Positions 1 to 64,000 of a DNA stretch of 64,000 nt are shown here, in pieces (within the stretch, counting starts at the first letter, position 1; every line of letters starts with the position of its first letter). The stretch is from Winslowiella toletana (GTDB taxonomy: Bacteria; Pseudomonadota; Gammaproteobacteria; Enterobacterales; Enterobacteriaceae): assembly GCF_017875465.1 (NCBI RefSeq), contig NZ_JAGGMQ010000001.1:3100001-3164000 (forward strand), read 5' to 3'. The notes under the pieces were generated by a model. The model was not told the origin of the DNA, did no database searches, and saw only the letters and a program-made list of their open reading frames with translations. Position numbers and translations under genes: made by a program.

Positions 1-183
1 CGACCACTGATCCAGCGTCATCGCCGCAGCGGGCGCAGTCTGGTCCAGCTTCAGGCTGTCGAGAAAGTAATCCCGCTCGGCGCTAAACAGCGCATGCAGC
101 CTGTTGCCCAGCGGGTTGTCACTTTGCAAAAAGATCACTGGCAGTGCAGCGTAATCATCGGCCTGACGCGTGGTGATTGCCAT
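1..183 (-). CDS. fhuF: FhuF, ferric iron reductase (5' part only)
   Basis: Only the first 61 codons are in the window; the rest lies beyond base 1. The reading frame ends in AAAMTLDQWS, which lines up without gaps with E. coli FhuF (NAMTLAQWS, also at residues 53-61). This alignment chooses the ATG at 183 over the in-frame ATG at 189. FhuF is a [2Fe-2S] protein that reduces ferric iron from hydroxamate siderophores in the cytoplasm. The cysteine cluster would be in the missing C-terminal part. A Fur-like site lies about 35 bases upstream, as expected for a Fur-regulated gene. The identification rests on a short stretch plus conserved location near rsmC, leu tRNAs and yjjZ. Confidence 0.8.
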   Translation of the reverse strand, partial: MAITTRQADDYAALPVIFLQSDNPLGNRLHALFSAERDYFLDSLKLDQTAPAAAMTLDQWS

Positions 184-216
184 GGGCATCCCGGGTTAGG
201 AAATAAAGTTACGAAA

Positions 217-235
217 ACAAATGATAATCGTTCGT
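217..235 (-). promoter_or_regulatory. Fur-like box upstream of fhuF
   Basis: The core ATGATAATCGTT matches the GATAATGATAATCATTATC consensus at about 12 of 19 positions. It sits 34 bases before the fhuF start, where binding of iron-loaded Fur would block the promoter. Supported by the known Fur control of fhuF in E. coli; not tested here. Confidence 0.55.
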
Positions 236-578
236 AATTCTATCCAGGTTGTCAGAACCAGGCAAGGCGGTTAAGGGGAATTATTGTTCTGTTTACACTT
301 ATTTATCCCTGCTTTTTATCAGGTTAATGCGCGTGATTAATGCTGGTTATTAATTAATTTTAATTAACAAATACTCTGGCTAAAAGCGGTGGCCTGCATA
401 ACCATTCAGGCAAATTAAATACAATCAATCGACTAATTTGGCAAAAGGATCTATGTACTGATGCTGTCCAGAGTTAAAGGATTACCATTATTAAACACTT
501 GACCGTGAGTAGCAGAGAAATAATTGGGGGAAGCTAGTGGGGAATTAAATAAGCGCGCGGGTTAAGTCGTGTGGAAAT
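236..578. other. AT-rich intergenic stretch, no gene seen
   Basis: This stretch between the fhuF control region and the diguanylate cyclase terminator is AT-rich and has no convincing reading frame. It holds the direct and inverted TTAATTAA-type runs around 350-370 but no hairpin followed by a T tract. It may contain the distal part of the fhuF promoter region. Confidence 0.5.
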
Positions 579-602
579 ATTAGCCCCGCGCGGGGGGCTA
601 AT
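579..602 (-). terminator. Hairpin after the diguanylate cyclase gene
   Basis: A perfect 9-bp stem (ATTAGCCCC / GGGGCTAAT) with a 6-base loop lies 6 bases past the stop codon of the leftward cyclase gene. The trailing T tract is weak (TATTT), so it may be an imperfect intrinsic terminator. Confidence 0.5.
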
Positions 603-607
603 TTGAG

Positions 608-1705
608 TTAAATAGCATCTGCGGGCTGGGCGCTGGATGTTTTTGGCAAGTCGTCCCAGCAGAGAATAGTATTACGGCCACGATTTTTAGCCACATACAG
701 CGCGCGATCGGCATGCGCCAGCGCCTGCTCAAAATCATCAGCAAATAGCGGCGCAATACCGGCGCTGATGGTAACGTGAGTGGCAACCCGTTCATTAAAA
801 CGATGCGGAATCTCTAAATTCAGCACGTACTGGCGGATACGCTCAGCCAGCTTTAACGCAATCGACGCATTCACATTGGTCAGCAGCACCAGAAACTCTT
901 CGCCGCCATAGCGGGTGACGATATCGCGCGATCGCACTGCATCACGGATGGCCACCGACACGCGCGCCAGCGCCTGGTCGCCCATCGCATGACCATAATT
1001 GTCGTTATAAGCCTTGAAATGGTCGATATCCAGCAGCAGCACAAAATGGCTACCAGAATGGTTCTCCAGCACGCTTTCAAGGCGGTTTTTCAGCCCACGC
1101 CGGTTATACAGCCCGGTGAGCGGATCGAGCATACTCAGGTCGCTGTAGGTCTGTTTCTCTTCATACAACTGATACATCAGGCGACGGGTAAACTCATCGC
1201 TGCGACGGCGCAAAAAGTGCAGCAGGGTAAAGCCCGCCAGCGGCAACGCAATGGTCGACAAAATCAGCGTCAGATTGTGGCCGCTGTCGAGAATCAGCAC
1301 CGTCAGTGCTGGCGGCGCGGTATGCAGGCAGAATGCAGACAGGTGATCGCTGAGGGCAATTGAACAAATAAAGAACACGCTGATCAGGCTGATCGGTAAG
1401 TAACTGGCATTAAAATAGAATACCAGCTGATGTTTAACCGCAATATGCCATGCCCAGAGTATTCCTGTTATTAATGCCGCACTATTAAGTTGGGATAATT
1501 TGACTTTTGGCCTGAAGAAAATCCAGACAAATAACCCCACGCTCAGGCACGGGATAAGCACCGTCGGCAGAAGTATCTGTGATGTAAAGACATAACTGGC
1601 GTTAAACAAAATGAAGAGCGATGTGACTATGTTTAAAAAAAGAAAAAACATCATCGTCAGGCGATATTTGCTGTGTAGCAATTCGTCATAAGTTTGTAAT
1701 TTCAT
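608..1705 (-). CDS. Membrane-bound diguanylate cyclase (GGDEF protein)
   Basis: A 365-residue protein with about six hydrophobic segments in residues 17-165, then a GGDEF domain (about 185-355). The active-site signature is GGEEF at 267-271 in the context RYGGEEFLVLL. The product-binding inhibitory site RxxD is present five residues earlier (R258, D261). It should therefore make cyclic di-GMP from two GTP and be feedback-inhibited by it, with the membrane part as sensor. The N-terminal part does not look like the MASE2 sensor of E. coli DgcC, so no symbol is assigned. It stands alone, between two iron-regulated genes (fhuF and yjjZ), in a place where E. coli has no cyclase. Confidence 0.9.
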   Translation of the reverse strand: MKLQTYDELLHSKYRLTMMFFLFLNIVTSLFILFNASYVFTSQILLPTVLIPCLSVGLFVWIFFRPKVKLSQLNSAALITGILWAWHIAVKHQLVFYFNASYLPISLISVFFICSIALSDHLSAFCLHTAPPALTVLILDSGHNLTLILSTIALPLAGFTLLHFLRRRSDEFTRRLMYQLYEEKQTYSDLSMLDPLTGLYNRRGLKNRLESVLENHSGSHFVLLLDIDHFKAYNDNYGHAMGDQALARVSVAIRDAVRSRDIVTRYGGEEFLVLLTNVNASIALKLAERIRQYVLNLEIPHRFNERVATHVTISAGIAPLFADDFEQALAHADRALYVAKNRGRNTILCWDDLPKTSSAQPADAI

Positions 1706-1888
1706 ATTATATACTCGCTGCAGCCCTGAAATATCAAAGCGCTAAATCTGACATTCGAGTTTATTATTCGGTCAGGAATAGTTTGTGACAGTTATTATGT
1801 TATTTTTTTGCATGATGAACAGCGCAATTTAGCACTTTAGACCGGTGCTGTCATCCTCAGGCACAAAGTTTCAACAATCTTGCTGCAG

Positions 1889-1929
1889 AATGATAAAAAT
1901 TATCATATGCTGTTGGTTATCATTATCAT
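1889..1929 (+). promoter_or_regulatory. Fur-like sites upstream of yjjZ
   Basis: Two adjoining stretches resemble Fur boxes: AATGATAAAAATTATCAT at 1889-1906 (an inverted repeat) and TTATCATTATCAT at about 1917-1929. They end 15 bases before the yjjZ start, so occupied Fur would cover the promoter. yjjZ and fhuF are both members of the Fur regulon in E. coli. Confidence 0.6.
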
Positions 1930-1944
1930 CTGAGGGTTGTGACG

Positions 1945-2229
1945 ATGTTAGTGGCGATAGCAACCGCGTGTGGATTATGGGGAGTGAGCTGGATGTTGGG
2001 AAAACGACTGGATAGCGCCTGGGGCGTGCTGTTACCTTGCGCGATGATCCCGGTGATGGCATTGATGGAACTCTCATTCTCACAGTGGCGCGTGCTGATG
2101 GTGATTGCACTGCTGGCAACGGTAAGCATGCTCTATCATAAACGTCTGCGTCATTATCTGCTGCTGCCATCCTGTATTGCGTTAGCAGGCTGCGTAATGG
2201 CGATTTCGCTGAAGTTTGCTGTCTGGTAA
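1945..2229 (+). CDS. yjjZ: YjjZ, DUF1435 small membrane protein
   Basis: A 94-residue hydrophobic protein with about three membrane segments. The stretches GWGVLLP-like (here AWGVLLPCAMIP), SQWRVLM and LYHKRLRHYLLLPSCIAL match E. coli YjjZ, a DUF1435 protein of unknown function. The start is placed at ATG 1945 because a TGAGGG ribosome site (1931-1936) lies 8 bases upstream; an in-frame GTG at 1939 is too close to it. Fur-like sites lie directly upstream, so it is probably made under iron starvation. It neighbours fhuF and the leu tRNA genes as in E. coli, although here the cyclase gene lies between it and fhuF. Confidence 0.8.
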   Translation: MLVAIATACGLWGVSWMLGKRLDSAWGVLLPCAMIPVMALMELSFSQWRVLMVIALLATVSMLYHKRLRHYLLLPSCIALAGCVMAISLKFAVW

Positions 2230-2284
2230 GAGTGAATTAAAACCGAAAGATAAAACAGTAACCGGGAAGGGATTAAAGCAGGAA

Positions 2285-2298
2285 GCCTGTTTACAGGC
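2285..2298 (-). terminator. Hairpin downstream of the leu tRNA operon
   Basis: On the minus strand GCCTGT-AA-ACAGGC forms a short stem followed by TTCCTGCTTT. It lies 17 bases past the last tRNA and is the best candidate for the end of the tRNA transcript, but its T tract is poor. Confidence 0.4.
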
Positions 2299-2314
2299 GG
2301 TGAGTGTTTACAAC

Positions 2315-2401
2315 TGGTGCGAAGAGAGGGACTTGAACCCTCACGTCCGTTAAGACACTAACACCTGAAGCTAGCGCGTCTACCAATTCCGCCACCTTCG
2401 C
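2315..2401 (-). tRNA. tRNA-Leu (CAG), third gene of the operon
   Basis: An 87-base tRNA with encoded CCA end (2315-2317). It starts GCGAAGGTGGC on the minus strand, has the Leu-type long variable arm, the anticodon CAG in CTTCAGG, and the T arm GGTTCAAGTCC. It matches the E. coli leuQPV family, which occupies this place. The sequence is identical to the two upstream copies. Confidence 0.97.
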
Positions 2402-2432
2402 ATCTTCGTCGTAAATCTCTTATCGCTGCATT

Positions 2433-2519
2433 TGGTGCGAAGAGAGGGACTTGAACCCTCACGTCCGTTAAGACACTAACACCTGAAGCTAGCGCGTCTA
2501 CCAATTCCGCCACCTTCGC
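2433..2519 (-). tRNA. tRNA-Leu (CAG), second gene of the operon
   Basis: Identical in all 87 bases to the neighbouring copies, including the encoded CCA. It is separated by 31 bases from the downstream copy. It reads CUG codons, the most used leucine codon in this window. Confidence 0.97.
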
Positions 2520-2545
2520 GCAAATGCAAAGCAATACATGGTTGT

Positions 2546-2632
2546 TGGTGCGAAGAGAGGGACTTGAACCCTCACGTCCGTTAAGACACTAACACCTGAA
2601 GCTAGCGCGTCTACCAATTCCGCCACCTTCGC
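2546..2632 (-). tRNA. tRNA-Leu (CAG), first gene of the operon
   Basis: The promoter-proximal copy of three identical tRNA-Leu genes; 26 bases separate it from the second copy. The three would be cut from a single precursor transcript. Confidence 0.97.
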
Positions 2633-2668
2633 ATTCCCACAATACCGTTTATTGTATTGCAACCACGG

Positions 2669-2702
2669 AGGCGCATTCTAGAGATTTTACCGGGTACGTC
2701 AA
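2669..2702 (-). promoter_or_regulatory. Strong promoter of the leu tRNA operon
   Basis: On the minus strand: -35 TTGACG (2697-2702), a 16-base spacer, -10 TAGAAT (2675-2680), then the GC-rich discriminator GCGCC. A GC-rich discriminator is typical of stable-RNA promoters under stringent (ppGpp) control. It lies about 40 bases before the first tRNA. Confidence 0.75.
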
Positions 2703-2807
2703 CAGATATTTCACCGTCATGGAATGATTGCCGTAAAAAGCAACATCTCCATGACGATTAGCTGAATCAGTAAGTTGCAAAGCTGCGGGATACCCGCAGC
2801 CGGCAAA

Positions 2808-3842
2808 TTAACGTTTTGCCCGGGCGCCTGCGCCCATCACTGCACGGTAAACCTTAAAGCGGCCGGTTTGCGCCAGCACTTCATGGCTGCCGAAGATTTC
2901 ATCCAGCAGTTTTGGATAAGGCAGGAAGGCGTTAGCCACAATTCGCAGCTCGCCGCCGCTGTTCAGGTGCTTGACCGCACCACGAATCAGCGTCTGCGCG
3001 GCATCAAGGCTGGTTTGCATGCCTTCATGGAATGGCGGGTTGGAGATAATCATATCAAAACGCCCGGTAACATCGGAGTAGACGTTACTGGCAAACACTT
3101 CACCTTCCAGCTGGTTTGCCGCCAGCGTTGCTTTACTGGCGGCAATCGCGGATGCACTGACATCCGTCAGCCACAGGCGTACGCGTGGCGAGTGACTGGC
3201 CAGCACGGTGGATAACACGCCGGTACCGCAACCAATATCCAGCACTTTACCGCGGGTATGAGGGCTAAAGGTCGACAGCAGCAGATCGCTGCCAATATCC
3301 AGTCCGTCACGGCTAAACACGCCCGGCAGGGTTTTGATGGTGAAATCGTCGAGGGCGTATTCTCCCCAGAAGCTTTCTGCATCAAAGTCTGGCTGGCGGT
3401 CGAGGCGACCGTGATACAGACCACAGCGGCGGGCGCTGTCAATTTTGCTCATGGTGGCCCACGGCTCAAGCATCTGCTCAGCGCTACGCACGCCGCTGCG
3501 GTTTTCGCCAATCACAAAAATATCGCAGCCTGCTGGCAGCAGTGACAGCAGGTTTTGCAGCTGGAACAGTGCTTCCGGCTTGTTTTTTGACCAGTAGTAG
3601 ATCAGGGTATCGCAGTCAGTCACCATCTCAGCGCTGGCAACCAGGCTGTATTGCGCGCGCTCGCCCATCGTCCGGCTGAGGTTCTGCCAGTGATGATATT
3701 GCTGGGTATGAACTTTGCTGAGAGCAGTCTCCAGTTGAGCGGGCAGGTCATCCTGCAGGTCACCGGCAAACAGCACGCGGCGTTCAATAAATTCATCACT
3801 GTGGCGCAGAATTACTTCACTGGCCGGGGTAAAAGCGGACAT
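2808..3842 (-). CDS. rsmC: RsmC, 16S rRNA m2G1207 methyltransferase
   Basis: A 344-residue protein that methylates N2 of G1207 in 16S rRNA within the 30S subunit, using S-adenosylmethionine. It has an inactive N-terminal methyltransferase-like half and an active C-terminal half with the SAM-binding motif [12 protein letters not shown] (about residue 195 on) and the catalytic NPPF motif in [11 protein letters not shown]. Length is equal to that of the E. coli protein (343). Position next to the leu tRNAs and divergent from holD is conserved. Confidence 0.95.
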
Positions 3843-3992
3843 CGGATGGCTCCTTACTAATCAGAGCAGGGATTATACAGAAAGTGTTAGCTGATGCAGC
3901 AACCAAACGCAGGGAGGGCGCGGGGAAGTTGGCGCATATTCGTCGGGTTTGTTAGCATAGCGACGCAATCGGGCGACCAGACAGGAAAAAAA

Positions 3993-4412
3993 ATGTCCTC
4001 CAGACGTGACTGGTTATTACAGCAAATGGGCATTACGCAGTATGTACTGCGGCGTCCGCGCGCCTTACAGGGTGAGATAGCACTCACTTTGCCGCCGCAT
4101 ACGCGCCTGCTGATTATCGCCGATGTGCCGCCTTCTACCGATGATCCACTGGTCAGCGACGTGCTGCGCGCGCTGGCAATCGGCCAGCATGAGGCTTTTG
4201 CCCTGACGCCGGATCAGCTGGCGATGCTGCCGGATGACCATCACTGCGCCAGCTGGCGGCTTGGCATTAATGCCCCGCTGACCGTGCAGGGCGTGCAGCT
4301 GGCTTCTCCGGCTCTTGAAGAGCTCTACCATAATGCCAGTGCCAAACGTGTACTGTGGCAGCAGATTTGCGAACATGACTCAGATTTCTTTACTCACCCC
4401 GAGCGACCTTAG
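3993..4412 (+). CDS. holD: HolD, DNA polymerase III psi subunit
   Basis: A 139-residue protein beginning MSSRRDWLLQQMGITQYVLRRP, close to E. coli HolD (MTSRRDWQLQQLGITQW). Psi, with chi, bridges the clamp loader and single-stranded DNA binding protein in the replisome. The start at ATG 3993 is chosen by this alignment and by the CAGGAA ribosome site at 3982; a longer upstream frame has no family support. The 3' end overlaps rimI by 38 bases, as in E. coli, indicating an operon. Confidence 0.93.
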   Translation: MSSRRDWLLQQMGITQYVLRRPRALQGEIALTLPPHTRLLIIADVPPSTDDPLVSDVLRALAIGQHEAFALTPDQLAMLPDDHHCASWRLGINAPLTVQGVQLASPALEELYHNASAKRVLWQQICEHDSDFFTHPERP

Positions 4413-4815
4413 CCTCGCCTTTGCAATTGAACAGCGTAGCCACGCTTTTCCGTGGACAGAAAACACCTTTGCCAGCAATCAGGGCGAACGCTATCTCAAC
4501 TACCGGCTGGATGTTGATGGCGTAATGGCGGCTTTTGCCATTACCCAGATCGTGCTTGATGAAGCCACGTTATTCAACATCGCCGTCGACCCGGCGTTTC
4601 AGCGCCGTGGACTGGGGCGTCAGCTGCTGGAGCATCTGATTGCGGAACTGACGCAGCGCGACGTGCTGACGCTGTGGCTGGAAGTGCGCGCCTCTAATCA
4701 TGGCGCTATCGCTCTGTATGAACAGCTGGAATTTAATGAGGTCTCGGTGCGCAGAAATTATTATCCGACCGCAGAAGGTCGTGAAGACGCGCTGATTATG
4801 GCTTTAACTTTGTGA
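4375..4815 (+). CDS. rimI: RimI, ribosomal protein S18 alanine N-acetyltransferase
   Basis: A 146-residue GNAT acetyltransferase that acetylates the N-terminal alanine of ribosomal protein S18. The acetyl-CoA loop is [19 protein letters not shown] and [15 protein letters not shown] are family signatures. The start at ATG 4375 is inside the holD coding end and matches the E. coli N-terminus (TISSLETTDL-like [11 protein letters not shown]). Translation is probably coupled with holD. Confidence 0.94.
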
Positions 4816-4841
4816 CCGATAACAACAGGATTAACCACCAG

Positions 4842-5522
4842 ATGTTAAAAGATTGGGACTGGATTTTATTCGACGCTGACGACACGCTGTTTCATTTTGA
4901 TGCGTTTGCTGGTTTGCAGCGCCTGTTTCAGGACTACGATGTGCAGTTTTCCACCGCCGATTATGATGATTATCAGGCGATCAATAAGCCGCTGTGGGTT
5001 GATTATCAGAATGGCGTTATCAGTGCGTTACAGCTCCAGCATCAGCGTTTTCAGGGCTGGGCGGATAAACTGAGCGTTGAGCCAGGCGAGCTGAACAGCG
5101 GTTTTCTTACCGCCATGGCGGAGATCTGTGTTCCGCTGGAGGGCGCGGTAAACTTGCTGAATGGCTTAAAAGGCCGGGTGAAAATGGGCATTATCACCAA
5201 CGGATTTACCGCGTTGCAGCAGGCGCGTTTACAGCGCACCGGCTTTCTTGAGTACTTTGATCTGCTGGTGATCTCTGAGCAAGTCGGTTATGCGAAGCCG
5301 CATCCGGCCATCTTTGACTACGCCCTGGAGCAGATGGGTAATCCAGCGCGTCAGCGCGTGATGATGGTGGGTGATAACCCGGATTCGGATATCCTTGGCG
5401 GCATCAATGCCGGGCTGGCCACCTGCTGGCTGAATGCGGATAACCGCGTCAAACCTGAAGGTATACAGCCGGACTGGCAGGTCTCCTCGCTGCAGCAGCT
5501 GGCTGAATTATTGCAGGTATAG
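4842..5522 (+). CDS. yjjG: YjjG, pyrimidine 5'-nucleotidase (HAD family)
   Basis: A 226-residue HAD phosphatase. The nucleophile motif is DADDTLF near the N-terminus, motif II is ITNGF, and motif III/IV are K in AKPHP and GDNPDSD. E. coli YjjG dephosphorylates pyrimidine nucleoside monophosphates and helps dispose of non-canonical nucleotides. The start is put at ATG 4842 ([11 protein letters not shown]), which fits the E. coli start MKWDWIFFD. An in-frame GTG at 4812 overlaps the rimI stop and would add ten residues. Third gene of the holD-rimI-yjjG operon. Confidence 0.9.
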
Positions 5523-5691
5523 TCTAACGCCACGCCCTGCAATCACTGTGTTGCGGGGGGCTTAAACCGCAGACCATTCTGATCAGAAGCCCGCCGGAAT
5601 CTTAATTGATTCTCCGCTTGCGCAGTTGAAAATAGCCGGACTTGGTGATGTAGTATCAGCGGCAAAAATGCACAGGCGCGGAGTCGTAAAA

Positions 5692-6159
5692 ATGACCCAA
5701 AAAAATCAATATTCCCGGCGCAAATTATCCGCTTTATCGCTGATTTTTCCGGCCATTATGCTGTCAGGCAGCGCCGGGCTGTGGCAGATGGCGCATGCGG
5801 AAGATGTCCTGCAATATCGGCCGACCCTGGTCACGCTGGAGGGGGACGTTGATATGCAGCAGTTTGATGGTCCGCCAGGCTACGGTGACGGGCCGGATGA
5901 TAAAAAGGTGTATGTGCCGGTGCTGCATCTGGCAACGCCGGTAGCGGTCAATCCGGCGCCAGGTATCTCTAATGAAGATGCTGACAGTGAACCTGAGAGC
6001 AATGTGACTGAAATGCAGGTTCTCTCTGATCATGGCGCGGTGAAACTCAATGGTTGCTATCGCATTAGCGGAAAGTTAATGCATCAGGTGATTGCCGATC
6101 ACTATACAACGGTATTAATTATTATGGATTCGGCGCAGCCTTCGACCAACTGTAAGTAA
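5692..6159 (+). CDS. Exported DUF4431-type protein of unknown function
   Basis: A 155-residue protein with a clear signal peptide (RRK, hydrophobic core, cleavage likely after AHA at about residue 37). The mature part holds VPVLHLATPVAVNPAPG and two cysteines (NGCYRI and the near C-terminal NCK), which may form a disulphide in the periplasm. The layout resembles DUF4431 proteins; no function is known. The start at ATG 5692 follows GCGGAG; an upstream in-frame ATG at 5626 would bury the signal peptide. It is not at this place in E. coli. Confidence 0.65.
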   Translation: MTQKNQYSRRKLSALSLIFPAIMLSGSAGLWQMAHAEDVLQYRPTLVTLEGDVDMQQFDGPPGYGDGPDDKKVYVPVLHLATPVAVNPAPGISNEDADSEPESNVTEMQVLSDHGAVKLNGCYRISGKLMHQVIADHYTTVLIIMDSAQPSTNCK

Positions 6160-6453
6160 CCGCTGTCAGGTCGCGTCGCTATCTGGCGAGTTCGCTTTTT
6201 CTGCCGTACACTGCCTGCCAACAAACCCCAAAAATTTATCTGAGGTCAATCCGGTGTAAAAAAACTTAATCGTCCGCAAATTGATGGCGACAGCATGCTG
6301 CTAAAAGGCTTGTTGCCCCTTTCTGATCGATTAAGCGCCGTTGCGGATTGTGTATAGCCCGCGGATCGGCGAAAATGCCGGCCATTGATGATAAATCGCC
6401 TGTGACAGCGGCTCTGTGCCGCGGCCTCACAGCGCCAAACCAGAAGACTCCTG

Positions 6454-8043
6454 ATGTCAAACGCACCCTTTATGCAAGAGGTGGCTCGTCGCCGCACTTT
6501 TGCCATTATTTCTCACCCCGATGCCGGTAAAACCACCATCACTGAAAAAGTGCTGCTGTTCGGACAGGCCATCCAGACCGCCGGTACCGTAAAAGGTCGT
6601 GGTTCCAACCAGCATGCGAAGTCTGACTGGATGGAGATGGAGAAGCAGCGTGGTATCTCGATTACCACCTCGGTGATGCAGTTCCCTTATCGCAACAGCC
6701 TGGTTAACCTGCTGGATACCCCGGGACATGAAGACTTCTCTGAAGATACTTACCGTACGCTGACGGCGGTTGACTGCTGTCTGATGGTCATTGACGCCGC
6801 GAAAGGCGTTGAAGATCGTACCCGTAAGCTGATGGAAGTAACCCGTCTGCGCGATACGCCGATTATCACCTTTATGAACAAGCTTGACCGCGAAGTCCGT
6901 GATCCGATGGAAGTGATGGATGAAGTGGAAAACGAGCTGAAAATCGCCTGCGCGCCGATTACCTGGCCGATTGGCTGTGGTAAGCAGTTCAAGGGCGTTT
7001 ACCATCTGTATAAAGATGAGATCTATCTTTATCAGAGCGGCCAGGGCCACACGATTCAGGAAGTACGTATTGTTAAAGGTCTGGATAACCCGGATCTGGA
7101 CAAAGTGGTCGGTGAAGAGATTGTGGCGCAGCTGCGTGAAGAGCTGGAACTGGTGCAGGGAGCATCGCACGAATTTGATCAACAGGCTTTCCTGGCTGGT
7201 AAGCTGACACCGGTATTCTTCGGTACTGCACTGGGTAACTTTGGTGTCGACCATATGCTGGACGGCCTGGTGGAATGGGCGCCATCGCCAATGCCGCGCA
7301 ACACCGATACCCGCGTTGTCACCGCCGCAGATGAGAAATTCAGCGGCTTTGTATTTAAAATTCAGGCCAATATGGACCCGAAACACCGCGACCGTGTAGC
7401 GTTTATGCGTGTGGTTTCCGGCAAATATGAGAAAGGCATGAAGCTGCGCCAGGTGCGTACTGGTAAAGATGTGGTGATTTCCGATGCGCTGACCTTTATG
7501 GCCGGTGACCGCTCGCATGTCGAAGAAGCTTTCCCCGGCGATATTATCGGTTTGCATAACCACGGCACTATCCAGATTGGCGATACCTTTACGCAGGGCG
7601 AGAATATGAAGTTCACCGGTATTCCGAACTTCGCCCCTGAGTTGTTCCGCCGTATTCGTCTGCGCGATCCACTGAAGCAGAAACAGCTGCTGAAAGGGCT
7701 GGTTCAGCTGTCAGAAGAGGGCGCGGTGCAGGTATTCCGTCCGGTGCATAACAACGATCTGATCGTTGGTGCGGTCGGTGTGCTGCAGTTTGAAGTGGTG
7801 GTTGCGCGTCTGAAAAGCGAATATAACGTCGAAGCGATCTACGAATCGGTTAACGTCTCTACCGCCCGCTGGGTGGAGTGCAGCGATGCGAAGAAATTCG
7901 ATGAATTCCAGCGTAAGAATGAAGTTAACCTGGCGCTGGATGGTGGCGATAACCTGACTTACATCGCCCCAACCATGGTTAACCTGAATATCACCCAGGA
8001 ACGCTATCCGGAAGTGGTATTCCGTAAAACCCGCGAACATTAA
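6454..8043 (+). CDS. prfC: PrfC, peptide chain release factor 3
   Basis: A 529-residue translational GTPase, the same length as in E. coli, which frees RF1/RF2 from the ribosome after termination. The P loop is SHPDAGKTT (about residue 20-28), followed by the RGISITTS switch, [14 protein letters not shown] and NKLD motifs. Identity with the E. coli protein is very high throughout. The roughly 290 bases upstream hold no other gene; the promoter is presumably there. Confidence 0.98.
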
Positions 8044-8060
8044 TCGTCAGGTTTTAATCA

Positions 8061-8086
8061 TGCTGGCCGGCTTTCTCCGGCCAGCA
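8061..8086 (+). terminator. Hairpin after prfC
   Basis: A perfect 10-bp stem (TGCTGGCCGG / CCGGCCAGCA) with a 6-base loop begins 18 bases past the prfC stop. There is no T tract, so it may protect the mRNA end or act with Rho. The rest of the 306-base gap to osmY has no gene and should hold the osmY promoter. Confidence 0.45.
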
Positions 8087-8349
8087 GCGGTCAGATTCTG
8101 GCAGCTTTGCTAAAAATCGTCTGTTCTTTGCCCGTCTCGCCCAGACTCCTCCTAAAAAACCTCTGTTTTGCCCTTTTTGCCTGCTTTTAGTCCATCAGAT
8201 CCAGCTAAATCCTGATTCTTGACTATGATTACCTCTGTCAGGTGCTGGTTTATGCGGTTTAAAGCCAGTCACTATTTCAACAGTTACGCCGTTTGTAGCT
8301 GTAAAGCCCACGGTTGTGGGGCGTATCAACAGGTAGAAGGAATATATCG

Positions 8350-8964
8350 ATGAACAACTCTAAAATTGTTAAAACTCTGATGGCTGTGATGGTTGGTTCT
8401 GCGCTGATGAGCGGCTCCGCTCTGGCAGAGCAAAGCGCAACTCAGAAAGCATCAGCCACCGCCGATAGCGCGGGTTCAAAAATCGATAGTTCTATGAAAA
8501 AAGTCGATGGCTACATGGGCGACAGCTCAGTTACAGCAAAAGTAAAAGCCGCTCTCGTTGATGACGAGGCGATCAAAAGCACTGATATCTCCGTTGAGAC
8601 CCACTCCGGTGTGGTAACGCTGAACGGTTTCGTCACCTCACAGGATCAGGCAGAAAAAGCAGTTGCCCTGACCAAAAAAGTGGAAGGCGTGAAATCAGTG
8701 AGTGACAAACTGCACGTTAAAGACAGCAAAAAACAGTCTGTGAGTGGTTATGCAGGCGATACGGCAACGACCAGCGAAATTAAAGCTAAACTATTAGCTG
8801 ATGACATCGTGCCGTCTCGTAACGTGAAAGTTGAAACCAATGATGGTGTAGTACAGCTTTCCGGTGCGGTGAAGACTCAGGCACAGTCTGAACGTGCTGA
8901 AGGGATTGCCAAAGCCATTGAAGGCGTGAAAAGCGTTAAGAATGACCTGACCGTTAAACCTTAA
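8350..8964 (+). CDS. osmY: OsmY, periplasmic BON-domain stress protein
   Basis: A 204-residue protein with a signal peptide ([21 protein letters not shown]..., cleavage after ALA). Two BON domains follow: about residues 58-125 ([15 protein letters not shown]) and 137-204 ([16 protein letters not shown]), each with the conserved glycine in GVVTLNG and GVVQLSG. In E. coli OsmY is a sigma-S-dependent, salt-induced periplasmic protein with chaperone activity for autotransporters. Start ATG 8350 follows the AGAAGGA ribosome site. Confidence 0.94.
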
Positions 8965-8974
8965 CCGTCAGCAT

Positions 8975-9001
8975 GACCGGGCTTCTTGCGGAAGCCCGGT
9001 C
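8975..9001 (+). terminator. Hairpin after osmY
   Basis: An 11-bp perfect stem (GACCGGGCTTC / GAAGCCCGGTC) with a 5-base loop starts 10 bases past osmY. It lacks a T tract, so part of the transcription could run on into ytjA. Confidence 0.5.
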
Positions 9002-9099
9002 AGAAAGCAGCATTAAGAAGAAAGAGAAGATAAGTCCGTGGGAAAGCTCCCCGGGCAGACACAAGCAGTTCGATTTTCACTATGGTAAAGGAGAGGCTT

Positions 9100-9261
9100 A
9101 TGTTTCGTTGGGGTATTATTTTCCTGATTGTCGCGCTCATCGCAGCTGCGTTAGGTTTTGGTGGTTTAGCAGGTACAGCCGCGTGGGCAGCTAAAATTGT
9201 CTTCGTTGTCGGTATTATTCTGTTCCTCGTTAGCCTGTTTACCGGTCGTAAAAGGCCTTAG
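9100..9261 (+). CDS. ytjA: YtjA, UPF0391 small membrane protein
   Basis: A 53-residue membrane protein beginning [20 protein letters not shown] and ending LFTGRKRP, with two hydrophobic helices. It matches the UPF0391/DUF1328 family (E. coli YtjA), whose function is unknown. A good ribosome site (AAAGGAGAGG, 9087-9096) precedes ATG 9100. It follows osmY as in E. coli. Confidence 0.92.
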
Positions 9262-9309
9262 TTAAATCGGACATGCGTTTCGATTAAGTTCTCTTAGCGG
9301 AGGCCAGTC

Positions 9310-9510
9310 ATGAACAGCGACATCATCGTTGGCAGATATAAGCAATTGAAAGGCCAGCTGTGGTTGATGTGGGCGGAATGGTTTGATAACGATTGCGCCT
9401 GGGTCGCAGGGAATAATGACTGGCTCTCCGGCATCCTCCAGGAGGATTACGGCAGAGAACAGCAGGATCCGGTAGTAAAAAGCACTTCATCTCAGGAGCC
9501 TTTGCAATAA
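9310..9510 (+). CDS. CsbD-like small protein
   Basis: A 66-residue protein. MNSDIIVGRYKQLKGQL, the central aspartate-rich stretch and the late GxLQEDYGRE match the CsbD/YjbJ stress family (typical MNSDxIxGxWKQLKG ... GKIQExYG). It differs from usual members by several tryptophans (WLMWAEWF) and a loss of the lysine-rich helix. The ribosome site GCGGAGG lies 5 bases before ATG 9310. Placed after osmY and ytjA, it may belong to the same general-stress group. Function is unknown. Confidence 0.7.
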   Translation: MNSDIIVGRYKQLKGQLWLMWAEWFDNDCAWVAGNNDWLSGILQEDYGREQQDPVVKSTSSQEPLQ

Positions 9511-9600
9511 AGGCTACCTTGTTTGTCATCACCTCTTGCCGATGTTATAACCCCTCAGATACCGTCTGTCTCTGCTACAGCATTTCTGAGGAGTACGTCG

Positions 9601-10653
9601 TTGGGCAAACGCATCCCTGTTACGCTGGGCAATATCGAGCCGTTAAGGCTACCCCTTTTTAATCCGGGTAAAATCGCGCTGGTCTGCGAAGGTGGCGGGC
9701 AGCGGGGGATCTTTACTGCCGGGGTGCTTGATGAGTTCCAGCGCGCTAACTTTAATCCTTTCCATCTGATGCTCGGCACCTCTGCCGGCGCACAAAATCT
9801 GTCGGCCTTTGTCTGCGCGCAGCCGGGCTATGCGCGCCGGGTGATCACCCGTTACACCACCAGCAAACTGTTTTTTGATCCCCTGCGCTTTGTGCGTGGT
9901 GGACATCTGATCGATCTCGACTGGCTGATTGATATCACTGCCCGAGAGTTTCCGCTGGCGATGAGTAGTGCGGAGAAGATGTTTAGCAGCGGAAAAGAGT
10001 TCTATATGTGCGCCTGTCGCAGTGACGATTATACGCCGGCCTATTTTGCGCCTGGCGCAGATAACTGGCTGAATATTATTAAAGCTTCAAGCGCGATCCC
10101 CGGCTTCTACCGTCCCGGCGTCGATCTGGATGGCATCAGCTATCTCGACGGCGGTATCAGTGACGCCATTCCGGTGCGTGAAGCGGCCCGTCGCGGCGCG
10201 GATACCATTGTGGTGATTCGCACCGTACCTTCGCAGATGTATTACACCCCGCAATGGATAAAGCGGATGGAGCGCTGGCTGGGCGAAAGTGCATTGCAGC
10301 CGCTGATGAACGTCATACAGCAGCACGAGCAGAGTTATCACCAGATACAGCGCTTTATTGAAAAGCCGCCGGGCAAGTTGCGGATTCTGGAAATTTATCC
10401 GCCGAAACCGCTGGCCAGCAATGCGCTGGGCAGTCGGGTGGCGTCACTGAATCAGGATTATCATCTTGGTCGCCGTTGCGGGCGTTATTTCCTCGCCACT
10501 CTCGGCCAGTCGCTGAGCGACAGCGGTACTTTTGTGCGTCATTTACAGGTTACCCCACCGGCAGCGGTGGCGAATGAACCGGGAAACAGCGTGATTATCC
10601 GCGATCCGGTGGCCGGTAATGATATCGATTATGACGAAGGATCCCGTGCATGA
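9601..10653 (+). CDS. yjjU: YjjU, patatin-like phospholipase family protein
   Basis: A 350-residue patatin-like protein. The oxyanion motif is GGGQRG, the nucleophile elbow is GTSAG, and the catalytic aspartate is in YLDGGISDAIP. It is presumably a cytosolic acyl hydrolase. The start is a TTG at 9601: GAGGAG at 9588-9593 is 7 bases upstream, and from there LGKRIPVTLGNIEPL aligns with the E. coli start MGQRIPVTLGNIAPL. Upstream in-frame codons give no family-like residues. The last four bases overlap yjjV, so the two form an operon. Confidence 0.88.
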   Translation: MGKRIPVTLGNIEPLRLPLFNPGKIALVCEGGGQRGIFTAGVLDEFQRANFNPFHLMLGTSAGAQNLSAFVCAQPGYARRVITRYTTSKLFFDPLRFVRGGHLIDLDWLIDITAREFPLAMSSAEKMFSSGKEFYMCACRSDDYTPAYFAPGADNWLNIIKASSAIPGFYRPGVDLDGISYLDGGISDAIPVREAARRGADTIVVIRTVPSQMYYTPQWIKRMERWLGESALQPLMNVIQQHEQSYHQIQRFIEKPPGKLRILEIYPPKPLASNALGSRVASLNQDYHLGRRCGRYFLATLGQSLSDSGTFVRHLQVTPPAAVANEPGNSVIIRDPVAGNDIDYDEGSRA

Positions 10654-11420
10654 GTTTTGTTGATACTCACTGTCATTTTGATTTTCCGCCGTTTAGCGAG
10701 CATCAGAGCGAGAGCTTAGCGCGCGCCGCCAGCGCAGGCGTCGATAAAATTATCGTCCCTGCGGTGGCGGCTGACCGTTTTCAGCGGGTGCTGGCGCTGG
10801 CGGAAAACCATTCTGCGCTGTATGCCGCGCTGGGACTGCATCCGCTGGCGATCGCTGAACATAACGATGCGGCCATCGCGCTGCTGGAACAGCATTTGCA
10901 GCAGCGTCCGCCAAAGCTGGTGGCGATTGGCGAGATGGGACTGGATCTCTATATGGATAACCCGCAGTTTGATAAACAGCAGGCGCTACTGGATGCCCAG
11001 CTACGGCTGGCACGTGATTATCAGTTGCCGGTGATCCTGCATTCACGCCGTACCCACGACAAACTGGCGCTGCATTTACGGCGGATTGAGCTGCCGCGTC
11101 GTGGCGTGGTGCATGGCTTTGCTGGCAGTCTGCAGCAGGCAGAAGCGTTTATTAAGGCAGGCTATTACATCGGCGTCGGCGGCACCATTACTTATCCGCG
11201 CGCCAGCAAAACCCGTCAAACCATTGCCCGTCTGCCGCTCAGCGCACTGCTGCTGGAAACCGATGCGCCGGATATGCCATTGTGTGGTTTTCAGGGAGAG
11301 CCGAATCGCCCTGAGCGTATCGTCAATGTCTGGCAAACCTTATGTGAATTACGCAGCGAAGCGCCGGAACACATTCGTGAAACCCTGCGTGAAAATACCC
11401 GCCAGTTGTTTACACTCTAG
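10650..11420 (+). CDS. yjjV: YjjV, TatD-family metal-dependent hydrolase
   Basis: A 256-residue TIM-barrel hydrolase. Metal ligands are visible in DTHCHFDF (residues 5-12), the GEMGLD loop, ILHSR, VHGFAGS and ETDAP. TatD-family proteins are metal-dependent deoxyribonucleases or phosphoesterases; YjjV itself is not well characterised. The start ATG overlaps the stop of yjjU (ATGA), so translation is coupled. Confidence 0.92.
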   Translation: MSFVDTHCHFDFPPFSEHQSESLARAASAGVDKIIVPAVAADRFQRVLALAENHSALYAALGLHPLAIAEHNDAAIALLEQHLQQRPPKLVAIGEMGLDLYMDNPQFDKQQALLDAQLRLARDYQLPVILHSRRTHDKLALHLRRIELPRRGVVHGFAGSLQQAEAFIKAGYYIGVGGTITYPRASKTRQTIARLPLSALLLETDAPDMPLCGFQGEPNRPERIVNVWQTLCELRSEAPEHIRETLRENTRQLFTL

Positions 11421-11426
11421 ATTGAA

Positions 11427-11442
11427 TGTTAGAATTATAACA
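11427..11442 (+). promoter_or_regulatory. DeoR operator O1 of the deo operon
   Basis: TGTTAGAATTATAACA is one base away from the E. coli DeoR palindrome TGTTAGAATTCTAACA. It starts 6 bases past yjjV and 200 bases before deoC, as the distal operator of the E. coli deoP1/deoP2 region. DeoR bridges such distant sites by DNA looping. Confidence 0.85.
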
Positions 11443-11484
11443 TTGTCGTTCAGGCAGCGTTAATCGCTGTATTACGGCCTCTAT

Positions 11485-11500
11485 TGTGATTTTAATCACA
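11485..11500 (+). promoter_or_regulatory. Upstream CRP site of the deo promoter
   Basis: TGTGA-TTTTAA-TCACA is a perfect CRP half-site pair. Its centre is 53 bp from the second CRP site, the same spacing as in E. coli deoP2, where CytR binds between the two CRP dimers. Confidence 0.85.
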
Positions 11501-11537
11501 TTAAATATGGAATGAATGTAATCGTTTCTTAATCTTA

Positions 11538-11553
11538 TGTGAGTTGACGCACA
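11538..11553 (+). promoter_or_regulatory. Proximal CRP site of the deo promoter
   Basis: TGTGA-GTTGAC-GCACA. Its centre (11545.5) would be at about -41 of a start near 11586, with the -10 element inside the DeoR operator at 11572. This is the class II layout of E. coli deoP2. Confidence 0.75.
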
Positions 11554-11571
11554 TCAATGGCAGTGGCGCAC

Positions 11572-11587
11572 TGTTAGAATGTTAACA
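11572..11587 (+). promoter_or_regulatory. DeoR operator O2 overlapping the deo promoter
   Basis: TGTTAGAATGTTAACA matches the DeoR palindrome with two changes and includes a TAGAAT -10 element. Repressor bound here would block RNA polymerase directly; O1 lies 145 bp upstream. Confidence 0.8.
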
Positions 11588-11626
11588 TCGTCGCAAGGCT
11601 CACTGAATCTGTTGTTGGAGAGTAGC

Positions 11627-12406
11627 ATGACTGATGTAACCGCTGCGGCGCTGCGCGCCCTGAAATTGATGGATCTGACCACCCTGAATGATGATGACAC
11701 CGATGCGAAAGTGATTGCGCTGTGTCATCAGGCGAAATCCCCGGCTGGCAATACGGCGGCCATCTGCATCTATCCACGTTTTATTCCGATTGCACGTAAA
11801 ACCCTGCTGGAGCAGGGCACGCCGGAGATCCGTATCGCCACCGTCACCAACTTCCCGCATGGCAACGACGATATTGCTATCGCGCTGGCGGAAACCCGTG
11901 CCGCTATCGCTTACGGCGCCGATGAAGTGGATGTGGTATTCCCGTATCGCGCGCTGATGGCCGGTAACCGCGACGTCGGCTTTGCGCTGGTGAAAGCCTG
12001 TAAAGAAGCCTGCGCTGCCGCCAATGTGCTGCTGAAAGTGATTATCGAAAGCGGTGAGCTGAAAGAGGCGGCGCTGATCCGTCAGGCATCGGAAATCGCT
12101 ATTGATGCCGGTGCTGATTTTATCAAAACCTCTACCGGTAAAGTGCCGGTTAACGCCACGCCGGAAGTGGCTGAAATTATGCTGACGGTAATCCGTGATA
12201 AAGGCGTTAAAGCGCAGGTGGGTTTTAAACCTGCCGGTGGTGTGCGTACTGCCGCAGACGCCGAACTGTATCTGAAACTGGCTGACGATCTGCTGGGCAG
12301 CGACTGGGCCGATGCGCGCCACTTCCGCTTTGGCGCCTCCAGTCTGCTGGCCAGCCTGCTGAATGCCGCCGGATATCAGAGCGCTGGCAGCCAGTCCGGT
12401 TACTGA
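11627..12406 (+). CDS. deoC: DeoC, deoxyribose-phosphate aldolase
   Basis: A 259-residue class I aldolase, the same length as in E. coli. It splits 2-deoxyribose 5-phosphate into acetaldehyde and glyceraldehyde 3-phosphate. The Schiff-base lysine is in [11 protein letters not shown] and the second active-site lysine in [16 protein letters not shown] is also conserved. Start ATG 11627 follows TTGGAGAG and fits the E. coli N-terminus [16 protein letters not shown]. First gene of deoCABD. It is also needed to use the product of deoK further downstream. Confidence 0.97.
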
Positions 12407-12439
12407 TTTGCCCATACTGGCACCGTAAAGGGGGTTACC

Positions 12440-13762
12440 TTGTATCTGCCGCAAGAAATTATCCGTAAAAAACGTGATGGCCTGACCCTTAACGACGACG
12501 AAATCCGCTTTTTTATTAATGGTGTACGCGACAATAGCGTCTCTGAAGGGCAGATCGCCGCGCTGGCGATGACCATCTGGTTCCATGATATGACCCTGCC
12601 GGAACGCGTCGCGCTGACTATGGCGATGCGTGATTCAGGTACGGTACTCAACTGGCAATCTCTGCAACTCAATGGTCCGATTGTTGATAAGCATTCGACT
12701 GGTGGCGTCGGTGATGTCACTTCGCTGATGCTCGGGCCGATGATTGCCGCCTGTGGTGGCTATGTACCGATGATCTCCGGCCGTGGCCTCGGCCATACCG
12801 GCGGCACCCTTGATAAACTGGAAGCGATCCCCGGTTTTGATATTTTCCCGGAAGATGACGCTTTCCGCCGTATGATCAAAGAGGTGGGCGTGGCGATTAT
12901 CGGCCAGACCAGCTCGCTGGCGCCAGCGGATAAACGTTTCTACGCTACCCGCGATATTACCGCGACGGTGGATTCGATTCCGCTGATTACCGCATCGATT
13001 CTGGCGAAAAAGCTGGCCGAAGGGCTGGATGCGCTGGTGATGGATGTCAAAGTTGGATCCGGCGCGTTTATGCCGACCTTTGAGCAGTCAGAACTGCTGG
13101 CGCAGGCGATTGTCGGCGTGGCGAACGGCGCCGGATGCAAAACCACCGCGCTGCTGACCGATATGAACCAGGTGCTGGCCTCCAGCGCCGGTAACGCACT
13201 GGAAGTGCGTGAAGCGGTGCAGTTCCTGACCGGTGAATACCGTAATCCGCGTTTGCTGGAAGTGACTATGGCGCTCTGTAGCGAGATGCTGCTCTCCGGC
13301 GGACTGGCCAGTGATGACGCTGATGCGCGCGCCAGACTGCAAAAGGTGCTGGATAACGGTAAAGCCGCCGAGGTGTTTGCCCGCATGGTTGCGGCGCAGA
13401 AAGGCCCGATCGACTTTATCGACAAGCTGGACAGCTACTTACCGGCGCCGATGCTCAGTAAAGCGGTGTATGCCGATCGTCCCGGCATTGTCAGCGCGAT
13501 GGATACCCGCGCGCTGGGGATGGCGGTGGTCGCCATGGGCGGCGGTCGTCGTCGCGCCACTGACAGTATCGATTACAGCGTTGGCCTGAGCGATATGGCT
13601 CAGCTGGGTGATCATATTGATGCCCATCGCCCACTGGCGGTAATCCATGCCGCCAGCGAGTCCGGCTGGCAGGAAGCGGCGCATGCGCTGAAGTCAGCGG
13701 TTAAACTGAGCGACAACGCGCCCGCGACAACGCCAGTAATCTATCGCCGAATCAGCGAATAA
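12440..13762 (+). CDS. deoA: DeoA, thymidine phosphorylase
   Basis: A 440-residue enzyme, the same length as in E. coli, which phosphorolyses thymidine and deoxyuridine to the base and deoxyribose 1-phosphate. The signature [17 protein letters not shown] and the phosphate/pyrimidine site residues in [18 protein letters not shown] are present. The start is a TTG at 12440 preceded by AAAGGGGG; the residues from there align with the E. coli start. It lies 33 bases after deoC within the operon. Confidence 0.97.
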
Positions 13763-13834
13763 CCGTCAATTTCGGGTATACTGATCTGATCGCTATTTTT
13801 TAATCCGCATCGCGTGCATACGCAGGAGAGCAGG

Positions 13835-15058
13835 ATGAAACGTGCATTTATTATGGTGCTCGATTCCTTCGGAATCGGCGCCAGTAAAGACGCTGACAAG
13901 TTCGGTGATGAGGGTTCTGATACCCTTGGCCATATTGCTGAAGCATGCTTCAAAGGTGAAGCGGATATCGGGCGTAAAGGTCCGCTGCGGCTGCCTAATC
14001 TCAGCGCGCTGGGTCTGGGTAAAGCGGCTGAAGAGTCGACCGGCAGATTTCCGCCAGGACTGGATGAAAACGCCGAAATTATCGGTGCTTACGCTTATGC
14101 TAAAGAACTCTCTTCCGGTAAAGATACGCCGTCAGGTCACTGGGAAATTGCCGGTGTGCCGGTGCTGTTTGACTGGGGTTATTTCACCGATAAACAGAAC
14201 AGCTTTCCACAGGAACTGCTGGATAAGCTGGTTGAGCGCGCAAATCTGCCGGGTTATCTCGGTAACTGCCACTCTTCCGGCACGGTAGTGCTTGATGAGC
14301 TGGGCGAAGAGCATATGAAAACCGGCAAGCCGATTTTTTATACCTCGGCTGACTCGGTGTTCCAGATTGCCTGCCATGAAGAGACATTTGGCCTCGATCG
14401 GCTGTATGAGCTGTGCGAAATTGCCCGTGAAGAGCTGACCGAAGGTGGCTACAATATTGGCCGCGTGATTGCGCGTCCGTTTATTGGTGATAAAGCCGGA
14501 CATTTTGAGCGTACCGGTAACCGTCACGATCTGGCGGTGGAGCCACCGGCGCCAACCGTCCTGAAAAAACTGGTGGATGAGCAGGGCGGAGAAGTGATCT
14601 CGGTCGGCAAAATCGCCGATATCTATGCCCATGTTGGCATTACCAAAAAGGTGAAAGCCACCGGTCTGGATGCGCTGTTTGACGCCACCATCAAAGAGAT
14701 GCAGACGGCGCCGGATAACGCCATTGTATTTACTAACTTTGTCGACTTTGACTCCACCTGGGGCCACCGTCGCGATGTGGCCGGTTATGCGGGCGGACTG
14801 GAGCTGTTTGACCGCCGTCTGCCGGAGTTGATGGCGCTGGTGAAAGAGGATGATATTCTGATCCTCACCGCTGACCATGGTTGCGATCCAACCTGGCACG
14901 GCACCGAGCATACGCGCGAGCACATTCCGATTTTGATCTACGGTCCGAAAGTGAAGCCCGGTTCGCTGGGGCATCGCGAAACCTTCGCCGATATCGGTCA
15001 GACCGTGGCGAAATATTTTGGCCTCTCGGCGATGGATTACGGCAAAAGCATGCTGTAA
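13835..15058 (+). CDS. deoB: DeoB, phosphopentomutase
   Basis: A 407-residue alkaline-phosphatase-superfamily mutase, the same length as in E. coli. It converts deoxyribose 1-phosphate (and ribose 1-phosphate) to the 5-phosphate for DeoC. Metal-binding motifs are [10 protein letters not shown] at the N-terminus, [19 protein letters not shown] near the C-terminus, and the phosphorylated threonine in [15 protein letters not shown] 13835 follows AGGAGAGCAGG. Confidence 0.97.
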
Positions 15059-15083
15059 TTGCAGCATTAACTTACTGTTTCAG

Positions 15084-15103
15084 GGCCGTTTCTGACGGCC
15101 TTT
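15084..15103 (+). terminator. Hairpin between deoB and deoD
   Basis: GGCCGT-TTCTG-ACGGCC followed by TTTGT. It resembles a weak intrinsic terminator and may lower or separate expression of deoD from the upstream genes. Confidence 0.45.
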
Positions 15104-15129
15104 GTACTGACTAATTAAGGGATAACAAG

Positions 15130-15849
15130 ATGGCAACGCCTCATATTAATGCTGAAATGGGTGACTTCGCGGACGTGGTTCTGATGCCTGGCGATCCGCT
15201 GCGTGCTAAACACATTGCCGAAACCTTTCTGCAGGATGCGGTTGAAGTGAATAACGTGCGCGGCATGCTGGGTTACACCGGCACCTATAAAGGCCGTAAA
15301 ATTTCCGTGATGGGTCACGGTATGGGCATTCCATCTTGCTCAATCTATGCCAAAGAGCTGATCACCGAATTTGGCGTGAAGAAAATCATTCGTGTCGGTT
15401 CATGCGGCGCGGTACGTGCTGATGTGAAACTGCGTGACGTGGTGATTGGTATGGGCGCCTGCACCGATTCCAAAGTGAACCGCATGCGTTTTAAAGATCA
15501 TGACTTTGCGGCGATTGCTGATTTCGATATGGTGCGTAACGCGGTTGATGCAGCCAAAGCACTGGGTGTGGATGCGCGCGTGGGCAATATCTTCTCTGCC
15601 GATCTGTTCTATACGCCAGACCCGCAAATGTTTGATGTTATGGAAAAATACGGTATTCTCGGTGTGGAAATGGAAGCGGCGGGCATCTACGGCGTGGCGG
15701 CGGAATTTGGTGCGAAAGCACTGGCCATCTGTACCGTGTCGGACCATATTCGTACTCACGAGCAGACCACTGCCGCTGAGCGCCAGACCACCTTTAGCGA
15801 TATGATTCATATTGCGCTGGAATCTGTGCTGTTAGGCGATAAAGCGTAA
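15130..15849 (+). CDS. deoD: DeoD, purine nucleoside phosphorylase
   Basis: A 239-residue hexameric-type purine nucleoside phosphorylase, the same length as in E. coli. It splits purine (deoxy)nucleosides with phosphate. The phosphate site is [14 protein letters not shown] and RVGSCGA; the nucleoside site contains GVEMEAAG and the catalytic aspartate in CTVSDH. Last gene of deoCABD. Confidence 0.98.
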
Positions 15850-15863
15850 CCACGCGTTGCTGG

Positions 15864-15889
15864 TACGGGCGGTGATAACACTGCCCGTA
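15864..15889 (+). repeat. Palindrome ending the deo operon (variant of the GC palindrome)
   Basis: TACGGGCGGTG-ATAA-CACTGCCCGTA forms an 11-bp stem with one G-T pair, 14 bases past deoD. It is a diverged member of the GGGCGGCG/CGCCGCCC family seen at most convergent gene ends here and may act as terminator or mRNA end protector. Confidence 0.6.
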
Positions 15890-15989
15890 TCGGTAAAAGT
15901 ATCTATTCACTGATAATGCCTTCCTCTTGCGTTAACCCCCGCCTGCTGTACATTAACTGCTATATTATCTATTCAAGTATCTATTCACT

Positions 15990-16158
15990 ATGACCGATCT
16001 ATGCGCATTATTGCGCATTATTGCTGCACGGGCCGCTGGATAGTGGCGCATTGCAGTTCCGGCTAAATGTCAGCCAGGCGACATTGTCGCGTCGGCTGGC
16101 GGGTGAGATGCAGCAACAGGTGACTCAGCTGGAAGCGCAGATCAGGCGTATGGCCTGA
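15990..16158 (+). pseudogene. Remnant of a yjjJ-like HTH gene
   Basis: ATG 15990 opens a frame that closes after 17 codons. Shifting by one base near 16015 opens a second frame from 16021 to the TGA at 16156. That frame reads LLHGPLDSGALQFRLNVSQATLSRRLAGEM, which looks like the N-terminal DNA-binding helix-turn-helix of YjjJ, the HipA-family protein found after deoD in E. coli. The kinase-like body of more than 350 residues is missing, so a large internal deletion plus a frameshift is likely. The stop abuts ytjB. Assignment to yjjJ rests mainly on the gene's position. Confidence 0.5.
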
Positions 16159-16833
16159 TCAGGCTTTCTCTTCCGCTTTCGGTGTCGCTTCTGCGTCGCT
16201 CTCTTCCTCATCATCCTCTTTTACCGGTTTACTGGCGGTTAGCAGGAACGGTGACTGTTGCCAGCGGGTGCGGCGGTCGCGCAGCAGGGTGCGGGTGAGA
16301 ATAATGCCAATCGCCAGCGCCAGCAGCATCATCAGACGCAGAATATTGGTGGTGTTATCCACCTGCTTAGCTTCCGTCACCAGCACATGGGTATCCAGCG
16401 TGACACGCAGAAAGCCGAGCGGGCCGCCATTGCTGTCGAGCGGCTGCACAATCTGATGGTTAAAGTAACTGCCAGCACGCTTGCCGTCGATCGCCAGCCG
16501 GTCGCGCACATTGATATTTTCTCCACTGCGCGCCAGCAGCGTGCCGTCATCGTTATACACCGAGGCATCCAGAATACGGCTGTGGTCGGTCATCTGCGCC
16601 AGCAGCGCCTGGATTTGCTGGCGGTTGTCGTCGCCATTTTCCATTAATGGCGTCAGGCTGTAAGCGACCTGTTTCGTCAGGGTGCGCGCCAGTTCCTCTA
16701 CCTGCTCGGAACGGGCCATCTGATGGCCAAGACTGAACCATGAGGCGCCCTGCATCAGCACCACCAGCAACGTCAGACAGATCAGAACAATCACGGTGCG
16801 GTGCAGGCGAAATTTCAGTTTGGCTTTTGCCAT
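16159..16833 (-). CDS. ytjB: YtjB (Smp), membrane protein next to serB
   Basis: A 224-residue membrane protein with an N-terminal membrane helix (HRTVIVLICLTLLVVLMQG), a periplasmic part (about 35-170) and a second helix (LMMLLALAIGIILT), followed by a charged cytoplasmic tail ending in an acidic stretch. It matches E. coli YtjB/Smp, of unknown function. The periplasmic part holds ASVYNDDGTLLARSGE, reminiscent of a small sensor fold. It diverges from serB, as in E. coli. Confidence 0.88.
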   Translation of the reverse strand: MAKAKLKFRLHRTVIVLICLTLLVVLMQGASWFSLGHQMARSEQVEELARTLTKQVAYSLTPLMENGDDNRQQIQALLAQMTDHSRILDASVYNDDGTLLARSGENINVRDRLAIDGKRAGSYFNHQIVQPLDSNGGPLGFLRVTLDTHVLVTEAKQVDNTTNILRLMMLLALAIGIILTRTLLRDRRTRWQQSPFLLTASKPVKEDDEEESDAEATPKAEEKA

Positions 16834-16985
16834 CTCAAACCTTTAAATTTTGTGAACAGCTGCGCAGCTGTTTTCGACACTTTATGTTGCCAGAAGCGCA
16901 GCAGACAAGGTAGCCTCTTGCGTGGTTTTGTTAGGTTGTGTTGAGCAATTTTACCCAGCCTGTAATGTCCTTAACAGGAGCTGTA

Positions 16986-17963
16986 ATGCCAAATCGTCTG
17001 ACCTGGTGTGACCTGCCTTCCGATGTCTCTCTGTGGCCGGGTTTACCTCTTTCTCTCAGTGGCGACGAAGTAATGCCGCTGGATTATCGCGCCGGACGTA
17101 CCGGTTGGTTGCTTTATGGGCGTCAGCTCGATAAAGATCGTCTTACACATTACCAGCATCAGCTGGGCGCGGCGATGGTGATCGTCAGTGCATGGTGTGT
17201 TGATGATTACCAGGTGATTCGCCTGGCAGGATCGCTGACTCCGCGCGCCACCAGGCTGGCGCATGACTCCGGGCTGGATGTGGCGCCGCTGGGCAAAATC
17301 CCTTACCTGAAAACACCAGGCCTGCTGGTGATGGATATGGATTCTACTGCGATCCAGATCGAATGCATCGATGAGATCGCCAAACTGGCGGGTTGCGGTG
17401 AGCAGGTGGCGGAAGTCACTGAGCGCGCAATGCGTGGCGAACTCGATTTTGCCGCCAGCCTGCGTCAGCGCGTGGCGACACTGAAAGATGCCGATGCCAA
17501 TATTCTGCAGCAGGTTCGCGATGACCTGCCATTAATGCCAGGCTTAACCACGCTGGTGCAGAAGTTACAGGCGCTGAACTGGCAGGTAGCGATCGCTTCC
17601 GGCGGTTTTACTTATTACGCGGAATATCTGCGCGATAAGCTGCATCTGTCGGCAGTGGTGGCTAATGAGCTGGAGATCCGCGACGGCAAACTGACCGGTG
17701 AAGTGATCGGCCAGATCGTGGATGCGAAGTATAAAGCGCAGACGCTGCTGAATCTGGCCAAAAAATATGAGATCGCTGAAGGGCAAACCGTGGCGATCGG
17801 CGACGGCGCCAACGATCTGCCGATGATCGCCGCCGCATCGCTCGGCGTGGCCTATCACGCCAAACCGAAAGTCAATGAAAAAACCGAAGTGACCATCCGC
17901 CATGCGGACCTGATGGGGGTGTTCTGTATTCTCAGCGGCAGCCTGGTTCACGAAGAGCGTTAA
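16986..17963 (+). CDS. serB: SerB, phosphoserine phosphatase
   Basis: A 325-residue HAD-family enzyme for the last step of serine synthesis, dephosphorylating O-phosphoserine. The nucleophile motif is MDMDSTAIQIECIDE (about 113 on), motif II is AIASGGFT, and motif III/IV is AIGDGANDLPMI. The start at ATG 16986 is chosen by the AACAGGAG ribosome site and by agreement with the E. coli start (MPNITWCDLP). radA follows after 14 bases, so the two are co-transcribed. Confidence 0.96.
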   Translation: MPNRLTWCDLPSDVSLWPGLPLSLSGDEVMPLDYRAGRTGWLLYGRQLDKDRLTHYQHQLGAAMVIVSAWCVDDYQVIRLAGSLTPRATRLAHDSGLDVAPLGKIPYLKTPGLLVMDMDSTAIQIECIDEIAKLAGCGEQVAEVTERAMRGELDFAASLRQRVATLKDADANILQQVRDDLPLMPGLTTLVQKLQALNWQVAIASGGFTYYAEYLRDKLHLSAVVANELEIRDGKLTGEVIGQIVDAKYKAQTLLNLAKKYEIAEGQTVAIGDGANDLPMIAAASLGVAYHAKPKVNEKTEVTIRHADLMGVFCILSGSLVHEER

Positions 17964-17977
17964 TCTAAGGATAAAAT

Positions 17978-19360
17978 TTGGCAAAGGCGGTAAAACGCGC
18001 CTTCGTGTGTAACGAATGCGGCGCAGACTACCCGCGCTGGCAGGGGCAATGTAGCGCCTGCCAGGCGTGGAACACCATTACTGAAGTGCGCCTTGCCGCA
18101 TCACCTGCTGTTGCGCGCAATGAGCGACTGTCGGGCTACGCCGGCAGCGCCGGTCCCAGCAAGGTGCAGAAGCTCTCCGAGATCAGCCTTGAAGCGCTGC
18201 CGCGTTTTTCCACCGGTTTTAAAGAGTTCGATCGCGTGCTTGGCGGCGGCGTGGTGCCGGGCAGCGCCATTCTGATTGGCGGTAGCCCGGGAGCCGGTAA
18301 AAGTACTTTGCTGCTGCAAACCCTGTGTCGCCTCTCCGAAGGGATGAAGACTCTGTATGTTACCGGCGAAGAGTCGCTGCAACAGGTCGCGATGCGCGCT
18401 CACCGTTTAGGCCTGCCGACGGAAAACCTGTTTATGCTGTCGGAAACCAGCATCGAGCAGATCTGTCTGATCGCCGAGCAGGAGCAGCCAAAGCTGATGG
18501 TGATCGACTCGATCCAGGTGATGCATATGGCGGATATCCAGTCATCACCCGGCAGTGTGGCGCAGGTGCGTGAAACCGCCGCTTATCTGACGCGTTTCGC
18601 CAAAACCCGTGGCGTGGCCATTGTGATGGTCGGCCATGTGACCAAAGATGGCTCGCTGGCTGGTCCGAAGGTGCTGGAACACTGTATTGACTGTTCAGTG
18701 CTGCTGGATGGCGATGCCGACTCGCGCTATCGCACGCTGCGCAGCCATAAAAACCGTTTTGGCGCAGTGAATGAGCTGGGTGTGTTCGCGATGACCGAGC
18801 AGGGACTGCGTGAGGTGAGTAATCCTTCGGCAATCTTCCTGTCGCGCGGCGATGAAGTGACGTCCGGCAGTTCGGTCATGGTGCTGTGGGAAGGCACGCG
18901 CCCGCTGCTGGTGGAGATTCAGGCGCTGGTCGATCACTCGATGATGGGCAACCCGCGTCGCGTGGCGGTGGGACTGGAGCAGAACCGTCTGGCGATTCTG
19001 CTGGCGGTCTTGCACCGTCACGGCGGGCTGCAGATGGCTGACCAGGATGTGTTTGTGAATGTGGTTGGCGGCGTTAAAGTCACCGAAACCAGCGCCGATC
19101 TGGCGCTGATGCTGTCGATGGTCTCCAGCCTGCGTGACCGCCCGTTGCCACAGGATTTAGTGGTCTTTGGCGAAGTGGGACTCGCCGGTGAGATTCGCCC
19201 GGTGCCAAGCGGCCAGGAGCGTATCTCCGAGGCGGCGAAACACGGTTTCCGCCGCGCCATCGTGCCGATAGCCAATGTACCGAAAAAGCCGCCGGAAGGC
19301 ATGCAGGTGTTTGGCGTGAAGAAACTGGCGGATGCGCTGGCGATTCTGGAAGATCTATAA
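17978..19360 (+). CDS. radA: RadA, DNA repair ATPase (branch migration)
   Basis: A 460-residue RecA-like protein, the same length as in E. coli, which extends recombination intermediates. It has an N-terminal zinc finger (CNECGADYPRWQGQCSAC), a Walker A motif (GGSPGAGKST, about residue 95), the RadA-specific KNRFG motif, and a C-terminal Lon-protease-like domain. The start is a TTG at 17978 preceded by CTAAGGA; the residues from there align with the E. coli N-terminus MAKAPKRAFVC. Confidence 0.96.
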   Translation: MAKAVKRAFVCNECGADYPRWQGQCSACQAWNTITEVRLAASPAVARNERLSGYAGSAGPSKVQKLSEISLEALPRFSTGFKEFDRVLGGGVVPGSAILIGGSPGAGKSTLLLQTLCRLSEGMKTLYVTGEESLQQVAMRAHRLGLPTENLFMLSETSIEQICLIAEQEQPKLMVIDSIQVMHMADIQSSPGSVAQVRETAAYLTRFAKTRGVAIVMVGHVTKDGSLAGPKVLEHCIDCSVLLDGDADSRYRTLRSHKNRFGAVNELGVFAMTEQGLREVSNPSAIFLSRGDEVTSGSSVMVLWEGTRPLLVEIQALVDHSMMGNPRRVAVGLEQNRLAILLAVLHRHGGLQMADQDVFVNVVGGVKVTETSADLALMLSMVSSLRDRPLPQDLVVFGEVGLAGEIRPVPSGQERISEAAKHGFRRAIVPIANVPKKPPEGMQVFGVKKLADALAILEDL

Positions 19361-19432
19361 TTTCCTGCGCCGGGCGATGTCCGGCAGCAGATTCTCAGCG
19401 GCTATTGCGCAGTGACATGCAGGAGGCATTTC

Positions 19433-20662
19433 ATGTCGTCATTTGATTATTTGAAAACGGCGATTCGCCAGCAGGGCTGTACCCTGCAACAGGTGGCGGA
19501 TGCCAGCGGCATGACCAAAGGCTATCTTAGCCAGTTACTGAACGCGAAAATCAAAAGTCCCAGTGCGCAGAAGCTGGAAGCGCTCCACCGCTATTTAGGT
19601 CTGGAGTTCCCGCGTCGTGAGAAAACCATCGGTGTGGTATTCGGTAAGTTTTACCCGCTGCATACCGGCCATATCTATCTGATTCAGCGCGCCTGTAGCC
19701 AGGTCGACGAGCTGCATATCATTATGGGTTATGACGAGCCGCGCGATCGCATGCTGTTTGAAAACAGCGCCATGTCACAGCAGCCGACCATCAGCGATCG
19801 TCTGCGCTGGCTGCTGCAAACCTTTAAATACCAGAAAAATATCCGTATTCACTCTTTTAACGAAGAGGGCATGGAGCCTTATCCGCACGGCTGGGATGTC
19901 TGGAGTAAAGGCATTACCGCCTTTATGGCGAAGCAGGGGATTGAGCCTAATCGCGTCTATACCAGCGAGGAGCAGGATGCGCCGCAATATTCGGCCAATC
20001 TGGGCATTGAAGCGGTGCTGATCGATCCGAAGCGATCCTTTATGAATATCAGTGGCGCGCAGATTCGTCAGGATCCCTTCCGCTACTGGGACTATATTCC
20101 GACCGAAGTGAAGCCGTTCTTTGTGCGCACCGTGGCGATCCTTGGCGGTGAATCCAGTGGTAAATCGACGCTGGTGAATAAGCTGGCGAATATCTTTAAT
20201 ACCACCAGTGCGTGGGAATTTGGCCGCGACTATGTCTTTTCCCATCTTGGTGGTGATGAGATGGCGCTGCAATATTCTGACTATGACAAGATCGCGCTGG
20301 GGCAGGCGCAATATATCGATTTTGCCGTGAAGTACGCCAATAAAGTGGCCTTTATCGACACCGATTTCGTTACCACCCAGGCGTTCTGTAAAAAGTATGA
20401 AGGGCGCGAACACCCGTTTGTGCAGGCGCTGATCGATGAATATCGCTTTGATCTGGTGATCCTGGTGGAGAACAATGTTCCCTGGGTCGCAGACGGGTTA
20501 CGCAGCCTTGGCAGCTCGGTGGATCGCAAGGAGTTTCAGGATCTGCTGGTCACCATGCTGGATGCCAACCATATTCCCTATGTGCATGTGGAAGAGGACG
20601 ATTATGACAGTCGTTTTCTGCGCTGCGTGGAACTGGTGAAAGAGATGCTGGGCGACAGGTAA
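19433..20662 (+). CDS. nadR: NadR, trifunctional NAD regulator and enzyme
   Basis: A 409-residue protein with an N-terminal helix-turn-helix (TLQQVADASGMTKGYLSQLLN) that represses NAD synthesis genes. A nicotinamide mononucleotide adenylyltransferase domain follows (GKFYPLHTGH, ISGAQIR). The C-terminal ribosylnicotinamide kinase domain has the P loop GGESSGKST at about 237. Start ATG 19433 follows CAGGAGG. Length agrees with E. coli (410). Third gene of serB-radA-nadR. Confidence 0.97.
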   Translation: MSSFDYLKTAIRQQGCTLQQVADASGMTKGYLSQLLNAKIKSPSAQKLEALHRYLGLEFPRREKTIGVVFGKFYPLHTGHIYLIQRACSQVDELHIIMGYDEPRDRMLFENSAMSQQPTISDRLRWLLQTFKYQKNIRIHSFNEEGMEPYPHGWDVWSKGITAFMAKQGIEPNRVYTSEEQDAPQYSANLGIEAVLIDPKRSFMNISGAQIRQDPFRYWDYIPTEVKPFFVRTVAILGGESSGKSTLVNKLANIFNTTSAWEFGRDYVFSHLGGDEMALQYSDYDKIALGQAQYIDFAVKYANKVAFIDTDFVTTQAFCKKYEGREHPFVQALIDEYRFDLVILVENNVPWVADGLRSLGSSVDRKEFQDLLVTMLDANHIPYVHVEEDDYDSRFLRCVELVKEMLGDR

Positions 20663-20794
20663 TTCCGTTTTCCGTCTACCCTGAAAGCAGGCTCGGGCTT
20701 TCACCTGTTTGTCTTAATCAGTTGACCAGAGATTAGCCAATTGTTAAGCTAAATTATACCCATATAGATATAAACCGACGAATGGATGACGCGG

Positions 20795-21151
20795 ATGAAA
20801 ACACTATATTGGATTGGTAGCAGTAAAAAGGACCTTCAGTCGTTACCTGAAGATGTACAGGATACTTTCGGCTATGCCTTACATCTGGCGCAACGTGGTG
20901 ATAAACACCCCCAGGCCAGACCACTAAAGGGATTTGGCGGAGCTGGAGTGCTGGAAGTGGTTGAAGATTATTTCAGTAATACTTATCGGGCAGTGTATAC
21001 CGTCAATTTCGGTGACGTAATGTATGTTCTGCATGTATTCCAGAAAAAATCGTTAATCGGAATTACCACACCCAAACCCGATATGGATAAGATACGCGAA
21101 AGGCTGAAATCCGCAGAAAACCATGCTAAAGGAGTTTGCTATGAGCCATGA
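20795..21151 (+). CDS. RelE/HigB-type toxin of a toxin-antitoxin pair
   Basis: A 118-residue protein of the phage-derived Gp49/HigB-like group. Typical stretches are YALHLAQRGDKHPQARPLKGFGG, VLEVVEDY...YRAVYTV and YVLHVFQKKS. Such toxins are usually ribosome-dependent mRNA endonucleases. ATG 20795 is chosen as start (MKTLYWIGSSKKDL); an in-frame ATG at 20786 is also possible and neither has a strong ribosome site. Its 3' end overlaps the antitoxin start by 11 bases. It is an accessory insertion between nadR and the oxidoreductase. Confidence 0.82.
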   Translation: MKTLYWIGSSKKDLQSLPEDVQDTFGYALHLAQRGDKHPQARPLKGFGGAGVLEVVEDYFSNTYRAVYTVNFGDVMYVLHVFQKKSLIGITTPKPDMDKIRERLKSAENHAKGVCYEP

Positions 21152-21458
21152 TATCGAAATCAGCAGCGGCAATGTTTATGCCGACATTGGCCTGAATGAT
21201 GCCGAAGAAATGCTGGTAAAAGCACAGCTTGCGGCGACAATTGGCAGCATCATTAAAAGCCGTAACCTGACTCAGGATCAGGCCGCAAAACTTTTGGGGA
21301 TGACTCAGCCAAAACTGTCTAATCTGCTGCGTGGCCAATTTCGCGGGATTAGCGAAGCCAAAATGCTGGAATGTCTGACCCGTTTAGGACGTGATATACA
21401 AATTGTCGTAGGAAAACCACGCCTCACGCCGGGCAGTCTGAAAGTGGTATTTGCCTGA
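21141..21458 (+). CDS. XRE-family antitoxin of the toxin-antitoxin pair
   Basis: A 105-residue protein with a helix-turn-helix (LTQDQAAKLLGMTQPKLSNLLRG, about residues 46-68) and an N-terminal extension rich in acidic residues. This is the HigA-like (HTH_37) type that pairs with the upstream toxin. It should bind and neutralise the toxin and repress the pair's promoter. Start ATG 21141 has the ribosome site AAAGGAG within the toxin gene, giving strong independent translation of the antitoxin. Confidence 0.85.
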   Translation: MSHDIEISSGNVYADIGLNDAEEMLVKAQLAATIGSIIKSRNLTQDQAAKLLGMTQPKLSNLLRGQFRGISEAKMLECLTRLGRDIQIVVGKPRLTPGSLKVVFA

Positions 21459-21464
21459 TAAATC

Positions 21465-21484
21465 GGGCGGTGTCCTCGCCGCCC
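21465..21484. repeat. GC palindrome between antitoxin and oxidoreductase genes
   Basis: GGGCGGTG-TCCT-CGCCGCCC, one mismatch in an 8-bp stem, lying between the convergent gene ends (6 and 9 bases away). Probably works as a bidirectional terminator or REP-type element. Confidence 0.6.
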
Positions 21485-21493
21485 TGGGTAACC

Positions 21494-22498
21494 TTAATAC
21501 ACCATTACCACTTTGCCGCGCATATGGCCTTCCAGCACCCGTTGATGGGCGGCGGTCAGGGTTTCCACACTCAGTCCCGACAGGGTTTCATTCAGCGTGG
21601 TGCTGAGTTTACCGGCATCCAGCAGGCTGGCGACTTCATTCAGGATCTCTCCCTGACGCGCGATATCCGGCGTGTTAAACATGCTGCGGGTATACATCAG
21701 TTCCCAGTGCAGCGCCGCGCTTTTCAGCTTCAGCTGAGTCATATCCAGCGGTCGGGCGTTTTCCACGATGGTGCAAATATGGCCCTGCGGCGCAATCAGC
21801 TGCGCCAGCGTCTCCCAGTGACCATCGGTATCATTCAGGCAGAAGATATAATCCACCTGTTTCAGGCTCTGCTTCTCCAGCTCTGCGGCCATATCCTGAT
21901 AGTTAATGGTCAGGTCGGCGCCGCGATCCAGACACCACTTTACGGAATCCGGACGTGAGGCAGTGGCAATCACCTTTACCTTGCTGTTGAGTTTAGCAAA
22001 GGGGATCGCCAGTGAGCCGACACCACCCGCGCCGCCAACAATCAGCAGGGTTTTGCCTTCTGCGGCGTGCTGAATATTCAGGCGTTCAAACAGACCTTCC
22101 CATGCAGTCAGCGCAGTCAGTGGCACGGCGGCAGCGGCAGCCCAGTCGAGGCTTTGCGGCTTATGGCCGGTAATACGTGCATCAACCAGCTGTAGCGTAC
22201 TGTTGCTGCCTGGACGGGTGATATCACCGGCATAGTAAACCTCATCGCCAGCTTTAAACCCGCTGACTTTGCTGCCGGTGGCCAGCACCACAGCGCTGGC
22301 ATCCCAGCCCAGAATACGCGGAGCCTGCAAACCGCTGCTCTGCGCGCCTTTATGCACCTTGGTATCCACCGGATTGACTGAGGCGGCTTTTACCTCAACC
22401 AGCAGGTCATAGTCGCCTGGCGTCGGTGTCTCGGGATGGATCTCAATAAACTGTGCCGGATTTTCCGGGTTAATCGCAATCGCTCGGTTATTCATCAT
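21494..22498 (-). CDS. Zinc-type alcohol dehydrogenase-like NADPH:quinone oxidoreductase
   Basis: A 334-residue medium-chain dehydrogenase/reductase. The N-terminal GroES-like part has ASVNPVDTKVHKG and GWDASAVV; the NADPH-binding fold has VGGAGGVGSLAI at about 155. The zinc-ligand cysteines of true alcohol dehydrogenases are absent, so it is most like the zeta-crystallin/quinone reductase subgroup. Two adjacent ATGs (22498 and 22495) follow AGGAG; the second has the better spacing. It is divergent from a LysR regulator, which probably controls it. The substrate is not known. Confidence 0.82.
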   Translation of the reverse strand: MMNNRAIAINPENPAQFIEIHPETPTPGDYDLLVEVKAASVNPVDTKVHKGAQSSGLQAPRILGWDASAVVLATGSKVSGFKAGDEVYYAGDITRPGSNSTLQLVDARITGHKPQSLDWAAAAAVPLTALTAWEGLFERLNIQHAAEGKTLLIVGGAGGVGSLAIPFAKLNSKVKVIATASRPDSVKWCLDRGADLTINYQDMAAELEKQSLKQVDYIFCLNDTDGHWETLAQLIAPQGHICTIVENARPLDMTQLKLKSAALHWELMYTRSMFNTPDIARQGEILNEVASLLDAGKLSTTLNETLSGLSVETLTAAHQRVLEGHMRGKVVMVY

Positions 22499-22553
22499 TA
22501 TGCTCCTGAGTTAAGTGGGTTAAGTGTAGAAGCTGTTTACTAAAGTGATAAGA

Positions 22554-22582
22554 TGGACAATCAATGACAGAGTGTTCGTCCA
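22554..22582. promoter_or_regulatory. Possible LysR operator in the divergent promoter region
   Basis: TGGAC at 22554-22558 and GTCCA at 22578-22582 form an interrupted palindrome in the short gap between the oxidoreductase and the LysR gene. LysR regulators usually bind such a dyad near a divergent promoter. Weak evidence. Confidence 0.3.
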
Positions 22583-22594
22583 GGATGAACAATA

Positions 22595-23488
22595 ATGTTT
22601 AAACAGTTACAGGATATGGCGCTGTTTGCGCTGGTGGCGGAAAGCGGCAGCTTTACCGCGGCGGCGGCGCGTGCCGGACTGCCGAAATCCAGCGTCAGCC
22701 AGCGCATCAGCCAGCTGGAGCAGGCGCTGGGTTTGCGTTTACTGAATCGCACCACGCGTCAGCTGAATCTGACTTTTGCCGGTGAACGTTATCTGATTCA
22801 CTGCCAGGAGATGTTGCAGGCCAGCGAGCGCGCCGGGCAGGCGATTGAACGCCTGCGCGCCAACCCCAGTGGCCGTTTGCGCATTACCAGCCCTGCAGGG
22901 ATTGGCGCTACGCTGCTGGCGCGCTGTAACACCCAGTTTCAGCAGCAGTTCCCTGATGTCACCCTCGAAGTGTCGGTGTCTGACGATATTCGCGATCTGG
23001 TGCAGGAGGGCTTCGATATTGCGTTACGCACCGGCAAGCCGCAGGACTCCTCGCTGATTGGCCGTCGTATTGGTTACTGTCAGCGCCTGCTGGTGGCCTC
23101 TCCGGCTTATCTTGCGCAACATCCGGCTATCCGGCATCCGCAGCAGCTGGCGCAACACCGCTGTATTGCTCACCGTGCCTGGAGCGAGTGGCTGTTGACG
23201 CGCGGCGAGGAGTGGCATAACTGGCTCCTGCCGCCAGCGCATATGACCGATAATCTGATCTATGCGCGTGAGTGTGCGCTGCAGGGGGCGGGAATTACGC
23301 TGTTGCCACGTTTTTTAACCCACGAGCTGATGCAGCAGCAGGCGCTGGAACAGGTACTGCCGCAGTGGCAGGTAGAGGGTAATGAGTTATGGCTGGTCTA
23401 TCCGAGCCGTAAACTCAACTCGCCCGCGCTGGCCTGCTTTATTGATTTTGCCCTTAGCTCGCCGGTATTTAGCGAGTTCTATCGCTGA
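22595..23488 (+). CDS. LysR-family transcriptional regulator
   Basis: A 297-residue regulator. The N-terminal helix-turn-helix is FVLVAESGSFTAAAARAG-like (here ALVAESGSFTAAAARAGLPKSSVSQRI), with RLLNRTTRQ following. The effector-binding domain runs from about residue 90 to the end. It belongs to the group that often sits divergent from oxidoreductase genes. Its likely target is the adjacent quinone oxidoreductase; the inducer cannot be read from sequence. Confidence 0.88.
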   Translation: MFKQLQDMALFALVAESGSFTAAAARAGLPKSSVSQRISQLEQALGLRLLNRTTRQLNLTFAGERYLIHCQEMLQASERAGQAIERLRANPSGRLRITSPAGIGATLLARCNTQFQQQFPDVTLEVSVSDDIRDLVQEGFDIALRTGKPQDSSLIGRRIGYCQRLLVASPAYLAQHPAIRHPQQLAQHRCIAHRAWSEWLLTRGEEWHNWLLPPAHMTDNLIYARECALQGAGITLLPRFLTHELMQQQALEQVLPQWQVEGNELWLVYPSRKLNSPALACFIDFALSSPVFSEFYR

Positions 23489-23533
23489 CCATTGCGCCGC
23501 CAGATTAAATCCTGCACAACAGTATGGATTTAA

Positions 23534-23553
23534 TACGCATTCTCATTATCATT
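23534..23553 (+). promoter_or_regulatory. Fur-like box upstream of the siderophore-interacting protein gene
   Basis: Read on the minus strand, AATGATAATGAGAATGCGT matches the Fur consensus (GATAATGAGAATGC core). It lies about 58 bases before the gene, a usual operator position. Confidence 0.65.
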
Positions 23554-23610
23554 TAGCTTTGCTATTCTTCCTCCCCTGGAATATTTCCCGAAGTGATCAG
23601 AGGCGGTTTT

Positions 23611-24504
23611 ATGGCGGCGGTTGAGAGTTATCGTTTATTTAATGTGGTGCTGGCGCGTAAGCAGGTGCTCTCTCCATCCATGCTGTGCTGCGTTTTCAGT
23701 GGTGATGAGGTGCGTCAGATGAAAATGGACGGACCGGATCAGCGCATCAAACTGCTGTTTCCTTCGCTGAATGGCACGCCCCCGACGCTGACGGCGGAAA
23801 GCCACTGGTGGCAGCAAACCAAAGCGCTGCCCGCGGAGACCCGTCCGATTCCACGTACTTACACCATTCGCCGGGTCAATGCGCAAACCGGTGAAATGGA
23901 AGTTGAATTCGTCATGCATGGCACCGAAGGTCCGGCCTCGGCGTGGGTGCTGGCCGCCGGGCCGGGCGACGCCTTGCAGATTGTTGCGCCGAATCGTGCT
24001 CACACTGAAGAGAGCGGCGGTTTTGAGTGGCGGCCGCATGCGCAGATGGAGCGTGCGCTGGTGATTGCCGATGAGACAGCGCTGCCCGCGGCGAAAGGCA
24101 TTCTTGAGCAACTGGCGACGCGTGCTAATCCACCACAATTGCAGATTTTCCTCGAAGTGCCGAAACGTGGTGATTGCGTTGATTTAAGCCAGTTCACCTT
24201 TGCTGAAGTACACTGGCTGGCGCGCGAGGCGAGCGGCGCCAGTTATGGCGAAGCATTGCTGAGTGCGGTGCAACAGCATGTGAAATTGCCGGAGTATGCG
24301 CTGACCGGTCAGGCGCTGCGTGAAGAGGGGGCGGATGAGATTGTATGGGATCGGGCGGCGAGTGATGATACCCGTTTCCACGGCTGGGTGGCCGCAGAAT
24401 CCAGCGCAGTAAAGCATCTGCGTCGCTATCTGATTGGTGAGTGCGGTCTGTCGCAGGACAGTATCAGCTTTATGGCGTACTGGAGTCGTGGACGTCGTCC
24501 ATAA
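23611..24504 (+). CDS. Siderophore-interacting protein (ferric-siderophore reductase)
   Basis: A 297-residue flavoprotein of the SIP/ViuB/YqjH family, which uses NAD(P)H to reduce ferric siderophores in the cytoplasm. The FAD site is RPIPRTYTIRR; ALVIADETALPA and the C-terminal WVAAESSAVKHLRRYL...MAYWSRGR are family hallmarks. ATG 23611 follows AGAGGCGG; an in-frame GTG at 23593 is less likely. The Fur-like box upstream supports iron regulation. Together with fhuF it is the second reductase for imported ferric siderophores in the window. Confidence 0.9.
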   Translation: MAAVESYRLFNVVLARKQVLSPSMLCCVFSGDEVRQMKMDGPDQRIKLLFPSLNGTPPTLTAESHWWQQTKALPAETRPIPRTYTIRRVNAQTGEMEVEFVMHGTEGPASAWVLAAGPGDALQIVAPNRAHTEESGGFEWRPHAQMERALVIADETALPAAKGILEQLATRANPPQLQIFLEVPKRGDCVDLSQFTFAEVHWLAREASGASYGEALLSAVQQHVKLPEYALTGQALREEGADEIVWDRAASDDTRFHGWVAAESSAVKHLRRYLIGECGLSQDSISFMAYWSRGRRP

Positions 24505-24509
24505 AAACA

Positions 24510-24527
24510 GGCGGCGTTATCGCCGCC
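24510..24527. repeat. GC palindrome between SIP and ettA
   Basis: GGCGGCG-TTAT-CGCCGCC, perfect 7-bp stem, 6 bases past the SIP stop and 14 before the end of convergent ettA. Confidence 0.65.
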
Positions 24528-24540
24528 CCGGTAAGCGTCG

Positions 24541-26208
24541 CTATTTGGTCATACGCTTATATTTGATGCGTTTTGGCTCCAGCGCCTCGGCGCCAAGAGT
24601 ACGCTTCTTATACTCTTCGTATTCGGTAAAGTTACCTTCGAAGAATTCGACCTTACCTTCATCCTGATAATCAAGGATATGGGTAGCAATACGGTCGAGG
24701 AACCAGCGGTCATGCGAGATCACCATCGCACAGCCCGGGAACTCCAGCAGGGCGTTCTCCAGGGCGCGCAGGGTTTCGATATCGAGGTCGTTGGTCGGTT
24801 CATCGAGCAGCAACATATTGCCGCCAACCTGTAGCAGCTTAGCCAGATGCAGACGGCCACGCTCACCACCAGACAGCTCGCCCACACGTTTACCCTGATC
24901 GACGCCTTTAAAGTTAAAGCGGCCAACGTAAGCGCGGCTTGGCATCTCGGTGGTGCCGATACGCATAATATCCTGACCGCCGGATACTTCTTCCCAGACG
25001 GTTTTCGAATTATCCATGGAATCACGGAACTGATCGACGGAAGCCAGCTTCACGGTATCGCCCAGCTCAATGCTGCCGCCGTTTGGCTGTTCCTGACCGG
25101 ACAGCATACGGAACAGGGTCGATTTACCGGCGCCGTTGGCGCCGATAATGCCGACAATCGCGCCTTTCGGTACGGAGAAGCTAAGATCGTCAATCAGCAC
25201 CCGGTCGCCGTAGGACTTGCTCAGACCGTTCACTTCCACCACCTTATCGCCCAGGCGTGGGCCTGGTGGGATAAACAGTTCATTGGTTTCGTTACGTTTC
25301 TGATATTCGGTGCTGTTCAGCTCTTCAAAGCGCGCCAGACGTGCTTTGCCCTTCGACTGACGGCCTTTGGCGCCCTGACGCACCCACTCCAGCTCTTTCT
25401 CAATCGACTTACGACGCGCAGCTTCCGAAGACGCTTCCTGCGCCAGACGCTGATCTTTCTGCTCCAGCCATGAAGAGTAGTTGCCTTCCCAGGGAATACC
25501 TTCACCGCGGTCCAGTTCCAGAATCCAGCCCGCAACGTTATCGAGGAAGTAGCGGTCATGGGTAATCGCCACCACGGTGCCTTCGAAGTCATGCAGGAAG
25601 CGCTCAAGCCAGGCCACGGATTCGGCATCCAGGTGGTTGGTTGGCTCATCGAGCAGCAGCATATCGGGTTTTTCCAGCAGCAGACGGCACAGCGCCACGC
25701 GACGACGCTCACCACCGGAAAGATTCGCCACTTTGGCATCCCAGTCCGGCAGGCGCAGCGCATCGGCCGCACGTTCCAGCTGGCTGTTCAGGTTATGGCC
25801 ATCGTGCGCCTGGATAATCTCTTCCAGCTTGCCCTGTTCGGCCGCCAGCTTGTCGAAGTCCGCTTCCGGCTCAGCATAAAGTGCGTACACTTCATCCAGA
25901 CGCTTCAGCGCGCCAACCACTTCAGCGACCGCTTCTTCAACGGATTCACGCACCGTATGTTCGAGATTCAGCTGCGGTTCCTGCGGCAGATAGCCGATTT
26001 TCAGGCCGGGCTGTGGACGCGCTTCGCCTTCGATATCTTTATCGATACCGGCCATGATGCGCAGCAGGGTGGATTTACCGGAGCCATTCAGACCCAGAAC
26101 GCCGATTTTCGCGCCCGGGAAAAAGCTCAGTGAAATATTTTTGAGAATGTGACGCTTCGGCGGAACCACTTTGCCGACGCGATGCATGCTATAGACGAAT
26201 TGAGCCAC
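24541..26208 (-). CDS. ettA: EttA, energy-dependent translational throttle ATPase
   Basis: A 555-residue ABC-F protein, the same length as in E. coli, which binds the ribosomal E site and gates the first elongation step according to ATP/ADP. Two ATPase domains: Walker A GLNGSGKST (about 38-46) with signature LSGGERRR, and GANGAGKST (about 350) with LSGGERGR. The linker arm RQSKGKARLARFEEL is typical. The start is a GTG at 26208, whose first residues AQFVYSMHRVGKVV match E. coli. Confidence 0.97.
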   Translation of the reverse strand: MAQFVYSMHRVGKVVPPKRHILKNISLSFFPGAKIGVLGLNGSGKSTLLRIMAGIDKDIEGEARPQPGLKIGYLPQEPQLNLEHTVRESVEEAVAEVVGALKRLDEVYALYAEPEADFDKLAAEQGKLEEIIQAHDGHNLNSQLERAADALRLPDWDAKVANLSGGERRRVALCRLLLEKPDMLLLDEPTNHLDAESVAWLERFLHDFEGTVVAITHDRYFLDNVAGWILELDRGEGIPWEGNYSSWLEQKDQRLAQEASSEAARRKSIEKELEWVRQGAKGRQSKGKARLARFEELNSTEYQKRNETNELFIPPGPRLGDKVVEVNGLSKSYGDRVLIDDLSFSVPKGAIVGIIGANGAGKSTLFRMLSGQEQPNGGSIELGDTVKLASVDQFRDSMDNSKTVWEEVSGGQDIMRIGTTEMPSRAYVGRFNFKGVDQGKRVGELSGGERGRLHLAKLLQVGGNMLLLDEPTNDLDIETLRALENALLEFPGCAMVISHDRWFLDRIATHILDYQDEGKVEFFEGNFTEYEEYKKRTLGAEALEPKRIKYKRMTK

Positions 26209-26413
26209 GTTAAAATGAGCCTCTTAAGGTCTGTGTTGGTGTTGGGGCGGAACTGCCCACTCAGATGACGAAGTTTAGCTGTTTTCCTGCCTTAATCACA
26301 GCCGATGCCCAGAGTATTCTGTCGTTTAGTCCTCGCTGGCGGGATAACTGTTTGATTTTTGCACGGCCAAAACGTTATGCTGATTTTTTGCCTTTTAAAC
26401 CAGAGGGATATCA

Positions 26414-27361
26414 ATGAAAGTTCTGATTGCGGCTGAAGAGAACGCGTGGGGCGGCATGATACAGCAGCTGCGCCAGCAACTGCCCGACGTCGAATTTATT
26501 GCTTCGGCCGGTCATGCCGCCCAGAGTCTGGCCGGTTTCGACGTGCTGATCCCCGGTATGGCGCGGGTGGATGCACGCCTGCTGCAAACCGCTGACAACC
26601 TGAAACTGATTCAGCAAGCTGGCGCCGGTCTGGAAGGCGTTGATATCCATAGCGCCGGGGAGCAGGGGATTATCGTCGCCAATGTGCCGTCGGATCACTC
26701 CGGTAATGCTGATTCGGTGGCGGAGCTGGGGATCTGGATGATGATTGGCCTTGCGCGTAAGGCGCTGGAGTTGCCTGACAGCATTGCTCAGCAGCGCCTG
26801 GGTCAGCCGACCGGTCTCGGTTTAATGGGCAAAACTGTCGGACTGGTGGGCGTGGGCGGCATTGGCAAAGCGTTAGCCAGACGCCTGACGGCATTTGGCG
26901 TGCGGTTGATTGGCGTCAAACGTGATGCCGACCGCGCCTTTGCCGAACAGCATCAGTTATCCTGGTTAGGCACCATGGAACAGCTGCCGGACCTGCTGGC
27001 GGAAGCGGATTTTGTGATTTTAAGCCTGCCGGATAATGCACAGACCCGGCATATCATCAATGAAAATGCGCTGACGCAGATGCAGGCGGGCAGCTTCCTG
27101 ATTAATTTAGGTCGCGGTGGGTTGATTGAGAAGCAGGCGCTGATTGCGGCGCTGGAGCTGGGGCACATTGCTGGCGCCGGGCTGGATGTCTTCTGGCAGG
27201 AGCCACCCGATCCGCAGGATAAGATTTTCAGCTACAACGTGATTGCCACCCCGCATATTGGCGGTGTCACTGATATTTCGCTGCAGGGTAATGTGGCGGG
27301 CGTATGCGAAAATATCCGCCGCCTGCGCGATGATGAAGAGATTTTGCATCGCTGGGCCTGA
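26414..27361 (+). CDS. D-2-hydroxyacid dehydrogenase family protein
   Basis: A 315-residue NAD(P)-dependent dehydrogenase. The nucleotide fold has GLVGVGGIGKALA (about 142-154). Catalytic residues are visible: arginine in NLGRGGL, glutamate in FWQEPP and histidine in ATPHIGG. It could act on glyoxylate, hydroxypyruvate or a related acid. It is not close enough to GhrA, GhrB or SerA to name. ATG 26414 follows AGAGGGAT. It stands alone between ettA and deoR. Confidence 0.85.
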   Translation: MKVLIAAEENAWGGMIQQLRQQLPDVEFIASAGHAAQSLAGFDVLIPGMARVDARLLQTADNLKLIQQAGAGLEGVDIHSAGEQGIIVANVPSDHSGNADSVAELGIWMMIGLARKALELPDSIAQQRLGQPTGLGLMGKTVGLVGVGGIGKALARRLTAFGVRLIGVKRDADRAFAEQHQLSWLGTMEQLPDLLAEADFVILSLPDNAQTRHIINENALTQMQAGSFLINLGRGGLIEKQALIAALELGHIAGAGLDVFWQEPPDPQDKIFSYNVIATPHIGGVTDISLQGNVAGVCENIRRLRDDEEILHRWA

Positions 27362-27402
27362 GGGGCGAGAACGCCGTCATTACGGCTGGCGCAAACCATT
27401 GA

Positions 27403-27428
27403 TACGGGCGGCGTTCTCGCCGCCCGTA
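27403..27428. repeat. GC palindrome between hydroxyacid dehydrogenase and deoR
   Basis: TACGGGCGGCG-TTCT-CGCCGCCCGTA, a perfect 11-bp stem between convergent genes. A related, degenerate half (GGGGCGAGAACGCCGTC) sits directly upstream at about 27362-27378, so this may be a decayed pair. Confidence 0.7.
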
Positions 27429-28193
27429 TTACAGGGTGATCACTTTCACTTCTGCTGCTTTCAATTTTTGCGCCAGCGCCCTGGGCGGTGCGCTGTCACT
27501 GATTAAGGTATCAAACAGATCCAGTTCGCCGATGCGTGCTGGCAGCACCTTGCCAAATTTGCTGCTGTCGGCCAGCAGGATCTTGCGCTGAGCGCGTTGC
27601 AGCGCATGATGCTTCATCTGCAACTCGTTAACATTGTAACAAGTCGCCCCCTGATTGACATCGATGCCCGCCGCCGAGATAAAGGCCAGTGATGGACAGA
27701 GTTCGTCCAGCACATGATTCTGTCCCAGCGGCGTGAAAATCGCGTTATCCGGATGGAATTCGCCGCCGCTGAGGATCACATGGCAGCCACGCTTCTCTTT
27801 CAGCGCCAGAAAGGTATTCATCGCACAGCAGATGGCGGTAAAGGACAATTCATCGTCAATGGCGTCAATTACATAAGGAATGGTGGTGCCACAGTCAAAA
27901 AACACCGTATCGTTAGCGTTAATTAGCGTCGCCGCCAGCCGGGCCAGCTGCTGCTTTTTGCTGACGTTCTGCGACTGCTGATCCGAGACAAAGTAGTGAC
28001 CCTGGCTGATACGCGGATCGCTGACGATATAGCCGCCAAGCAGCACTACCGTTGAGGGCTGTTCATTAAGATCGCGACGAATCGTCATCTCCGAAACACC
28101 GAGTAACCGGGCGGCATCTTTCAGATGGAGCTTGTCGATACGCTTTAATGCATGCGCCAGTTTATTTACGCGCTCGTCGCGCCGGGTTTCCAT
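27429..28193 (-). CDS. deoR: DeoR, deoxyribose/deoxynucleoside operon repressor
   Basis: A 254-residue DeoR-family repressor. The N-terminus METRRDERVNKLAHALKR, LHLKDAARLLGVSEMTIRRDL (helix-turn-helix) and VVLLGGYI closely follow E. coli DeoR, and the effector domain has FFDCGTT and AAGIDVNQGATC. In E. coli the inducer is deoxyribose 5-phosphate. Here it is divergent from deoK-deoP-deoX, where Salmonella has deoQ; it may serve both roles. Operators of the same type occur before deoK and before deoC. Confidence 0.88.
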   Translation of the reverse strand: METRRDERVNKLAHALKRIDKLHLKDAARLLGVSEMTIRRDLNEQPSTVVLLGGYIVSDPRISQGHYFVSDQQSQNVSKKQQLARLAATLINANDTVFFDCGTTIPYVIDAIDDELSFTAICCAMNTFLALKEKRGCHVILSGGEFHPDNAIFTPLGQNHVLDELCPSLAFISAAGIDVNQGATCYNVNELQMKHHALQRAQRKILLADSSKFGKVLPARIGELDLFDTLISDSAPPRALAQKLKAAEVKVITL

Positions 28194-28404
28194 GGTGATT
28201 TCCTTTGATTAATATCCCTGACCTGATGGGGTATTGCCAGCAACCATCGTCAGATCTTATACCGCCAATGGTTCTCTTCAGTTCACGATAAATTTCACTG
28301 ATTTTAATGATTTGCGCGTCATTAAGCTGGCAGCCTGGCAATATTACCTTTAATAGAATCGCCCCGCAAACCTCGCGCATCACGCCTCAGTCTCACGCAT
28401 TAAT

Positions 28405-28420
28405 TGTTAAAATAATAACA
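28405..28420. promoter_or_regulatory. DeoR-type operator in the deoR-deoK region
   Basis: TGTTAAAATAATAACA differs in two positions from the deoC operator TGTTAGAATTATAACA. It lies 212 bases before deoR and 145 before deoK, within a 371-base gene-free gap. Confidence 0.75.
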
Positions 28421-28474
28421 TTAATCACAGCAGTTAAAATAGCAACTCCCTTCTGCTGGTGCGTTTACGCTGGT

Positions 28475-28490
28475 TGAGATTCATGTCACA
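28475..28490 (+). promoter_or_regulatory. CRP-like site before deoK
   Basis: TGAGA-TTCATG-TCACA matches the TGTGA-N6-TCACA pattern at nine of ten positions. It lies between the two DeoR-type operators, repeating the order of sites seen before deoC. Confidence 0.5.
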
Positions 28491-28511
28491 AATATAACAT
28501 TGCATCGTTGT

Positions 28512-28527
28512 TATTGTTATTTTAACA
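28512..28527 (+). promoter_or_regulatory. Second DeoR-type operator before deoK
   Basis: TATTGTTATTTTAACA matches the reverse complement of the 28405 operator at 14 of 16 positions and contains the palindrome TTGTTATTTTAACAA. It lies about 40 bases before deoK, in position to block its promoter. Confidence 0.6.
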
Positions 28528-28564
28528 ACATTAAATGTTTAAAAATGACTCAGCGGAGAGTGCT

Positions 28565-29479
28565 ATGGATATTGCCGTCATCGGTTCCAATATGGTGGAT
28601 TTGATCACCTACACCAATACGATGCCTAAAGCCGGTGAGACGCTCGAAGCGCCCGATTTTGCGATTGGCTGCGGGGGAAAAGGCGCTAATCAGGCGGTGG
28701 CGGCGGCAAAGCTCGGCGCCAGCGTGATGATGATCAGCAAAGTGGGCGAAGATCTGTTTGCCGATAATACCGTCAATAACTTGCAGGCGTTTGGCATCGA
28801 TACGCGGCACGTCACTGTCGCGCCGGGCGTATCCAGCGGAGTGGCGCCGATCTTTGTCGATGACCAGTCGCAAAACCGTATTCTGATCGTTAAAGGCGCC
28901 AATAATCAGCTGCTGCCCGCCGATATTGATGCCGCCGCAGCGCAACTCAAGCAGTGTCAGCTGATCATTTTGCAGCTGGAGATCCCGCTGCCGACGGTGT
29001 ATCACGCCATTGATTTTGCCAGCCAGCACGGTATCGCCGTGATCCTCAATCCAGCACCCGCGGTGACGGAACTGGATATCGACTACGCCTGCCGCTGTGA
29101 TTTCTTTATGCCAAACGAAACCGAGCTGGAGATTCTGACCGGTCTGCCGGTGGCGACGGAAGAGGAGGTGCTGCGCGCCGGGCAGACGCTGCTCAGCCGT
29201 GGTCTGAAGAATCTGATTATTACGCTGGGAAGTCGGGGTTCGGTATGGATGCAGGGTGACAGCGTATATCGCGTCAGCCCAACCGCAGTGCAAGCCGTCG
29301 ATACCAGCGGCGCGGGCGATGCCTTTATCGGCTGCTTTGCGCACTACCTGGTGCAGAACGGCGATATCAGACAGGCGATGCAACTCGCTTCGGCCTTTGC
29401 GGCCTGTAGCGTAACCGGGCGTGGAACGCAGCGTTCTTATCCCGATGCCATCACCTTCCAACGTTTTCTCAACGCCTGA
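28565..29479 (+). CDS. deoK: DeoK, deoxyribokinase
   Basis: A 304-residue PfkB-family sugar kinase. It begins MDIAVIGSNMVDLITYTNTMPKAGETLEAP, very close to Salmonella DeoK. GCGGKGANQAVAAAKL and the catalytic DTSGAGDAFIGCFAHY are family signatures. It phosphorylates 2-deoxy-D-ribose to the 5-phosphate, the substrate of DeoC and the inducer of DeoR. Start ATG 28565 follows CGGAGAG. First gene of deoK-deoP-deoX. Confidence 0.93.
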   Translation: MDIAVIGSNMVDLITYTNTMPKAGETLEAPDFAIGCGGKGANQAVAAAKLGASVMMISKVGEDLFADNTVNNLQAFGIDTRHVTVAPGVSSGVAPIFVDDQSQNRILIVKGANNQLLPADIDAAAAQLKQCQLIILQLEIPLPTVYHAIDFASQHGIAVILNPAPAVTELDIDYACRCDFFMPNETELEILTGLPVATEEEVLRAGQTLLSRGLKNLIITLGSRGSVWMQGDSVYRVSPTAVQAVDTSGAGDAFIGCFAHYLVQNGDIRQAMQLASAFAACSVTGRGTQRSYPDAITFQRFLNA

Positions 29480-29493
29480 GTGGGGATCCTCAC

Positions 29494-30822
29494 ATGCACC
29501 AGAATATCGTTCAGCAATCCGATGGCTATCTGAATAAGACGCCACTGTTTCAGTTTATTTTGTTGTCCTGTCTGTTCCCGCTGTGGGGCTGCGCCGCCAG
29601 CCTGAATGACATCCTGATTACCCAGTTTAAAAGCGTCTTTGCTCTCAGCGATTTCGCCAGTGCGCTGGTGCAGAGCGCCTTCTATGGCGGCTATTTCCTG
29701 ATTGCGATCCCGGCGTCGCTGGTGATCCGCCGTTCCAGCTATAAAATTGCCATTCTGATCGGGCTGGCGCTGTATATCGCCGGTTGCATTATGTTTTATC
29801 CGGCGTCGCATATGGCGACCTACACCATGTTCCTTGCGGCGATTTTCGCTATCGCCATTGGTCTGAGCTTCCTTGAAACCGCGGCCAACACCTACAGCTC
29901 AATGATTGGCGATCGTCAGCATGCTACGCTGCGCCTGAATATCAGTCAGACCTTCTATCCGGTCGGCGCGCTGATGGGGATTGTACTGGGTAAATATCTG
30001 GTGTTTCAGGATGGCGACAGTTTGCAGAGCCAGATGGCGACGATGAACGCAGAGCAGATTCACCAGTTTCGTCTGACGATGCTGGAGCACACGCTGGAAC
30101 CCTATAAATATCTGATTATGGTGCTGGTGGTGGTGATGCTGCTGTTTCTGCTGACGCGTTACCCGCGCTGTAAGCCGGAAAGTGCTGGCAAAAAGCTGCC
30201 GGGACTGGCGGAAACCTTCAGCTATCTGGCGAAAAATCGCCACTTTAAGCGCGGCATTGTGGCGCAGTTTCTCTATGTTGGTATGCAGGTGGCGGTATGG
30301 TCATTTACCATTCGTCTGGCGCTGAATCTTGGCGCCACCAATGAGCGTCACGCCTCCAACTTTATGATCTACAGCTTTATCTGTTTCTTTATCGGCAAGT
30401 TTGTCGCCAACTTCCTGATGACGCGTTTCCGCGCCGAGAAAGTGCTGATTGCTTACTCCATCGCCGGGGTGGTGACGCTGGCTTATGTGATGCTGGTGCC
30501 GAACTTTACCGCCGTCTATGCCGCAGTCTTTGTCAGCGTGCTGTTTGGCCCCTGCTGGGCGACCATTTATGCCGGCACCCTGGCGACGGTCGATAACCGA
30601 TACACCGAAGTTGCTGGTGCTTTTATTGTGATGGCGATTGTCGGCGCCGCCTTTGTGCCCGCCTTGCAGGGTCTGGTCTCTGACCATCTCGGCTCGATGC
30701 AGCTGGCGTTTGGCGTGTCGCTGCTCTGTTTTGCCTGGGTCGGATTCTATTTCTGGGGTGAGCTGCGCCATAAAAAACAGCCGCTGGCGCAGGGCGCTGC
30801 ATTTGTCGGGGAGGCACGATGA
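29494..30822 (+). CDS. deoP: DeoP, deoxyribose permease (FucP-type MFS)
   Basis: A 442-residue membrane transporter with about twelve helices. It belongs to the fucose:proton symporter branch of the major facilitator superfamily (FPLWGCAASLNDILITQF, SLVIRRSSYK, SFLETAANTYSSMIG). Its place between deoK and deoX and its similarity in length to Salmonella DeoP (438) point to 2-deoxyribose uptake. It lies 14 bases after deoK and its stop overlaps the deoX start. Confidence 0.9.
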   Translation: MHQNIVQQSDGYLNKTPLFQFILLSCLFPLWGCAASLNDILITQFKSVFALSDFASALVQSAFYGGYFLIAIPASLVIRRSSYKIAILIGLALYIAGCIMFYPASHMATYTMFLAAIFAIAIGLSFLETAANTYSSMIGDRQHATLRLNISQTFYPVGALMGIVLGKYLVFQDGDSLQSQMATMNAEQIHQFRLTMLEHTLEPYKYLIMVLVVVMLLFLLTRYPRCKPESAGKKLPGLAETFSYLAKNRHFKRGIVAQFLYVGMQVAVWSFTIRLALNLGATNERHASNFMIYSFICFFIGKFVANFLMTRFRAEKVLIAYSIAGVVTLAYVMLVPNFTAVYAAVFVSVLFGPCWATIYAGTLATVDNRYTEVAGAFIVMAIVGAAFVPALQGLVSDHLGSMQLAFGVSLLCFAWVGFYFWGELRHKKQPLAQGAAFVGEAR

Positions 30823-31835
30823 AAACCACATTACCGCTCCATCCTGCGCTGTTTCAGGAAACGCCACGTACTCTGCTGGATAATGCGCGCTTTAAAGTTG
30901 AGTTGTTTCGCTATCCATCCGGGATTGAAGCAGTGCGGCTGGAGAATGCGCGCGGCTTTGTGATCGTGCTGCCGTTCTACGGCCAGATGGTCTGGGATAT
31001 GCAGTTTGACGGGCAGCGTTTAACCATGGGCAGCGGTTTTAAACAGCCGCTACCGGGTAAGGATATTATCGATACCTACGGCTGCTTTGCTTTTCACTCC
31101 GGGCTGCTGGCGAATGGCTGTCCGGCTGCCGATGATACTCATCCGCTGCACGGTGAGATGGCCTGCGCGCGTCTCGATAATGCCTGGCTGACGCTGGAGG
31201 AAGATCGGCTGGCGCTGCACGGCGATGTGGAATATATCAAGGGATTTGGCCATCACTACCGCGCCGCGCCAGCGGTGACGCTACTGGGAGATACGCCGCG
31301 TATTGAGATCGCCATGCAGGTGACTAACCTCTCCGGCGCAACCATGCCGTTGCAGTATATGTGTCATATGAATTACGCCTGGGTGGCAGATGGGCGCTTT
31401 AGCCAGAATATCCCGGATACGGCGTTTCAGCTGCGCACGTCGATCCCGGCGCATGTTCAGCCAACGCCGCAATGGCTGGACTATACCCAACAGCTGGCAG
31501 CGGCGCCGCAGGCGTTTGACGGCCTGCAGCGGCCAGAAATGTGCGATCCGGAAATCGTGTTTTTTGCCGATAATCTGCCGCAGTATGTGCAACAGGCTGA
31601 ATTTATGCTGCATTCGCCGCAAGGGTATAGCTTTGTCACGCGCTTTGATACCCGCCAGTTCAGCGCCGCGACGCGCTGGCTGCTGCATAATGCCGACCAG
31701 CAGGTGGCCGCCTTTGTGTTACCGGCCACCTGTCGGCCGGAAGGGCATAACGCCGCCAGACGCGCGGGCAGCTTAATCACGCTGGCGGCGGGTGAACAGC
31801 GTCAGTTCCGGGTGGAGACCGGGCTGGCGGATTGA
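30819..31835 (+). CDS. deoX: DeoX, aldose 1-epimerase-like (DUF4432) protein
   Basis: A 338-residue protein of the galactose-mutarotase-like fold. Likely active-site stretches are LHGEMACARL, FGHHYRA and LQYMCHMNYAW. It is the last gene of the deoxyribose operon and overlaps deoP by four bases (ATGA). It probably interconverts the anomers of deoxyribose before phosphorylation; that role is inferred from fold and context. Confidence 0.82.
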   Translation: MKTTLPLHPALFQETPRTLLDNARFKVELFRYPSGIEAVRLENARGFVIVLPFYGQMVWDMQFDGQRLTMGSGFKQPLPGKDIIDTYGCFAFHSGLLANGCPAADDTHPLHGEMACARLDNAWLTLEEDRLALHGDVEYIKGFGHHYRAAPAVTLLGDTPRIEIAMQVTNLSGATMPLQYMCHMNYAWVADGRFSQNIPDTAFQLRTSIPAHVQPTPQWLDYTQQLAAAPQAFDGLQRPEMCDPEIVFFADNLPQYVQQAEFMLHSPQGYSFVTRFDTRQFSAATRWLLHNADQQVAAFVLPATCRPEGHNAARRAGSLITLAAGEQRQFRVETGLAD

Positions 31836-31841
31836 ATTTTT

Positions 31842-31860
31842 GGGCGGCGTATCGCCGCCC
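31842..31860. repeat. GC palindrome between deoX and the peptide synthetase
   Basis: GGGCGGCG-TAT-CGCCGCCC, perfect 8-bp stem, preceded by TTTTT. It starts 6 bases past deoX and ends 3 bases before the stop of the convergent synthetase gene. Confidence 0.7.
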
Positions 31861-31863
31861 GTG

Positions 31864-34800
31864 TCAGCCCATCAGCGCCTCGCCAATCTCCTGATGACAG
31901 TAAATAATTGAGTAGTGATTTGCCGCCAGCGGCACCCGGCGCAGTCTGGCGTTCAATACCGCTAAGCCATTGTCTTCCAGCGCCAGCAGCGCCTGGCCGT
32001 TGGCGGACTGATATTCGCCGGGCGTGGCAAACTGCATCGCTTTAAACAGCGTGATGCGGCTGTGTCGCAGCGGCGCGCTGAGCGGCTGATTACTGAGAAT
32101 AATATCGGTCTGTTCCGCCTGTAGCGCGCGTTGCGCCGCCTGATCTTCAATGCCAATCATCGCCAGCACCATCTCCAGCGTGCCCGGCTCCGCGCGTAGC
32201 TGGAATTCGGTCTGATACACACTGTCCAGCACGCAGATATGAATATCCTGAAAGCCTTGCTGTTCCAGCTGGGCGGCGATCTCCAGCGCGATATTACCGC
32301 CCAGCGACCAGCCGAGCAGCCGTACCGTGCGTTGTGCAGACAAGCCATGCGCCATCATGGCGCGCAGATAGCAAGCGGCCAGATCGCTGAGTGAGTCGAT
32401 ATGCGGCTGGTGAAACAGATTGTAATTATTGATGCCGATGGCGCTCAGTTTACCGTTTAGCGACAACGCGAGATCGCGATAGATCTCACTGCCGACCACT
32501 GCCGGATGAATCATCCATACCTCTTCTGGCGAACACTGGCTATTTAGCGGTTGCAACAGACAGAAGCTGGCCGGGGACTGGTTCAGTTGCGCCAGTAATT
32601 TCTGGATCGGGTTATTGATCGCTTCCGGCGCCAGTTGCTGATCGTCGGCGAGGTTGCGGATCGCCCGCGCCTGGCTGGACAGCGAAGAGTGGGCATACAG
32701 CGTTTTGATATCCAGCCACAGTCCCTGGCGTCGCAGGCGCACCATCAGCTGAATGGCATGAATCGAGTGGCCGCCGAGGGCAAAAAAGTCATCATCACGG
32801 CTGACTTTTTCTACCTGTAAAATTTCCTGCCACCAGCTTGCCAGCAGCTGTTCATCTTCACTTTCCGGCGCCAGACACTGATCGTTGCGGCTTGCTGTCG
32901 GTAGCGGCAGGGCGCGGCGATCGAGTTTGCCATTGGGTGAAAGGGGCCATGCCTGCAACTGCACTAGTGCGGAAGGGATCATATAATCGGGCAATACGCC
33001 GCGCAGATAGCGGTGCAGGCGCGGGCCAAGATCCGGCTGATCGCTGGCGACGAACCATGCCACCAGACGTTTATCACCCTGTTCGTCGTCGCGGGCCATC
33101 ACCACGGCGTCATCGATGCCTTCACACTGACGGATCTGCTGTTCAACCTCAGCGGTCTCAATGCGCACGCCGCGGATTTTGACCTGAAAATCGTTGCGTC
33201 CCAGATATTCAATGCTGCCATCTTCCAGCCAGCGCGCCAGATCGCCGGTTTTATACAGCCGCGCAGCGGGGTCATCACTAAAAGGATCGCGGATAAAGCA
33301 CTCCGCCGTCAGCTGCGGGCGATTAAGATAGCCGCGCGCCACCTGCACGCCGCCAATATAGAGTTCGCCCTTGCTGCCTGGCGGGAGCGGCTGCAGTTGC
33401 GCATCCAGAATATGCAGCTGAGTATTGCTGACTGGTCTGCCAATCGGCACCAGCGGACGCGGATCCTGCGGATGGCAGTGCCAGTGGCTGACATCCACCG
33501 CCGCTTCGGTCGGGCCATACAAATTATACAGCGCCGCGCCCGCCAGTTGCCGATGGCAACGCTGGACGGTAGCCAGCGGCAGTGCTTCGCCGCTGCAGAT
33601 AATTCGTTGCAGGCTGTCGCATTGCGCCATATCGCCGTGACTGAGAAACAGCTGCAACATTGAGGGAACAAAATGAATGGTGGTGATCTGTTGCTGCTGA
33701 ATCAGTGTGCAGAGGTAGTCAGGATCGCGGTGGCCGCCGGGTTTTGCCATCACCAGCCGTGCGCCGCTGATTAATGGCCAGAAAAACTCCCATACCGACA
33801 CATCAAAACTGAAAGGCGTTTTTTGCAGCACCCGATCTTCTGGCGTCAGCTGATACGCCTGCTGCATCCACTGCAAACGGTTGATTACGCCGCGATGTTC
33901 ATTCATCACCCCTTTCGGTTGTCCGGTGGAGCCGGAGGTGTAAATCACATACGCCAGCGAGCGCTGCGGATCGACGCCACTGGCAGGCAGATTCTCTGCG
34001 GCGGCGAACTGCCAGCGCGCGCTATCGCGTTGCAGATGCAGCGCCACCAGACCTGGCGCAACCGCTGAAGCTGTCGCCCGTTCGCCGGCATCGTCGAGCA
34101 GCAGCAGCCGTGCGCCGCTATCCTGCAGCATAGTGCTGAGCCGCTCCTGCGGATAGTCGGGGTCGAGTGGCACATAAGCCGCACCGGCTTTAAGAATGGC
34201 GAGCAGGGCGATGACCAGCTGATTGCTGCGTTCGGCGCACAGCGCCACGCGATCATCACGACCGATGCCCGCCGCGCGCAGATGCCAGGCGAGCTGATTG
34301 GCCTGCTGATTCAGCTCGCTATAGCGGAGTGGCTGGTCGCACCCTCCGAGCGCAATGGCCTGCGGAGTGCGCAGCACTTGCTGTTCAAACAGGCGATGTA
34401 CGCCCCCGGCTGGCGTCCAGGGCTGGGTATGGTGATTCCAGCGCGCCAGTTGTCGTTGCTCTGTCGCCAGCAGCAGCGGCAGCTGCGCCATCGGTAAATC
34501 GGTGGCGGCATCCAGTACGCTTTTCAGCAGGTGGCGCACCCGTGCTGCGGTGCGCATTGCCCACTCTTCGTTAAACCATCCCTGATTAAAATTAAACTCC
34601 AGCAGCGGATCATCCTGCGGATGGTAATGACGCAGATAGATGGTCAGTGGCATCTGTTCATAGCCGTGGTGCATGGCGCTCACTTTTAGCGGCTGATTAT
34701 CCAGTTCAATATCGGTGGGAAAACATTCAAGGGAAAAGGTGATGTCATACAGCTGGCGACGACCCTGCTGGCTCAGGCGCAGCTGGCGATTCAGCTCGGC

Positions 34801-35784
34801 AATCGGGTAACGCTGGTGGCGATAACAGAGACGCAGCTCGCTCGCCACCTGCTGAATTAACTGGCCAAACGGCTGATGGATATCAATCTCAATTTTTAGC
34901 GGGATCATTGAGGAGAACATCCCCAGCGTCTGTTTATGCTGCGCGCCGCAACGGTTGTGTACCGGCACGCCGATAGTCAGGCTCTCCGCCTGCCACAGGC
35001 GCGCATACCAGCAGGTGAGCAGCGCCAGCATAAAGTGCATCACCGAGCCGCCACTCTCTGCGGCATAAGCCTCCATCTGCTGATAGCGCTGATGCGGCAG
35101 AGGGTGGACAATTTGCCGGCTGAGCGAGGCGGCTTGCTGTGTCAACGAAGCCGCTCTTTCGCCCGCCAGCGCACTGGCGGGGGTGCCGGAAAAGCGGCTC
35201 AGCCAGAAGTCGCGATCGGCAGCATAACGCGGAGAGTGCAGATAGGCTTTATCGCTGGCAATAAAGTCCGCATAACGCGTGGCGGCAGGCAGGTCGCCGC
35301 AGGCCCCGGATTTTAACTGCTTATAACGATCGATAATTAAGCGCCCCAGCAGCGACAGGGTGGTGCCGTCGGCAATCAGATGATGAGCGCTAATCAGCCA
35401 CAGGGAATCGGTGGCATTGACTCTGACAAAATGGCAGCGCCACAGCAGCTGGTTATACAGCGGGAAAGGTTTAATAAATGAGACACGCAGATATTCCATT
35501 GCCTGATCGTTTGCCGCCCGTTGCTGCGTAAAGTCGCGATAGTCGATGATTATTTTTTGCCGTGGACGGGTACTCTGGATAATGCCTGATTCATCCTCCT
35601 GCAGGCGAATTCTCAGGGCGTCATGTTGATGTAAAATATCATTAGTTGATTTTTGTAGCAGAGAAATATCGATATCGCGCTTAATTCTCCATATGGCGCC
35701 AATATTATAACAGGGCGTATCCGGCGTGAGTAACTGATCGATTAAAACAGCTTGCTGTACGGTCGTTAAGGGATACACAGGCAT
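31864..35784 (-). CDS. Single-module non-ribosomal peptide synthetase (C-A-PCP-TE)
   Basis: A 1306-residue protein with four domains. Condensation, about 1-430, has the intact catalytic HHLIADG at 134-140. Adenylation, about 460-960, has YTSGSTGQPKG at 615-625. The carrier domain has LGGHSI at 1003-1008 (serine 1007 takes phosphopantetheine). Thioesterase, about 1085-1306, has GWSLGG at 1158-1163, an aspartate in CVLDSVY and a histidine in AANHYS. The ten specificity residues read D661 V662 W665 H704 I729 S731 L755 V763 D764 K953, the serine type. Layout and code resemble EntF, but no catecholate genes, MbtH or phosphopantetheinyl transferase are near. Start ATG 35784 follows GGAGG. The product is unknown. 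Confidence 0.9.
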   Translation of the reverse strand: MPVYPLTTVQQAVLIDQLLTPDTPCYNIGAIWRIKRDIDISLLQKSTNDILHQHDALRIRLQEDESGIIQSTRPRQKIIIDYRDFTQQRAANDQAMEYLRVSFIKPFPLYNQLLWRCHFVRVNATDSLWLISAHHLIADGTTLSLLGRLIIDRYKQLKSGACGDLPAATRYADFIASDKAYLHSPRYAADRDFWLSRFSGTPASALAGERAASLTQQAASLSRQIVHPLPHQRYQQMEAYAAESGGSVMHFMLALLTCWYARLWQAESLTIGVPVHNRCGAQHKQTLGMFSSMIPLKIEIDIHQPFGQLIQQVASELRLCYRHQRYPIAELNRQLRLSQQGRRQLYDITFSLECFPTDIELDNQPLKVSAMHHGYEQMPLTIYLRHYHPQDDPLLEFNFNQGWFNEEWAMRTAARVRHLLKSVLDAATDLPMAQLPLLLATEQRQLARWNHHTQPWTPAGGVHRLFEQQVLRTPQAIALGGCDQPLRYSELNQQANQLAWHLRAAGIGRDDRVALCAERSNQLVIALLAILKAGAAYVPLDPDYPQERLSTMLQDSGARLLLLDDAGERATASAVAPGLVALHLQRDSARWQFAAAENLPASGVDPQRSLAYVIYTSGSTGQPKGVMNEHRGVINRLQWMQQAYQLTPEDRVLQKTPFSFDVSVWEFFWPLISGARLVMAKPGGHRDPDYLCTLIQQQQITTIHFVPSMLQLFLSHGDMAQCDSLQRIICSGEALPLATVQRCHRQLAGAALYNLYGPTEAAVDVSHWHCHPQDPRPLVPIGRPVSNTQLHILDAQLQPLPPGSKGELYIGGVQVARGYLNRPQLTAECFIRDPFSDDPAARLYKTGDLARWLEDGSIEYLGRNDFQVKIRGVRIETAEVEQQIRQCEGIDDAVVMARDDEQGDKRLVAWFVASDQPDLGPRLHRYLRGVLPDYMIPSALVQLQAWPLSPNGKLDRRALPLPTASRNDQCLAPESEDEQLLASWWQEILQVEKVSRDDDFFALGGHSIHAIQLMVRLRRQGLWLDIKTLYAHSSLSSQARAIRNLADDQQLAPEAINNPIQKLLAQLNQSPASFCLLQPLNSQCSPEEVWMIHPAVVGSEIYRDLALSLNGKLSAIGINNYNLFHQPHIDSLSDLAACYLRAMMAHGLSAQRTVRLLGWSLGGNIALEIAAQLEQQGFQDIHICVLDSVYQTEFQLRAEPGTLEMVLAMIGIEDQAAQRALQAEQTDIILSNQPLSAPLRHSRITLFKAMQFATPGEYQSANGQALLALEDNGLAVLNARLRRVPLAANHYSIIYCHQEIGEALMG

Positions 35785-35998
35785 GCGTGCGCCTCCGGCA
35801 AAGGATTGGGCTGTGAGCAATAAAGACAATTAAGTATATAAACTTTTCGCCAAAGCGAAATAAAATGGCGGAATAATTTAACCGTAACAGGAATTATTTA
35901 TTTTAGACGGGGTTCTATTTTAATGCGGTATTATGATCTTTATTTAAGATGCGGATATAATAAATCAATTATCGTCAGGATATCATTGAGAAATAAAA
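35785..35998 (-). other. AT-rich leader of the peptide synthetase gene
   Basis: This stretch between the synthetase start and the urt terminator is AT-rich and has no gene. The synthetase promoter must be here, since the strong terminator just upstream should block read-through from the urt genes. No Fur-like or sigma-54-like site was seen. Confidence 0.5.
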
Positions 35999-36030
35999 CA
36001 GGCGTAAGCGTTAAATACCCTTACGCCTGA
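35990..36030 (-). terminator. Terminator of the urea operon
   Basis: On the minus strand CAGGCGTAAG (36020-36029) pairs with CTTACGCCTG (35999-36008), a perfect 10-bp stem, then TTTTATTT. It lies 13 bases past urtE and separates the urea operon from the synthetase. Confidence 0.8.
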
Positions 36031-36042
36031 AAAATAACATCA

Positions 36043-36741
36043 TTAAATGGCCACCAGCCCGCGTACGCCATCTGCTTCCATACTGTCGCCGCGACCCCGC
36101 CGCACAATCTCACCGCGCGACATCACCAGATAGTTGTCGGCCAGCTCGGCGGCAAAGTCATAGAACTGCTCCACCAGCAGGATCGACATATCACCACGCT
36201 GCGCCAGCTGGCGGATCACCGCGCCGATCTCCTTAATTACCGATGGCTGGATCCCTTCGGTTGGTTCATCCAGGATCAGCAATTGCGGTTTGCAGGCCAG
36301 CGCGCGCCCAATGGCTAATTGCTGCTGCTGACCACCGGAAAGATCACCACCGCGCCGCTGCTTCATCTCTTTGAGTACCGGAAACAGCTGATAGATCTCT
36401 TCCGGCACTTGTCGGGCCTGCGCGGCGGGAAAGCGCGCCAGCCCCATTAACAGATTCTCTTCTACCGTCAGACGCGGAAAGATCTCACGTCCCTGCGGCA
36501 CATAAGCGATGCCCGCCTGTACCCGTTGATGCGGCTTATGCGAGTTAATCACCTTATCCTGCCAGCTGATGGTGCCGGATTTGGCCGGGATCAGCCCCAT
36601 CAGACACTTCAGCAGGGTGGTTTTCCCGACGCCATTGCGACCGAGCAGGCAGGTGACTTCGCCCTGACGGGTTGTAAACGACAGTCCGCGCAGGATATGA
36701 CTGCCACCATAATATTGATTCAGTTCAGATACCTGTAACAT
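36043..36741 (-). CDS. urtE: UrtE, urea ABC transporter ATP-binding protein
   Basis: A 232-residue ATPase. Walker A is GRNGVGKTT (about 37-45), the signature is LSGGQQQQLAIGRAL, and Walker B is LLILDEPTEG with IQPSVIKEIG as in the branched-chain/urea LivF-UrtE branch. Start ATG 36741 (MLQVSELNQYYGG) lies one base from the urtD stop; a longer frame upstream is a shadow of urtD. It powers urea import with UrtD. Last gene of the operon. Confidence 0.93.
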   Translation of the reverse strand: MLQVSELNQYYGGSHILRGLSFTTRQGEVTCLLGRNGVGKTTLLKCLMGLIPAKSGTISWQDKVINSHKPHQRVQAGIAYVPQGREIFPRLTVEENLLMGLARFPAAQARQVPEEIYQLFPVLKEMKQRRGGDLSGGQQQQLAIGRALACKPQLLILDEPTEGIQPSVIKEIGAVIRQLAQRGDMSILLVEQFYDFAAELADNYLVMSRGEIVRRGRGDSMEADGVRGLVAI

Positions 36742-36742
36742 A

Positions 36743-37534
36743 TCAGCGCCCCAGATAAACTTCGATAACCTGCTCGTTGGCCTGCACTTCGCGCAGCGAA
36801 CCTTCCGCCAGCACCTGACCCTGATGCAGTACCGTAACGTGGTCGGCAATGGTTTCCACAAAGCCCATATCGTGCTCCACCACCATCAGCGAATGCTTAC
36901 CGGCGAGGGTGCGAAACAGCTCGGCGGTATACTCGGTTTCGGCATCGGTCATACCGGCGGCAGGCTCGTCGAGCAGCAACAGATGCGGCTCCTGCACCAG
37001 CAGCATACCGATCTCCAGAAACTGTTTTTGTCCGTGGGATAGCAGCCCGGCGGGGCGGCTGCGTTCGGCGCCGAGGCGCAGCAGCTTCAGTACCTCATCG
37101 ATGCGATCCTGCTGTTCGCTGTCCAGCCGCGCGCGCAAACAGGCCCACACCGACTTATCGGTTTTAAGCGCAATTTCCAGATTTTCAGACACCGACAGCG
37201 CCTCAAATACCGTTGGTTTCTGGAATTTGCGGCCAATGCCGCTGCGGGCAATTGCCACCGGCGACAGGCGGGTGAGATCGGTATCCTGATCGTAAATCAC
37301 TTTACCGCTATCAGGCCGCGTTTTTCCGGTGATCACATCCATCAGTGTGGTTTTTCCGGCACCGTTCGGACCGATAACACAGCGCAGTTCACCGACGCCA
37401 ATATTCAGTGACAGATCGGTAAGCGCACGAAAGCCATCAAAGGAAACGTTGATCGCATTCAGCTGCAGGATCGGATCGCTTTGCTGGCGAAAACGATCTG
37501 ACGGATGAGGCTGGGTAAACAGTGGCTCAGTCAT
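36743..37534 (-). CDS. urtD: UrtD, urea ABC transporter ATP-binding protein
   Basis: A 263-residue ATPase of the LivG-UrtD branch. Walker A is GPNGAGKTT (about 54-62), the signature is LSHGQKQFLEIG, typical of UrtD, and Walker B is LLLLDEPAAGM. IGRKFQKPTVFEALSV is a UrtD hallmark. It overlaps urtC by 8 bases and abuts urtE. Confidence 0.95.
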   Translation of the reverse strand: MTEPLFTQPHPSDRFRQQSDPILQLNAINVSFDGFRALTDLSLNIGVGELRCVIGPNGAGKTTLMDVITGKTRPDSGKVIYDQDTDLTRLSPVAIARSGIGRKFQKPTVFEALSVSENLEIALKTDKSVWACLRARLDSEQQDRIDEVLKLLRLGAERSRPAGLLSHGQKQFLEIGMLLVQEPHLLLLDEPAAGMTDAETEYTAELFRTLAGKHSLMVVEHDMGFVETIADHVTVLHQGQVLAEGSLREVQANEQVIEVYLGR

Positions 37535-38603
37535 GCTTCCTCCGGCGGATCAGACCAATAACGCCATGCGGCAGAAACAGCGTGACGAGAATAAACATCA
37601 GGCCGAGGAAGAACAGCCAGTATTCAGGAAAAGCCATGGTGAACCAGCTTTTCGCGCCGTTGACGATCCCGGCGCCCAGCAGCGGACCAATCAGCGTGCC
37701 GCGTCCGCCTAACGCCACCCAGATCGCGGCTTCAATTGAGTTGGTGGGCGACATTTCACCGGGATTGATAATCCCCACCTGCGGTACATACAGCGCGCCC
37801 GCCAGTCCGCACAGCACCGCCGACAGCGTCCAGACAAACAGCTTAAAACCCTTTGGGTCGTAGCCGATAAACATCAGACGGTTTTCGGCGTCGCGGACTG
37901 CCGTCAGCACACGGCCAAACTTGCTGCGCGCCAGCGCAAAGCCGATACCGAGGCTGGCGACCAGCAGTAACACGGTGGCGATAAACAGCCCGATGCGGGT
38001 GCTGGTGGCGGTCACCGGAAAACCGAGCAGGGTGGTAAAACCGGTAAAGCCATTGTTGCCGCCAAAGCCGGTTTCATTGCGGAAAAACAGCAGCATGCCG
38101 GCATAGGTCAGCGCCTGCGTCATAATCGAAAAGTAGACGCCCTTAATCTTCGAGCGAAAGGCAAACCAGCCAAACAGCAGCGCCAGCAGACCGGGCGCCA
38201 GCATAATCAGGCACAGCGCCCACGCAAAGTGCTGGGTGCCGCTCCAGAACCACGGCAGTTCACTCCATGACAGAAACGACATAAATGCTGGCAGGCCATC
38301 GCCCGCCGCCTGCCGCATCAGATACATGCCCATCGCATAGCCGCCAAGGGCGAAAAACAGGCCATGACCCAGCGACAGCAGACCGGCATAGCCCCACACC
38401 AGATCCAGCGCCACCGCCACAATCGCATAGCAGAGGATTTTACCGACCAGCGTCAGGGTGTAGGTGGAGATTGCCAGCGGATTCTCCGCCGGTAACAGCG
38501 CCAGAAACGGCATAATCAGCAGCGTCAGCAGCGCAATAACGCCGATGCTGATGGTCAGTCGCGGTGCTTTTTGCGCGACGGTTAGCGTCATTGGTTGTGT
38601 CAT
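37527..38603 (-). CDS. urtC: UrtC, urea ABC transporter permease
   Basis: A 358-residue membrane protein with eight to ten helices, of the LivM-type permeases. The stretch GYAGLLSLGHGLFFALGGYAMGMYL and the C-terminal IGPLLGAGIVNGAKSWFT are family signatures. Its start codon shares a base with the urtB stop and its end overlaps urtD, which shows tight translational coupling. Confidence 0.94.
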   Translation of the reverse strand: MTQPMTLTVAQKAPRLTISIGVIALLTLLIMPFLALLPAENPLAISTYTLTLVGKILCYAIVAVALDLVWGYAGLLSLGHGLFFALGGYAMGMYLMRQAAGDGLPAFMSFLSWSELPWFWSGTQHFAWALCLIMLAPGLLALLFGWFAFRSKIKGVYFSIMTQALTYAGMLLFFRNETGFGGNNGFTGFTTLLGFPVTATSTRIGLFIATVLLLVASLGIGFALARSKFGRVLTAVRDAENRLMFIGYDPKGFKLFVWTLSAVLCGLAGALYVPQVGIINPGEMSPTNSIEAAIWVALGGRGTLIGPLLGAGIVNGAKSWFTMAFPEYWLFFLGLMFILVTLFLPHGVIGLIRRRKHD

Positions 38604-40177
38604 CAGTCAGTCACCCGCCCTTTGAATGCAAACAGCCCCTGCGGTCGTTTCTGAATAAACAGAATGATCAGCACCAGGATCAGGATCTTGCCGAGCACCG
38701 CGCCGATTTGTGGCTCCAGCACCTTATTCAGAATGCCAAGGCCAACGGCGGCGACTACGGTGCCCGCCAGCTGGCCGACACCGCCCAGCACCACCACCAG
38801 GAAGGAGTCGATAATGTAGCCCTGACCCAGTTCCGGGCCGACATTGCCTAATTGCGACAGCGCCACGCCGCCCAGTCCGGCAATGCCGGAACCGAGACCA
38901 AACGCCAGCATATCAACGCGGCCAGTGGGCACGCCGCAGCAGTCGGCCATCGCGCGGTTCTGCGTTACCGCCCGCACATTCATGCCAAGGCGGGTTTTAT
39001 TCAGTAGCAGCCAGGTGAGGATCAGCACGCCAGTCACAAACAGGATCACTGCGATGCGGTTATAAGGCAGTACCAGATTCGGCAGGATCTGCATGCCGCC
39101 GGAGAGCCACGCCGGATTCGCCACTTCGAGATTCTGTGCGCCAAACAGCACGCGGATCAGCTGGATCAGCATCAGGCTGATGCCCCAGGTGGCGAGCAGG
39201 GTTTCCAGCGGGCGGCCATACAGGTGGCGGATCACTGTACGCTCCAGCAGCATGCCGATGGTTGCGGTAATAAAAAAGGCCACTGGTAATGCCAGCAGCG
39301 GATACCAGGCCAGCCACTCCGGCGCAAAGCGCTGAAACAGGCTCTGCACCAGCCAGGTGGCATAGGCGCCAAGCATCAGCATCTCGCCGTGCGCCATATT
39401 GATTACACCGAGCAGGCCATAGGTGATCGCCAGCCCCAGCGCCGCCAGCAGCAGAATCGAGCCAAGTGACAGCCCGGTAAACGCCTGCCCGAGCAGATCG
39501 CTCCACATCAGACGCTGTTTAATCTGCTGCAGGCTGTCGGCGGCAGCAGCGCGCACAGCGGCATCCGGTTCATTCTGTTCGCTGGTCAGACGTTGCAGGC
39601 TGCCCTGCATATTAGGATCGCTGGTTTCGCCCAGCAGTTTCACCGCGCGCAGACGCACCTGGGGATTGCTGTCGTTCAGCTGCAGATTAGCCAGCGCTAA
39701 GGTCAGCGCGGCGTGAACATTGCTATCCTGTTCAGCGGCGAGGCGCTGCGTCAGTAGCGGCAACTGATCGGCGACAGCATCATTTTGTAAGGCGCGCGCG
39801 GCACGCAGGCGGGTGGGCTGGTCGTTGCTGACCAGCTGATGCGATGCCAGCGCATTGATTATCAGCACGCGCAGACGGTTATTCATAAACAGCTTTTTGG
39901 TCGCTCCGGCGGGCTTTGCGCTGCCTTCCAGCGGCGTCAGCTGGCCATTGTGCCCGACAAACGGCTGTTTGTTTTGATCGATAACCACTGCTTCTTCACG
40001 CAGCGCCTGCAACAGAGCCAGGCGCGAGGCATCGGGCGCTGCGGCCCACTGTTGTAACAGGCTGGCCTGCTGCGTGCGGCTGGCAGCGGCGTAATCTGCG
40101 GCCGGACCGGCTTGCGCGGCAAATGGCGCAAGCAGGCACAGCGACAGCAGTAGCCAATATAATTTGATTATCTTCAT
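38603..40177 (-). CDS. urtB: UrtB, urea ABC transporter permease with N-terminal extension
   Basis: A 524-residue protein. A signal-like segment (MKIIKLYWLLLSLCLLAPFAAQAG) is followed by a soluble, helical-repeat-like part (about 25-230: NNRLRVLIINALASH, SNPQVRLRAVKLLGETSDPNMQ). The LivH-type permease core with eight or more helices covers about 235-520 (GVINMAHGEMLMLGAY). The extension is usual for proteobacterial UrtB and absent from LivH. It is separated from urtA by 100 bases holding two hairpins. Confidence 0.94.
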   Translation of the reverse strand: MKIIKLYWLLLSLCLLAPFAAQAGPAADYAAASRTQQASLLQQWAAAPDASRLALLQALREEAVVIDQNKQPFVGHNGQLTPLEGSAKPAGATKKLFMNNRLRVLIINALASHQLVSNDQPTRLRAARALQNDAVADQLPLLTQRLAAEQDSNVHAALTLALANLQLNDSNPQVRLRAVKLLGETSDPNMQGSLQRLTSEQNEPDAAVRAAAADSLQQIKQRLMWSDLLGQAFTGLSLGSILLLAALGLAITYGLLGVINMAHGEMLMLGAYATWLVQSLFQRFAPEWLAWYPLLALPVAFFITATIGMLLERTVIRHLYGRPLETLLATWGISLMLIQLIRVLFGAQNLEVANPAWLSGGMQILPNLVLPYNRIAVILFVTGVLILTWLLLNKTRLGMNVRAVTQNRAMADCCGVPTGRVDMLAFGLGSGIAGLGGVALSQLGNVGPELGQGYIIDSFLVVVLGGVGQLAGTVVAAVGLGILNKVLEPQIGAVLGKILILVLIILFIQKRPQGLFAFKGRVTD

Positions 40178-40201
40178 CGCGATGCCTGTCTTATCTTGTA
40201 G

Positions 40202-40221
40202 GGGCGGCGTTTTCGCCGCCC
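40202..40221. repeat. GC palindrome between urtA and urtB
   Basis: GGGCGGCG-TTTT-CGCCGCCC with the flank GTAG before it, the same as the copy at 62090-62113. It is the only copy in the window that lies between two genes of one operon rather than between convergent genes. Confidence 0.7.
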
Positions 40222-40237
40222 GTGCCGCTGGAAAACG

Positions 40238-40257
40238 GGAGCCGATAACGGCTCCCC
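40238..40257 (-). terminator. Hairpin directly after urtA
   Basis: GGGAGCCG-ATAA-CGGCTCCC, a perfect 8-bp stem, 20 bases past the urtA stop. It lacks a T tract, so it may stabilise the urtA part of the mRNA and lower read-through to urtB, giving more binding protein than permease. Confidence 0.5.
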
Positions 40258-40277
40258 TGTGTTCGAGTTTTCCCGGA

Positions 40278-41546
40278 CTATTGCGAAGATTTCACCGGAT
40301 GGTCTGGCTTCTTATCATTACCGGCGATATACGGGCTCCATGGCTGGGCGCGCACCGGCTTATCGGTCTGCCATACCACGTTAAACTGGCCGTTATCTTC
40401 GATCTCGCCAATCATCACTGGCTTATGCAGATGGTGGTTAGTCTGGTCCATGGTCAGAGTAAAACCATCCGGCGCGGCGAAGGTCTGTCCGGCCATGGCG
40501 GCGCGTACTTTATCCACATCGGTGGTACCGGCTTTCTCAACTGCCTGCGCCCACATATGGATGCCGACATAGGTCGCTTCCATCGGATCGTTGGTAACCA
40601 CGGTGTCCGCATTTGGCAGTTTGTGAGCCTTGGCATAAGCCCGATACGCAGCGACAAACTTGGTGTTGGTTGGGTTATCTACCGACTGGAAGTAATTCCA
40701 TGCCGCTAAGTTACCGACCAGTGGTTTGGTATCGATGCCACGCAGCTCTTCTTCACCCACCGAGAAGGCGACAACCGGCACATCGGTCGCTTTGATGCCC
40801 TGATTCGCCAGTTCTTTGTAGAACGGTACGTTAGAGTCACCATTAATAGTGGACACCACCGCGGTTTTACCGCCCGCGGAGAACTTTTTAATATCGGAGA
40901 CGATGGTCTGATAATCGCTGTAACCAAACGGTGTATAGACCTCTTTAATATCTTTATCCTGAATCCCTTTTGAGTGCAGGAAAGCGCGTAAAATCTTATT
41001 GGTGGTGCGCGGATAGACGTAGTCGGTGCCAAGCAGGAAGAAGCGTTTTGCTGCGCCGCCATCTTCACTCATCAGGTATTCCACGGCCGGAATCGCCTGC
41101 TGGTTTGGCGCGGCGCCGGTATAAAACACGTTTGGCGACATCTCTTCGCCTTCATACTGCACCGGATAGAACAGCAGGCCGTTCAGCTCTTCAAATACCG
41201 GCAGCACCGATTTACGTGATACTGAGGTCCAGCAACCGAATACCACTGCCGCTTTGTCCTGCGTCAGCAGCTGACGCGCTTTTTCGGCAAACAGTGGCCA
41301 GTTAGAGGCCGGATCCACCACTACCGGTTCCAGTTTTTTACCCAGTACCCCACCGCTGGCATTGATCTCATCAATGGTCATCAGCGCCACATCTTTTAAC
41401 GGCGTTTCTGAAATCGCCATGGTGCCGGAGAGCGAATGCATAATACCGACTTTAATCGTATCTGCCGCCTGTGCTCCCCAGGCGAGCCCCATGCTGACAA
41501 CCGTGGCGGACAGCGCAAATGCCTGCAAAAGTGAACGTCGTTTCAT
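40278..41546 (-). CDS. urtA: UrtA, periplasmic urea-binding protein
   Basis: A 422-residue protein with a signal peptide (MKRRSLLQAFALSATVVSMG, cleavage after AQA). The mature part has the UrtA signatures VGIMHSLSGTMAISETPLKDVALMTIDEINASGG, VFGCWTSVSRKSVLPVFEELNGLLFYPVQYEGEE-like and NVFYTGAAPNQQ. It captures urea or short amides and hands them to UrtBC. First gene of the transporter set, 31 bases after the GntR gene. Confidence 0.95.
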   Translation of the reverse strand: MKRRSLLQAFALSATVVSMGLAWGAQAADTIKVGIMHSLSGTMAISETPLKDVALMTIDEINASGGVLGKKLEPVVVDPASNWPLFAEKARQLLTQDKAAVVFGCWTSVSRKSVLPVFEELNGLLFYPVQYEGEEMSPNVFYTGAAPNQQAIPAVEYLMSEDGGAAKRFFLLGTDYVYPRTTNKILRAFLHSKGIQDKDIKEVYTPFGYSDYQTIVSDIKKFSAGGKTAVVSTINGDSNVPFYKELANQGIKATDVPVVAFSVGEEELRGIDTKPLVGNLAAWNYFQSVDNPTNTKFVAAYRAYAKAHKLPNADTVVTNDPMEATYVGIHMWAQAVEKAGTTDVDKVRAAMAGQTFAAPDGFTLTMDQTNHHLHKPVMIGEIEDNGQFNVVWQTDKPVRAQPWSPYIAGNDKKPDHPVKSSQ

Positions 41547-41577
41547 ATCAACAGCCCCTCAAAGATATTGGTTGGAA

Positions 41578-42294
41578 TTATTCGGGTGAACTGGTCTGAA
41601 GCCTTGCCTGCTGTAGCATATGTAGCGTGATTTTCCTGACCTCGGCCTTACTGACGGAGATATGATCGGTCAGGATGCGTTGTGCCTCCTCGGTTTGTTG
41701 TTTTAATACCGCCAGCAAAATACGGGCGTGTTCGCTATAGGTGGCATCAATACGATCCTCACGCGTAAAGTCGAGGCGACGAATGATGCGGATTTTTTCG
41801 GTTAACTCGGCATGGATCCGCGCCATTTCACCGTTGCCAGCGGCGGCGACAATCGCCATATGGAACGCTTCATCATGCAGCGATACCGCTTTACCCTCTT
41901 CCAGCCGTGGCTGATCGACCCAGAAGGCGGTCAGATCCGCCAGTAGTTCGGCGCAGCGGGCGGGCGGCAGCGCACATAAGCGGCGAACCGCTTCCCGCTC
42001 CAGCACGATGCGCAAATCGTACTGCTCTTCGAAGTATTCAAAATCAAATGGCCGTACCTGCCAGCCGCTGCGAAACCACACTTCGACATAGCCTTCACGC
42101 TCCAGCCAGAACAGCGCCTGCCGCACGGGTGTGCGGCTGACTTCCATTCTTTCCGCCACTTCGCTTTCGCTAAAGCGGTCGCCGGGCATCAGGCGGAAAT
42201 CGAAAATATCGTTTTTAATCGTCTGGTAAATGCGTTCGGCCAGCACTTCCGGGCGTCCTTTACTGCGTTTCTGATGAAATCCGGCCTGCTGCAT
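41578..42294 (-). CDS. GntR/FadR-family regulator of the urea operon
   Basis: A 238-residue regulator. The winged helix is at the N-terminus (FSESEVAERMEVSRTPVRQALFWLEREGYVEV) and an FCD effector domain follows (about 90-225). Start ATG 42294 follows AAGGA with 8-base spacing and lies 10 bases from the urea carboxylase stop; a longer frame is a shadow of that gene. Placed between the urea-degrading and urea-import genes, it probably senses urea, allophanate or a related metabolite. Its operator was not identified. Confidence 0.88.
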   Translation of the reverse strand: MQQAGFHQKRSKGRPEVLAERIYQTIKNDIFDFRLMPGDRFSESEVAERMEVSRTPVRQALFWLEREGYVEVWFRSGWQVRPFDFEYFEEQYDLRIVLEREAVRRLCALPPARCAELLADLTAFWVDQPRLEEGKAVSLHDEAFHMAIVAAAGNGEMARIHAELTEKIRIIRRLDFTREDRIDATYSEHARILLAVLKQQTEEAQRILTDHISVSKAEVRKITLHMLQQARLQTSSPE

Positions 42295-42304
42295 GCAGTT
42301 GTCC

Positions 42305-45300
42305 TTATTCCAGCCACAGCAGGGCGTCACCCGGACTGACCGGACGTCCTGGCTGACAGCCGATACGTTTGACGCGACCCGCGCGCGGGGCATTGATTGC
42401 CAGCTCCATTTTCATCGCTTCGACCACAATCAGCGGCTGGCCTGCGGAGACTTCATCGCCCGGTTTCACCAGTACTTTCCAGATATTGCCGTTCATATCG
42501 GCGCTGACCTGGAAGGCATCGTCATCAGCTTCCGGCGGTTGCAAGTTGTCGTCGCTGGTCAGTGGCGCGCCTTCTTCTTCCTGCTGCCACAGCGAAACCT
42601 CAGCCTCAAAGGCGGTGGACTGATGCTGGCGGAATTCAGCAATAGATTGCGCATGATCGTTGAGGAATTGCTGATGTTCGGCGAAATCAAACACCGACTG
42701 CTCAATGGTGATCTTCCCACGTCCTTCACGGAAATCTTCACGCAGCAGTTCCAGTTCGTCCTCGCTGACCGGGTAGAAGCGCACCTGATCAAAGAAGCGC
42801 AGCAGCCAGGGTTCACTGGCGGCGAACTGGTCGTTTTTCAGGAATTTATTCCAGATCGGCAGGGTGCGGCCCACCAGCTGATAGCCGCCAGGGGAGTCCA
42901 TACCGTAGATGCACATATACATACCGCCAATGCCGACGGTGCCTTCAGCGGTATGGGTGCGCGCCGGGTTATATTTGGAACTCAGCAGGCGATGACGTGG
43001 ATCGACGGGCACCGCACAAGGCGCGCCGAGATAGACATCGCCAAGGCCGAGGATCAGATAACTGGCGTCAAAAATCACTTTGCTGACCGCTTCGCGATCT
43101 GGCAGGCCATTGATACGCTGAATAAAATCAACGTTATTTGGCAGCCATGGCGCGCTGGCGCGCACCGTCTCCTGGTAGCGCTCGACCGCACCGAGGGTGG
43201 CGCTGTCTTCAAAGGCCATTGGCAGCCAGACAATGCGCGACGGCACTTGCATCCTGCTGACATCGCCGAGTTCTTTTTCCAGCGTCAGCAGCAGGGCAAT
43301 CAGCTGTTTCTGGCTGAGGATGCGGCTGTCATAGCGGATTTGCAGCGAACGCACACCTGGCGACAGCTCTTCGATGCCCGGCTGAGCGGTGGCTTTCAGC
43401 GCTTCCATCAGCAGATGCACGCGCAGACGCAGCGCCAGATCCAGTACGTTATCGCCGTACTCAATCAGCACATAGTTGTCACCGGCCTGGCGATACACTG
43501 CAGTAGGTGTCGCGCTGGTGGCGGCAATCGACGCCAGTACGGTGGCGGAGCCATGTTCGGTGGTGGCCAGTGACGGCACGGCAAACGTTGGCGCGTGGCT
43601 GCTGGTCAGGGTTGCCACCGCGTTGCTCTGCGCTTTTTCCAGCGCATGGGCTTCATCAAAACTGATCGGATGGAAGCGAATACGATCGCCCGGTTTTACC
43701 TGGCCCACTTTCCACAGCTCCGCTTTGGCGATGGTCACCGGGCAGACAAAGCCGCCAAGGCTCGGTCCGTCACGGGTAAGGATCACCGGGAAGTCGCCGG
43801 TAAAGTTCACCGCGCCGATGGCGTATTCGCAGTCATGCACGTTCGACGGATGCAGACCGGCTTCGCCGCCGTTGGCGCGCGTCCAGCTCGGTTTCGGCCC
43901 GACCAGCCGCACGCCGAGGCGGTTGGAGTTGTAATGTACATGCCATTCGCTGGCAAAGAATTCGTCAATCGACGCCTGGGTAAAGAAGTCTGGTGCGCCG
44001 TGCGGGCCATACAGCACGCCAATACGCCACTCATCACCATAAACCGGCACCAGTGCCGGATGTACCGCTTGCGGCGCGCTGACCGGCGCCGGCGTGGTGC
44101 AGGCATCGAGTTCCGGCTGTGAGATCGCCAGCATATCGGCGACGCGCAGCGTGCGTCCGGCATGACCACCAAATTGCCCCAGTGCAAAAGTCGAACGGCT
44201 GCCGAGGTATTCCGGCACATCAAAACCATTACGCACCGCAAGATAAGTGCGGCAACCGGCCTGCGCACGGCCCAGCGTCAGGGTCTGCCCGGCGCTGACC
44301 GTCAGCGGCTGCCAGTAGTCAACCGCCACGCCGTCGATATCCGCCGGACAGGCGGCGCCGGTCAGGGCAATAGTGGTATCACTGTGAAAACGCAGCGTCG
44401 GCCCCTGCAAGGTAAATTCCAGACCGGCCGCTTCTTCGGCGTTGCCGACAATACGGTTGGCAAGGCGGAACGCAAAATCATCCATGGGCCCGGATGGCGG
44501 CACGCCAATATCCCAGTAGCCTAAACGGCCCGGATAGTCCTGAATGCTGCTCCAGGTGCCCGGTTGCAGCACTTCAATCACTTTCGCCGCTGGCGTAAAG
44601 CTGTCCAGCATCCGTGTCCACACTTTGCCGCTGTGGAACGCTTCAGTGGCGACAACCTGGCGCAGATAGTCGAGATTGGTGGCGATACCGTGAATACGGG
44701 TTTCATTTAGCGCCTGCTGCATTTTTGCCAGTGCGGCAGCGCGTGAATCGGCGTGGACGATCAGTTTGGCGATCATCGGATCGTAGAAGGCGGAGACTTC
44801 GGTGCCGGTGCTGATCCAGCTATCGATGCGCACATCGTCCGGGAAACAGACTTCGGTTAATACGCCCGGGCTGGGCAGGAAGTTTTTCAGCGGATCTTCG
44901 GCGTAAATACGCACTTCGATCGCTGCGCCTTGCGGCGCAGCGGTCATCGCTGACCAGTCGAGCGGATCTCCCGCGGCGACGCGCAGCATGCACTCCACCA
45001 GATCCAGCCCGGTCACGCATTCGGTTACCGGATGTTCCACCTGCAGGCGGGTGTTGACTTCCAGGAAGAAGAACTCATCACGTCCGGCGTCGTAGATATA
45101 TTCCACGGTGCCGGCGCTGCGATAGTTAACCAGCTCTCCCAGCTTAACCGCTGAGTCGAGCAGGGCAGCGCGGGTGGCGGCTGGCAGATCTGGCGCCGGG
45201 GTTTCCTCGACCACTTTCTGATTGCGGCGTTGCAGCGAACAGTCGCGTTCGCCGAGGGCGATCACCTTGCCTGCGCCATCGCCAAAAATCTGCACTTCTA

Positions 45301-45922
45301 CATGGCGCGCCTGGTCAATACAGCGCTCAAGGAAAACACCGGCATCGCTAAAGAACTGTTCGCCAAGACGGCGTACGCTCTCCCACGCTGCGCTCAGGGC
45401 GTCGGCGTCGGCGCAGCGGGTCAGGCCAATACCACCGCCGCCAGCGGTGCTTTTCAGCATCACCGGATAACCGATCTGTTGGGCGGCGTTCAGCGCCTGA
45501 TCCAGGGAGTCGAGCAGCGGGGTGCCTGGTGTCATCGGTACGCCTGCGGCGGCGGCCAGTTCACGCGCGCGGTGTTTCAGGCCAAACTCGCCAATCTGCT
45601 GCGCGGTCGGGCCAACAAACGCGATACCCGCTTTTTCACAGGCGTCGGCAAATGGCAGACTTTCTGACAGAAAGCCATAACCCGGCCAGATCGCTTCACT
45701 GCCGGTCTGCTGCGCAGCGGCGAGAATTTTGTCGATACGCAGATAGCTGTCAGCGGCTTTTTCGCCGCCGAGTGCAATGGCGATATCGGCATCTTTGACA
45801 TGTTGGGCATTTTTATCGGCATCGGAATAGACCGCAACGCTGGTGATGCCAAGGCGTTTTAAGGTGCGAATGGCACGGCAGGCAATCTCGCCGCGGTTAG
45901 CGACCAGCACGGTATTAAACAT
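42305..45922 (-). CDS. uca: Urea carboxylase (biotin-dependent)
   Basis: A 1205-residue enzyme that carboxylates urea to allophanate with ATP and bicarbonate. Domains: biotin carboxylase (about 1-450; LVANRGEIACRAIRTLKRLG, KSTAGGGGIG), a KipA-like carboxyltransferase half (about 465-790; WSSIQDYPGRLGYWDIGVPPSGPMD), a KipI-like half (about 830-1060; YVLIEYGDNVLDL) and a biotinyl domain with VVEAMKME (biotinyl lysine 1171). Overlaps the allophanate hydrolase by 8 bases. No urease genes occur in the window. Confidence 0.95.
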   Translation of the reverse strand: MFNTVLVANRGEIACRAIRTLKRLGITSVAVYSDADKNAQHVKDADIAIALGGEKAADSYLRIDKILAAAQQTGSEAIWPGYGFLSESLPFADACEKAGIAFVGPTAQQIGEFGLKHRARELAAAAGVPMTPGTPLLDSLDQALNAAQQIGYPVMLKSTAGGGGIGLTRCADADALSAAWESVRRLGEQFFSDAGVFLERCIDQARHVEVQIFGDGAGKVIALGERDCSLQRRNQKVVEETPAPDLPAATRAALLDSAVKLGELVNYRSAGTVEYIYDAGRDEFFFLEVNTRLQVEHPVTECVTGLDLVECMLRVAAGDPLDWSAMTAAPQGAAIEVRIYAEDPLKNFLPSPGVLTEVCFPDDVRIDSWISTGTEVSAFYDPMIAKLIVHADSRAAALAKMQQALNETRIHGIATNLDYLRQVVATEAFHSGKVWTRMLDSFTPAAKVIEVLQPGTWSSIQDYPGRLGYWDIGVPPSGPMDDFAFRLANRIVGNAEEAAGLEFTLQGPTLRFHSDTTIALTGAACPADIDGVAVDYWQPLTVSAGQTLTLGRAQAGCRTYLAVRNGFDVPEYLGSRSTFALGQFGGHAGRTLRVADMLAISQPELDACTTPAPVSAPQAVHPALVPVYGDEWRIGVLYGPHGAPDFFTQASIDEFFASEWHVHYNSNRLGVRLVGPKPSWTRANGGEAGLHPSNVHDCEYAIGAVNFTGDFPVILTRDGPSLGGFVCPVTIAKAELWKVGQVKPGDRIRFHPISFDEAHALEKAQSNAVATLTSSHAPTFAVPSLATTEHGSATVLASIAATSATPTAVYRQAGDNYVLIEYGDNVLDLALRLRVHLLMEALKATAQPGIEELSPGVRSLQIRYDSRILSQKQLIALLLTLEKELGDVSRMQVPSRIVWLPMAFEDSATLGAVERYQETVRASAPWLPNNVDFIQRINGLPDREAVSKVIFDASYLILGLGDVYLGAPCAVPVDPRHRLLSSKYNPARTHTAEGTVGIGGMYMCIYGMDSPGGYQLVGRTLPIWNKFLKNDQFAASEPWLLRFFDQVRFYPVSEDELELLREDFREGRGKITIEQSVFDFAEHQQFLNDHAQSIAEFRQHQSTAFEAEVSLWQQEEEGAPLTSDDNLQPPEADDDAFQVSADMNGNIWKVLVKPGDEVSAGQPLIVVEAMKMELAINAPRAGRVKRIGCQPGRPVSPGDALLWLE

Positions 45923-47717
45923 TGGATGTCTCCTTGCGGTTCAGCCAGTTGCGCCAGCCACCGAATTCAGTAATGTCGCGCGCATCACTAAGCGCTGCGG
46001 GTTCACAAATAAAGCCTTTTACCTGGCGACCATCGATCAGCGTCAGGGTGCCGATGCCCAGTGGCGCCGGGATTTCGGCGACAAACTCACCGAAGCGCGC
46101 CAGCGGGATATCCCACAGTTCAACGGTAATCGCCTTGCCGCCGTCGGCTTTCGCCAGACCCGGCTTCGGCGGATGGGTATTGGCCAGCGCATACAGGCGA
46201 TAGCTGGCGGCGGTTTGCGTCTCCTGCACCAGCACCGCATCGCGGCTGGTCAGCTGATGATTGAGCGGCATACCGGTCAGATGCGCGCCGACTACCGCCA
46301 CGCGGACATGCAGAGGGGAGTGCGGAAGCGGTACTTGACTGGCAGGCTGCGCTCTGCCGGTCGCGCCGAGCGGCAGCGCCTGCTGCGCCTGCCACTGCTG
46401 ACCAAAGGTGGCCAGCGCGCGATCGTGCCAGGCCGGCGCAATCAGCGTTATACCGGCTGGTAAACCGTCCTGGCGGAATGGGGCGGGCAGCGCCAGCGCC
46501 GAAAGGTCGGCCAGATTGGTGAAGTTGGTGTAGGTGCCAAACTGCGAGTTAAAACGCACCGGCTCCTGCTTCATCTCTTCAAGGGTATGAATGGTCGGTG
46601 AGGTCGGCACCACTAAGGCATCGAACTGGCTCAGGGTCTGCTGGATCTGGCGCGTCAGTTCGGCACGCAGATATTCCGCCTTAAAGGCTTCCACCGCGCT
46701 ATATTTTTCGCCGCTGGCGACAATGCCATATACCACCGGATCCATATTCTGCGGATGCTGCAACATCTCACCCACCGCCACGGTGCGCTCCGCGACCCAC
46801 GGGCCATAGTAGAGCTGCTCGGCCAGCTGGTGGAAAATACCAAAGTCGACAGGGTGCAGCGTTGCGCCCATTGCGCTTAGCGCGCTTAATGCCTGCTCCC
46901 AGGCGGCTTCGGCCTGCGCATCGTCAAAGAAGGTTGGGGTAGCCGGGATCGCCAGACGCGGTGCGGCAGGCAGCGATGCCGGGGCCAGCGCCGGGTTGCT
47001 GCGCGAATAGGCGTCGCTGGCATCATAACCACCGGCAATCTGCGCCACGGTAAAGGCATCTGCGACCGTCAGGGCAAAAATCGAGATGGTGTCGTTCAGG
47101 CGGCAGGCCGGCACCACGCCGCTGGCGGAGAGCCAGCCTTTGGTTGGCTTCAGGCCGACGATATTGTTAAAGCCTGCGGGAACACGGCCGGAACCGGCGG
47201 TATCGGTGCCGAGTGAAAAGCCCACCAGTCCACGTGCCAGCACGGAAGCGGAGCCGGAGCTGGATCCGCCGCTGACATATTCAGGATTAAAGGTGTTGCA
47301 TACGGCGCCAAATGGCGAGCGGGTGCCGACCAGCCCGGTGGCGTACTGGTCGAGATTGGTTTTGCCAATCACTACCGCACCCGCGGCTTTTAGCCGGGCA
47401 ACGGCGGTGGCGTCGTTGTCGGCCTGATAAGTCAATGCCGGACAGGCGGCGGAGGTCGGCCAGCCAGCGACATCGATATTATCTTTTACCGCAAATGGCA
47501 CACCAAACAGCGGCAGGGTGGCCGGATCGCTGCGGTAAGCCGTCAGCAGAGGCTCGATTTGCGCGTGCAGCTGGGCGGGGGTGGCCAGATACAGCCAGGC
47601 GTTATCGTCGGTGGAGAGCGTTGTCAGTAAATTTTCCAGCGTGGCGGTAATCGCCTTTGCATCCTGCTGATAAAGCTGTTGCCACTCCTGCAGCGTATAG
47701 CCGGTGGTTAGTGCCAT
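45915..47717 (-). CDS. atzF: Allophanate hydrolase
   Basis: A 600-residue enzyme that splits allophanate into two ammonia and two CO2. The amidase-signature catalytic triad is visible: lysine 78 in FAVKDNID, the cis-serine in GGSSSGS (about 153) and the nucleophile serine 176 in TDTAGSGR. The C-terminal allophanate-specific domain (about 460-600) is present. ATG 47717 (MALTTGYTLQEW) is preferred; ATG 47732 is in frame but neither has a strong ribosome site. It is the promoter-proximal gene of the urea operon. Confidence 0.92.
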   Translation of the reverse strand: MALTTGYTLQEWQQLYQQDAKAITATLENLLTTLSTDDNAWLYLATPAQLHAQIEPLLTAYRSDPATLPLFGVPFAVKDNIDVAGWPTSAACPALTYQADNDATAVARLKAAGAVVIGKTNLDQYATGLVGTRSPFGAVCNTFNPEYVSGGSSSGSASVLARGLVGFSLGTDTAGSGRVPAGFNNIVGLKPTKGWLSASGVVPACRLNDTISIFALTVADAFTVAQIAGGYDASDAYSRSNPALAPASLPAAPRLAIPATPTFFDDAQAEAAWEQALSALSAMGATLHPVDFGIFHQLAEQLYYGPWVAERTVAVGEMLQHPQNMDPVVYGIVASGEKYSAVEAFKAEYLRAELTRQIQQTLSQFDALVVPTSPTIHTLEEMKQEPVRFNSQFGTYTNFTNLADLSALALPAPFRQDGLPAGITLIAPAWHDRALATFGQQWQAQQALPLGATGRAQPASQVPLPHSPLHVRVAVVGAHLTGMPLNHQLTSRDAVLVQETQTAASYRLYALANTHPPKPGLAKADGGKAITVELWDIPLARFGEFVAEIPAPLGIGTLTLIDGRQVKGFICEPAALSDARDITEFGGWRNWLNRKETSNV

Positions 47718-47758
47718 AGTTTTGAATTCCATCTGGTATACAAGATTGGATTCACTAC

Positions 47759-47774
47759 AGCAAATGACGTGCCA
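47759..47774 (-). promoter_or_regulatory. Sigma-54 promoter of the urea operon
   Basis: On the minus strand TGGCAC-GTCAT-TTGCT fits the -24/-12 consensus TGGCAC-N5-TTGCW exactly. It lies about 42 bases before the start of the allophanate hydrolase gene. Sigma-54 promoters need an enhancer-binding activator; for a nitrogen-scavenging operon this is probably NtrC. Confidence 0.85.
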
Positions 47775-47825
47775 GGTTTTATTTGATTGATTTTTATGAC
47801 TTTTAATTTAACGCCGCTAACAGGG

Positions 47826-47842
47826 TGCACAGTCGTTGAGCA
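47826..47842 (-). promoter_or_regulatory. NtrC-like enhancer site
   Basis: TGCACAGTCGTTGAGCA resembles the NtrC site TGCACCAACATGGTGCA, keeping TGCAC on one side and G-GCA on the other. It lies some 80 bases upstream of the sigma-54 promoter's expected start point, a normal distance. Confidence 0.55.
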
Positions 47843-47953
47843 TCGGTTGAACAAAAATGGGGCGGGAATGACGCTACAGGCCATTTTGAAGTGTGATCTT
47901 CTGCCAGATAAAAATCGTTAAGTTGTTTTAAGCTTTCAGGCATTCAACAGGGC

Positions 47954-48319
47954 ATGAAGCCCGGGCACCTTAAAGAAGGAGCTGATGAGTTTAATGCTGA
48001 ATTAGCAGAACGCATCCTGCATAAATTTAATCGGTGGCACGATCGTTTTAATGGCCTTTCAATGTCAGTGCATGATGTTTATGCAACACATTTCACTATA
48101 AAGTTACCGCGTGTTGCAGGTGATAATTACGCTGCTTCGATTCACTTTAAAGGGCAGGATCATTTTGGGCTTGACCCGCAAGATATTCTAAATCTGCGCT
48201 TCCATCATATCTCTATGTTTCGTATATGGTTTATTCTGCAACGCTGGGAGGAATTTGGTTATAAAGCTTTTATGACAAATATGGAAGCTGTGGTGGATAT
48301 TAAAGAGAACCGGAAATGA
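47954..48319 (+). pseudogene. C-terminal piece of a DUF3289 protein
   Basis: 121 codons match the C-terminal part of DUF3289 proteins (NGLSMSVHDVYATHFTIK, QDHFGLDPQDILN, FRIWFILQRWEEFGYKAFMTNMEA). Full-length members are about twice as long, and no ribosome site precedes ATG 47954, so the 5' half seems lost. DUF3289 domains are found in and beside type VI secretion cargo loci; here no such genes remain. Base composition is more AT-rich than the flanks. Its stop overlaps the next gene start (ATGA). Confidence 0.65.
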
Positions 48320-48648
48320 AAAAAACAGGAACAGCAATATTGGTATTAATTATATTAACTACAGGTGCGTATATTGCACAACAACTTTCCCGGCCGGTTG
48401 AAGTGATTGCGGTTCATCAGGATAAAAACTGGAGTACAGTTTTAGTGAAAAATTTCCCCATCACTGCCGACGGAAAGGTCGACTGGTAGGAGGATAATAA
48501 AATAATATTAAAGGAGAAATATGGAATACCGACTCCCGACAATCAAGGTTGCTTCAATATAACGGTCTGGGATTTTGGTGAAGGTTATGAGGTTGAAAAA
48601 CCTGATCCGATTTACAGTCAGTGGTGCAACTTACTACCAATATCCTGA
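48316..48648 (+). pseudogene. DUF943 protein gene interrupted by an amber codon
   Basis: Starting at ATG 48316 the frame gives a membrane helix (TAILVLIILTTGAYIAQQL) then PVEVIAVHQDKNWSTVLVKNFPITADGKVDW, typical of DUF943. A TAG at 48487-48489 stands where the family has a second tryptophan (WW). Beyond it the same frame goes on with the family residues LKEKYGIPTP and VWDFGEGYEV, ending at 48648, short of the usual 150 residues. DUF943 genes often accompany secreted toxin loci and may be immunity-like. It looks recently inactivated. Confidence 0.6.
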
Positions 48649-48819
48649 CGGAAAAATCATTAAAGGAGAGCGGTTTACCACAACCATTAAATGATCCTGC
48701 CGGTATGACTTTCGTAAAAGTTTGTCCTGATTGTGGCGTGAAGCGCTATGTCTGGTTAGCATGGAGTAGTTATTCCCTGCTGTTGGGTATGTTTTATTGG
48801 GATGAAGAGAGGCGCTAAC

Positions 48820-50754
48820 GTGGGAAAGGTCATGGCGGACAAGTGGCAGTACTGGATGGTTGGAGCCTGTTTAGCCGTAATGGCGGGTAGTGTGCAGGCC
48901 GATTCACTGGATGCACAGCGCGAACGTTACCAGCAGATTAAACAGGCCTGGGACAATAAGCAGATGGATACCGTGGCGCAGCTGATGCCCACGCTACGTG
49001 ATTACCCGCTCTATCCCTACCTGGAATATCGCCAGCTGGCGCAGAATCTCGATCAGGAAACCAGCCTGGCGGTTAACAACTTTATTCAGCAACATCCGAC
49101 GCTTCCTCCGGTGCGCTCACTCTCTTCGCGCTTTGTCAATGAACTGGCGCGACGTCAGGACTGGCGTGGCCTGCTGGTTTTCAGTCCCGATGCACCGAAA
49201 CCGGTGGCGGCGCGCTGTAACTGGTATTATGCCAAATGGGCCACCGGCCAGCAGCAGGTAGCCTATACCGGCGCGAAAGAGATCTGGCTGACCGGCACCT
49301 CGCTGCCTGCCAGCTGCGATAAGCTGTTTACCGTCTGGCAGGACGCCGGTGAACGCACGCCGATTACCACCCTCGAACGTATCCGCCTGGCGATGAAAGC
49401 GGGTAACACCAGCCTGGTGAATTTCCTCGCTAAACAGCTGCCGTCAGAGTATCAGACCATGGCCAATGCGCTGATGGATCTGCAAAACGACGCGAAAAAC
49501 GTCGAAGCCTTTGCCCGCACCGTGGGGCCGACCGATTTTACCCGCCAGGCCACCAGCATTGCTTTTGCCAGCGTGGCGCGCCAGGACGCGGAAAACGCGC
49601 GGGCGATGATCCCGTCACTGGTGCGCTTGCAGAAAATGAGCGAGCAGGAGAAGCAGGAGCTGGATGAAGCGGTGGCCTGGCGTCTGATGGGTAACGATAT
49701 CACCTCCGAACAGGCCCGCTGGCGCGATAATGTGGTGATGCGTAGCGAATCCACCACTCTGATTGAGCGTCGCATCCGCATGTCGTTAGGCAATAACGAT
49801 CGTCGTGGCTTTAATACCTGGCTGGCGCGTTTGCCGCTGGAAGATAAACAGAAAGATGAGTGGCAATACTGGCAGGCGGATCTGCTGCTGGAGCAGGGAC
49901 GTAAAGAGGAGGCTGACGGCATTCTGCAAAAACTGATGCAGGAGCGCGGCTTCTATCCGATGGTGGCGGCTCAGCGGCTGGGTGTCGACTATCCGTTACG
50001 CGTCGATAAAGCGCCGCGCGCTGAAGGTTCGCTGGTACAGGGCGCGGCGATTAACCGGGTGCGTGAGCTGATGTACTGGAATATGGATAATCTGGCGCGT
50101 ACCGAGTGGGCTTATCTGGTGCGCAGCAAAAACCCGACCGAACAGCAGATGCTGGCGCGTTACGCTTTTGAGCAAAACTGGTGGGATCTGAGCGTACAGG
50201 CGACGATTAGCGGAAAATTATGGAATCATCTGGAAGAGCGTTTTCCGCTGGCGTGGGACGATCAGTTTAAGCGCTTTACCAGCGATAAAAGCATTCCGCA
50301 GAGCTACGCCATGGCGATTGCCCGTCAGGAGAGCGCCTGGAACCCGAAAGCGCGCTCACCGGTCGGCGCTTCCGGTCTGATGCAGGTGATGCCCGCCACC
50401 GCCCAGCACACGGTAACGAAGTTCAGTATCCCAGGTTATGTCAACAGCAGCCAGCTGCTTGACCCGCAAACCAATATTCAGATCGGCACCCAGTATCTTG
50501 AATCGGTCTACCAGCAGTTTGGCCAGAACCGTATCTTCTCGTCGGCGGCGTATAACGCCGGACCATCCAGGGTGAAAACCTGGCTGGGCAACAGCGGCGG
50601 ACGTCTGGATGCGGTGGCGTTTATTGAAACTATTCCGTTCTCGGAAACGCGCGGCTATGTGAAAAACGTGCTGGCTTATGATGCCTATTATCGTTATCTG
50701 ATGGGCAAGCCGGACAAGATCATTGCTGACGGCGAGTGGCAGCGGCGTTATTGA
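48820..50754 (+). CDS. slt: Slt, soluble lytic murein transglycosylase
   Basis: A 644-residue periplasmic enzyme that cleaves peptidoglycan to 1,6-anhydromuropeptides. A signal peptide (WQYWMVGACLAVMAGSVQA) precedes the long helical doughnut domain. The C-terminal lysozyme-like domain has the catalytic glutamate in ARQESAWNPKARSPVGASGLMQVMP and the AAYNAGPSRVKTWL motif. The start is set at GTG 48820 (AGAGG 8 bases upstream); ATG 48832 is an alternative. Followed by trpR as in E. coli. Confidence 0.95.
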   Translation: MGKVMADKWQYWMVGACLAVMAGSVQADSLDAQRERYQQIKQAWDNKQMDTVAQLMPTLRDYPLYPYLEYRQLAQNLDQETSLAVNNFIQQHPTLPPVRSLSSRFVNELARRQDWRGLLVFSPDAPKPVAARCNWYYAKWATGQQQVAYTGAKEIWLTGTSLPASCDKLFTVWQDAGERTPITTLERIRLAMKAGNTSLVNFLAKQLPSEYQTMANALMDLQNDAKNVEAFARTVGPTDFTRQATSIAFASVARQDAENARAMIPSLVRLQKMSEQEKQELDEAVAWRLMGNDITSEQARWRDNVVMRSESTTLIERRIRMSLGNNDRRGFNTWLARLPLEDKQKDEWQYWQADLLLEQGRKEEADGILQKLMQERGFYPMVAAQRLGVDYPLRVDKAPRAEGSLVQGAAINRVRELMYWNMDNLARTEWAYLVRSKNPTEQQMLARYAFEQNWWDLSVQATISGKLWNHLEERFPLAWDDQFKRFTSDKSIPQSYAMAIARQESAWNPKARSPVGASGLMQVMPATAQHTVTKFSIPGYVNSSQLLDPQTNIQIGTQYLESVYQQFGQNRIFSSAAYNAGPSRVKTWLGNSGGRLDAVAFIETIPFSETRGYVKNVLAYDAYYRYLMGKPDKIIADGEWQRRY

Positions 50755-50765
50755 TTGTGCTATTC

Positions 50766-50791
50766 TTCCGTACTCGTTAATGAGTACGGAA
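50766..50791 (+). promoter_or_regulatory. Trp operator of trpR
   Basis: TTCCGTACTC-GTTAAT-GAGTACGGAA is a near-perfect palindrome matching the E. coli trpR operator (CGTACTC ... GAGTACG). It ends 8 bases before trpR and shows autoregulation by tryptophan-loaded TrpR. Confidence 0.88.
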
Positions 50792-50798
50792 GGCCGCT

Positions 50799-51128
50799 AT
50801 GACTCAACCTTTAATTCCCGTCACTGAAGAGCCGCATAATGCTGAGTGGCAACGCTTCGTTGCCCTGATGCAGCGCGCGTTTGCCGATAACCTGCATTTA
50901 CCGCTGTTGCAGCTGATGATGACGCCCGATGAGCGCGAGGCATATGGCACCCGCTTGCGGATCATTGAGGAGTTAATGCGCGGAGAGATGAGTCAGCGAG
51001 AACTGAAATCGGAGCTGGGCGCCGGTATTGCGACCATTACCCGTGGCTCCAACAGTCTGAAGGCTGCGCCGCCAGCGCTGAAAAACTGGCTGGAGACGCA
51101 GTTACTGCATGGTTCAGATAAGATCTGA
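50799..51128 (+). CDS. trpR: TrpR, trp operon repressor
   Basis: A 109-residue tryptophan-activated repressor (108 in E. coli). It contains [53 protein letters not shown], with the helix-turn-helix at [18 protein letters not shown]. The end of the gene overlaps a 3' fragment of yjjX on the other strand, and its own 3' third is repeated 864 bases downstream. Confidence 0.97.
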
Positions 51129-51256
51129 CTCTTCTGCTTTCATCTGGTAAATGTCGTTATGAAACGGACAGAGCGCCAGAATCAGCGCCTGGTGATAGAC
51201 GCTGGTACGCGTCAGTAAACCATGCGTAAAAGCGCCAATTGCCCCGCCCTGGTGCT
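51021..51256 (+). repeat. Direct repeat, first copy (trpR end plus yjjX end)
   Basis: 236 bases repeated at 51885-52120 with about two mismatches. This copy contains the 3' third of intact trpR and the 3' end of a broken yjjX. Weaker similarity goes on to about 51285. Confidence 0.9.
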
Positions 51257-51290
51257 CGGTATTTTCAGTACCGCTCAGGCTTGCCCGTTC
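51114..51290 (-). pseudogene. 3' fragment of yjjX (extra copy)
   Basis: The minus strand encodes [25 protein letters not shown] ... [13 protein letters not shown], i.e. the last 50-60 residues of YjjX, without the 5' part. The stretch upstream of 51256 differs from the intact yjjX ([12 protein letters not shown] against [12 protein letters not shown]), so the fragment comes from a diverged allele rather than from a simple recent duplication. Confidence 0.8.
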
Positions 51291-51422
51291 CGGGAATGTT
51301 CACAAACAAATTGCAGTCCGTTCCGAGGACCCGATTAAATTTCCCCGGATATGAACGATTATCAGGCGGCGCCTCAGACTCTAAAGTCACAACTAACTTG
51401 TCAGCTAAATAAAGGGATGAAT

Positions 51423-51671
51423 ATGGAGCCGGTCAAACAGCAGCAGGAAGATACAGGTAAGATTTTGCGTAATACGATACGGATGAGACGCTGGCTAATC
51501 ATCGGTGGTATTGCCGTGGGCGCTCAGGCGTTGCTGAATGCAGTAACCCGACCTGAGTCATCGGGAGCGCTTATTTTTCACTCGCTCCTGGCACTGGGTT
51601 GTATCGGCTACGGACTTTCAATGACACCCAGAATTCGCAGGCTTTCTCAGTCTGGTGAGAATCAAAGCTAA
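51423..51671 (+). CDS. Small membrane protein of unknown function in the insert
   Basis: An 82-residue protein beginning MEPVKQQQEDTGKILRNTIRMRR. Two hydrophobic segments follow (WLIIGGIAVGAQALLNAV and ALIFHSLLALGCIGYGLSM) and a basic tail. AAGGG lies 6 bases before ATG 51423; ATG 51417 is also in frame. No family was recognised. It is the only gene in the 0.6-kb AT-rich insert between the duplicated trpR/yjjX ends; a small immunity-like or orphan membrane protein is possible. Confidence 0.55.
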   Translation: MEPVKQQQEDTGKILRNTIRMRRWLIIGGIAVGAQALLNAVTRPESSGALIFHSLLALGCIGYGLSMTPRIRRLSQSGENQS

Positions 51672-51884
51672 ACAGCACCAGCATAGAAAAAAATATTGCC
51701 AGAAATGCTTTATCTCAATGAGGCTGATGGATAAGTTATTTATTTATAAACGAAAAAGTTAATTCCCTTTATCTCATCATAGATGAATTTTATAAATATC
51801 TAGTCGCGGTATATTTTAATACTCAACTTAAAGCGGGGCATATTTGTATTCCCCTGACATAACCGGCATTCAGGTAGTGATAAA
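51672..51884. other. AT-rich tail of the insert
   Basis: No gene seen. The stretch is markedly AT-rich compared with the flanks (for example TTATTTATTTATAAACG and TATATTTTAATACT), which suggests foreign origin. Confidence 0.6.
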
Positions 51885-51992
51885 GCCGGTATTGCGACCA
51901 TTACCCGTGGCTCCAACAGTCTGAAGGCTGCGCCGCCAGCGCTGAAAAACTGGCTGGAGACGCAGTTACTGCATGGTTCAGATAAGATCTGA
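51885..51992 (+). pseudogene. 3' fragment of trpR (extra copy)
   Basis: The frame gives [23 protein letters not shown] ... GSDKI and stops, equal to the last third of TrpR. No start codon or promoter is present; the DNA-binding helix is cut. Confidence 0.85.
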
Positions 51993-52120
51993 CTCGTCAG
52001 CTTTCATCTGGTAAATGTCGTTATGAAACGGACAGAGCGCCAGAATCAGCGCCTGGTGATAGACGCTGGTACGCGTCAGTAAACCATGCGTAAAAGCGCC
52101 AATTGCCCCGCCCTGGTGCT
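51885..52120 (+). repeat. Direct repeat, second copy
   Basis: Second copy of the 236-base repeat, exactly 864 bases after the first. It contains the 3' fragment of trpR (51885-51992, codons for [13 protein letters not shown] to the stop) and the intact 3' end of yjjX. Confidence 0.9.
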
Positions 52121-52520
52121 TAATGTTTTCAATACCGGTCAGGCGCGCCATTTCATCACCCAGTTCACGTCCCTGATAAATACCTTTCATCACAACCGGC
52201 GGCAGGGTAAAGCTGGCGGAACGTGATTCGCCGCGCTGTTTATGATCTTCAATCACCATCCACGCAAAAGCGCTGGTCTCTTCGATTCCCGCTTCGATCG
52301 CCACCCAGAAGTGCGCTTCTGGTCGGACTTGTCGCGCATTCATCACGCGCTGACGTGCGCCAGTTCTCGTTTCTGTATTTGTAACCGGCTGGGCAGCCAC
52401 GCCACTGTCGACCTCGACACCTTCGATATGGCAGGATCCCACTCCGAAAACATCGCTGAACGCCTGAGAAATTGCGCTTATTTTTGCCGGATTGATGGTA
52501 GCAGCGACAACATGGTACAT
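51978..52520 (-). CDS. yjjX: YjjX, inosine/xanthosine triphosphatase
   Basis: A 180-residue enzyme of the Maf/Ham1-like NTPase group that hydrolyses ITP, XTP and related damaged nucleotides. Conserved stretches are [11 protein letters not shown] at the N-terminus, ESGV-like [19 protein letters not shown] and [13 protein letters not shown]. About ten residues ([10 protein letters not shown]) extend beyond the E. coli C-terminus; they are antisense to the trpR end. This is the full copy; a fragment lies at 51114. Confidence 0.94.
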
Positions 52521-52571
52521 AATTGTTTGAACCCTTTAGGCAAATTTGTCGCAGTATAACGGAAAAACTAC

Positions 52572-53219
52572 ATGTTACAGGTCTATCTTGTTCGCCACGG
52601 AGAAACGCTGTGGAATGCCGCCCGCCGTATTCAGGGGCAATCAGACAGCGCACTGACCGCAAAAGGCGAGCAGCAGGCGTCTCAGGTGGCTGAGCGCGTG
52701 AAGTCGTTAGGGATTACCCATGTTATCGCCAGTGATTTGGGCCGCACGCGCCGTACCGCCGAAATCATTGCTGACGCTTGCGGTTGCAGTGTGACGCTGG
52801 ATGCGCGTCTGCGTGAGCTGAATATGGGGGTGCTGGAGCAGCGTCCGATCGATGAGCTGACCGCAGAAGAAGAGAGCTGGCGTAAAACGCTGGTTGACGG
52901 CACCGAAGGTGGCCGTATTCCGCAGGGTGAATCGATGGCGGAAATGGCCGCGCGTATGCATGCCGCGCTGAATGCCTGTCTTGATTTGCCGGCTGGCAGT
53001 CGCCCGCTGCTGGTGAGTCACGGTATGGCGTTAGGGGTGCTGGTCAGCACCATTCTTGGTCTGTCGCCGAGCGCTGAGCGTCGTTTACGTTTGCGTAACT
53101 GTTCGATCTCGCGTGTCGATCATCAGCAGAGTTCATGGCTCGCATCTGGCTGGATTGTCGAGACGGCGGGGGATATCTCGCATCTGGATGCGCCGGCTCT
53201 GGATGAGTTACAGCGCTAG
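52572..53219 (+). CDS. gpmB: GpmB, phosphoglycerate mutase-like phosphatase
   Basis: A 215-residue histidine phosphatase-fold protein, the same length as in E. coli. The phosphorylated histidine is in LVRHGETLWN (residues 6-15) and the second histidine in LLVSHGMALG. Despite its name, E. coli GpmB has little mutase activity and probably acts as a phosphatase. Divergent from yjjX. Confidence 0.93.
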   Translation: MLQVYLVRHGETLWNAARRIQGQSDSALTAKGEQQASQVAERVKSLGITHVIASDLGRTRRTAEIIADACGCSVTLDARLRELNMGVLEQRPIDELTAEEESWRKTLVDGTEGGRIPQGESMAEMAARMHAALNACLDLPAGSRPLLVSHGMALGVLVSTILGLSPSAERRLRLRNCSISRVDHQQSSWLASGWIVETAGDISHLDAPALDELQR

Positions 53220-53233
53220 AGCGTGTGGTTTCG

Positions 53234-53258
53234 GGCTGCGATAGCAGTCGGTTTTTTT
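53234..53258 (+). terminator. Terminator after gpmB
   Basis: GGCTGC-GATA-GCAGTC (6-bp stem with one G-T pair) followed by seven T. It starts 15 bases past gpmB. Confidence 0.65.
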
Positions 53259-53307
53259 ACGCCTGTAATTTGCCATTTTGTTAATTTTAGCGCTGCCTGG
53301 ATACATT

Positions 53308-53330
53308 GGGCGGCGTTATCGCCACCGCCC
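53308..53330. repeat. GC palindrome between gpmB and rob
   Basis: GGGCGG-CG-TTAT-CG-CCACCGCCC, a copy with a 3-base insertion in one arm, lying 5 bases from the end of the convergent rob gene. Confidence 0.6.
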
Positions 53331-53335
53331 GTCGC

Positions 53336-54211
53336 TTAAGCCTGACGCCGAATCGGAATCAGATAATCACAGCGAATCTCGCTTGGCGGATCCTGGCGCT
53401 TCTTACCGCCATGGGTATGGAAGCGTTCAATATCCTGGCCCTGGCGGCGCGTCAGCCCCAGCGTCGGCATACAGGTGCCATAAATCAGCAGGATAAACTC
53501 CTGCAGATCGCCTGTCGGTCCGTGATAGCTAAACTGCACATAATCCCCGGCTTCCAGCAGCACCGTCTGGGCTGACTGCATCGCCTGCGTCAGCTGATCG
53601 GACGACACCGCAGTGGTGTAAAGAATCTCCTGCTCATCGTCTTTCTCATGGCTTGGACGCGACTGGTGCAGACCATACAGCATCGGCGGCACAGTGTCGG
53701 TTTCCGTCAGGAACTGCCGCCAGAAGTGAATGCGCATCTCATCGCGGTAGCGGGAGATCTGCTCCAGCGTACAGGTGTAACTCTGGGTCTGACCGACCAG
53801 CACGGTTTCCGGCAGCGTGACGTAAGTCGGCTCCGGCAGCTGGAATTCGCCGAGACGAATCGGTGGACGGATGCCAAAGGAGTTCCAGTCTGAGGCGCGG
53901 CGATAGTATGCTGGCGTCTGCGCAAACTGTTTTTTAAAGGCGCGAGTAAAGGTCTGCTGTGAATCAAACCGGTACTGTAGCGCAATATCCAGAATCGGAC
54001 GACTGGTCAGGCGCAGTGCAACAGCAGCCTTCGACAGACGACGCGCACGGATATAGGCGCCAATCGCATGGCTGGTGACTTCCTTGAACATTCGTTGCAG
54101 GTGCCACTTGGAATAACCTGCTTTTGCTGCCACATTGTCGAGCGACAATGGTTGGTCCAGATGGCTCTCCAGCCAGACAAGCAAATCGCGAATGATACCG
54201 GCTTGGTCCAT
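53336..54211 (-). CDS. rob: Rob, AraC/XylS-family stress and efflux regulator
   Basis: A 291-residue regulator (289 in E. coli). Two N-terminal helix-turn-helix units are LDNVAAKAGYSKWHLQRMFKE and ILDIALQYRFDSQQTFTRAFKKQ; the C-terminal GyrI-like domain (about 120-290) binds bile salts or fatty acids in E. coli. It activates the mar/sox/rob regulon, including AcrAB efflux. ATG 54211 (MDQAGIIRDLL) is chosen by alignment; the longer frame is unsupported. Confidence 0.96.
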   Translation of the reverse strand: MDQAGIIRDLLVWLESHLDQPLSLDNVAAKAGYSKWHLQRMFKEVTSHAIGAYIRARRLSKAAVALRLTSRPILDIALQYRFDSQQTFTRAFKKQFAQTPAYYRRASDWNSFGIRPPIRLGEFQLPEPTYVTLPETVLVGQTQSYTCTLEQISRYRDEMRIHFWRQFLTETDTVPPMLYGLHQSRPSHEKDDEQEILYTTAVSSDQLTQAMQSAQTVLLEAGDYVQFSYHGPTGDLQEFILLIYGTCMPTLGLTRRQGQDIERFHTHGGKKRQDPPSEIRCDYLIPIRRQA

Positions 54212-54422
54212 AAATCGTCCTCTTTCGTACTCAGTGTTGGTGCAGGGAAAAGCAAAGTCGACGAATAATAGCACTAAATGCCCATAAACCAGCGGCGGTT
54301 TTATTAGTCCGAATGTGCTATATCAATGCGAATTGGCGTCAGATAGTGAATGCAGACAGGTGTGAAACCCGTTTCTGCGTTTACCTTACAGTTTCATCTA
54401 TTTCTTATGCAATGGTAACGTA

Positions 54423-54896
54423 ATGATAATAAAAGCTCGGTTATTAGTAACAGCAGTTATTTTTTCCGCCTTCACTGCCCAGGCAGAGGTCGTCGGCTCA
54501 GTAGATACGGTGTTTAAGGTGTTTGGACCGGACCATAAAATCATCGTGGAAGCCTTCGACGACCCCGAGGTAAAAAATGTAACTTGTTATATCAGCCGGG
54601 CAAAAACCGGCGGTATTAAGGGGGGACTGGGTTTAGCCGAAGATACGTCGGATGCGGCTATCTCCTGCCAGCAGGTGGGACCGGTTACGCTGAGTGATAA
54701 AATTGCGCAGGGTAAAGCTGAAGGCGACGTGGTGTTTCGTCAGCGGACTTCGCTGATCTTTAAGAAACTGCAGGTGGTGCGCTTCTTCGATCAGAAACGT
54801 CATGCGCTGATCTACCTCGCCTATTCCGACAAAGTGGTCGAGGGTTCACCGAAGAATGCGTTGAGTGCGGTGCCGATTATGCCGTGGAAAGGCTAA
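54423..54896 (+). CDS. creA: CreA, conserved periplasmic protein
   Basis: A 157-residue protein, the same length as in E. coli, with a signal peptide ([17 protein letters not shown]). The mature part has [27 protein letters not shown], two cysteines ([21 protein letters not shown]) and [14 protein letters not shown]. Function is unknown. In E. coli creBCD follow; here arcA follows directly. Confidence 0.94.
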
Positions 54897-54935
54897 AGCG
54901 GAATGAATACGGCCGGCGGGTGATAAACGTTAACA

Positions 54936-54957
54936 CGGGCGGCGAGAACGCCGCCCG
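54936..54957. repeat. GC palindrome between creA and arcA
   Basis: CGGGCGGCG-AGAA-CGCCGCCCG, perfect 9-bp stem, 5 bases from the end of convergent arcA. Confidence 0.7.
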
Positions 54958-54962
54958 CCGAC

Positions 54963-55679
54963 TCAATCCTGCAAATCGCCACAGAAGCGGTAGCCTTCGC
55001 CGTGGATGGTGGCGATGATTTCCGGCGTATCCGGGGTGGACTCAAAGTGCTTACGGATGCGACGGATGGTGACGTCAACCGTACGGTCATGCGGCTTCAG
55101 TTCGCGGCCAGTCATCTTTTTCAGCAAATCGCCACGGGTCTGAATTTTGCCCGGGTTTTCGCAGAAGTGCAGCATCGCGCGGAACTCACTGCGCGGCAGC
55201 TTATACTGTTCACCCTGCGGGCTGACCAGCGAGCGACTGTTGATATCCAGCTCCCAGCCGTTGAACTTATAGCTTTCAACCAGTTTGCGCTCGTCGCTGC
55301 TGATGGCGAGGTTCATGGTGCGTGACAGCAGGTTACGCGCACGAATCGTCAGCTCACGTGGGTTAAACGGTTTGGTGATGTAATCATCAGCACCGATTTC
55401 TAATCCCAGGATCTTATCGACTTCATTATCGCGGCCTGTCAGAAACATCAGCGCCACATTTGCCTGTTCGCGCAGTTCACGCGCCAGCAATAAGCCGTTT
55501 TTACCCGGCAGGTTAATATCCATAATCACCAGGTTAACGTCGTTTTCCGTCAGCACCTGGTGCATTTCAGCGCCATCCGTAGCTTCGTAGACCATGTAAC
55601 CTTCGGCCTCAAAAATGCTTTTGAGGGTATTACGGGTCACTAATTCGTCTTCAACGATAAGTATGTGCGGGGTCTGCAT
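54963..55679 (-). CDS. arcA: ArcA, aerobic respiration control response regulator
   Basis: A 238-residue OmpR-type response regulator, the same length as in E. coli. The receiver domain has acidic residues in VEDE, the phosphorylated aspartate in [12 protein letters not shown] (about 54), TGR and the lysine in ITKPFNP. The DNA-binding winged helix covers about 135-235. With ArcB it represses aerobic metabolism under low oxygen. Start ATG 55679 ([12 protein letters not shown]). Confidence 0.98.
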
Positions 55680-55734
55680 GTGTTCGCTACCTAAAATTGC
55701 CAACAAAATTGAAAACAGGACGTACCACCGTTAA

Positions 55735-55911
55735 TCACTACTGCCTGAATCAGGCTGTTCAATAAGCGATTTAACCGAAGTACAGAATTATGTTCTTGAT
55801 GCACTATCCATCAACGTCAACAACATTGTCAGCTCAGCCATAAGGATGAATCCTGCATGCCCCGGCAGTGTCCTAACACCGACTATCCTAACTGCATTAA
55901 CAGCAACATAA
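55735..55911 (+). pseudogene. yjjY: yjjY-like sequence without a start codon
   Basis: One open frame reads VQNYVLDALSINVNNIVSS ... VLTPTILTALTAT and stops at 55911. E. coli YjjY (46 residues, divergent from arcA) has VRNCVLDALSINVNNIISL ... AVILTILTAT. The ATG of E. coli is replaced by TTA here; only CTG 55741 or the internal ATG remain. Either it is a dead gene, or the stretch is conserved as the arcA leader/control region. Confidence 0.45.
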
Positions 55912-55952
55912 CAGTGCTGACTACAAGCGATACGCATTAAAACAACGCTTCG

Positions 55953-55966
55953 TTGACTTATATCAA
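55953..55966 (-). promoter_or_regulatory. FNR-type site upstream of arcA
   Basis: TTGAC-TTAT-ATCAA differs in one base from the FNR consensus TTGAT-N4-ATCAA. It lies 274 bases before arcA in a long leader, as in E. coli, where FNR activates arcA anaerobically. Confidence 0.65.
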
Positions 55967-56303
55967 AATCAATTGTAGCACGTTAACACTTTTGTGAAAA
56001 ACTCTTCGCAGAATGCCAGCTTAGCTCACAAAACTCCCTGAAATAGCCACGATTCAGCCTCAAATGCGCTGACAGACCAATTTTGTTTCACTGCTGATTT
56101 TAATTTACTGATAAATATTACATATTTGTTAATGATCTGGATTAATTACCGATTAACGGACGTCGGGCGCGCTAAACTAAATCTGAAGTAATTTAACAAG
56201 GTAAATTAACCTTGTTATTTAATTGTTAAATACAGCTGTCTGTTATTTAACATGCTGTCATGTCAGAGTAACCACCTCTGCTAATGTAACATTTAAGGCT
56301 GTC
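55967..56303. other. Divergent control region between arcA and lasT
   Basis: A 337-base AT-rich stretch without a gene. It includes an inverted repeat TAACAAGGTAAATTAACCTTGTTA at about 56193-56216, a 10-bp stem just before the lasT leader, which may be an arcA-side control element or a hairpin in the lasT transcript. Confidence 0.45.
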
Positions 56304-57002
56304 ATGCTGTTTCCACTGATTCTGGTCGCTCCTGCCCGTGCTGAAAACGTCGGCGCCGCTGCTCGCGCGATGAAAACCATGGGTTTTACCGAGCTGCGTA
56401 TTGTGCAAAGTCAGGCGTATCTTGAACCCGCTGCGCGCTGGGTAGCGCACGGCGCCGGTGAAATCCTTGATAATGCGACGCATTTTGACTCGCTGGCCGC
56501 CGCGCTGGCGGATATTGAGTTCTCGGTGGCCACCACTGCGCGCAGTCGCGCCAAATTTCATTATTACGCTACGCCGCAGCAGGTTGAAACCATCCTGCAG
56601 GAGAAGGCGCAATGGGTAAGCAGTATGGCGCTGGTGTTTGGCCGTGAAGATAGCGGCCTGACAAACGACGAGCTGGCGCAGGTGGATTTGCTGACCGGCA
56701 TTCCGATGGCTAATGACTATCCTTCGCTAAATCTCGGCCAGGCGGTAATGGTTTACTGCTACCAATTATCTGCGCTGCGTCAGCTGGCGGTAGTGCCGCC
56801 GGCACCGGTCGACCAGCCGCAGTTAGGTGCGCTGCGCCAGCGTATCGAGCAGCTGTTAGTTACGCTGGAGGTGAATAATGACCATAAGCTGGCCGACTGG
56901 CTGCAACAACGTATTGGCCTGCTGGAGCAGCGCGACAGCGCGATGTTGCATCGCCTGCTGCATGATGTAGAAAAAAAACTTATAGATAAAAACTCGGCAT
57001 GA
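56304..57002 (+). CDS. yjtD: LasT/YjtD, SPOUT-class RNA methyltransferase (TrmJ-like)
   Basis: A 232-residue SpoU/TrmH-type methyltransferase. The N-terminus LILVAPARAENVGAAARAMKTMGF and LVFGREDSGLTNDELAQVD, IPMANDYPSLNLGQAVMVYCYQL are the three SPOUT knot motifs. Its E. coli relative at this place is YjtD; TrmJ, a close paralogue, makes 2'-O-methyl on tRNA position 32. The target RNA of YjtD is not established. Start ATG 56304 follows AAGG. Confidence 0.92.
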   Translation: MLFPLILVAPARAENVGAAARAMKTMGFTELRIVQSQAYLEPAARWVAHGAGEILDNATHFDSLAAALADIEFSVATTARSRAKFHYYATPQQVETILQEKAQWVSSMALVFGREDSGLTNDELAQVDLLTGIPMANDYPSLNLGQAVMVYCYQLSALRQLAVVPPAPVDQPQLGALRQRIEQLLVTLEVNNDHKLADWLQQRIGLLEQRDSAMLHRLLHDVEKKLIDKNSA

Positions 57003-57122
57003 TCGGCATCTGGCAGTGTGACTCACCAGTAAATTTGTTGCAGGTAAAATATCCGCGCAGGCCAGCAGCCATTCGTCGTTGCAGCACGCGGTTGCGCGGT
57101 GGTTTTACCGCCGATAAAAAAA

Positions 57123-57151
57123 TTGACTTAGCCATCACTTTGCTTTACTTC
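57123..57151 (+). promoter_or_regulatory. Probable thr operon promoter
   Basis: -35 TTGACT (57123-57128), 17-base spacer, -10 TACTTC (57146-57151). It lies 46 bases before thrL. The -10 is weak. Confidence 0.4.
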
Positions 57152-57196
57152 TGGAAGGCAGACGGACATGAAAAGACAGACAGACGAAAAATCTAA

Positions 57197-57271
57197 ATGC
57201 GTAAAATCAGCCTGAATACCACAATTATTATTACCACCACCATTACCACAACAGGTAACGGTGCGGGCTGA
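57197..57271 (+). CDS. thrL: ThrL, thr operon leader peptide
   Basis: A 24-residue leader, MRKISLNTTIIITTTITTTGNGAG, with eight threonines and five isoleucines. The end TTGNGAG matches the E. coli leader (MKRISTT...TTGNGAG). Ribosomes stalling on these codons when charged tRNA-Thr or tRNA-Ile is low prevent the downstream terminator from forming. The ribosome site is weak (ACGAAAAA), and a short overlapping frame begins upstream at 57168. Confidence 0.9.
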   Translation: MRKISLNTTIIITTTITTTGNGAG

Positions 57272-57297
57272 CGCATACAGGAAATAACAAAAAAAGA

Positions 57298-57329
57298 AGC
57301 CCGCACCTAACCAGTGCGGGCTTTTTTTT
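57298..57329 (+). terminator. Attenuator terminator of the thr operon
   Basis: AGCCCGCAC-CTAACCA-GTGCGGGCT, a perfect 9-bp stem, followed by eight T. It lies 26 bases past thrL and 28 before thrA: the classic attenuator position. Confidence 0.93.
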
Positions 57330-57356
57330 CGGCATAAATTCAGGAGAGTTTTTAAC

Positions 57357-59819
57357 ATGCGAGTGCTGAAATTCGGCGGGACCTCAGTGGCAAATGCAGA
57401 AAGATTTATGCGTGTTGCCGATATTCTGGAAAGCAATGCACAGCAAGGACAGGTCGCGACGGTGCTCTCTGCGCCGGCTAAAATTACCAATCATCTGGTC
57501 GCGATGATTGAGAAAACCATCAGCGGTCAGGACGCATTGCCGAATATCAGCGACGCCGAACGTATTTTCGCAGAACTGCTGCAGGGTCTGGCTGATGCTC
57601 AGCCGGGCTTCGCTTATGACCGTCTGAAAACGCAGGTAGATCTGGAGTTCGCTCAGCTAAAACAGATTCTGCACGGCATCAGCCTGCTGGGTCAGTGCCC
57701 GGACAGCGTCAACGCGGCGATTATCTGTCGTGGTGAAAAACTCTCTATTGCCATAATGGAAGCGCTGTTGCAGGCGCGTGGTTACGGCGTCAGCGTGATT
57801 GATCCGGTCGAGAAACTGCTGGCGGTCGGTCACTACCTGGAGTCCACCGTCGATATCGCCGAATCCACGCGCCGTATCGTCGCCAGCCAGATCCCGGCAG
57901 ACAATATGATCCTGATGGCGGGCTTTACCGCCGGTAATGAGCGCGGTGAGCTGGTGGTGCTGGGCCGTAATGGCTCCGATTATTCGGCAGCGGTGCTGGC
58001 GGCCTGTTTACGAGCCGACTGTTGTGAAATCTGGACTGACGTTGATGGCGTTTATACCTGTGACCCACGCCAGGTGCCGGATGCGCGTCTGCTGAAGTCG
58101 ATGTCCTATCAGGAAGCGATGGAGCTTTCCTACTTCGGTGCCAAAGTGCTGCATCCACGCACCATCACGCCAATTGCCCAGTTCCAGATCCCTTGCCTGA
58201 TTAAAAATACCGCCAACCCGCAAGCGCCCGGCACTCTGATCGGTGGCGATGCGGTGGATGATGAAAACCCGGTAAAGGGCATCACCAACCTGAACAATAT
58301 GGCGATGTTTAACGTCTCCGGGCCGGGGATGAAAGGGATGGTCGGCATGGCAGCGCGCGTGTTTGCCGCGATGTCACGCGCTGGTATCTCGGTGGTGCTG
58401 ATTACCCAATCCTCTTCCGAATACAGCATCAGCTTCTGCGTATCGCAGGGCGACCTGGCGCGTGCGCGCCGTGTGCTGGAAGATGAGTTCTATCTGGAAT
58501 TAAAAGATGGCCTGCTGGAGCCGCTCGATGTGATGGAGCAGCTGGCGGTGATCTCGGTCGTCGGCGACGGCATGCGCACGCTGCGCGGTATCTCGGCCAA
58601 ATTCTTCTCGGCGCTGGCGCGCGCCAATATCAATATTGTGGCGATTGCGCAGGGCTCGTCCGAGCGCTCAATTTCCGTGGTGGTCAGTAATGACGATGCC
58701 ACTACCGGTGTGCGCGTGGTGCATCAGATGCTGTTTGCTACCGATCAGGTGATCGAAGTGTTTGTGGTTGGCGTCGGCGGCGTCGGCGCTGCGCTGATCG
58801 AGCAGCTGCATCGTCAGCAGGCGTGGCTGAAGAATAAACATATCGATCTGCGTGTCTGCGGTATCGCTAACTCGCGCGCGTTACTGACCAATGTCCACGG
58901 CGTGCCGTTAGATAACTGGCAGCAGGCGTTACAGGCGGCAAAAGAGCCTTTCAGTCTTGAGCGTCTGTCACGACTGGCGAAAGAGTATCACCTGCTGAAC
59001 CCGGTGATTGTCGACTGTACCTCCAGCCAGGCGGTGGCCGATCAATATGCTGACTTCCTCGCCGACGGATTCCATGTGGTGACGCCGAACAAAAAGGCCA
59101 ACACCTCGTCATGGAACTATTACCAGCAGATGCGCGCCGCGGCGGAGAAATCGCGCCGTAAGTTCCTGTATGACACCAATGTCGGCGCCGGTCTGCCGGT
59201 GATTGAAAACCTGCAAAATCTGCTGAATGCCGGTGATGAGCTGATTCGCTTCTCCGGGATCCTGTCAGGTTCGCTGTCATTTATTTTTGGTAAACTGGAT
59301 GAAGGCGTTTCACTGTCGGCAGCCACCAATATGGCGCGCGATCTGGGCTTTACCGAGCCGGATCCACGTGACGATCTCTCCGGTATGGATGTGGCGCGCA
59401 AGCTGCTGATCCTCGCCCGTGAAGCGGGTCATCAGCTGGAGCTGAGCGATATAGAGATTGAAGCGGTATTGCCGGACAGCCTGAATCAGATTGCCGATGT
59501 CGAAACCTTTATGCAGCGTCTGCCAGAACTTGACGCCGCCTTTAGTGCGCGTGTTGCCGCTGCTGCTGCCGAGGGTAAAGTATTGCGCTTTGTCGGTGCG
59601 ATTGAAGAGGGCGGCATCTGTAAGGTAAAAATTGACGCCGTCGACGGTAATGATCCGCTGTATAAAGTAAAAAATGGTGAGAATGCGCTGGCGTTCTACA
59701 GCCGCTACTATCAGCCGATCCCGCTGGTTCTGCGCGGTTACGGCGCCGGGAATGATGTGACTGCCGCCGGGGTATTTGCCGATCTGTTACGCACGCTGTC
59801 ATGGAAGTTGGGAGTTTAA
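57357..59819 (+). CDS. thrA: ThrA, aspartokinase I / homoserine dehydrogenase I
   Basis: An 820-residue bifunctional enzyme, the same length as in E. coli. The aspartokinase part (about 1-250) has [15 protein letters not shown]. Two ACT regulatory units (about 320-460) include [17 protein letters not shown] and [10 protein letters not shown] and bind threonine. The homoserine dehydrogenase part (about 465-820) has [10 protein letters not shown] for NADP and [17 protein letters not shown]. It catalyses the first and third steps from aspartate to threonine. ATG 57357 follows CAGGAG. Confidence 0.98.
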
Positions 59820-59821
59820 TA

Positions 59822-60751
59822 ATGGTAAAAATTTATGCGCCGGCCTCAATTGGCAATGTCAGCGTCGGCTTTGATGTGCTTGGCGCGGCGGTTTCGCCGG
59901 TTGACGGTTCGCTGCTTGGCGACTGCGTCAGCGTGGAAGCGGCAGAGAGCTTTAGCCTGGTGAATGAAGGACGCTTCGTCAGTAAACTGCCGACCGATCC
60001 GCAAGAGAATATCGTTTACCAGTGCTGGGCGCGCTTCTGTGAAGCGATCGGTAAGCAGGTGCCGGTGGCGATGACGCTGGAAAAAAATATGCCAATCGGC
60101 TCCGGACTGGGCTCTTCTGCCTGTTCGGTGGTGGCTGGCCTGATGGCGATGAATGAGTTTTGCGGTAAGCCACTGAGCGATACCGAGCTGCTGGCGCTGA
60201 TGGGCGAGCTGGAAGGACGTATTTCTGGCAGCGTACACTATGATAATGTCGCGCCCTGTTTCCTCGGCGGTTTGCAACTGATGCTGGAAGAGAACGGCAT
60301 TATCAGTCAGGAAGTGCCAGGCTTTGATGACTGGCTGTGGGTAATGGCTTACCCGGGCATTAAAGTCTCCACTGCCGAAGCGCGGGCGATTTTACCGGCG
60401 CAGTATCGCAAAGAAGATTGCATTAAACATGGCCGCTATCTGGCGGGCTTTATTCATGCCTGCCACACGCAGCAGCCTGAGCTGGCGGCGAAACTGATGA
60501 AAGATGTGATCGCTGAGCCTTACCGCACTAAGCTGCTGCCGGGCTTTGCCGAAGCACGTCAGGCGGCAAACCATATTGGCGCGCTGGCCTGCGGTATTTC
60601 CGGCTCCGGCCCGACGCTGTTTGCCGTCTGCGACAACACGGATACCGCGCAGCGTATGGCTGACTGGCTAAGCCAGCACTACCTGCAGAATGATGAAGGC
60701 TTTGTACATATTTGCCGTTTAGACACGGCAGGCGCACGTAAACTGGGATAA
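59822..60751 (+). CDS. thrB: ThrB, homoserine kinase
   Basis: A 309-residue GHMP kinase (310 in E. coli) that phosphorylates homoserine. It has [19 protein letters not shown] (here [18 protein letters not shown]) at the N-terminus, the ATP loop [15 protein letters not shown] and the C-terminal [16 protein letters not shown] 59822 starts two bases after the thrA stop, so translation is coupled. Confidence 0.97.
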
Positions 60752-60754
60752 CGC

Positions 60755-62038
60755 ATGAAACTGTATAACCTTAAGGATCACAACGAGCAGGTCAGCTTTG
60801 CCCAGGCGGTAAAGCAGGGTTTGGGCAAACAGCAAGGGCTGTTTTTCCCACTGGAGCTGCCTGAGTTTGAACTGACTGATATCGATGAGATGCTGAAGCT
60901 GGATTTCGTGACCCGCAGCAGCAAAATCCTCTCCGCGTTTATCGGCGATGAAATTGAAGCGCACCAGTTAAAGGAGCGCGTAAAGCAGGCTTTCGCCTTC
61001 CCGGCGCCGGTGGTGAAAGTCTCCGAAGATATCGCCGCGCTGGAGCTGTTCCATGGCCCGACGCTGGCGTTTAAAGATTTCGGCGGCCGTTTTATGGCGC
61101 AGATGCTCTCTTATATCAGCGGCGCCGATGAGCAGGTCACCATTCTGACCGCCACCTCTGGCGATACCGGTGCCGCAGTGGCCCATGCGTTTTACGGCAT
61201 GGACAATGTGCGCGTGGTGATCCTCTATCCGCAAGGCAAAATCAGTCCGTTGCAGGAGAAGCTGTTCTGTACGCTGGGCGGCAACATTGAAACTATCGCT
61301 GTTGATGGTGATTTCGATGCCTGTCAGTCGCTGGTGAAGCAGGCATTTGATGATGAAGAGCTGAAAAAGGCGATTGGCCTTAACTCGGCGAACTCAATCA
61401 ATATCAGCCGTCTGCTGGCGCAGATCTGCTACTACTTCGAAGCGGTCGCGCAGCTGCCGCAAGAACAGCGTAACCAGCTGGTGATTTCGGTGCCGAGTGG
61501 TAACTTTGGCGATCTGACCGCGGGTCTGCTGGCCAAGTCGCTGGGCCTGCCAGTGAAGCGCTTTATTGCCGCCACCAATGCCAACGACACCGTGCCGCGC
61601 TTCCTGACCAGTGGTGAATGGCAGCCAAATGCCACTGTCGCCACACTGTCGAATGCGATGGATGTCAGCCAGCCAAATAACTGGCCGCGCGTCGAAGAGC
61701 TGTTCCGTCGTAAAACCTGGCGTTTACAGGATCTGGCGACCGGCGCGGTGAGTGATGAAACCACCAAAGCCACCATGCGTGAGCTTGACAGCATCGGTTA
61801 TGTTTCTGAACCTCATGCGGCGATTGCCTATCGTCTGCTGCGCGATCAGCTGCAGGATGGCGAGTTTGGCCTGTTCCTTGGCACTGCGCATCCGGCGAAG
61901 TTTAAAGAGAGCGTGGAAGCGATCCTTGGCAAGCAACTGCCGCTGCCGCCAGAACTGGCGGAGCGTGCCGATCTCGATCTGCTTTCGCATACTATGAAGG
62001 CGGATTTTGCTGAGCTGCGGGCGTTTTTGCTGAAGTAG
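60755..62038 (+). CDS. thrC: ThrC, threonine synthase
   Basis: A 427-residue PLP enzyme (428 in E. coli) that converts phosphohomoserine to threonine. The PLP lysine is in TLAFKDFGGRF (about 107), with TATSGDTGAAV and SVPSGNFGDLTAG as phosphate and cofactor loops. It starts three bases after thrB, last gene of the operon. Confidence 0.98.
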   Translation: MKLYNLKDHNEQVSFAQAVKQGLGKQQGLFFPLELPEFELTDIDEMLKLDFVTRSSKILSAFIGDEIEAHQLKERVKQAFAFPAPVVKVSEDIAALELFHGPTLAFKDFGGRFMAQMLSYISGADEQVTILTATSGDTGAAVAHAFYGMDNVRVVILYPQGKISPLQEKLFCTLGGNIETIAVDGDFDACQSLVKQAFDDEELKKAIGLNSANSINISRLLAQICYYFEAVAQLPQEQRNQLVISVPSGNFGDLTAGLLAKSLGLPVKRFIAATNANDTVPRFLTSGEWQPNATVATLSNAMDVSQPNNWPRVEELFRRKTWRLQDLATGAVSDETTKATMRELDSIGYVSEPHAAIAYRLLRDQLQDGEFGLFLGTAHPAKFKESVEAILGKQLPLPPELAERADLDLLSHTMKADFAELRAFLLK

Positions 62039-62053
62039 GACCTTGTTGTGGGA

Positions 62054-62113
62054 CGGGCGGCGAAAACGCCGCCCCTACACCAGATGAACGTAGGGGCGGC
62101 GTTTTCGCCGCCC
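62054..62113. repeat. Inverted pair of GC palindromes between thrC and yaaA
   Basis: Two copies of the palindrome face each other. 62054-62077 (GGGCGGCG-AAAA-CGCCGCCCCTAC) is the exact reverse complement of 62090-62113 (GTAGGGGCGGCG-TTTT-CGCCGCCC), with 12 bases between. The arrangement is like a BIME formed from two REP units and would give either two small hairpins or one 24-bp stem. Confidence 0.85.
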
Positions 62114-62130
62114 GCAAGCCGCAAAGGTAT

Positions 62131-62907
62131 TTATTTCTGCTCGTGGCGTTTAAACACCAGTTCAAGCGCTGAACTGGCTTCACTGTCAAAAAAGTAACCT
62201 TCAAGGTCGAACTTTTTCAGCTGCGCTGGTCTGCTCAGACGTTGCTGAATGATATAGCGGCTCATCAGCCCACGCGCTTTTTTGGCGTAAAAACTGATTA
62301 CCTTAAATTTGCCGTTTTTCTCATCGAGAAACACCGGTTTAATGATCTGCCCGTTAAGTTTCTTCGGCTTCACCGCTTTAAAATACTCATCAGAAGCGAG
62401 GTTAATCAGCACATCGTCGCCTTGCTCCGCCAGCGCATCATTCAGCGCTTCGGTCAGGGTATCGCCCCAGAAGGTATAGAGATCTTTCCCTGCCGGATTA
62501 GCCAGCTTAATGCCCATCTCCAGACGATAGGCCTGCATTAAATCAAGCGGACGCAACAGGCCATACAGGCCGGAAAGCATCCGCAGATGCTGCTGGGCAA
62601 AGTCGAAATCTTTGGCGCTAAAATCTTCCGCCTGCAAGCCGGTATAGACATCGCCTTTAAACGCCAGGATCGCCTGTCGTGCATTGTCGAGTGAGAAGGG
62701 CGGCTGCCAGTCGTTAAAACGTTGGGCGTTAAGTTCCGCCAGCTTATCGCTGATATGCATCAGCGAACCAATCTGCGCCGGTGACAGATCGCGCGCCAAC
62801 TCGATCAGCTGCTGCGATTTGTCGAGAAGTGCGGATTGGGTAAATTTTTGGGTCGCCAGCGGGCTGTCAAAATCCAGCGTTTTGGCCGGAGAGATTACCA
62901 TCAACAT
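62131..62907 (-). CDS. yaaA: YaaA, peroxide stress protein
   Basis: A 258-residue protein, the same length as in E. coli (DUF328). It begins [19 protein letters not shown] and contains [33 protein letters not shown] and [12 protein letters not shown]. In E. coli it is OxyR-induced and lowers free iron during peroxide stress, protecting DNA. It binds DNA in vitro. Confidence 0.96.
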
Positions 62908-63126
62908 CGTTCTGTTCCTCAGCTGCCCCGCAGGGTTTTCTTCTGTTTATTCGTATGGTTAGTCCCGCATACTGTAGCAAAAAAGCCATCAGGTCAGGCA
63001 AATCATTACGATTCGCGCTGGCTATCGGTTTAGCGGCAACCTTACCTTGCGTGGTCAGTTGCGCGTGATATTATCGACCACAGACTTTTTACCCCTCGAC
63101 AGTCTAACCTAATGAGAATGACAACT

Positions 63127-64000
63127 ATGACGGACAAACTTACTTCCTTACGTCAGCTGACTACTGTGGTTGCTGACACCGGCGATATCGCAGCGATGAA
63201 GCTGTATCAGCCGCAGGATGCCACCACCAACCCTTCTCTGATTCTGAACGCCGCGCAAATCCCTGAATACCGCAAACTGATCGATGAAGCGATCGCCTGG
63301 GCGCGCGATCAGAGCAGCGATAAAGCAGAACAGATTCAGTACACCTCCGATAAACTGGCGGTGAATATCGGTCTGGAAATCCTGAAGCTGATCCCCGGCC
63401 GTATCTCTACTGAAGTTGATGCTCGTCTCTCTTACGACACCGAAGCCAGCATCGCCAAGGCGCGTAGCCTGATCAAACTGTACAACGATGCAGGTATCAG
63501 CAACGACCGTATCCTGATCAAACTGGCTTCCACCTGGCAGGGTATCCGTGCCGCTGAGCAGCTGGAAAAAGAAGGCATCAACTGTAACCTGACCCTGCTG
63601 TTCTCCTTTGCGCAGGCACGTGCTTGTGCAGAAGCGGGCGCCTTCCTGATCTCTCCTTTTGTTGGCCGTATCCTTGACTGGTACAAAGCGAATACCGACA
63701 AAAAAGAGTACGCGCCGCACGAAGATCCAGGCGTGGTTTCAGTGGCTGAAATCTATCAGTACTACAAGCAGCACGGCTATGAAACCGTGGTGATGGGCGC
63801 AAGCTTCCGTAACGTTGGTGAGATTCTGGAACTGGCAGGCTGTGACCGTCTGACTATCTCCCCTGGCCTGCTGAAAGAGCTGGCGGAAAGCGAAGGCACC
63901 GTTGAGCGTAAACTGAGCTTTAAAGGCGAAGTGAAAGCGCGTCCGGCGAAAATGACCGAATCTGAGTTCCTGTGGCAGCACAACCAGGACCCAATGGCGG
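63127..64000 (+). CDS. talB: TalB, transaldolase B (cut by window end)
   Basis: The first 291 of about 317 residues are present. It starts [21 protein letters not shown] and contains [10 protein letters not shown], the Schiff-base lysine in [13 protein letters not shown] (about 132) and [18 protein letters not shown]. Transaldolase moves a dihydroxyacetone unit between sugar phosphates in the non-oxidative pentose phosphate path. ATG 63112 is also in frame, but alignment with E. coli favours 63127. In E. coli yaaJ lies between yaaA and talB; it is missing here. Confidence 0.97.

Follow-up and report, generated by a model that had tools for sequence, protein, structure and literature searches.

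A lone one-module peptide synthetase of Winslowiella toletana is very probably a version of SwrW, the serratamolide synthetase

A 64,000-nucleotide stretch of the Winslowiella toletana genome (the window) carries a complete nonribosomal peptide synthetase (NRPS) gene standing alone between a deoX-like gene and the urea-transport operon. A preliminary description had read it as an orphan condensation-adenylation-peptidyl carrier-thioesterase (C-A-PCP-TE) protein with a serine code. The single module and the serine code stand, but that interpretation overlooked the SwrW architecture and sequence group. In all probability it is the form that SwrW, the one-module serratamolide (serrawettin W1) synthetase of Serratia, takes in Winslowiella and Erwinia, so that the NRPS belongs to an established type of system and is no mystery. 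The whole explanation, in which an orthologue or close homologue of swrW acylates serine through a starter C domain and releases a cyclic dilactone, is given a probability of roughly 0.9.

The NRPS (31864..35784), assigned as a SwrW-type enzyme from its open reading frame, Pfam matches, alignment, and C-domain tree, is encoded by an intact frame of 1306 residues on the minus strand, a strand that the preliminary description left unstated. A GGAGG (35792-35796) lies 8-12 bases upstream of the ATG at 35784, while the longer alternative given by the ORF tool, a TTG at 35829, has no GGAGG-like site by eye. The deoX-like DUF4432 gene (30819..31835, plus strand; Pfam and locus comparison) converges on the NRPS gene from one side, and urtE (36043..36861, minus strand; profile and locus comparison), a neighbor outside the system, lies upstream with urtD on the same strand. 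The intervening AT-rich region (35785..36042, minus strand; 258 bases, 35% GC) probably holds the NRPS gene's own promoter; a promoter scan found 3 candidates against 2.9 expected and is uninformative. It also contains a terminator-like hairpin after urtE (35990..36029, minus strand), with a 10-pair outer stem followed by TGTTTTATTT, in a 65-base stretch with a folding energy of -21.1 kcal/mol, which would separate the NRPS gene from the urt operon; its loop exceeds the length permitted in our hairpin scan, and it is absent from that list.

All four domains match Pfam models above their cut-offs and lie on the minus strand: an N-terminal condensation domain (34447..35778; residues 3-446, 241 bits), an adenylation domain (32926..34389; residues 466-953, with AMP-binding at 466-820 scoring 325 bits and AMP-binding_C at 879-953), a PP-binding carrier (32659..32844; residues 981-1042), and a thioesterase (31864..32520; Pfam residues 1089-1223, extended to the C-terminal end by alignment with EntF). 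The motifs HHLIADG, LGGHS, and GWSLGG lie at residues 134, 1003, and 1158, respectively, and the later aspartate (VLDS) and histidine (NHYSII) of the thioesterase align with those of EntF (LLDT and AHVDII), in keeping with the proposal that the C and TE domains look active. A strict search for the thioesterase triad motif matched 23 of 30 rows, one of the remaining 7 being a shorter, 1176-aa protein. Alignment with MAFFT, with the ten code positions placed by what we take to be the GrsA numbering, returned the code previously read by hand, DVWHISLVDK, compared with DVWHFSLVDK in E. coli K-12 EntF, and the pattern DVWH[IFMVL]SL[VI]DK occurs in all 30 aligned homologues. L-serine is thus the predicted substrate of the adenylation domain.

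Homologues with the same architecture, 1310-1331 aa long (two shorter), come from Serratia and from Erwinia/Winslowiella at 56-66% identity, and beyond them lie mostly multimodular NRPSs at 27-48%. Those of Serratia are 58-60% identical to the query overall; Serratia nevei P0024 shares 56, 67, 55, and 56% with its C, A, PCP, and TE domains, and six Serratia-labelled rows share 54-56% in C and 67-69% in A. The Serratia proteins are called SwrW here by their species labels, gene context, and agreement with published identities, the swrW sequence AB193098 lying outside the comparison. Published swrW stands beside lrgAB, with lrgA/lrgB directly downstream in Serratia (PMC7767323); the enzyme does not depend on this context to work. 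Among the 16 loci with 1.5-kb flanks, lrgAB was seen at one, in genome G025, where lrgA and lrgB adjoin a SwrW-type copy that is 98.0% identical to P0024, 81.6% to S. plymuthica, and 78.5% to S. grimesii; this context and these identities match published swrW and support the SwrW identity. The CTP synthase reported immediately upstream of swrW (PMC7767323) was not recognised upstream of the G025 copy, where an LpxP-like acyltransferase and a 287-aa ORF are found instead. None of the best 25 of 106 NCBIfam matches to the query is a SwrW-named model, and the only one of these 25 to exceed its cut-off is a general adenylation-domain model. The grouping with SwrW, as against EntF and multimodular NRPSs, is read from the C-domain tree and from the identities by domain, the whole-protein tree having a single long outgroup.

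The class of the C domain, which the preliminary description had left to a phylogeny, is the N-terminal starter type, judging by a tree whose sample consists of sequences retrieved as matches to the query protein. The query falls within a 30-row SwrW group (support 1.0), nested in 52- and 72-row groups made up solely of N-terminal C domains (support 0.995 and 0.994), and 28 of 100 N-terminal C domains lie outside the larger group. The C domain of EntF lies outside both. In a PDB sequence search with the C domain alone, a chain of bacitracin synthase 3 ranked just above the RzmA starter domain, and in a search with the whole protein linear gramicidin synthase led, with EntF in row 9. Because the C-domain list intermixes starter and ordinary C domains, class was judged by the tree instead.

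A SwrW-type enzyme is not the only protein with this domain order and a near-identical code: both are shared by EntF, which receives dihydroxybenzoyl from a carrier and yields a trimer, so that the query might act as EntF in making a catecholate siderophore, with the remaining genes elsewhere in the genome. However, the best EntE match in the genome, at 189.6 bits, falls short of the 723.55-bit cut-off (passed by 2 of 14 control genomes), and none of seven isochorismatase matches coincides with any of the five carrier-domain matches; the lack of catecholate partner genes, first remarked on for the window, therefore extends genome-wide. The sole isochorismate synthase above cut-off has a 472-aa ligase frame about 4.4 kb away and is accordingly taken for MenF, and the NCBIfam EntF model gives the query 629 bits against an equivalog cut-off of 2400. 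As the preliminary description had also held, there is no Fur-like site upstream: the best candidate matches 11 of 19 positions of what we take to be the 19-base Fur consensus, and 918 of 1000 mononucleotide shuffles reach at least 11. Separate single-module-sized genes at about 33-39% identity, EntF-like as judged by size, occur in many genomes of the same family, and G025 has an EntF-sized gene in addition to its SwrW-type copy. A catecholate cluster lacking its own EntF, which by the preliminary description would make this gene simply an EntF, was not found elsewhere in the genome. Model scores, the missing EntE, the lack of a carrier-fused isochorismatase, and the MenF-like synthase lead us to rule out a dispersed catecholate system, whose probability is close to nil.

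It is also highly improbable that serine is acylated by an aminoacyl or aryl partner from the carrier protein of an unlinked assembly line. Four further carrier-domain matches exist in the genome, but one is taken for AcpP, two lie in what appears by eye to be an aryl polyene cluster, and the fourth is a 103-aa frame right at the cut-off (20.5-20.8 bits); moreover, the genome has no further NRPS module, and the query C domain belongs with the N-terminal starters. A partner NRPS elsewhere was considered and rejected, the only other Condensation match in the genome being a lone 419-aa PapA-like protein, which is no module. More serious, if still unlikely, is the reading that the enzyme is of the SwrW type but makes something else: a compound of another acyl length or ring size, or an N-acyl-serine in linear or monomeric form (serratamic acid). 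This view overlaps the preferred one in that the enzyme type is identical and the product alone differs. The 58-60% identity to Serratia could leave room for a different acyl chain or ring size, and relative to S. nevei SwrW the C domain (56%) has diverged more than the A domain (67%). In the extract of PMC7804268, R148 of RzmA controls acyl length; at the matching position, by our own count the third residue after HHxxxDG, the query has Leu and its homologues mostly Ile or Val (16 Ile, 12 Val, 1 Leu, and 1 Phe in 30 rows including the query). Leu, Ile, and Val are nonetheless similar residues. Open-ring and monomeric forms are made by S. marcescens itself, according to an extract of PMC5869619, whereas for Erwinia sp. 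FHG110488 the formula and MS/MS data are those of serratamolide A proper (PMC8867984).

As a SwrW-type synthetase, the enzyme would have its PCP primed by an Sfp/EntD-type phosphopantetheinyl transferase encoded elsewhere in the genome, for which a 275-aa EntD-like protein (L021) is the candidate; it scores 104.8 bits with the EntD model (cut-off 169), with 4PPT_N and ACPS above their Pfam cut-offs. The A domain would load L-serine, and the starter C domain would take a (3R)-3-hydroxyacyl group of about C10 from fatty-acid metabolism, as an ACP or CoA thioester, so that the PCP comes to carry N-(3-hydroxyacyl)-serine. The TE domain would hold one such unit, join a second, and release a cyclic dilactone, a serratamolide-like wetting agent and antibiotic. 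The intact domains, serine code, SwrW grouping, C-domain class, PPTase gene, and absence of catecholate partner genes are read from the sequence; what is carried over from the SwrW literature is the nature of the acyl donor, the dimerisation step, the product, and the part played in surface spreading. In the portions of two reports that bear on it, swrW alone suffices in P. putida, yielding serrawettin W1 (PMC6053208) with drop-collapse and TLC evidence (PMC11879879), and the earlier proposal of a partner carrier protein encoded elsewhere is therefore limited to an acyl donor from primary fatty-acid synthesis, no partner NRPS having been found. The ester, lactone, or cyclic oligomer suggested at the outset as the likely product agrees with the SwrW reading.

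The gene and its neighbors recur in relatives. A SwrW-type gene is present in 15 of 37 genomes of the genus, 14 of these loci adjoining deo genes and 11 adjoining urtE. A scan of genome contigs for six exact peptide patterns had matches in W. arboricola and in two Rubrivivax MAGs, both distant, and in no others. The gene thus keeps one chromosomal site in the Erwinia group, and the same site is empty in related species. Serratamolide A and six derivatives were detected by MS/MS in Erwinia sp. FHG110488, as described in part of PMC8867984, the only one of the extracts of PMC3353980, PMC8880026, PMC4117218, and PMC8867984 to place serratamolide in Erwinia; section 8 of PMC8867984 names no gene for it, and the gene described here is its likely genetic basis. 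Surface-wetting and antimicrobial lipids are predicted in these bacteria, which would provide one-gene lipopeptide synthetases whose serine code is constant and whose starter domains vary in nature, a resource for testing how acyl length is set. A more doubtful extension is that SwrW-type enzymes at the urtE-deo site of Erwinia/Winslowiella outpace their neighbors in divergence and make varied lipids, with the Serratia gene a transferred Erwiniaceae branch; if so, the serine lipodepsides of the query enzyme would differ from Serratia serratamolide in acyl chains or ring sizes.

Among known systems, EntF differs from the query at one position of the serine code, shares 21, 47, 30, and 26% identity with its C, A, PCP, and TE domains (E. 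coli EntF), and has EntE/EntB partners, none of which was found in the query genome by profile searches. RzmA-Cs (PDB 7C1H), among the best PDB sequence matches to the query C domain (97 bits), is likewise an N-terminal C domain, of the lipid-starter (Cs) type, that transfers an acyl group from its thioester to the first amino acid, although it starts a different lipopeptide, rhizomide, with acetyl-CoA as donor, according to the extract of PMC7804268. SwrW of Serratia marcescens, S. plymuthica, and S. grimesii is, like the query, a one-module C-A-T-TE protein of about 1310 aa, and both have a serine code, a starter C domain, and no partner NRPS. The Sfp/EntD-type phosphopantetheinyl transferase found here has its counterpart in PswP of Serratia. 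The two systems differ in their site, swrW standing beside lrgAB and the query gene between urtE and the deo genes.

The gene at 31864-35784 on the minus strand encodes a 1306-residue one-module peptide synthetase (NRPS) of the type of SwrW, the serrawettin W1 (serratamolide) synthetase of Serratia. It is the complete C-A-PCP-TE protein of the preliminary description, with Condensation, AMP-binding, PP-binding and Thioesterase domains in this order, each above its Pfam cut-off, in an unbroken reading frame whose opposite (plus) strand is rich in stops. A homologue search returned 208 proteins at E <= 1e-100, and 30 of the best 120, counting the entry of the query itself, share this architecture. 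Identity to the query is 56-66% for the remaining 29, which include proteins of Serratia inhibens, S. grimesii, S. nevei, S. plymuthica, S. marcescens and one further Serratia, as well as Erwinia and Winslowiella entries; two shorter members have 1176 and 1245 aa, and the label Pseudomonas cerasi occurs once. The remainder of the best 120 are mainly multimodular synthetases (27-48% identity), along with a one-module protein labelled Xylophilus ampelinus (39%).

The serrawettin W1 gene swrW, whose hosts include S. marcescens, S. plymuthica and S. grimesii, is described as encoding a single module of C, A, T and TE domains, with lrgA and lrgB immediately downstream, CTP synthase immediately upstream, and SwrW identities of 81.5-81.7% for S. 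plymuthica and 77.8-78.2% for S. grimesii (PMC7767323). The SwrW-type copy of one compared genome, G025, adjoins LrgB and LrgA genes and is 98.0% identical to the S. nevei protein, 81.6% to that of S. plymuthica and 78.5% to that of S. grimesii; upstream, however, it has an LpxP-like acyltransferase gene and a 287-aa ORF, and CTP synthase was not recognised there. Because the lrgAB context and the identities match those published, the Serratia homologues are taken for SwrW, on these grounds and their species labels rather than on the AB193098 sequence itself. In a protein tree of 35 rows, one fully supported branch splits off seven Serratia rows (G025 counted as one) and another the 11 Erwinia and Winslowiella rows, among them the query and two further genomes of its genus, with 17 rows in neither group; the deepest SwrW-like split has weak support (81/48), and the sole outgroup is long.

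The code DVWHISLVDK, read earlier as close to the serine code of EntF, the E. coli enterobactin synthetase, was recovered by alignment with the K-12 protein (DVWHFSLVDK), the ten positions being placed by GrsA numbering. The pattern DVWH[IFMVL]SL[VI]DK holds in all 30 other homologues of the alignment, including two shorter ones. An EntF identity was considered and rejected, as identity by domain is just 21% (C), 47% (A), 30% (PCP) and 26% (TE), and the EntF equivalog model scores 629 bits against a cut-off of 2400. The catecholate partners EntE and EntB, earlier reported missing from the window, did not emerge genome-wide either: the genome's best ligase scores 189.6 bits for EntE, short of the 723.55 that the model requires, and none of its seven isochorismatase matches coincides with any of its five carrier-domain matches. 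The genome's one isochorismate synthase above cut-off (C1:892633-893640) lies ~4.4 kb from a 472-aa ligase frame (C1:887338-888267), a pair taken for the men cluster. A catecholate system elsewhere using this protein as its EntF, named beforehand as the refuting case, has no partner genes among these matches. Upstream of the NRPS gene the best Fur consensus match is 11 of 19, the level of shuffled sequence, as the earlier absence of a Fur-like site would have it. The SwrW-type reading explains an observation that was real and correctly read; novelty is limited to recognising the gene in this strain and to its conserved site, and in the open-access literature, as far as examined, the gene is not named outside Serratia.

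The 258-base gap between urtE and the start of the NRPS gene, both on the minus strand, holds a hairpin whose outer stem has 10 pairs, followed by TGTTTTATTT, so the NRPS gene is probably a transcription unit separate from urtE. Its end lies 28 bases from a convergent deoX-like gene. Between the two ends, at 31842-31860, stands a perfect inverted repeat, GGGCGGCG-TAT-CGCCGCCC; on the plus strand its T's stand 5' of the repeat, not after it.

The genome holding the window (5.3 Mb, 100% complete) has as its nearest named relative found Winslowiella arboricola (NRPS 91%, urtE 96% and ettA 99.8% identical). The search of related genomes proposed earlier found a full-length copy at >=57% identity in 15 of the 37 genomes of the window's GTDB genus, with deoX or deoR <=1.5 kb away in 14 of these carriers and urtE in 11. 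The search found 27 urtE genes, and the loci obtained cover 20 of them: eight have the NRPS gene <=1.5 kb from urtE, eight are empty sites in which urtE is followed within that distance by deoX (one, L081) or deoR (seven, L085-L090 and L092) and no NRPS gene lies between, and four have none of the three genes nearby. Given this site conservation and the empty sites, the gene seems to be an established chromosomal resident that strains can do without, and not a recent, strain-specific insertion. In the family sample (295 genomes, two candidates scored in each), 138 have a match at E <= 1e-100 and only four carry a SwrW-type copy, judged by identity. Compared over 31864-36861 and loci L040, L042 and L095-L106, the NRPS of other species of the genus is 56-63% identical to the query (differing at 37-44%; W. 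arboricola, 9%), whereas the adjacent urtE is 82-96% identical (differing at 4-18%); this greater divergence at one site points to fast change or replacement.

The condensation domain was classified by tree, as had been suggested, using 177 domains from the 120 listed proteins and EntF (100 N-terminal, 73 directly after a carrier domain, four other). Since the sample consists of hits to the query and the tree is midpoint-rooted, it classifies without proving. The query falls inside a 30-row SwrW group (support 1.0) nested in 52-row (0.995) and 72-row (0.994) groups made up exclusively of N-terminal domains, including a domain from Pseudomonas corrugata and another from a protein named syringomycin synthetase SyrE; EntF enters only at the 75-row level (0.971), and 28 of the 100 N-terminal domains lie outside the 72-row group. 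We infer that these N-terminal groups are lipid starters. RzmA-Cs, a lipid-starter domain of solved structure (PMC7804268), is among the domain's top PDB sequence matches, right behind a bacitracin synthase 3 chain.

In the query's own genome, a lone 419-aa protein (L072:7241-8500; C1:4659240-4660499) scores 37.7 bits for Condensation and 45.3 bits for PapA_C and is predicted to be acyltransferase-like; the 543-aa protein upstream of it (L072:3494-5125) matched neither Pfam nor NCBIfam models at the thresholds applied. At C1:4416205-4418138 (L074) of the same genome, an AMP-binding match clusters with two small carrier proteins in what by eye looks like an aryl polyene locus. Two other genomes (G222:C1:361972-363879 and G322:C20:41786-43693) hold a second NRPS stretch in a 1165-aa frame, sharing 55% identity with the query over A-PCP, with more NRPS matches close by.

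Expression of swrW in P. putida is reported to yield serrawettin W1 as a congener mixture (PMC6053208), the same product being indicated by drop collapse and TLC (PMC11879879); swrW alone thus suffices there, and no dedicated donor protein is needed. The 3-hydroxydecanoyl units are said to derive from fatty-acid biosynthesis, the one-module NRPS specifying L-serine only (PMC5869619), and by this scheme the acyl donor of the query would likewise come from fatty-acid biosynthesis and the NRPS would supply L-serine specificity. S. marcescens is described as needing the PPTase PswP (PMC4117218); the same genome as the query encodes an EntD-like PPTase (L021:1030-1857) with 4PPT_N and ACPS above Pfam cut-offs, scoring 104.8 bits on the EntD model, below its cut-off of 169. 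The Serratia product is haemolytic, with reported roles in swarming and antibiosis (PMC3353980). Erwinia sp. FHG110488 is reported to produce serratamolide A (m/z 515.3329) together with six derivatives, assigned by formula and MS/MS (PMC8867984), and by analogy with this close relative, serratamolide-type chemistry is likely in the query's host.
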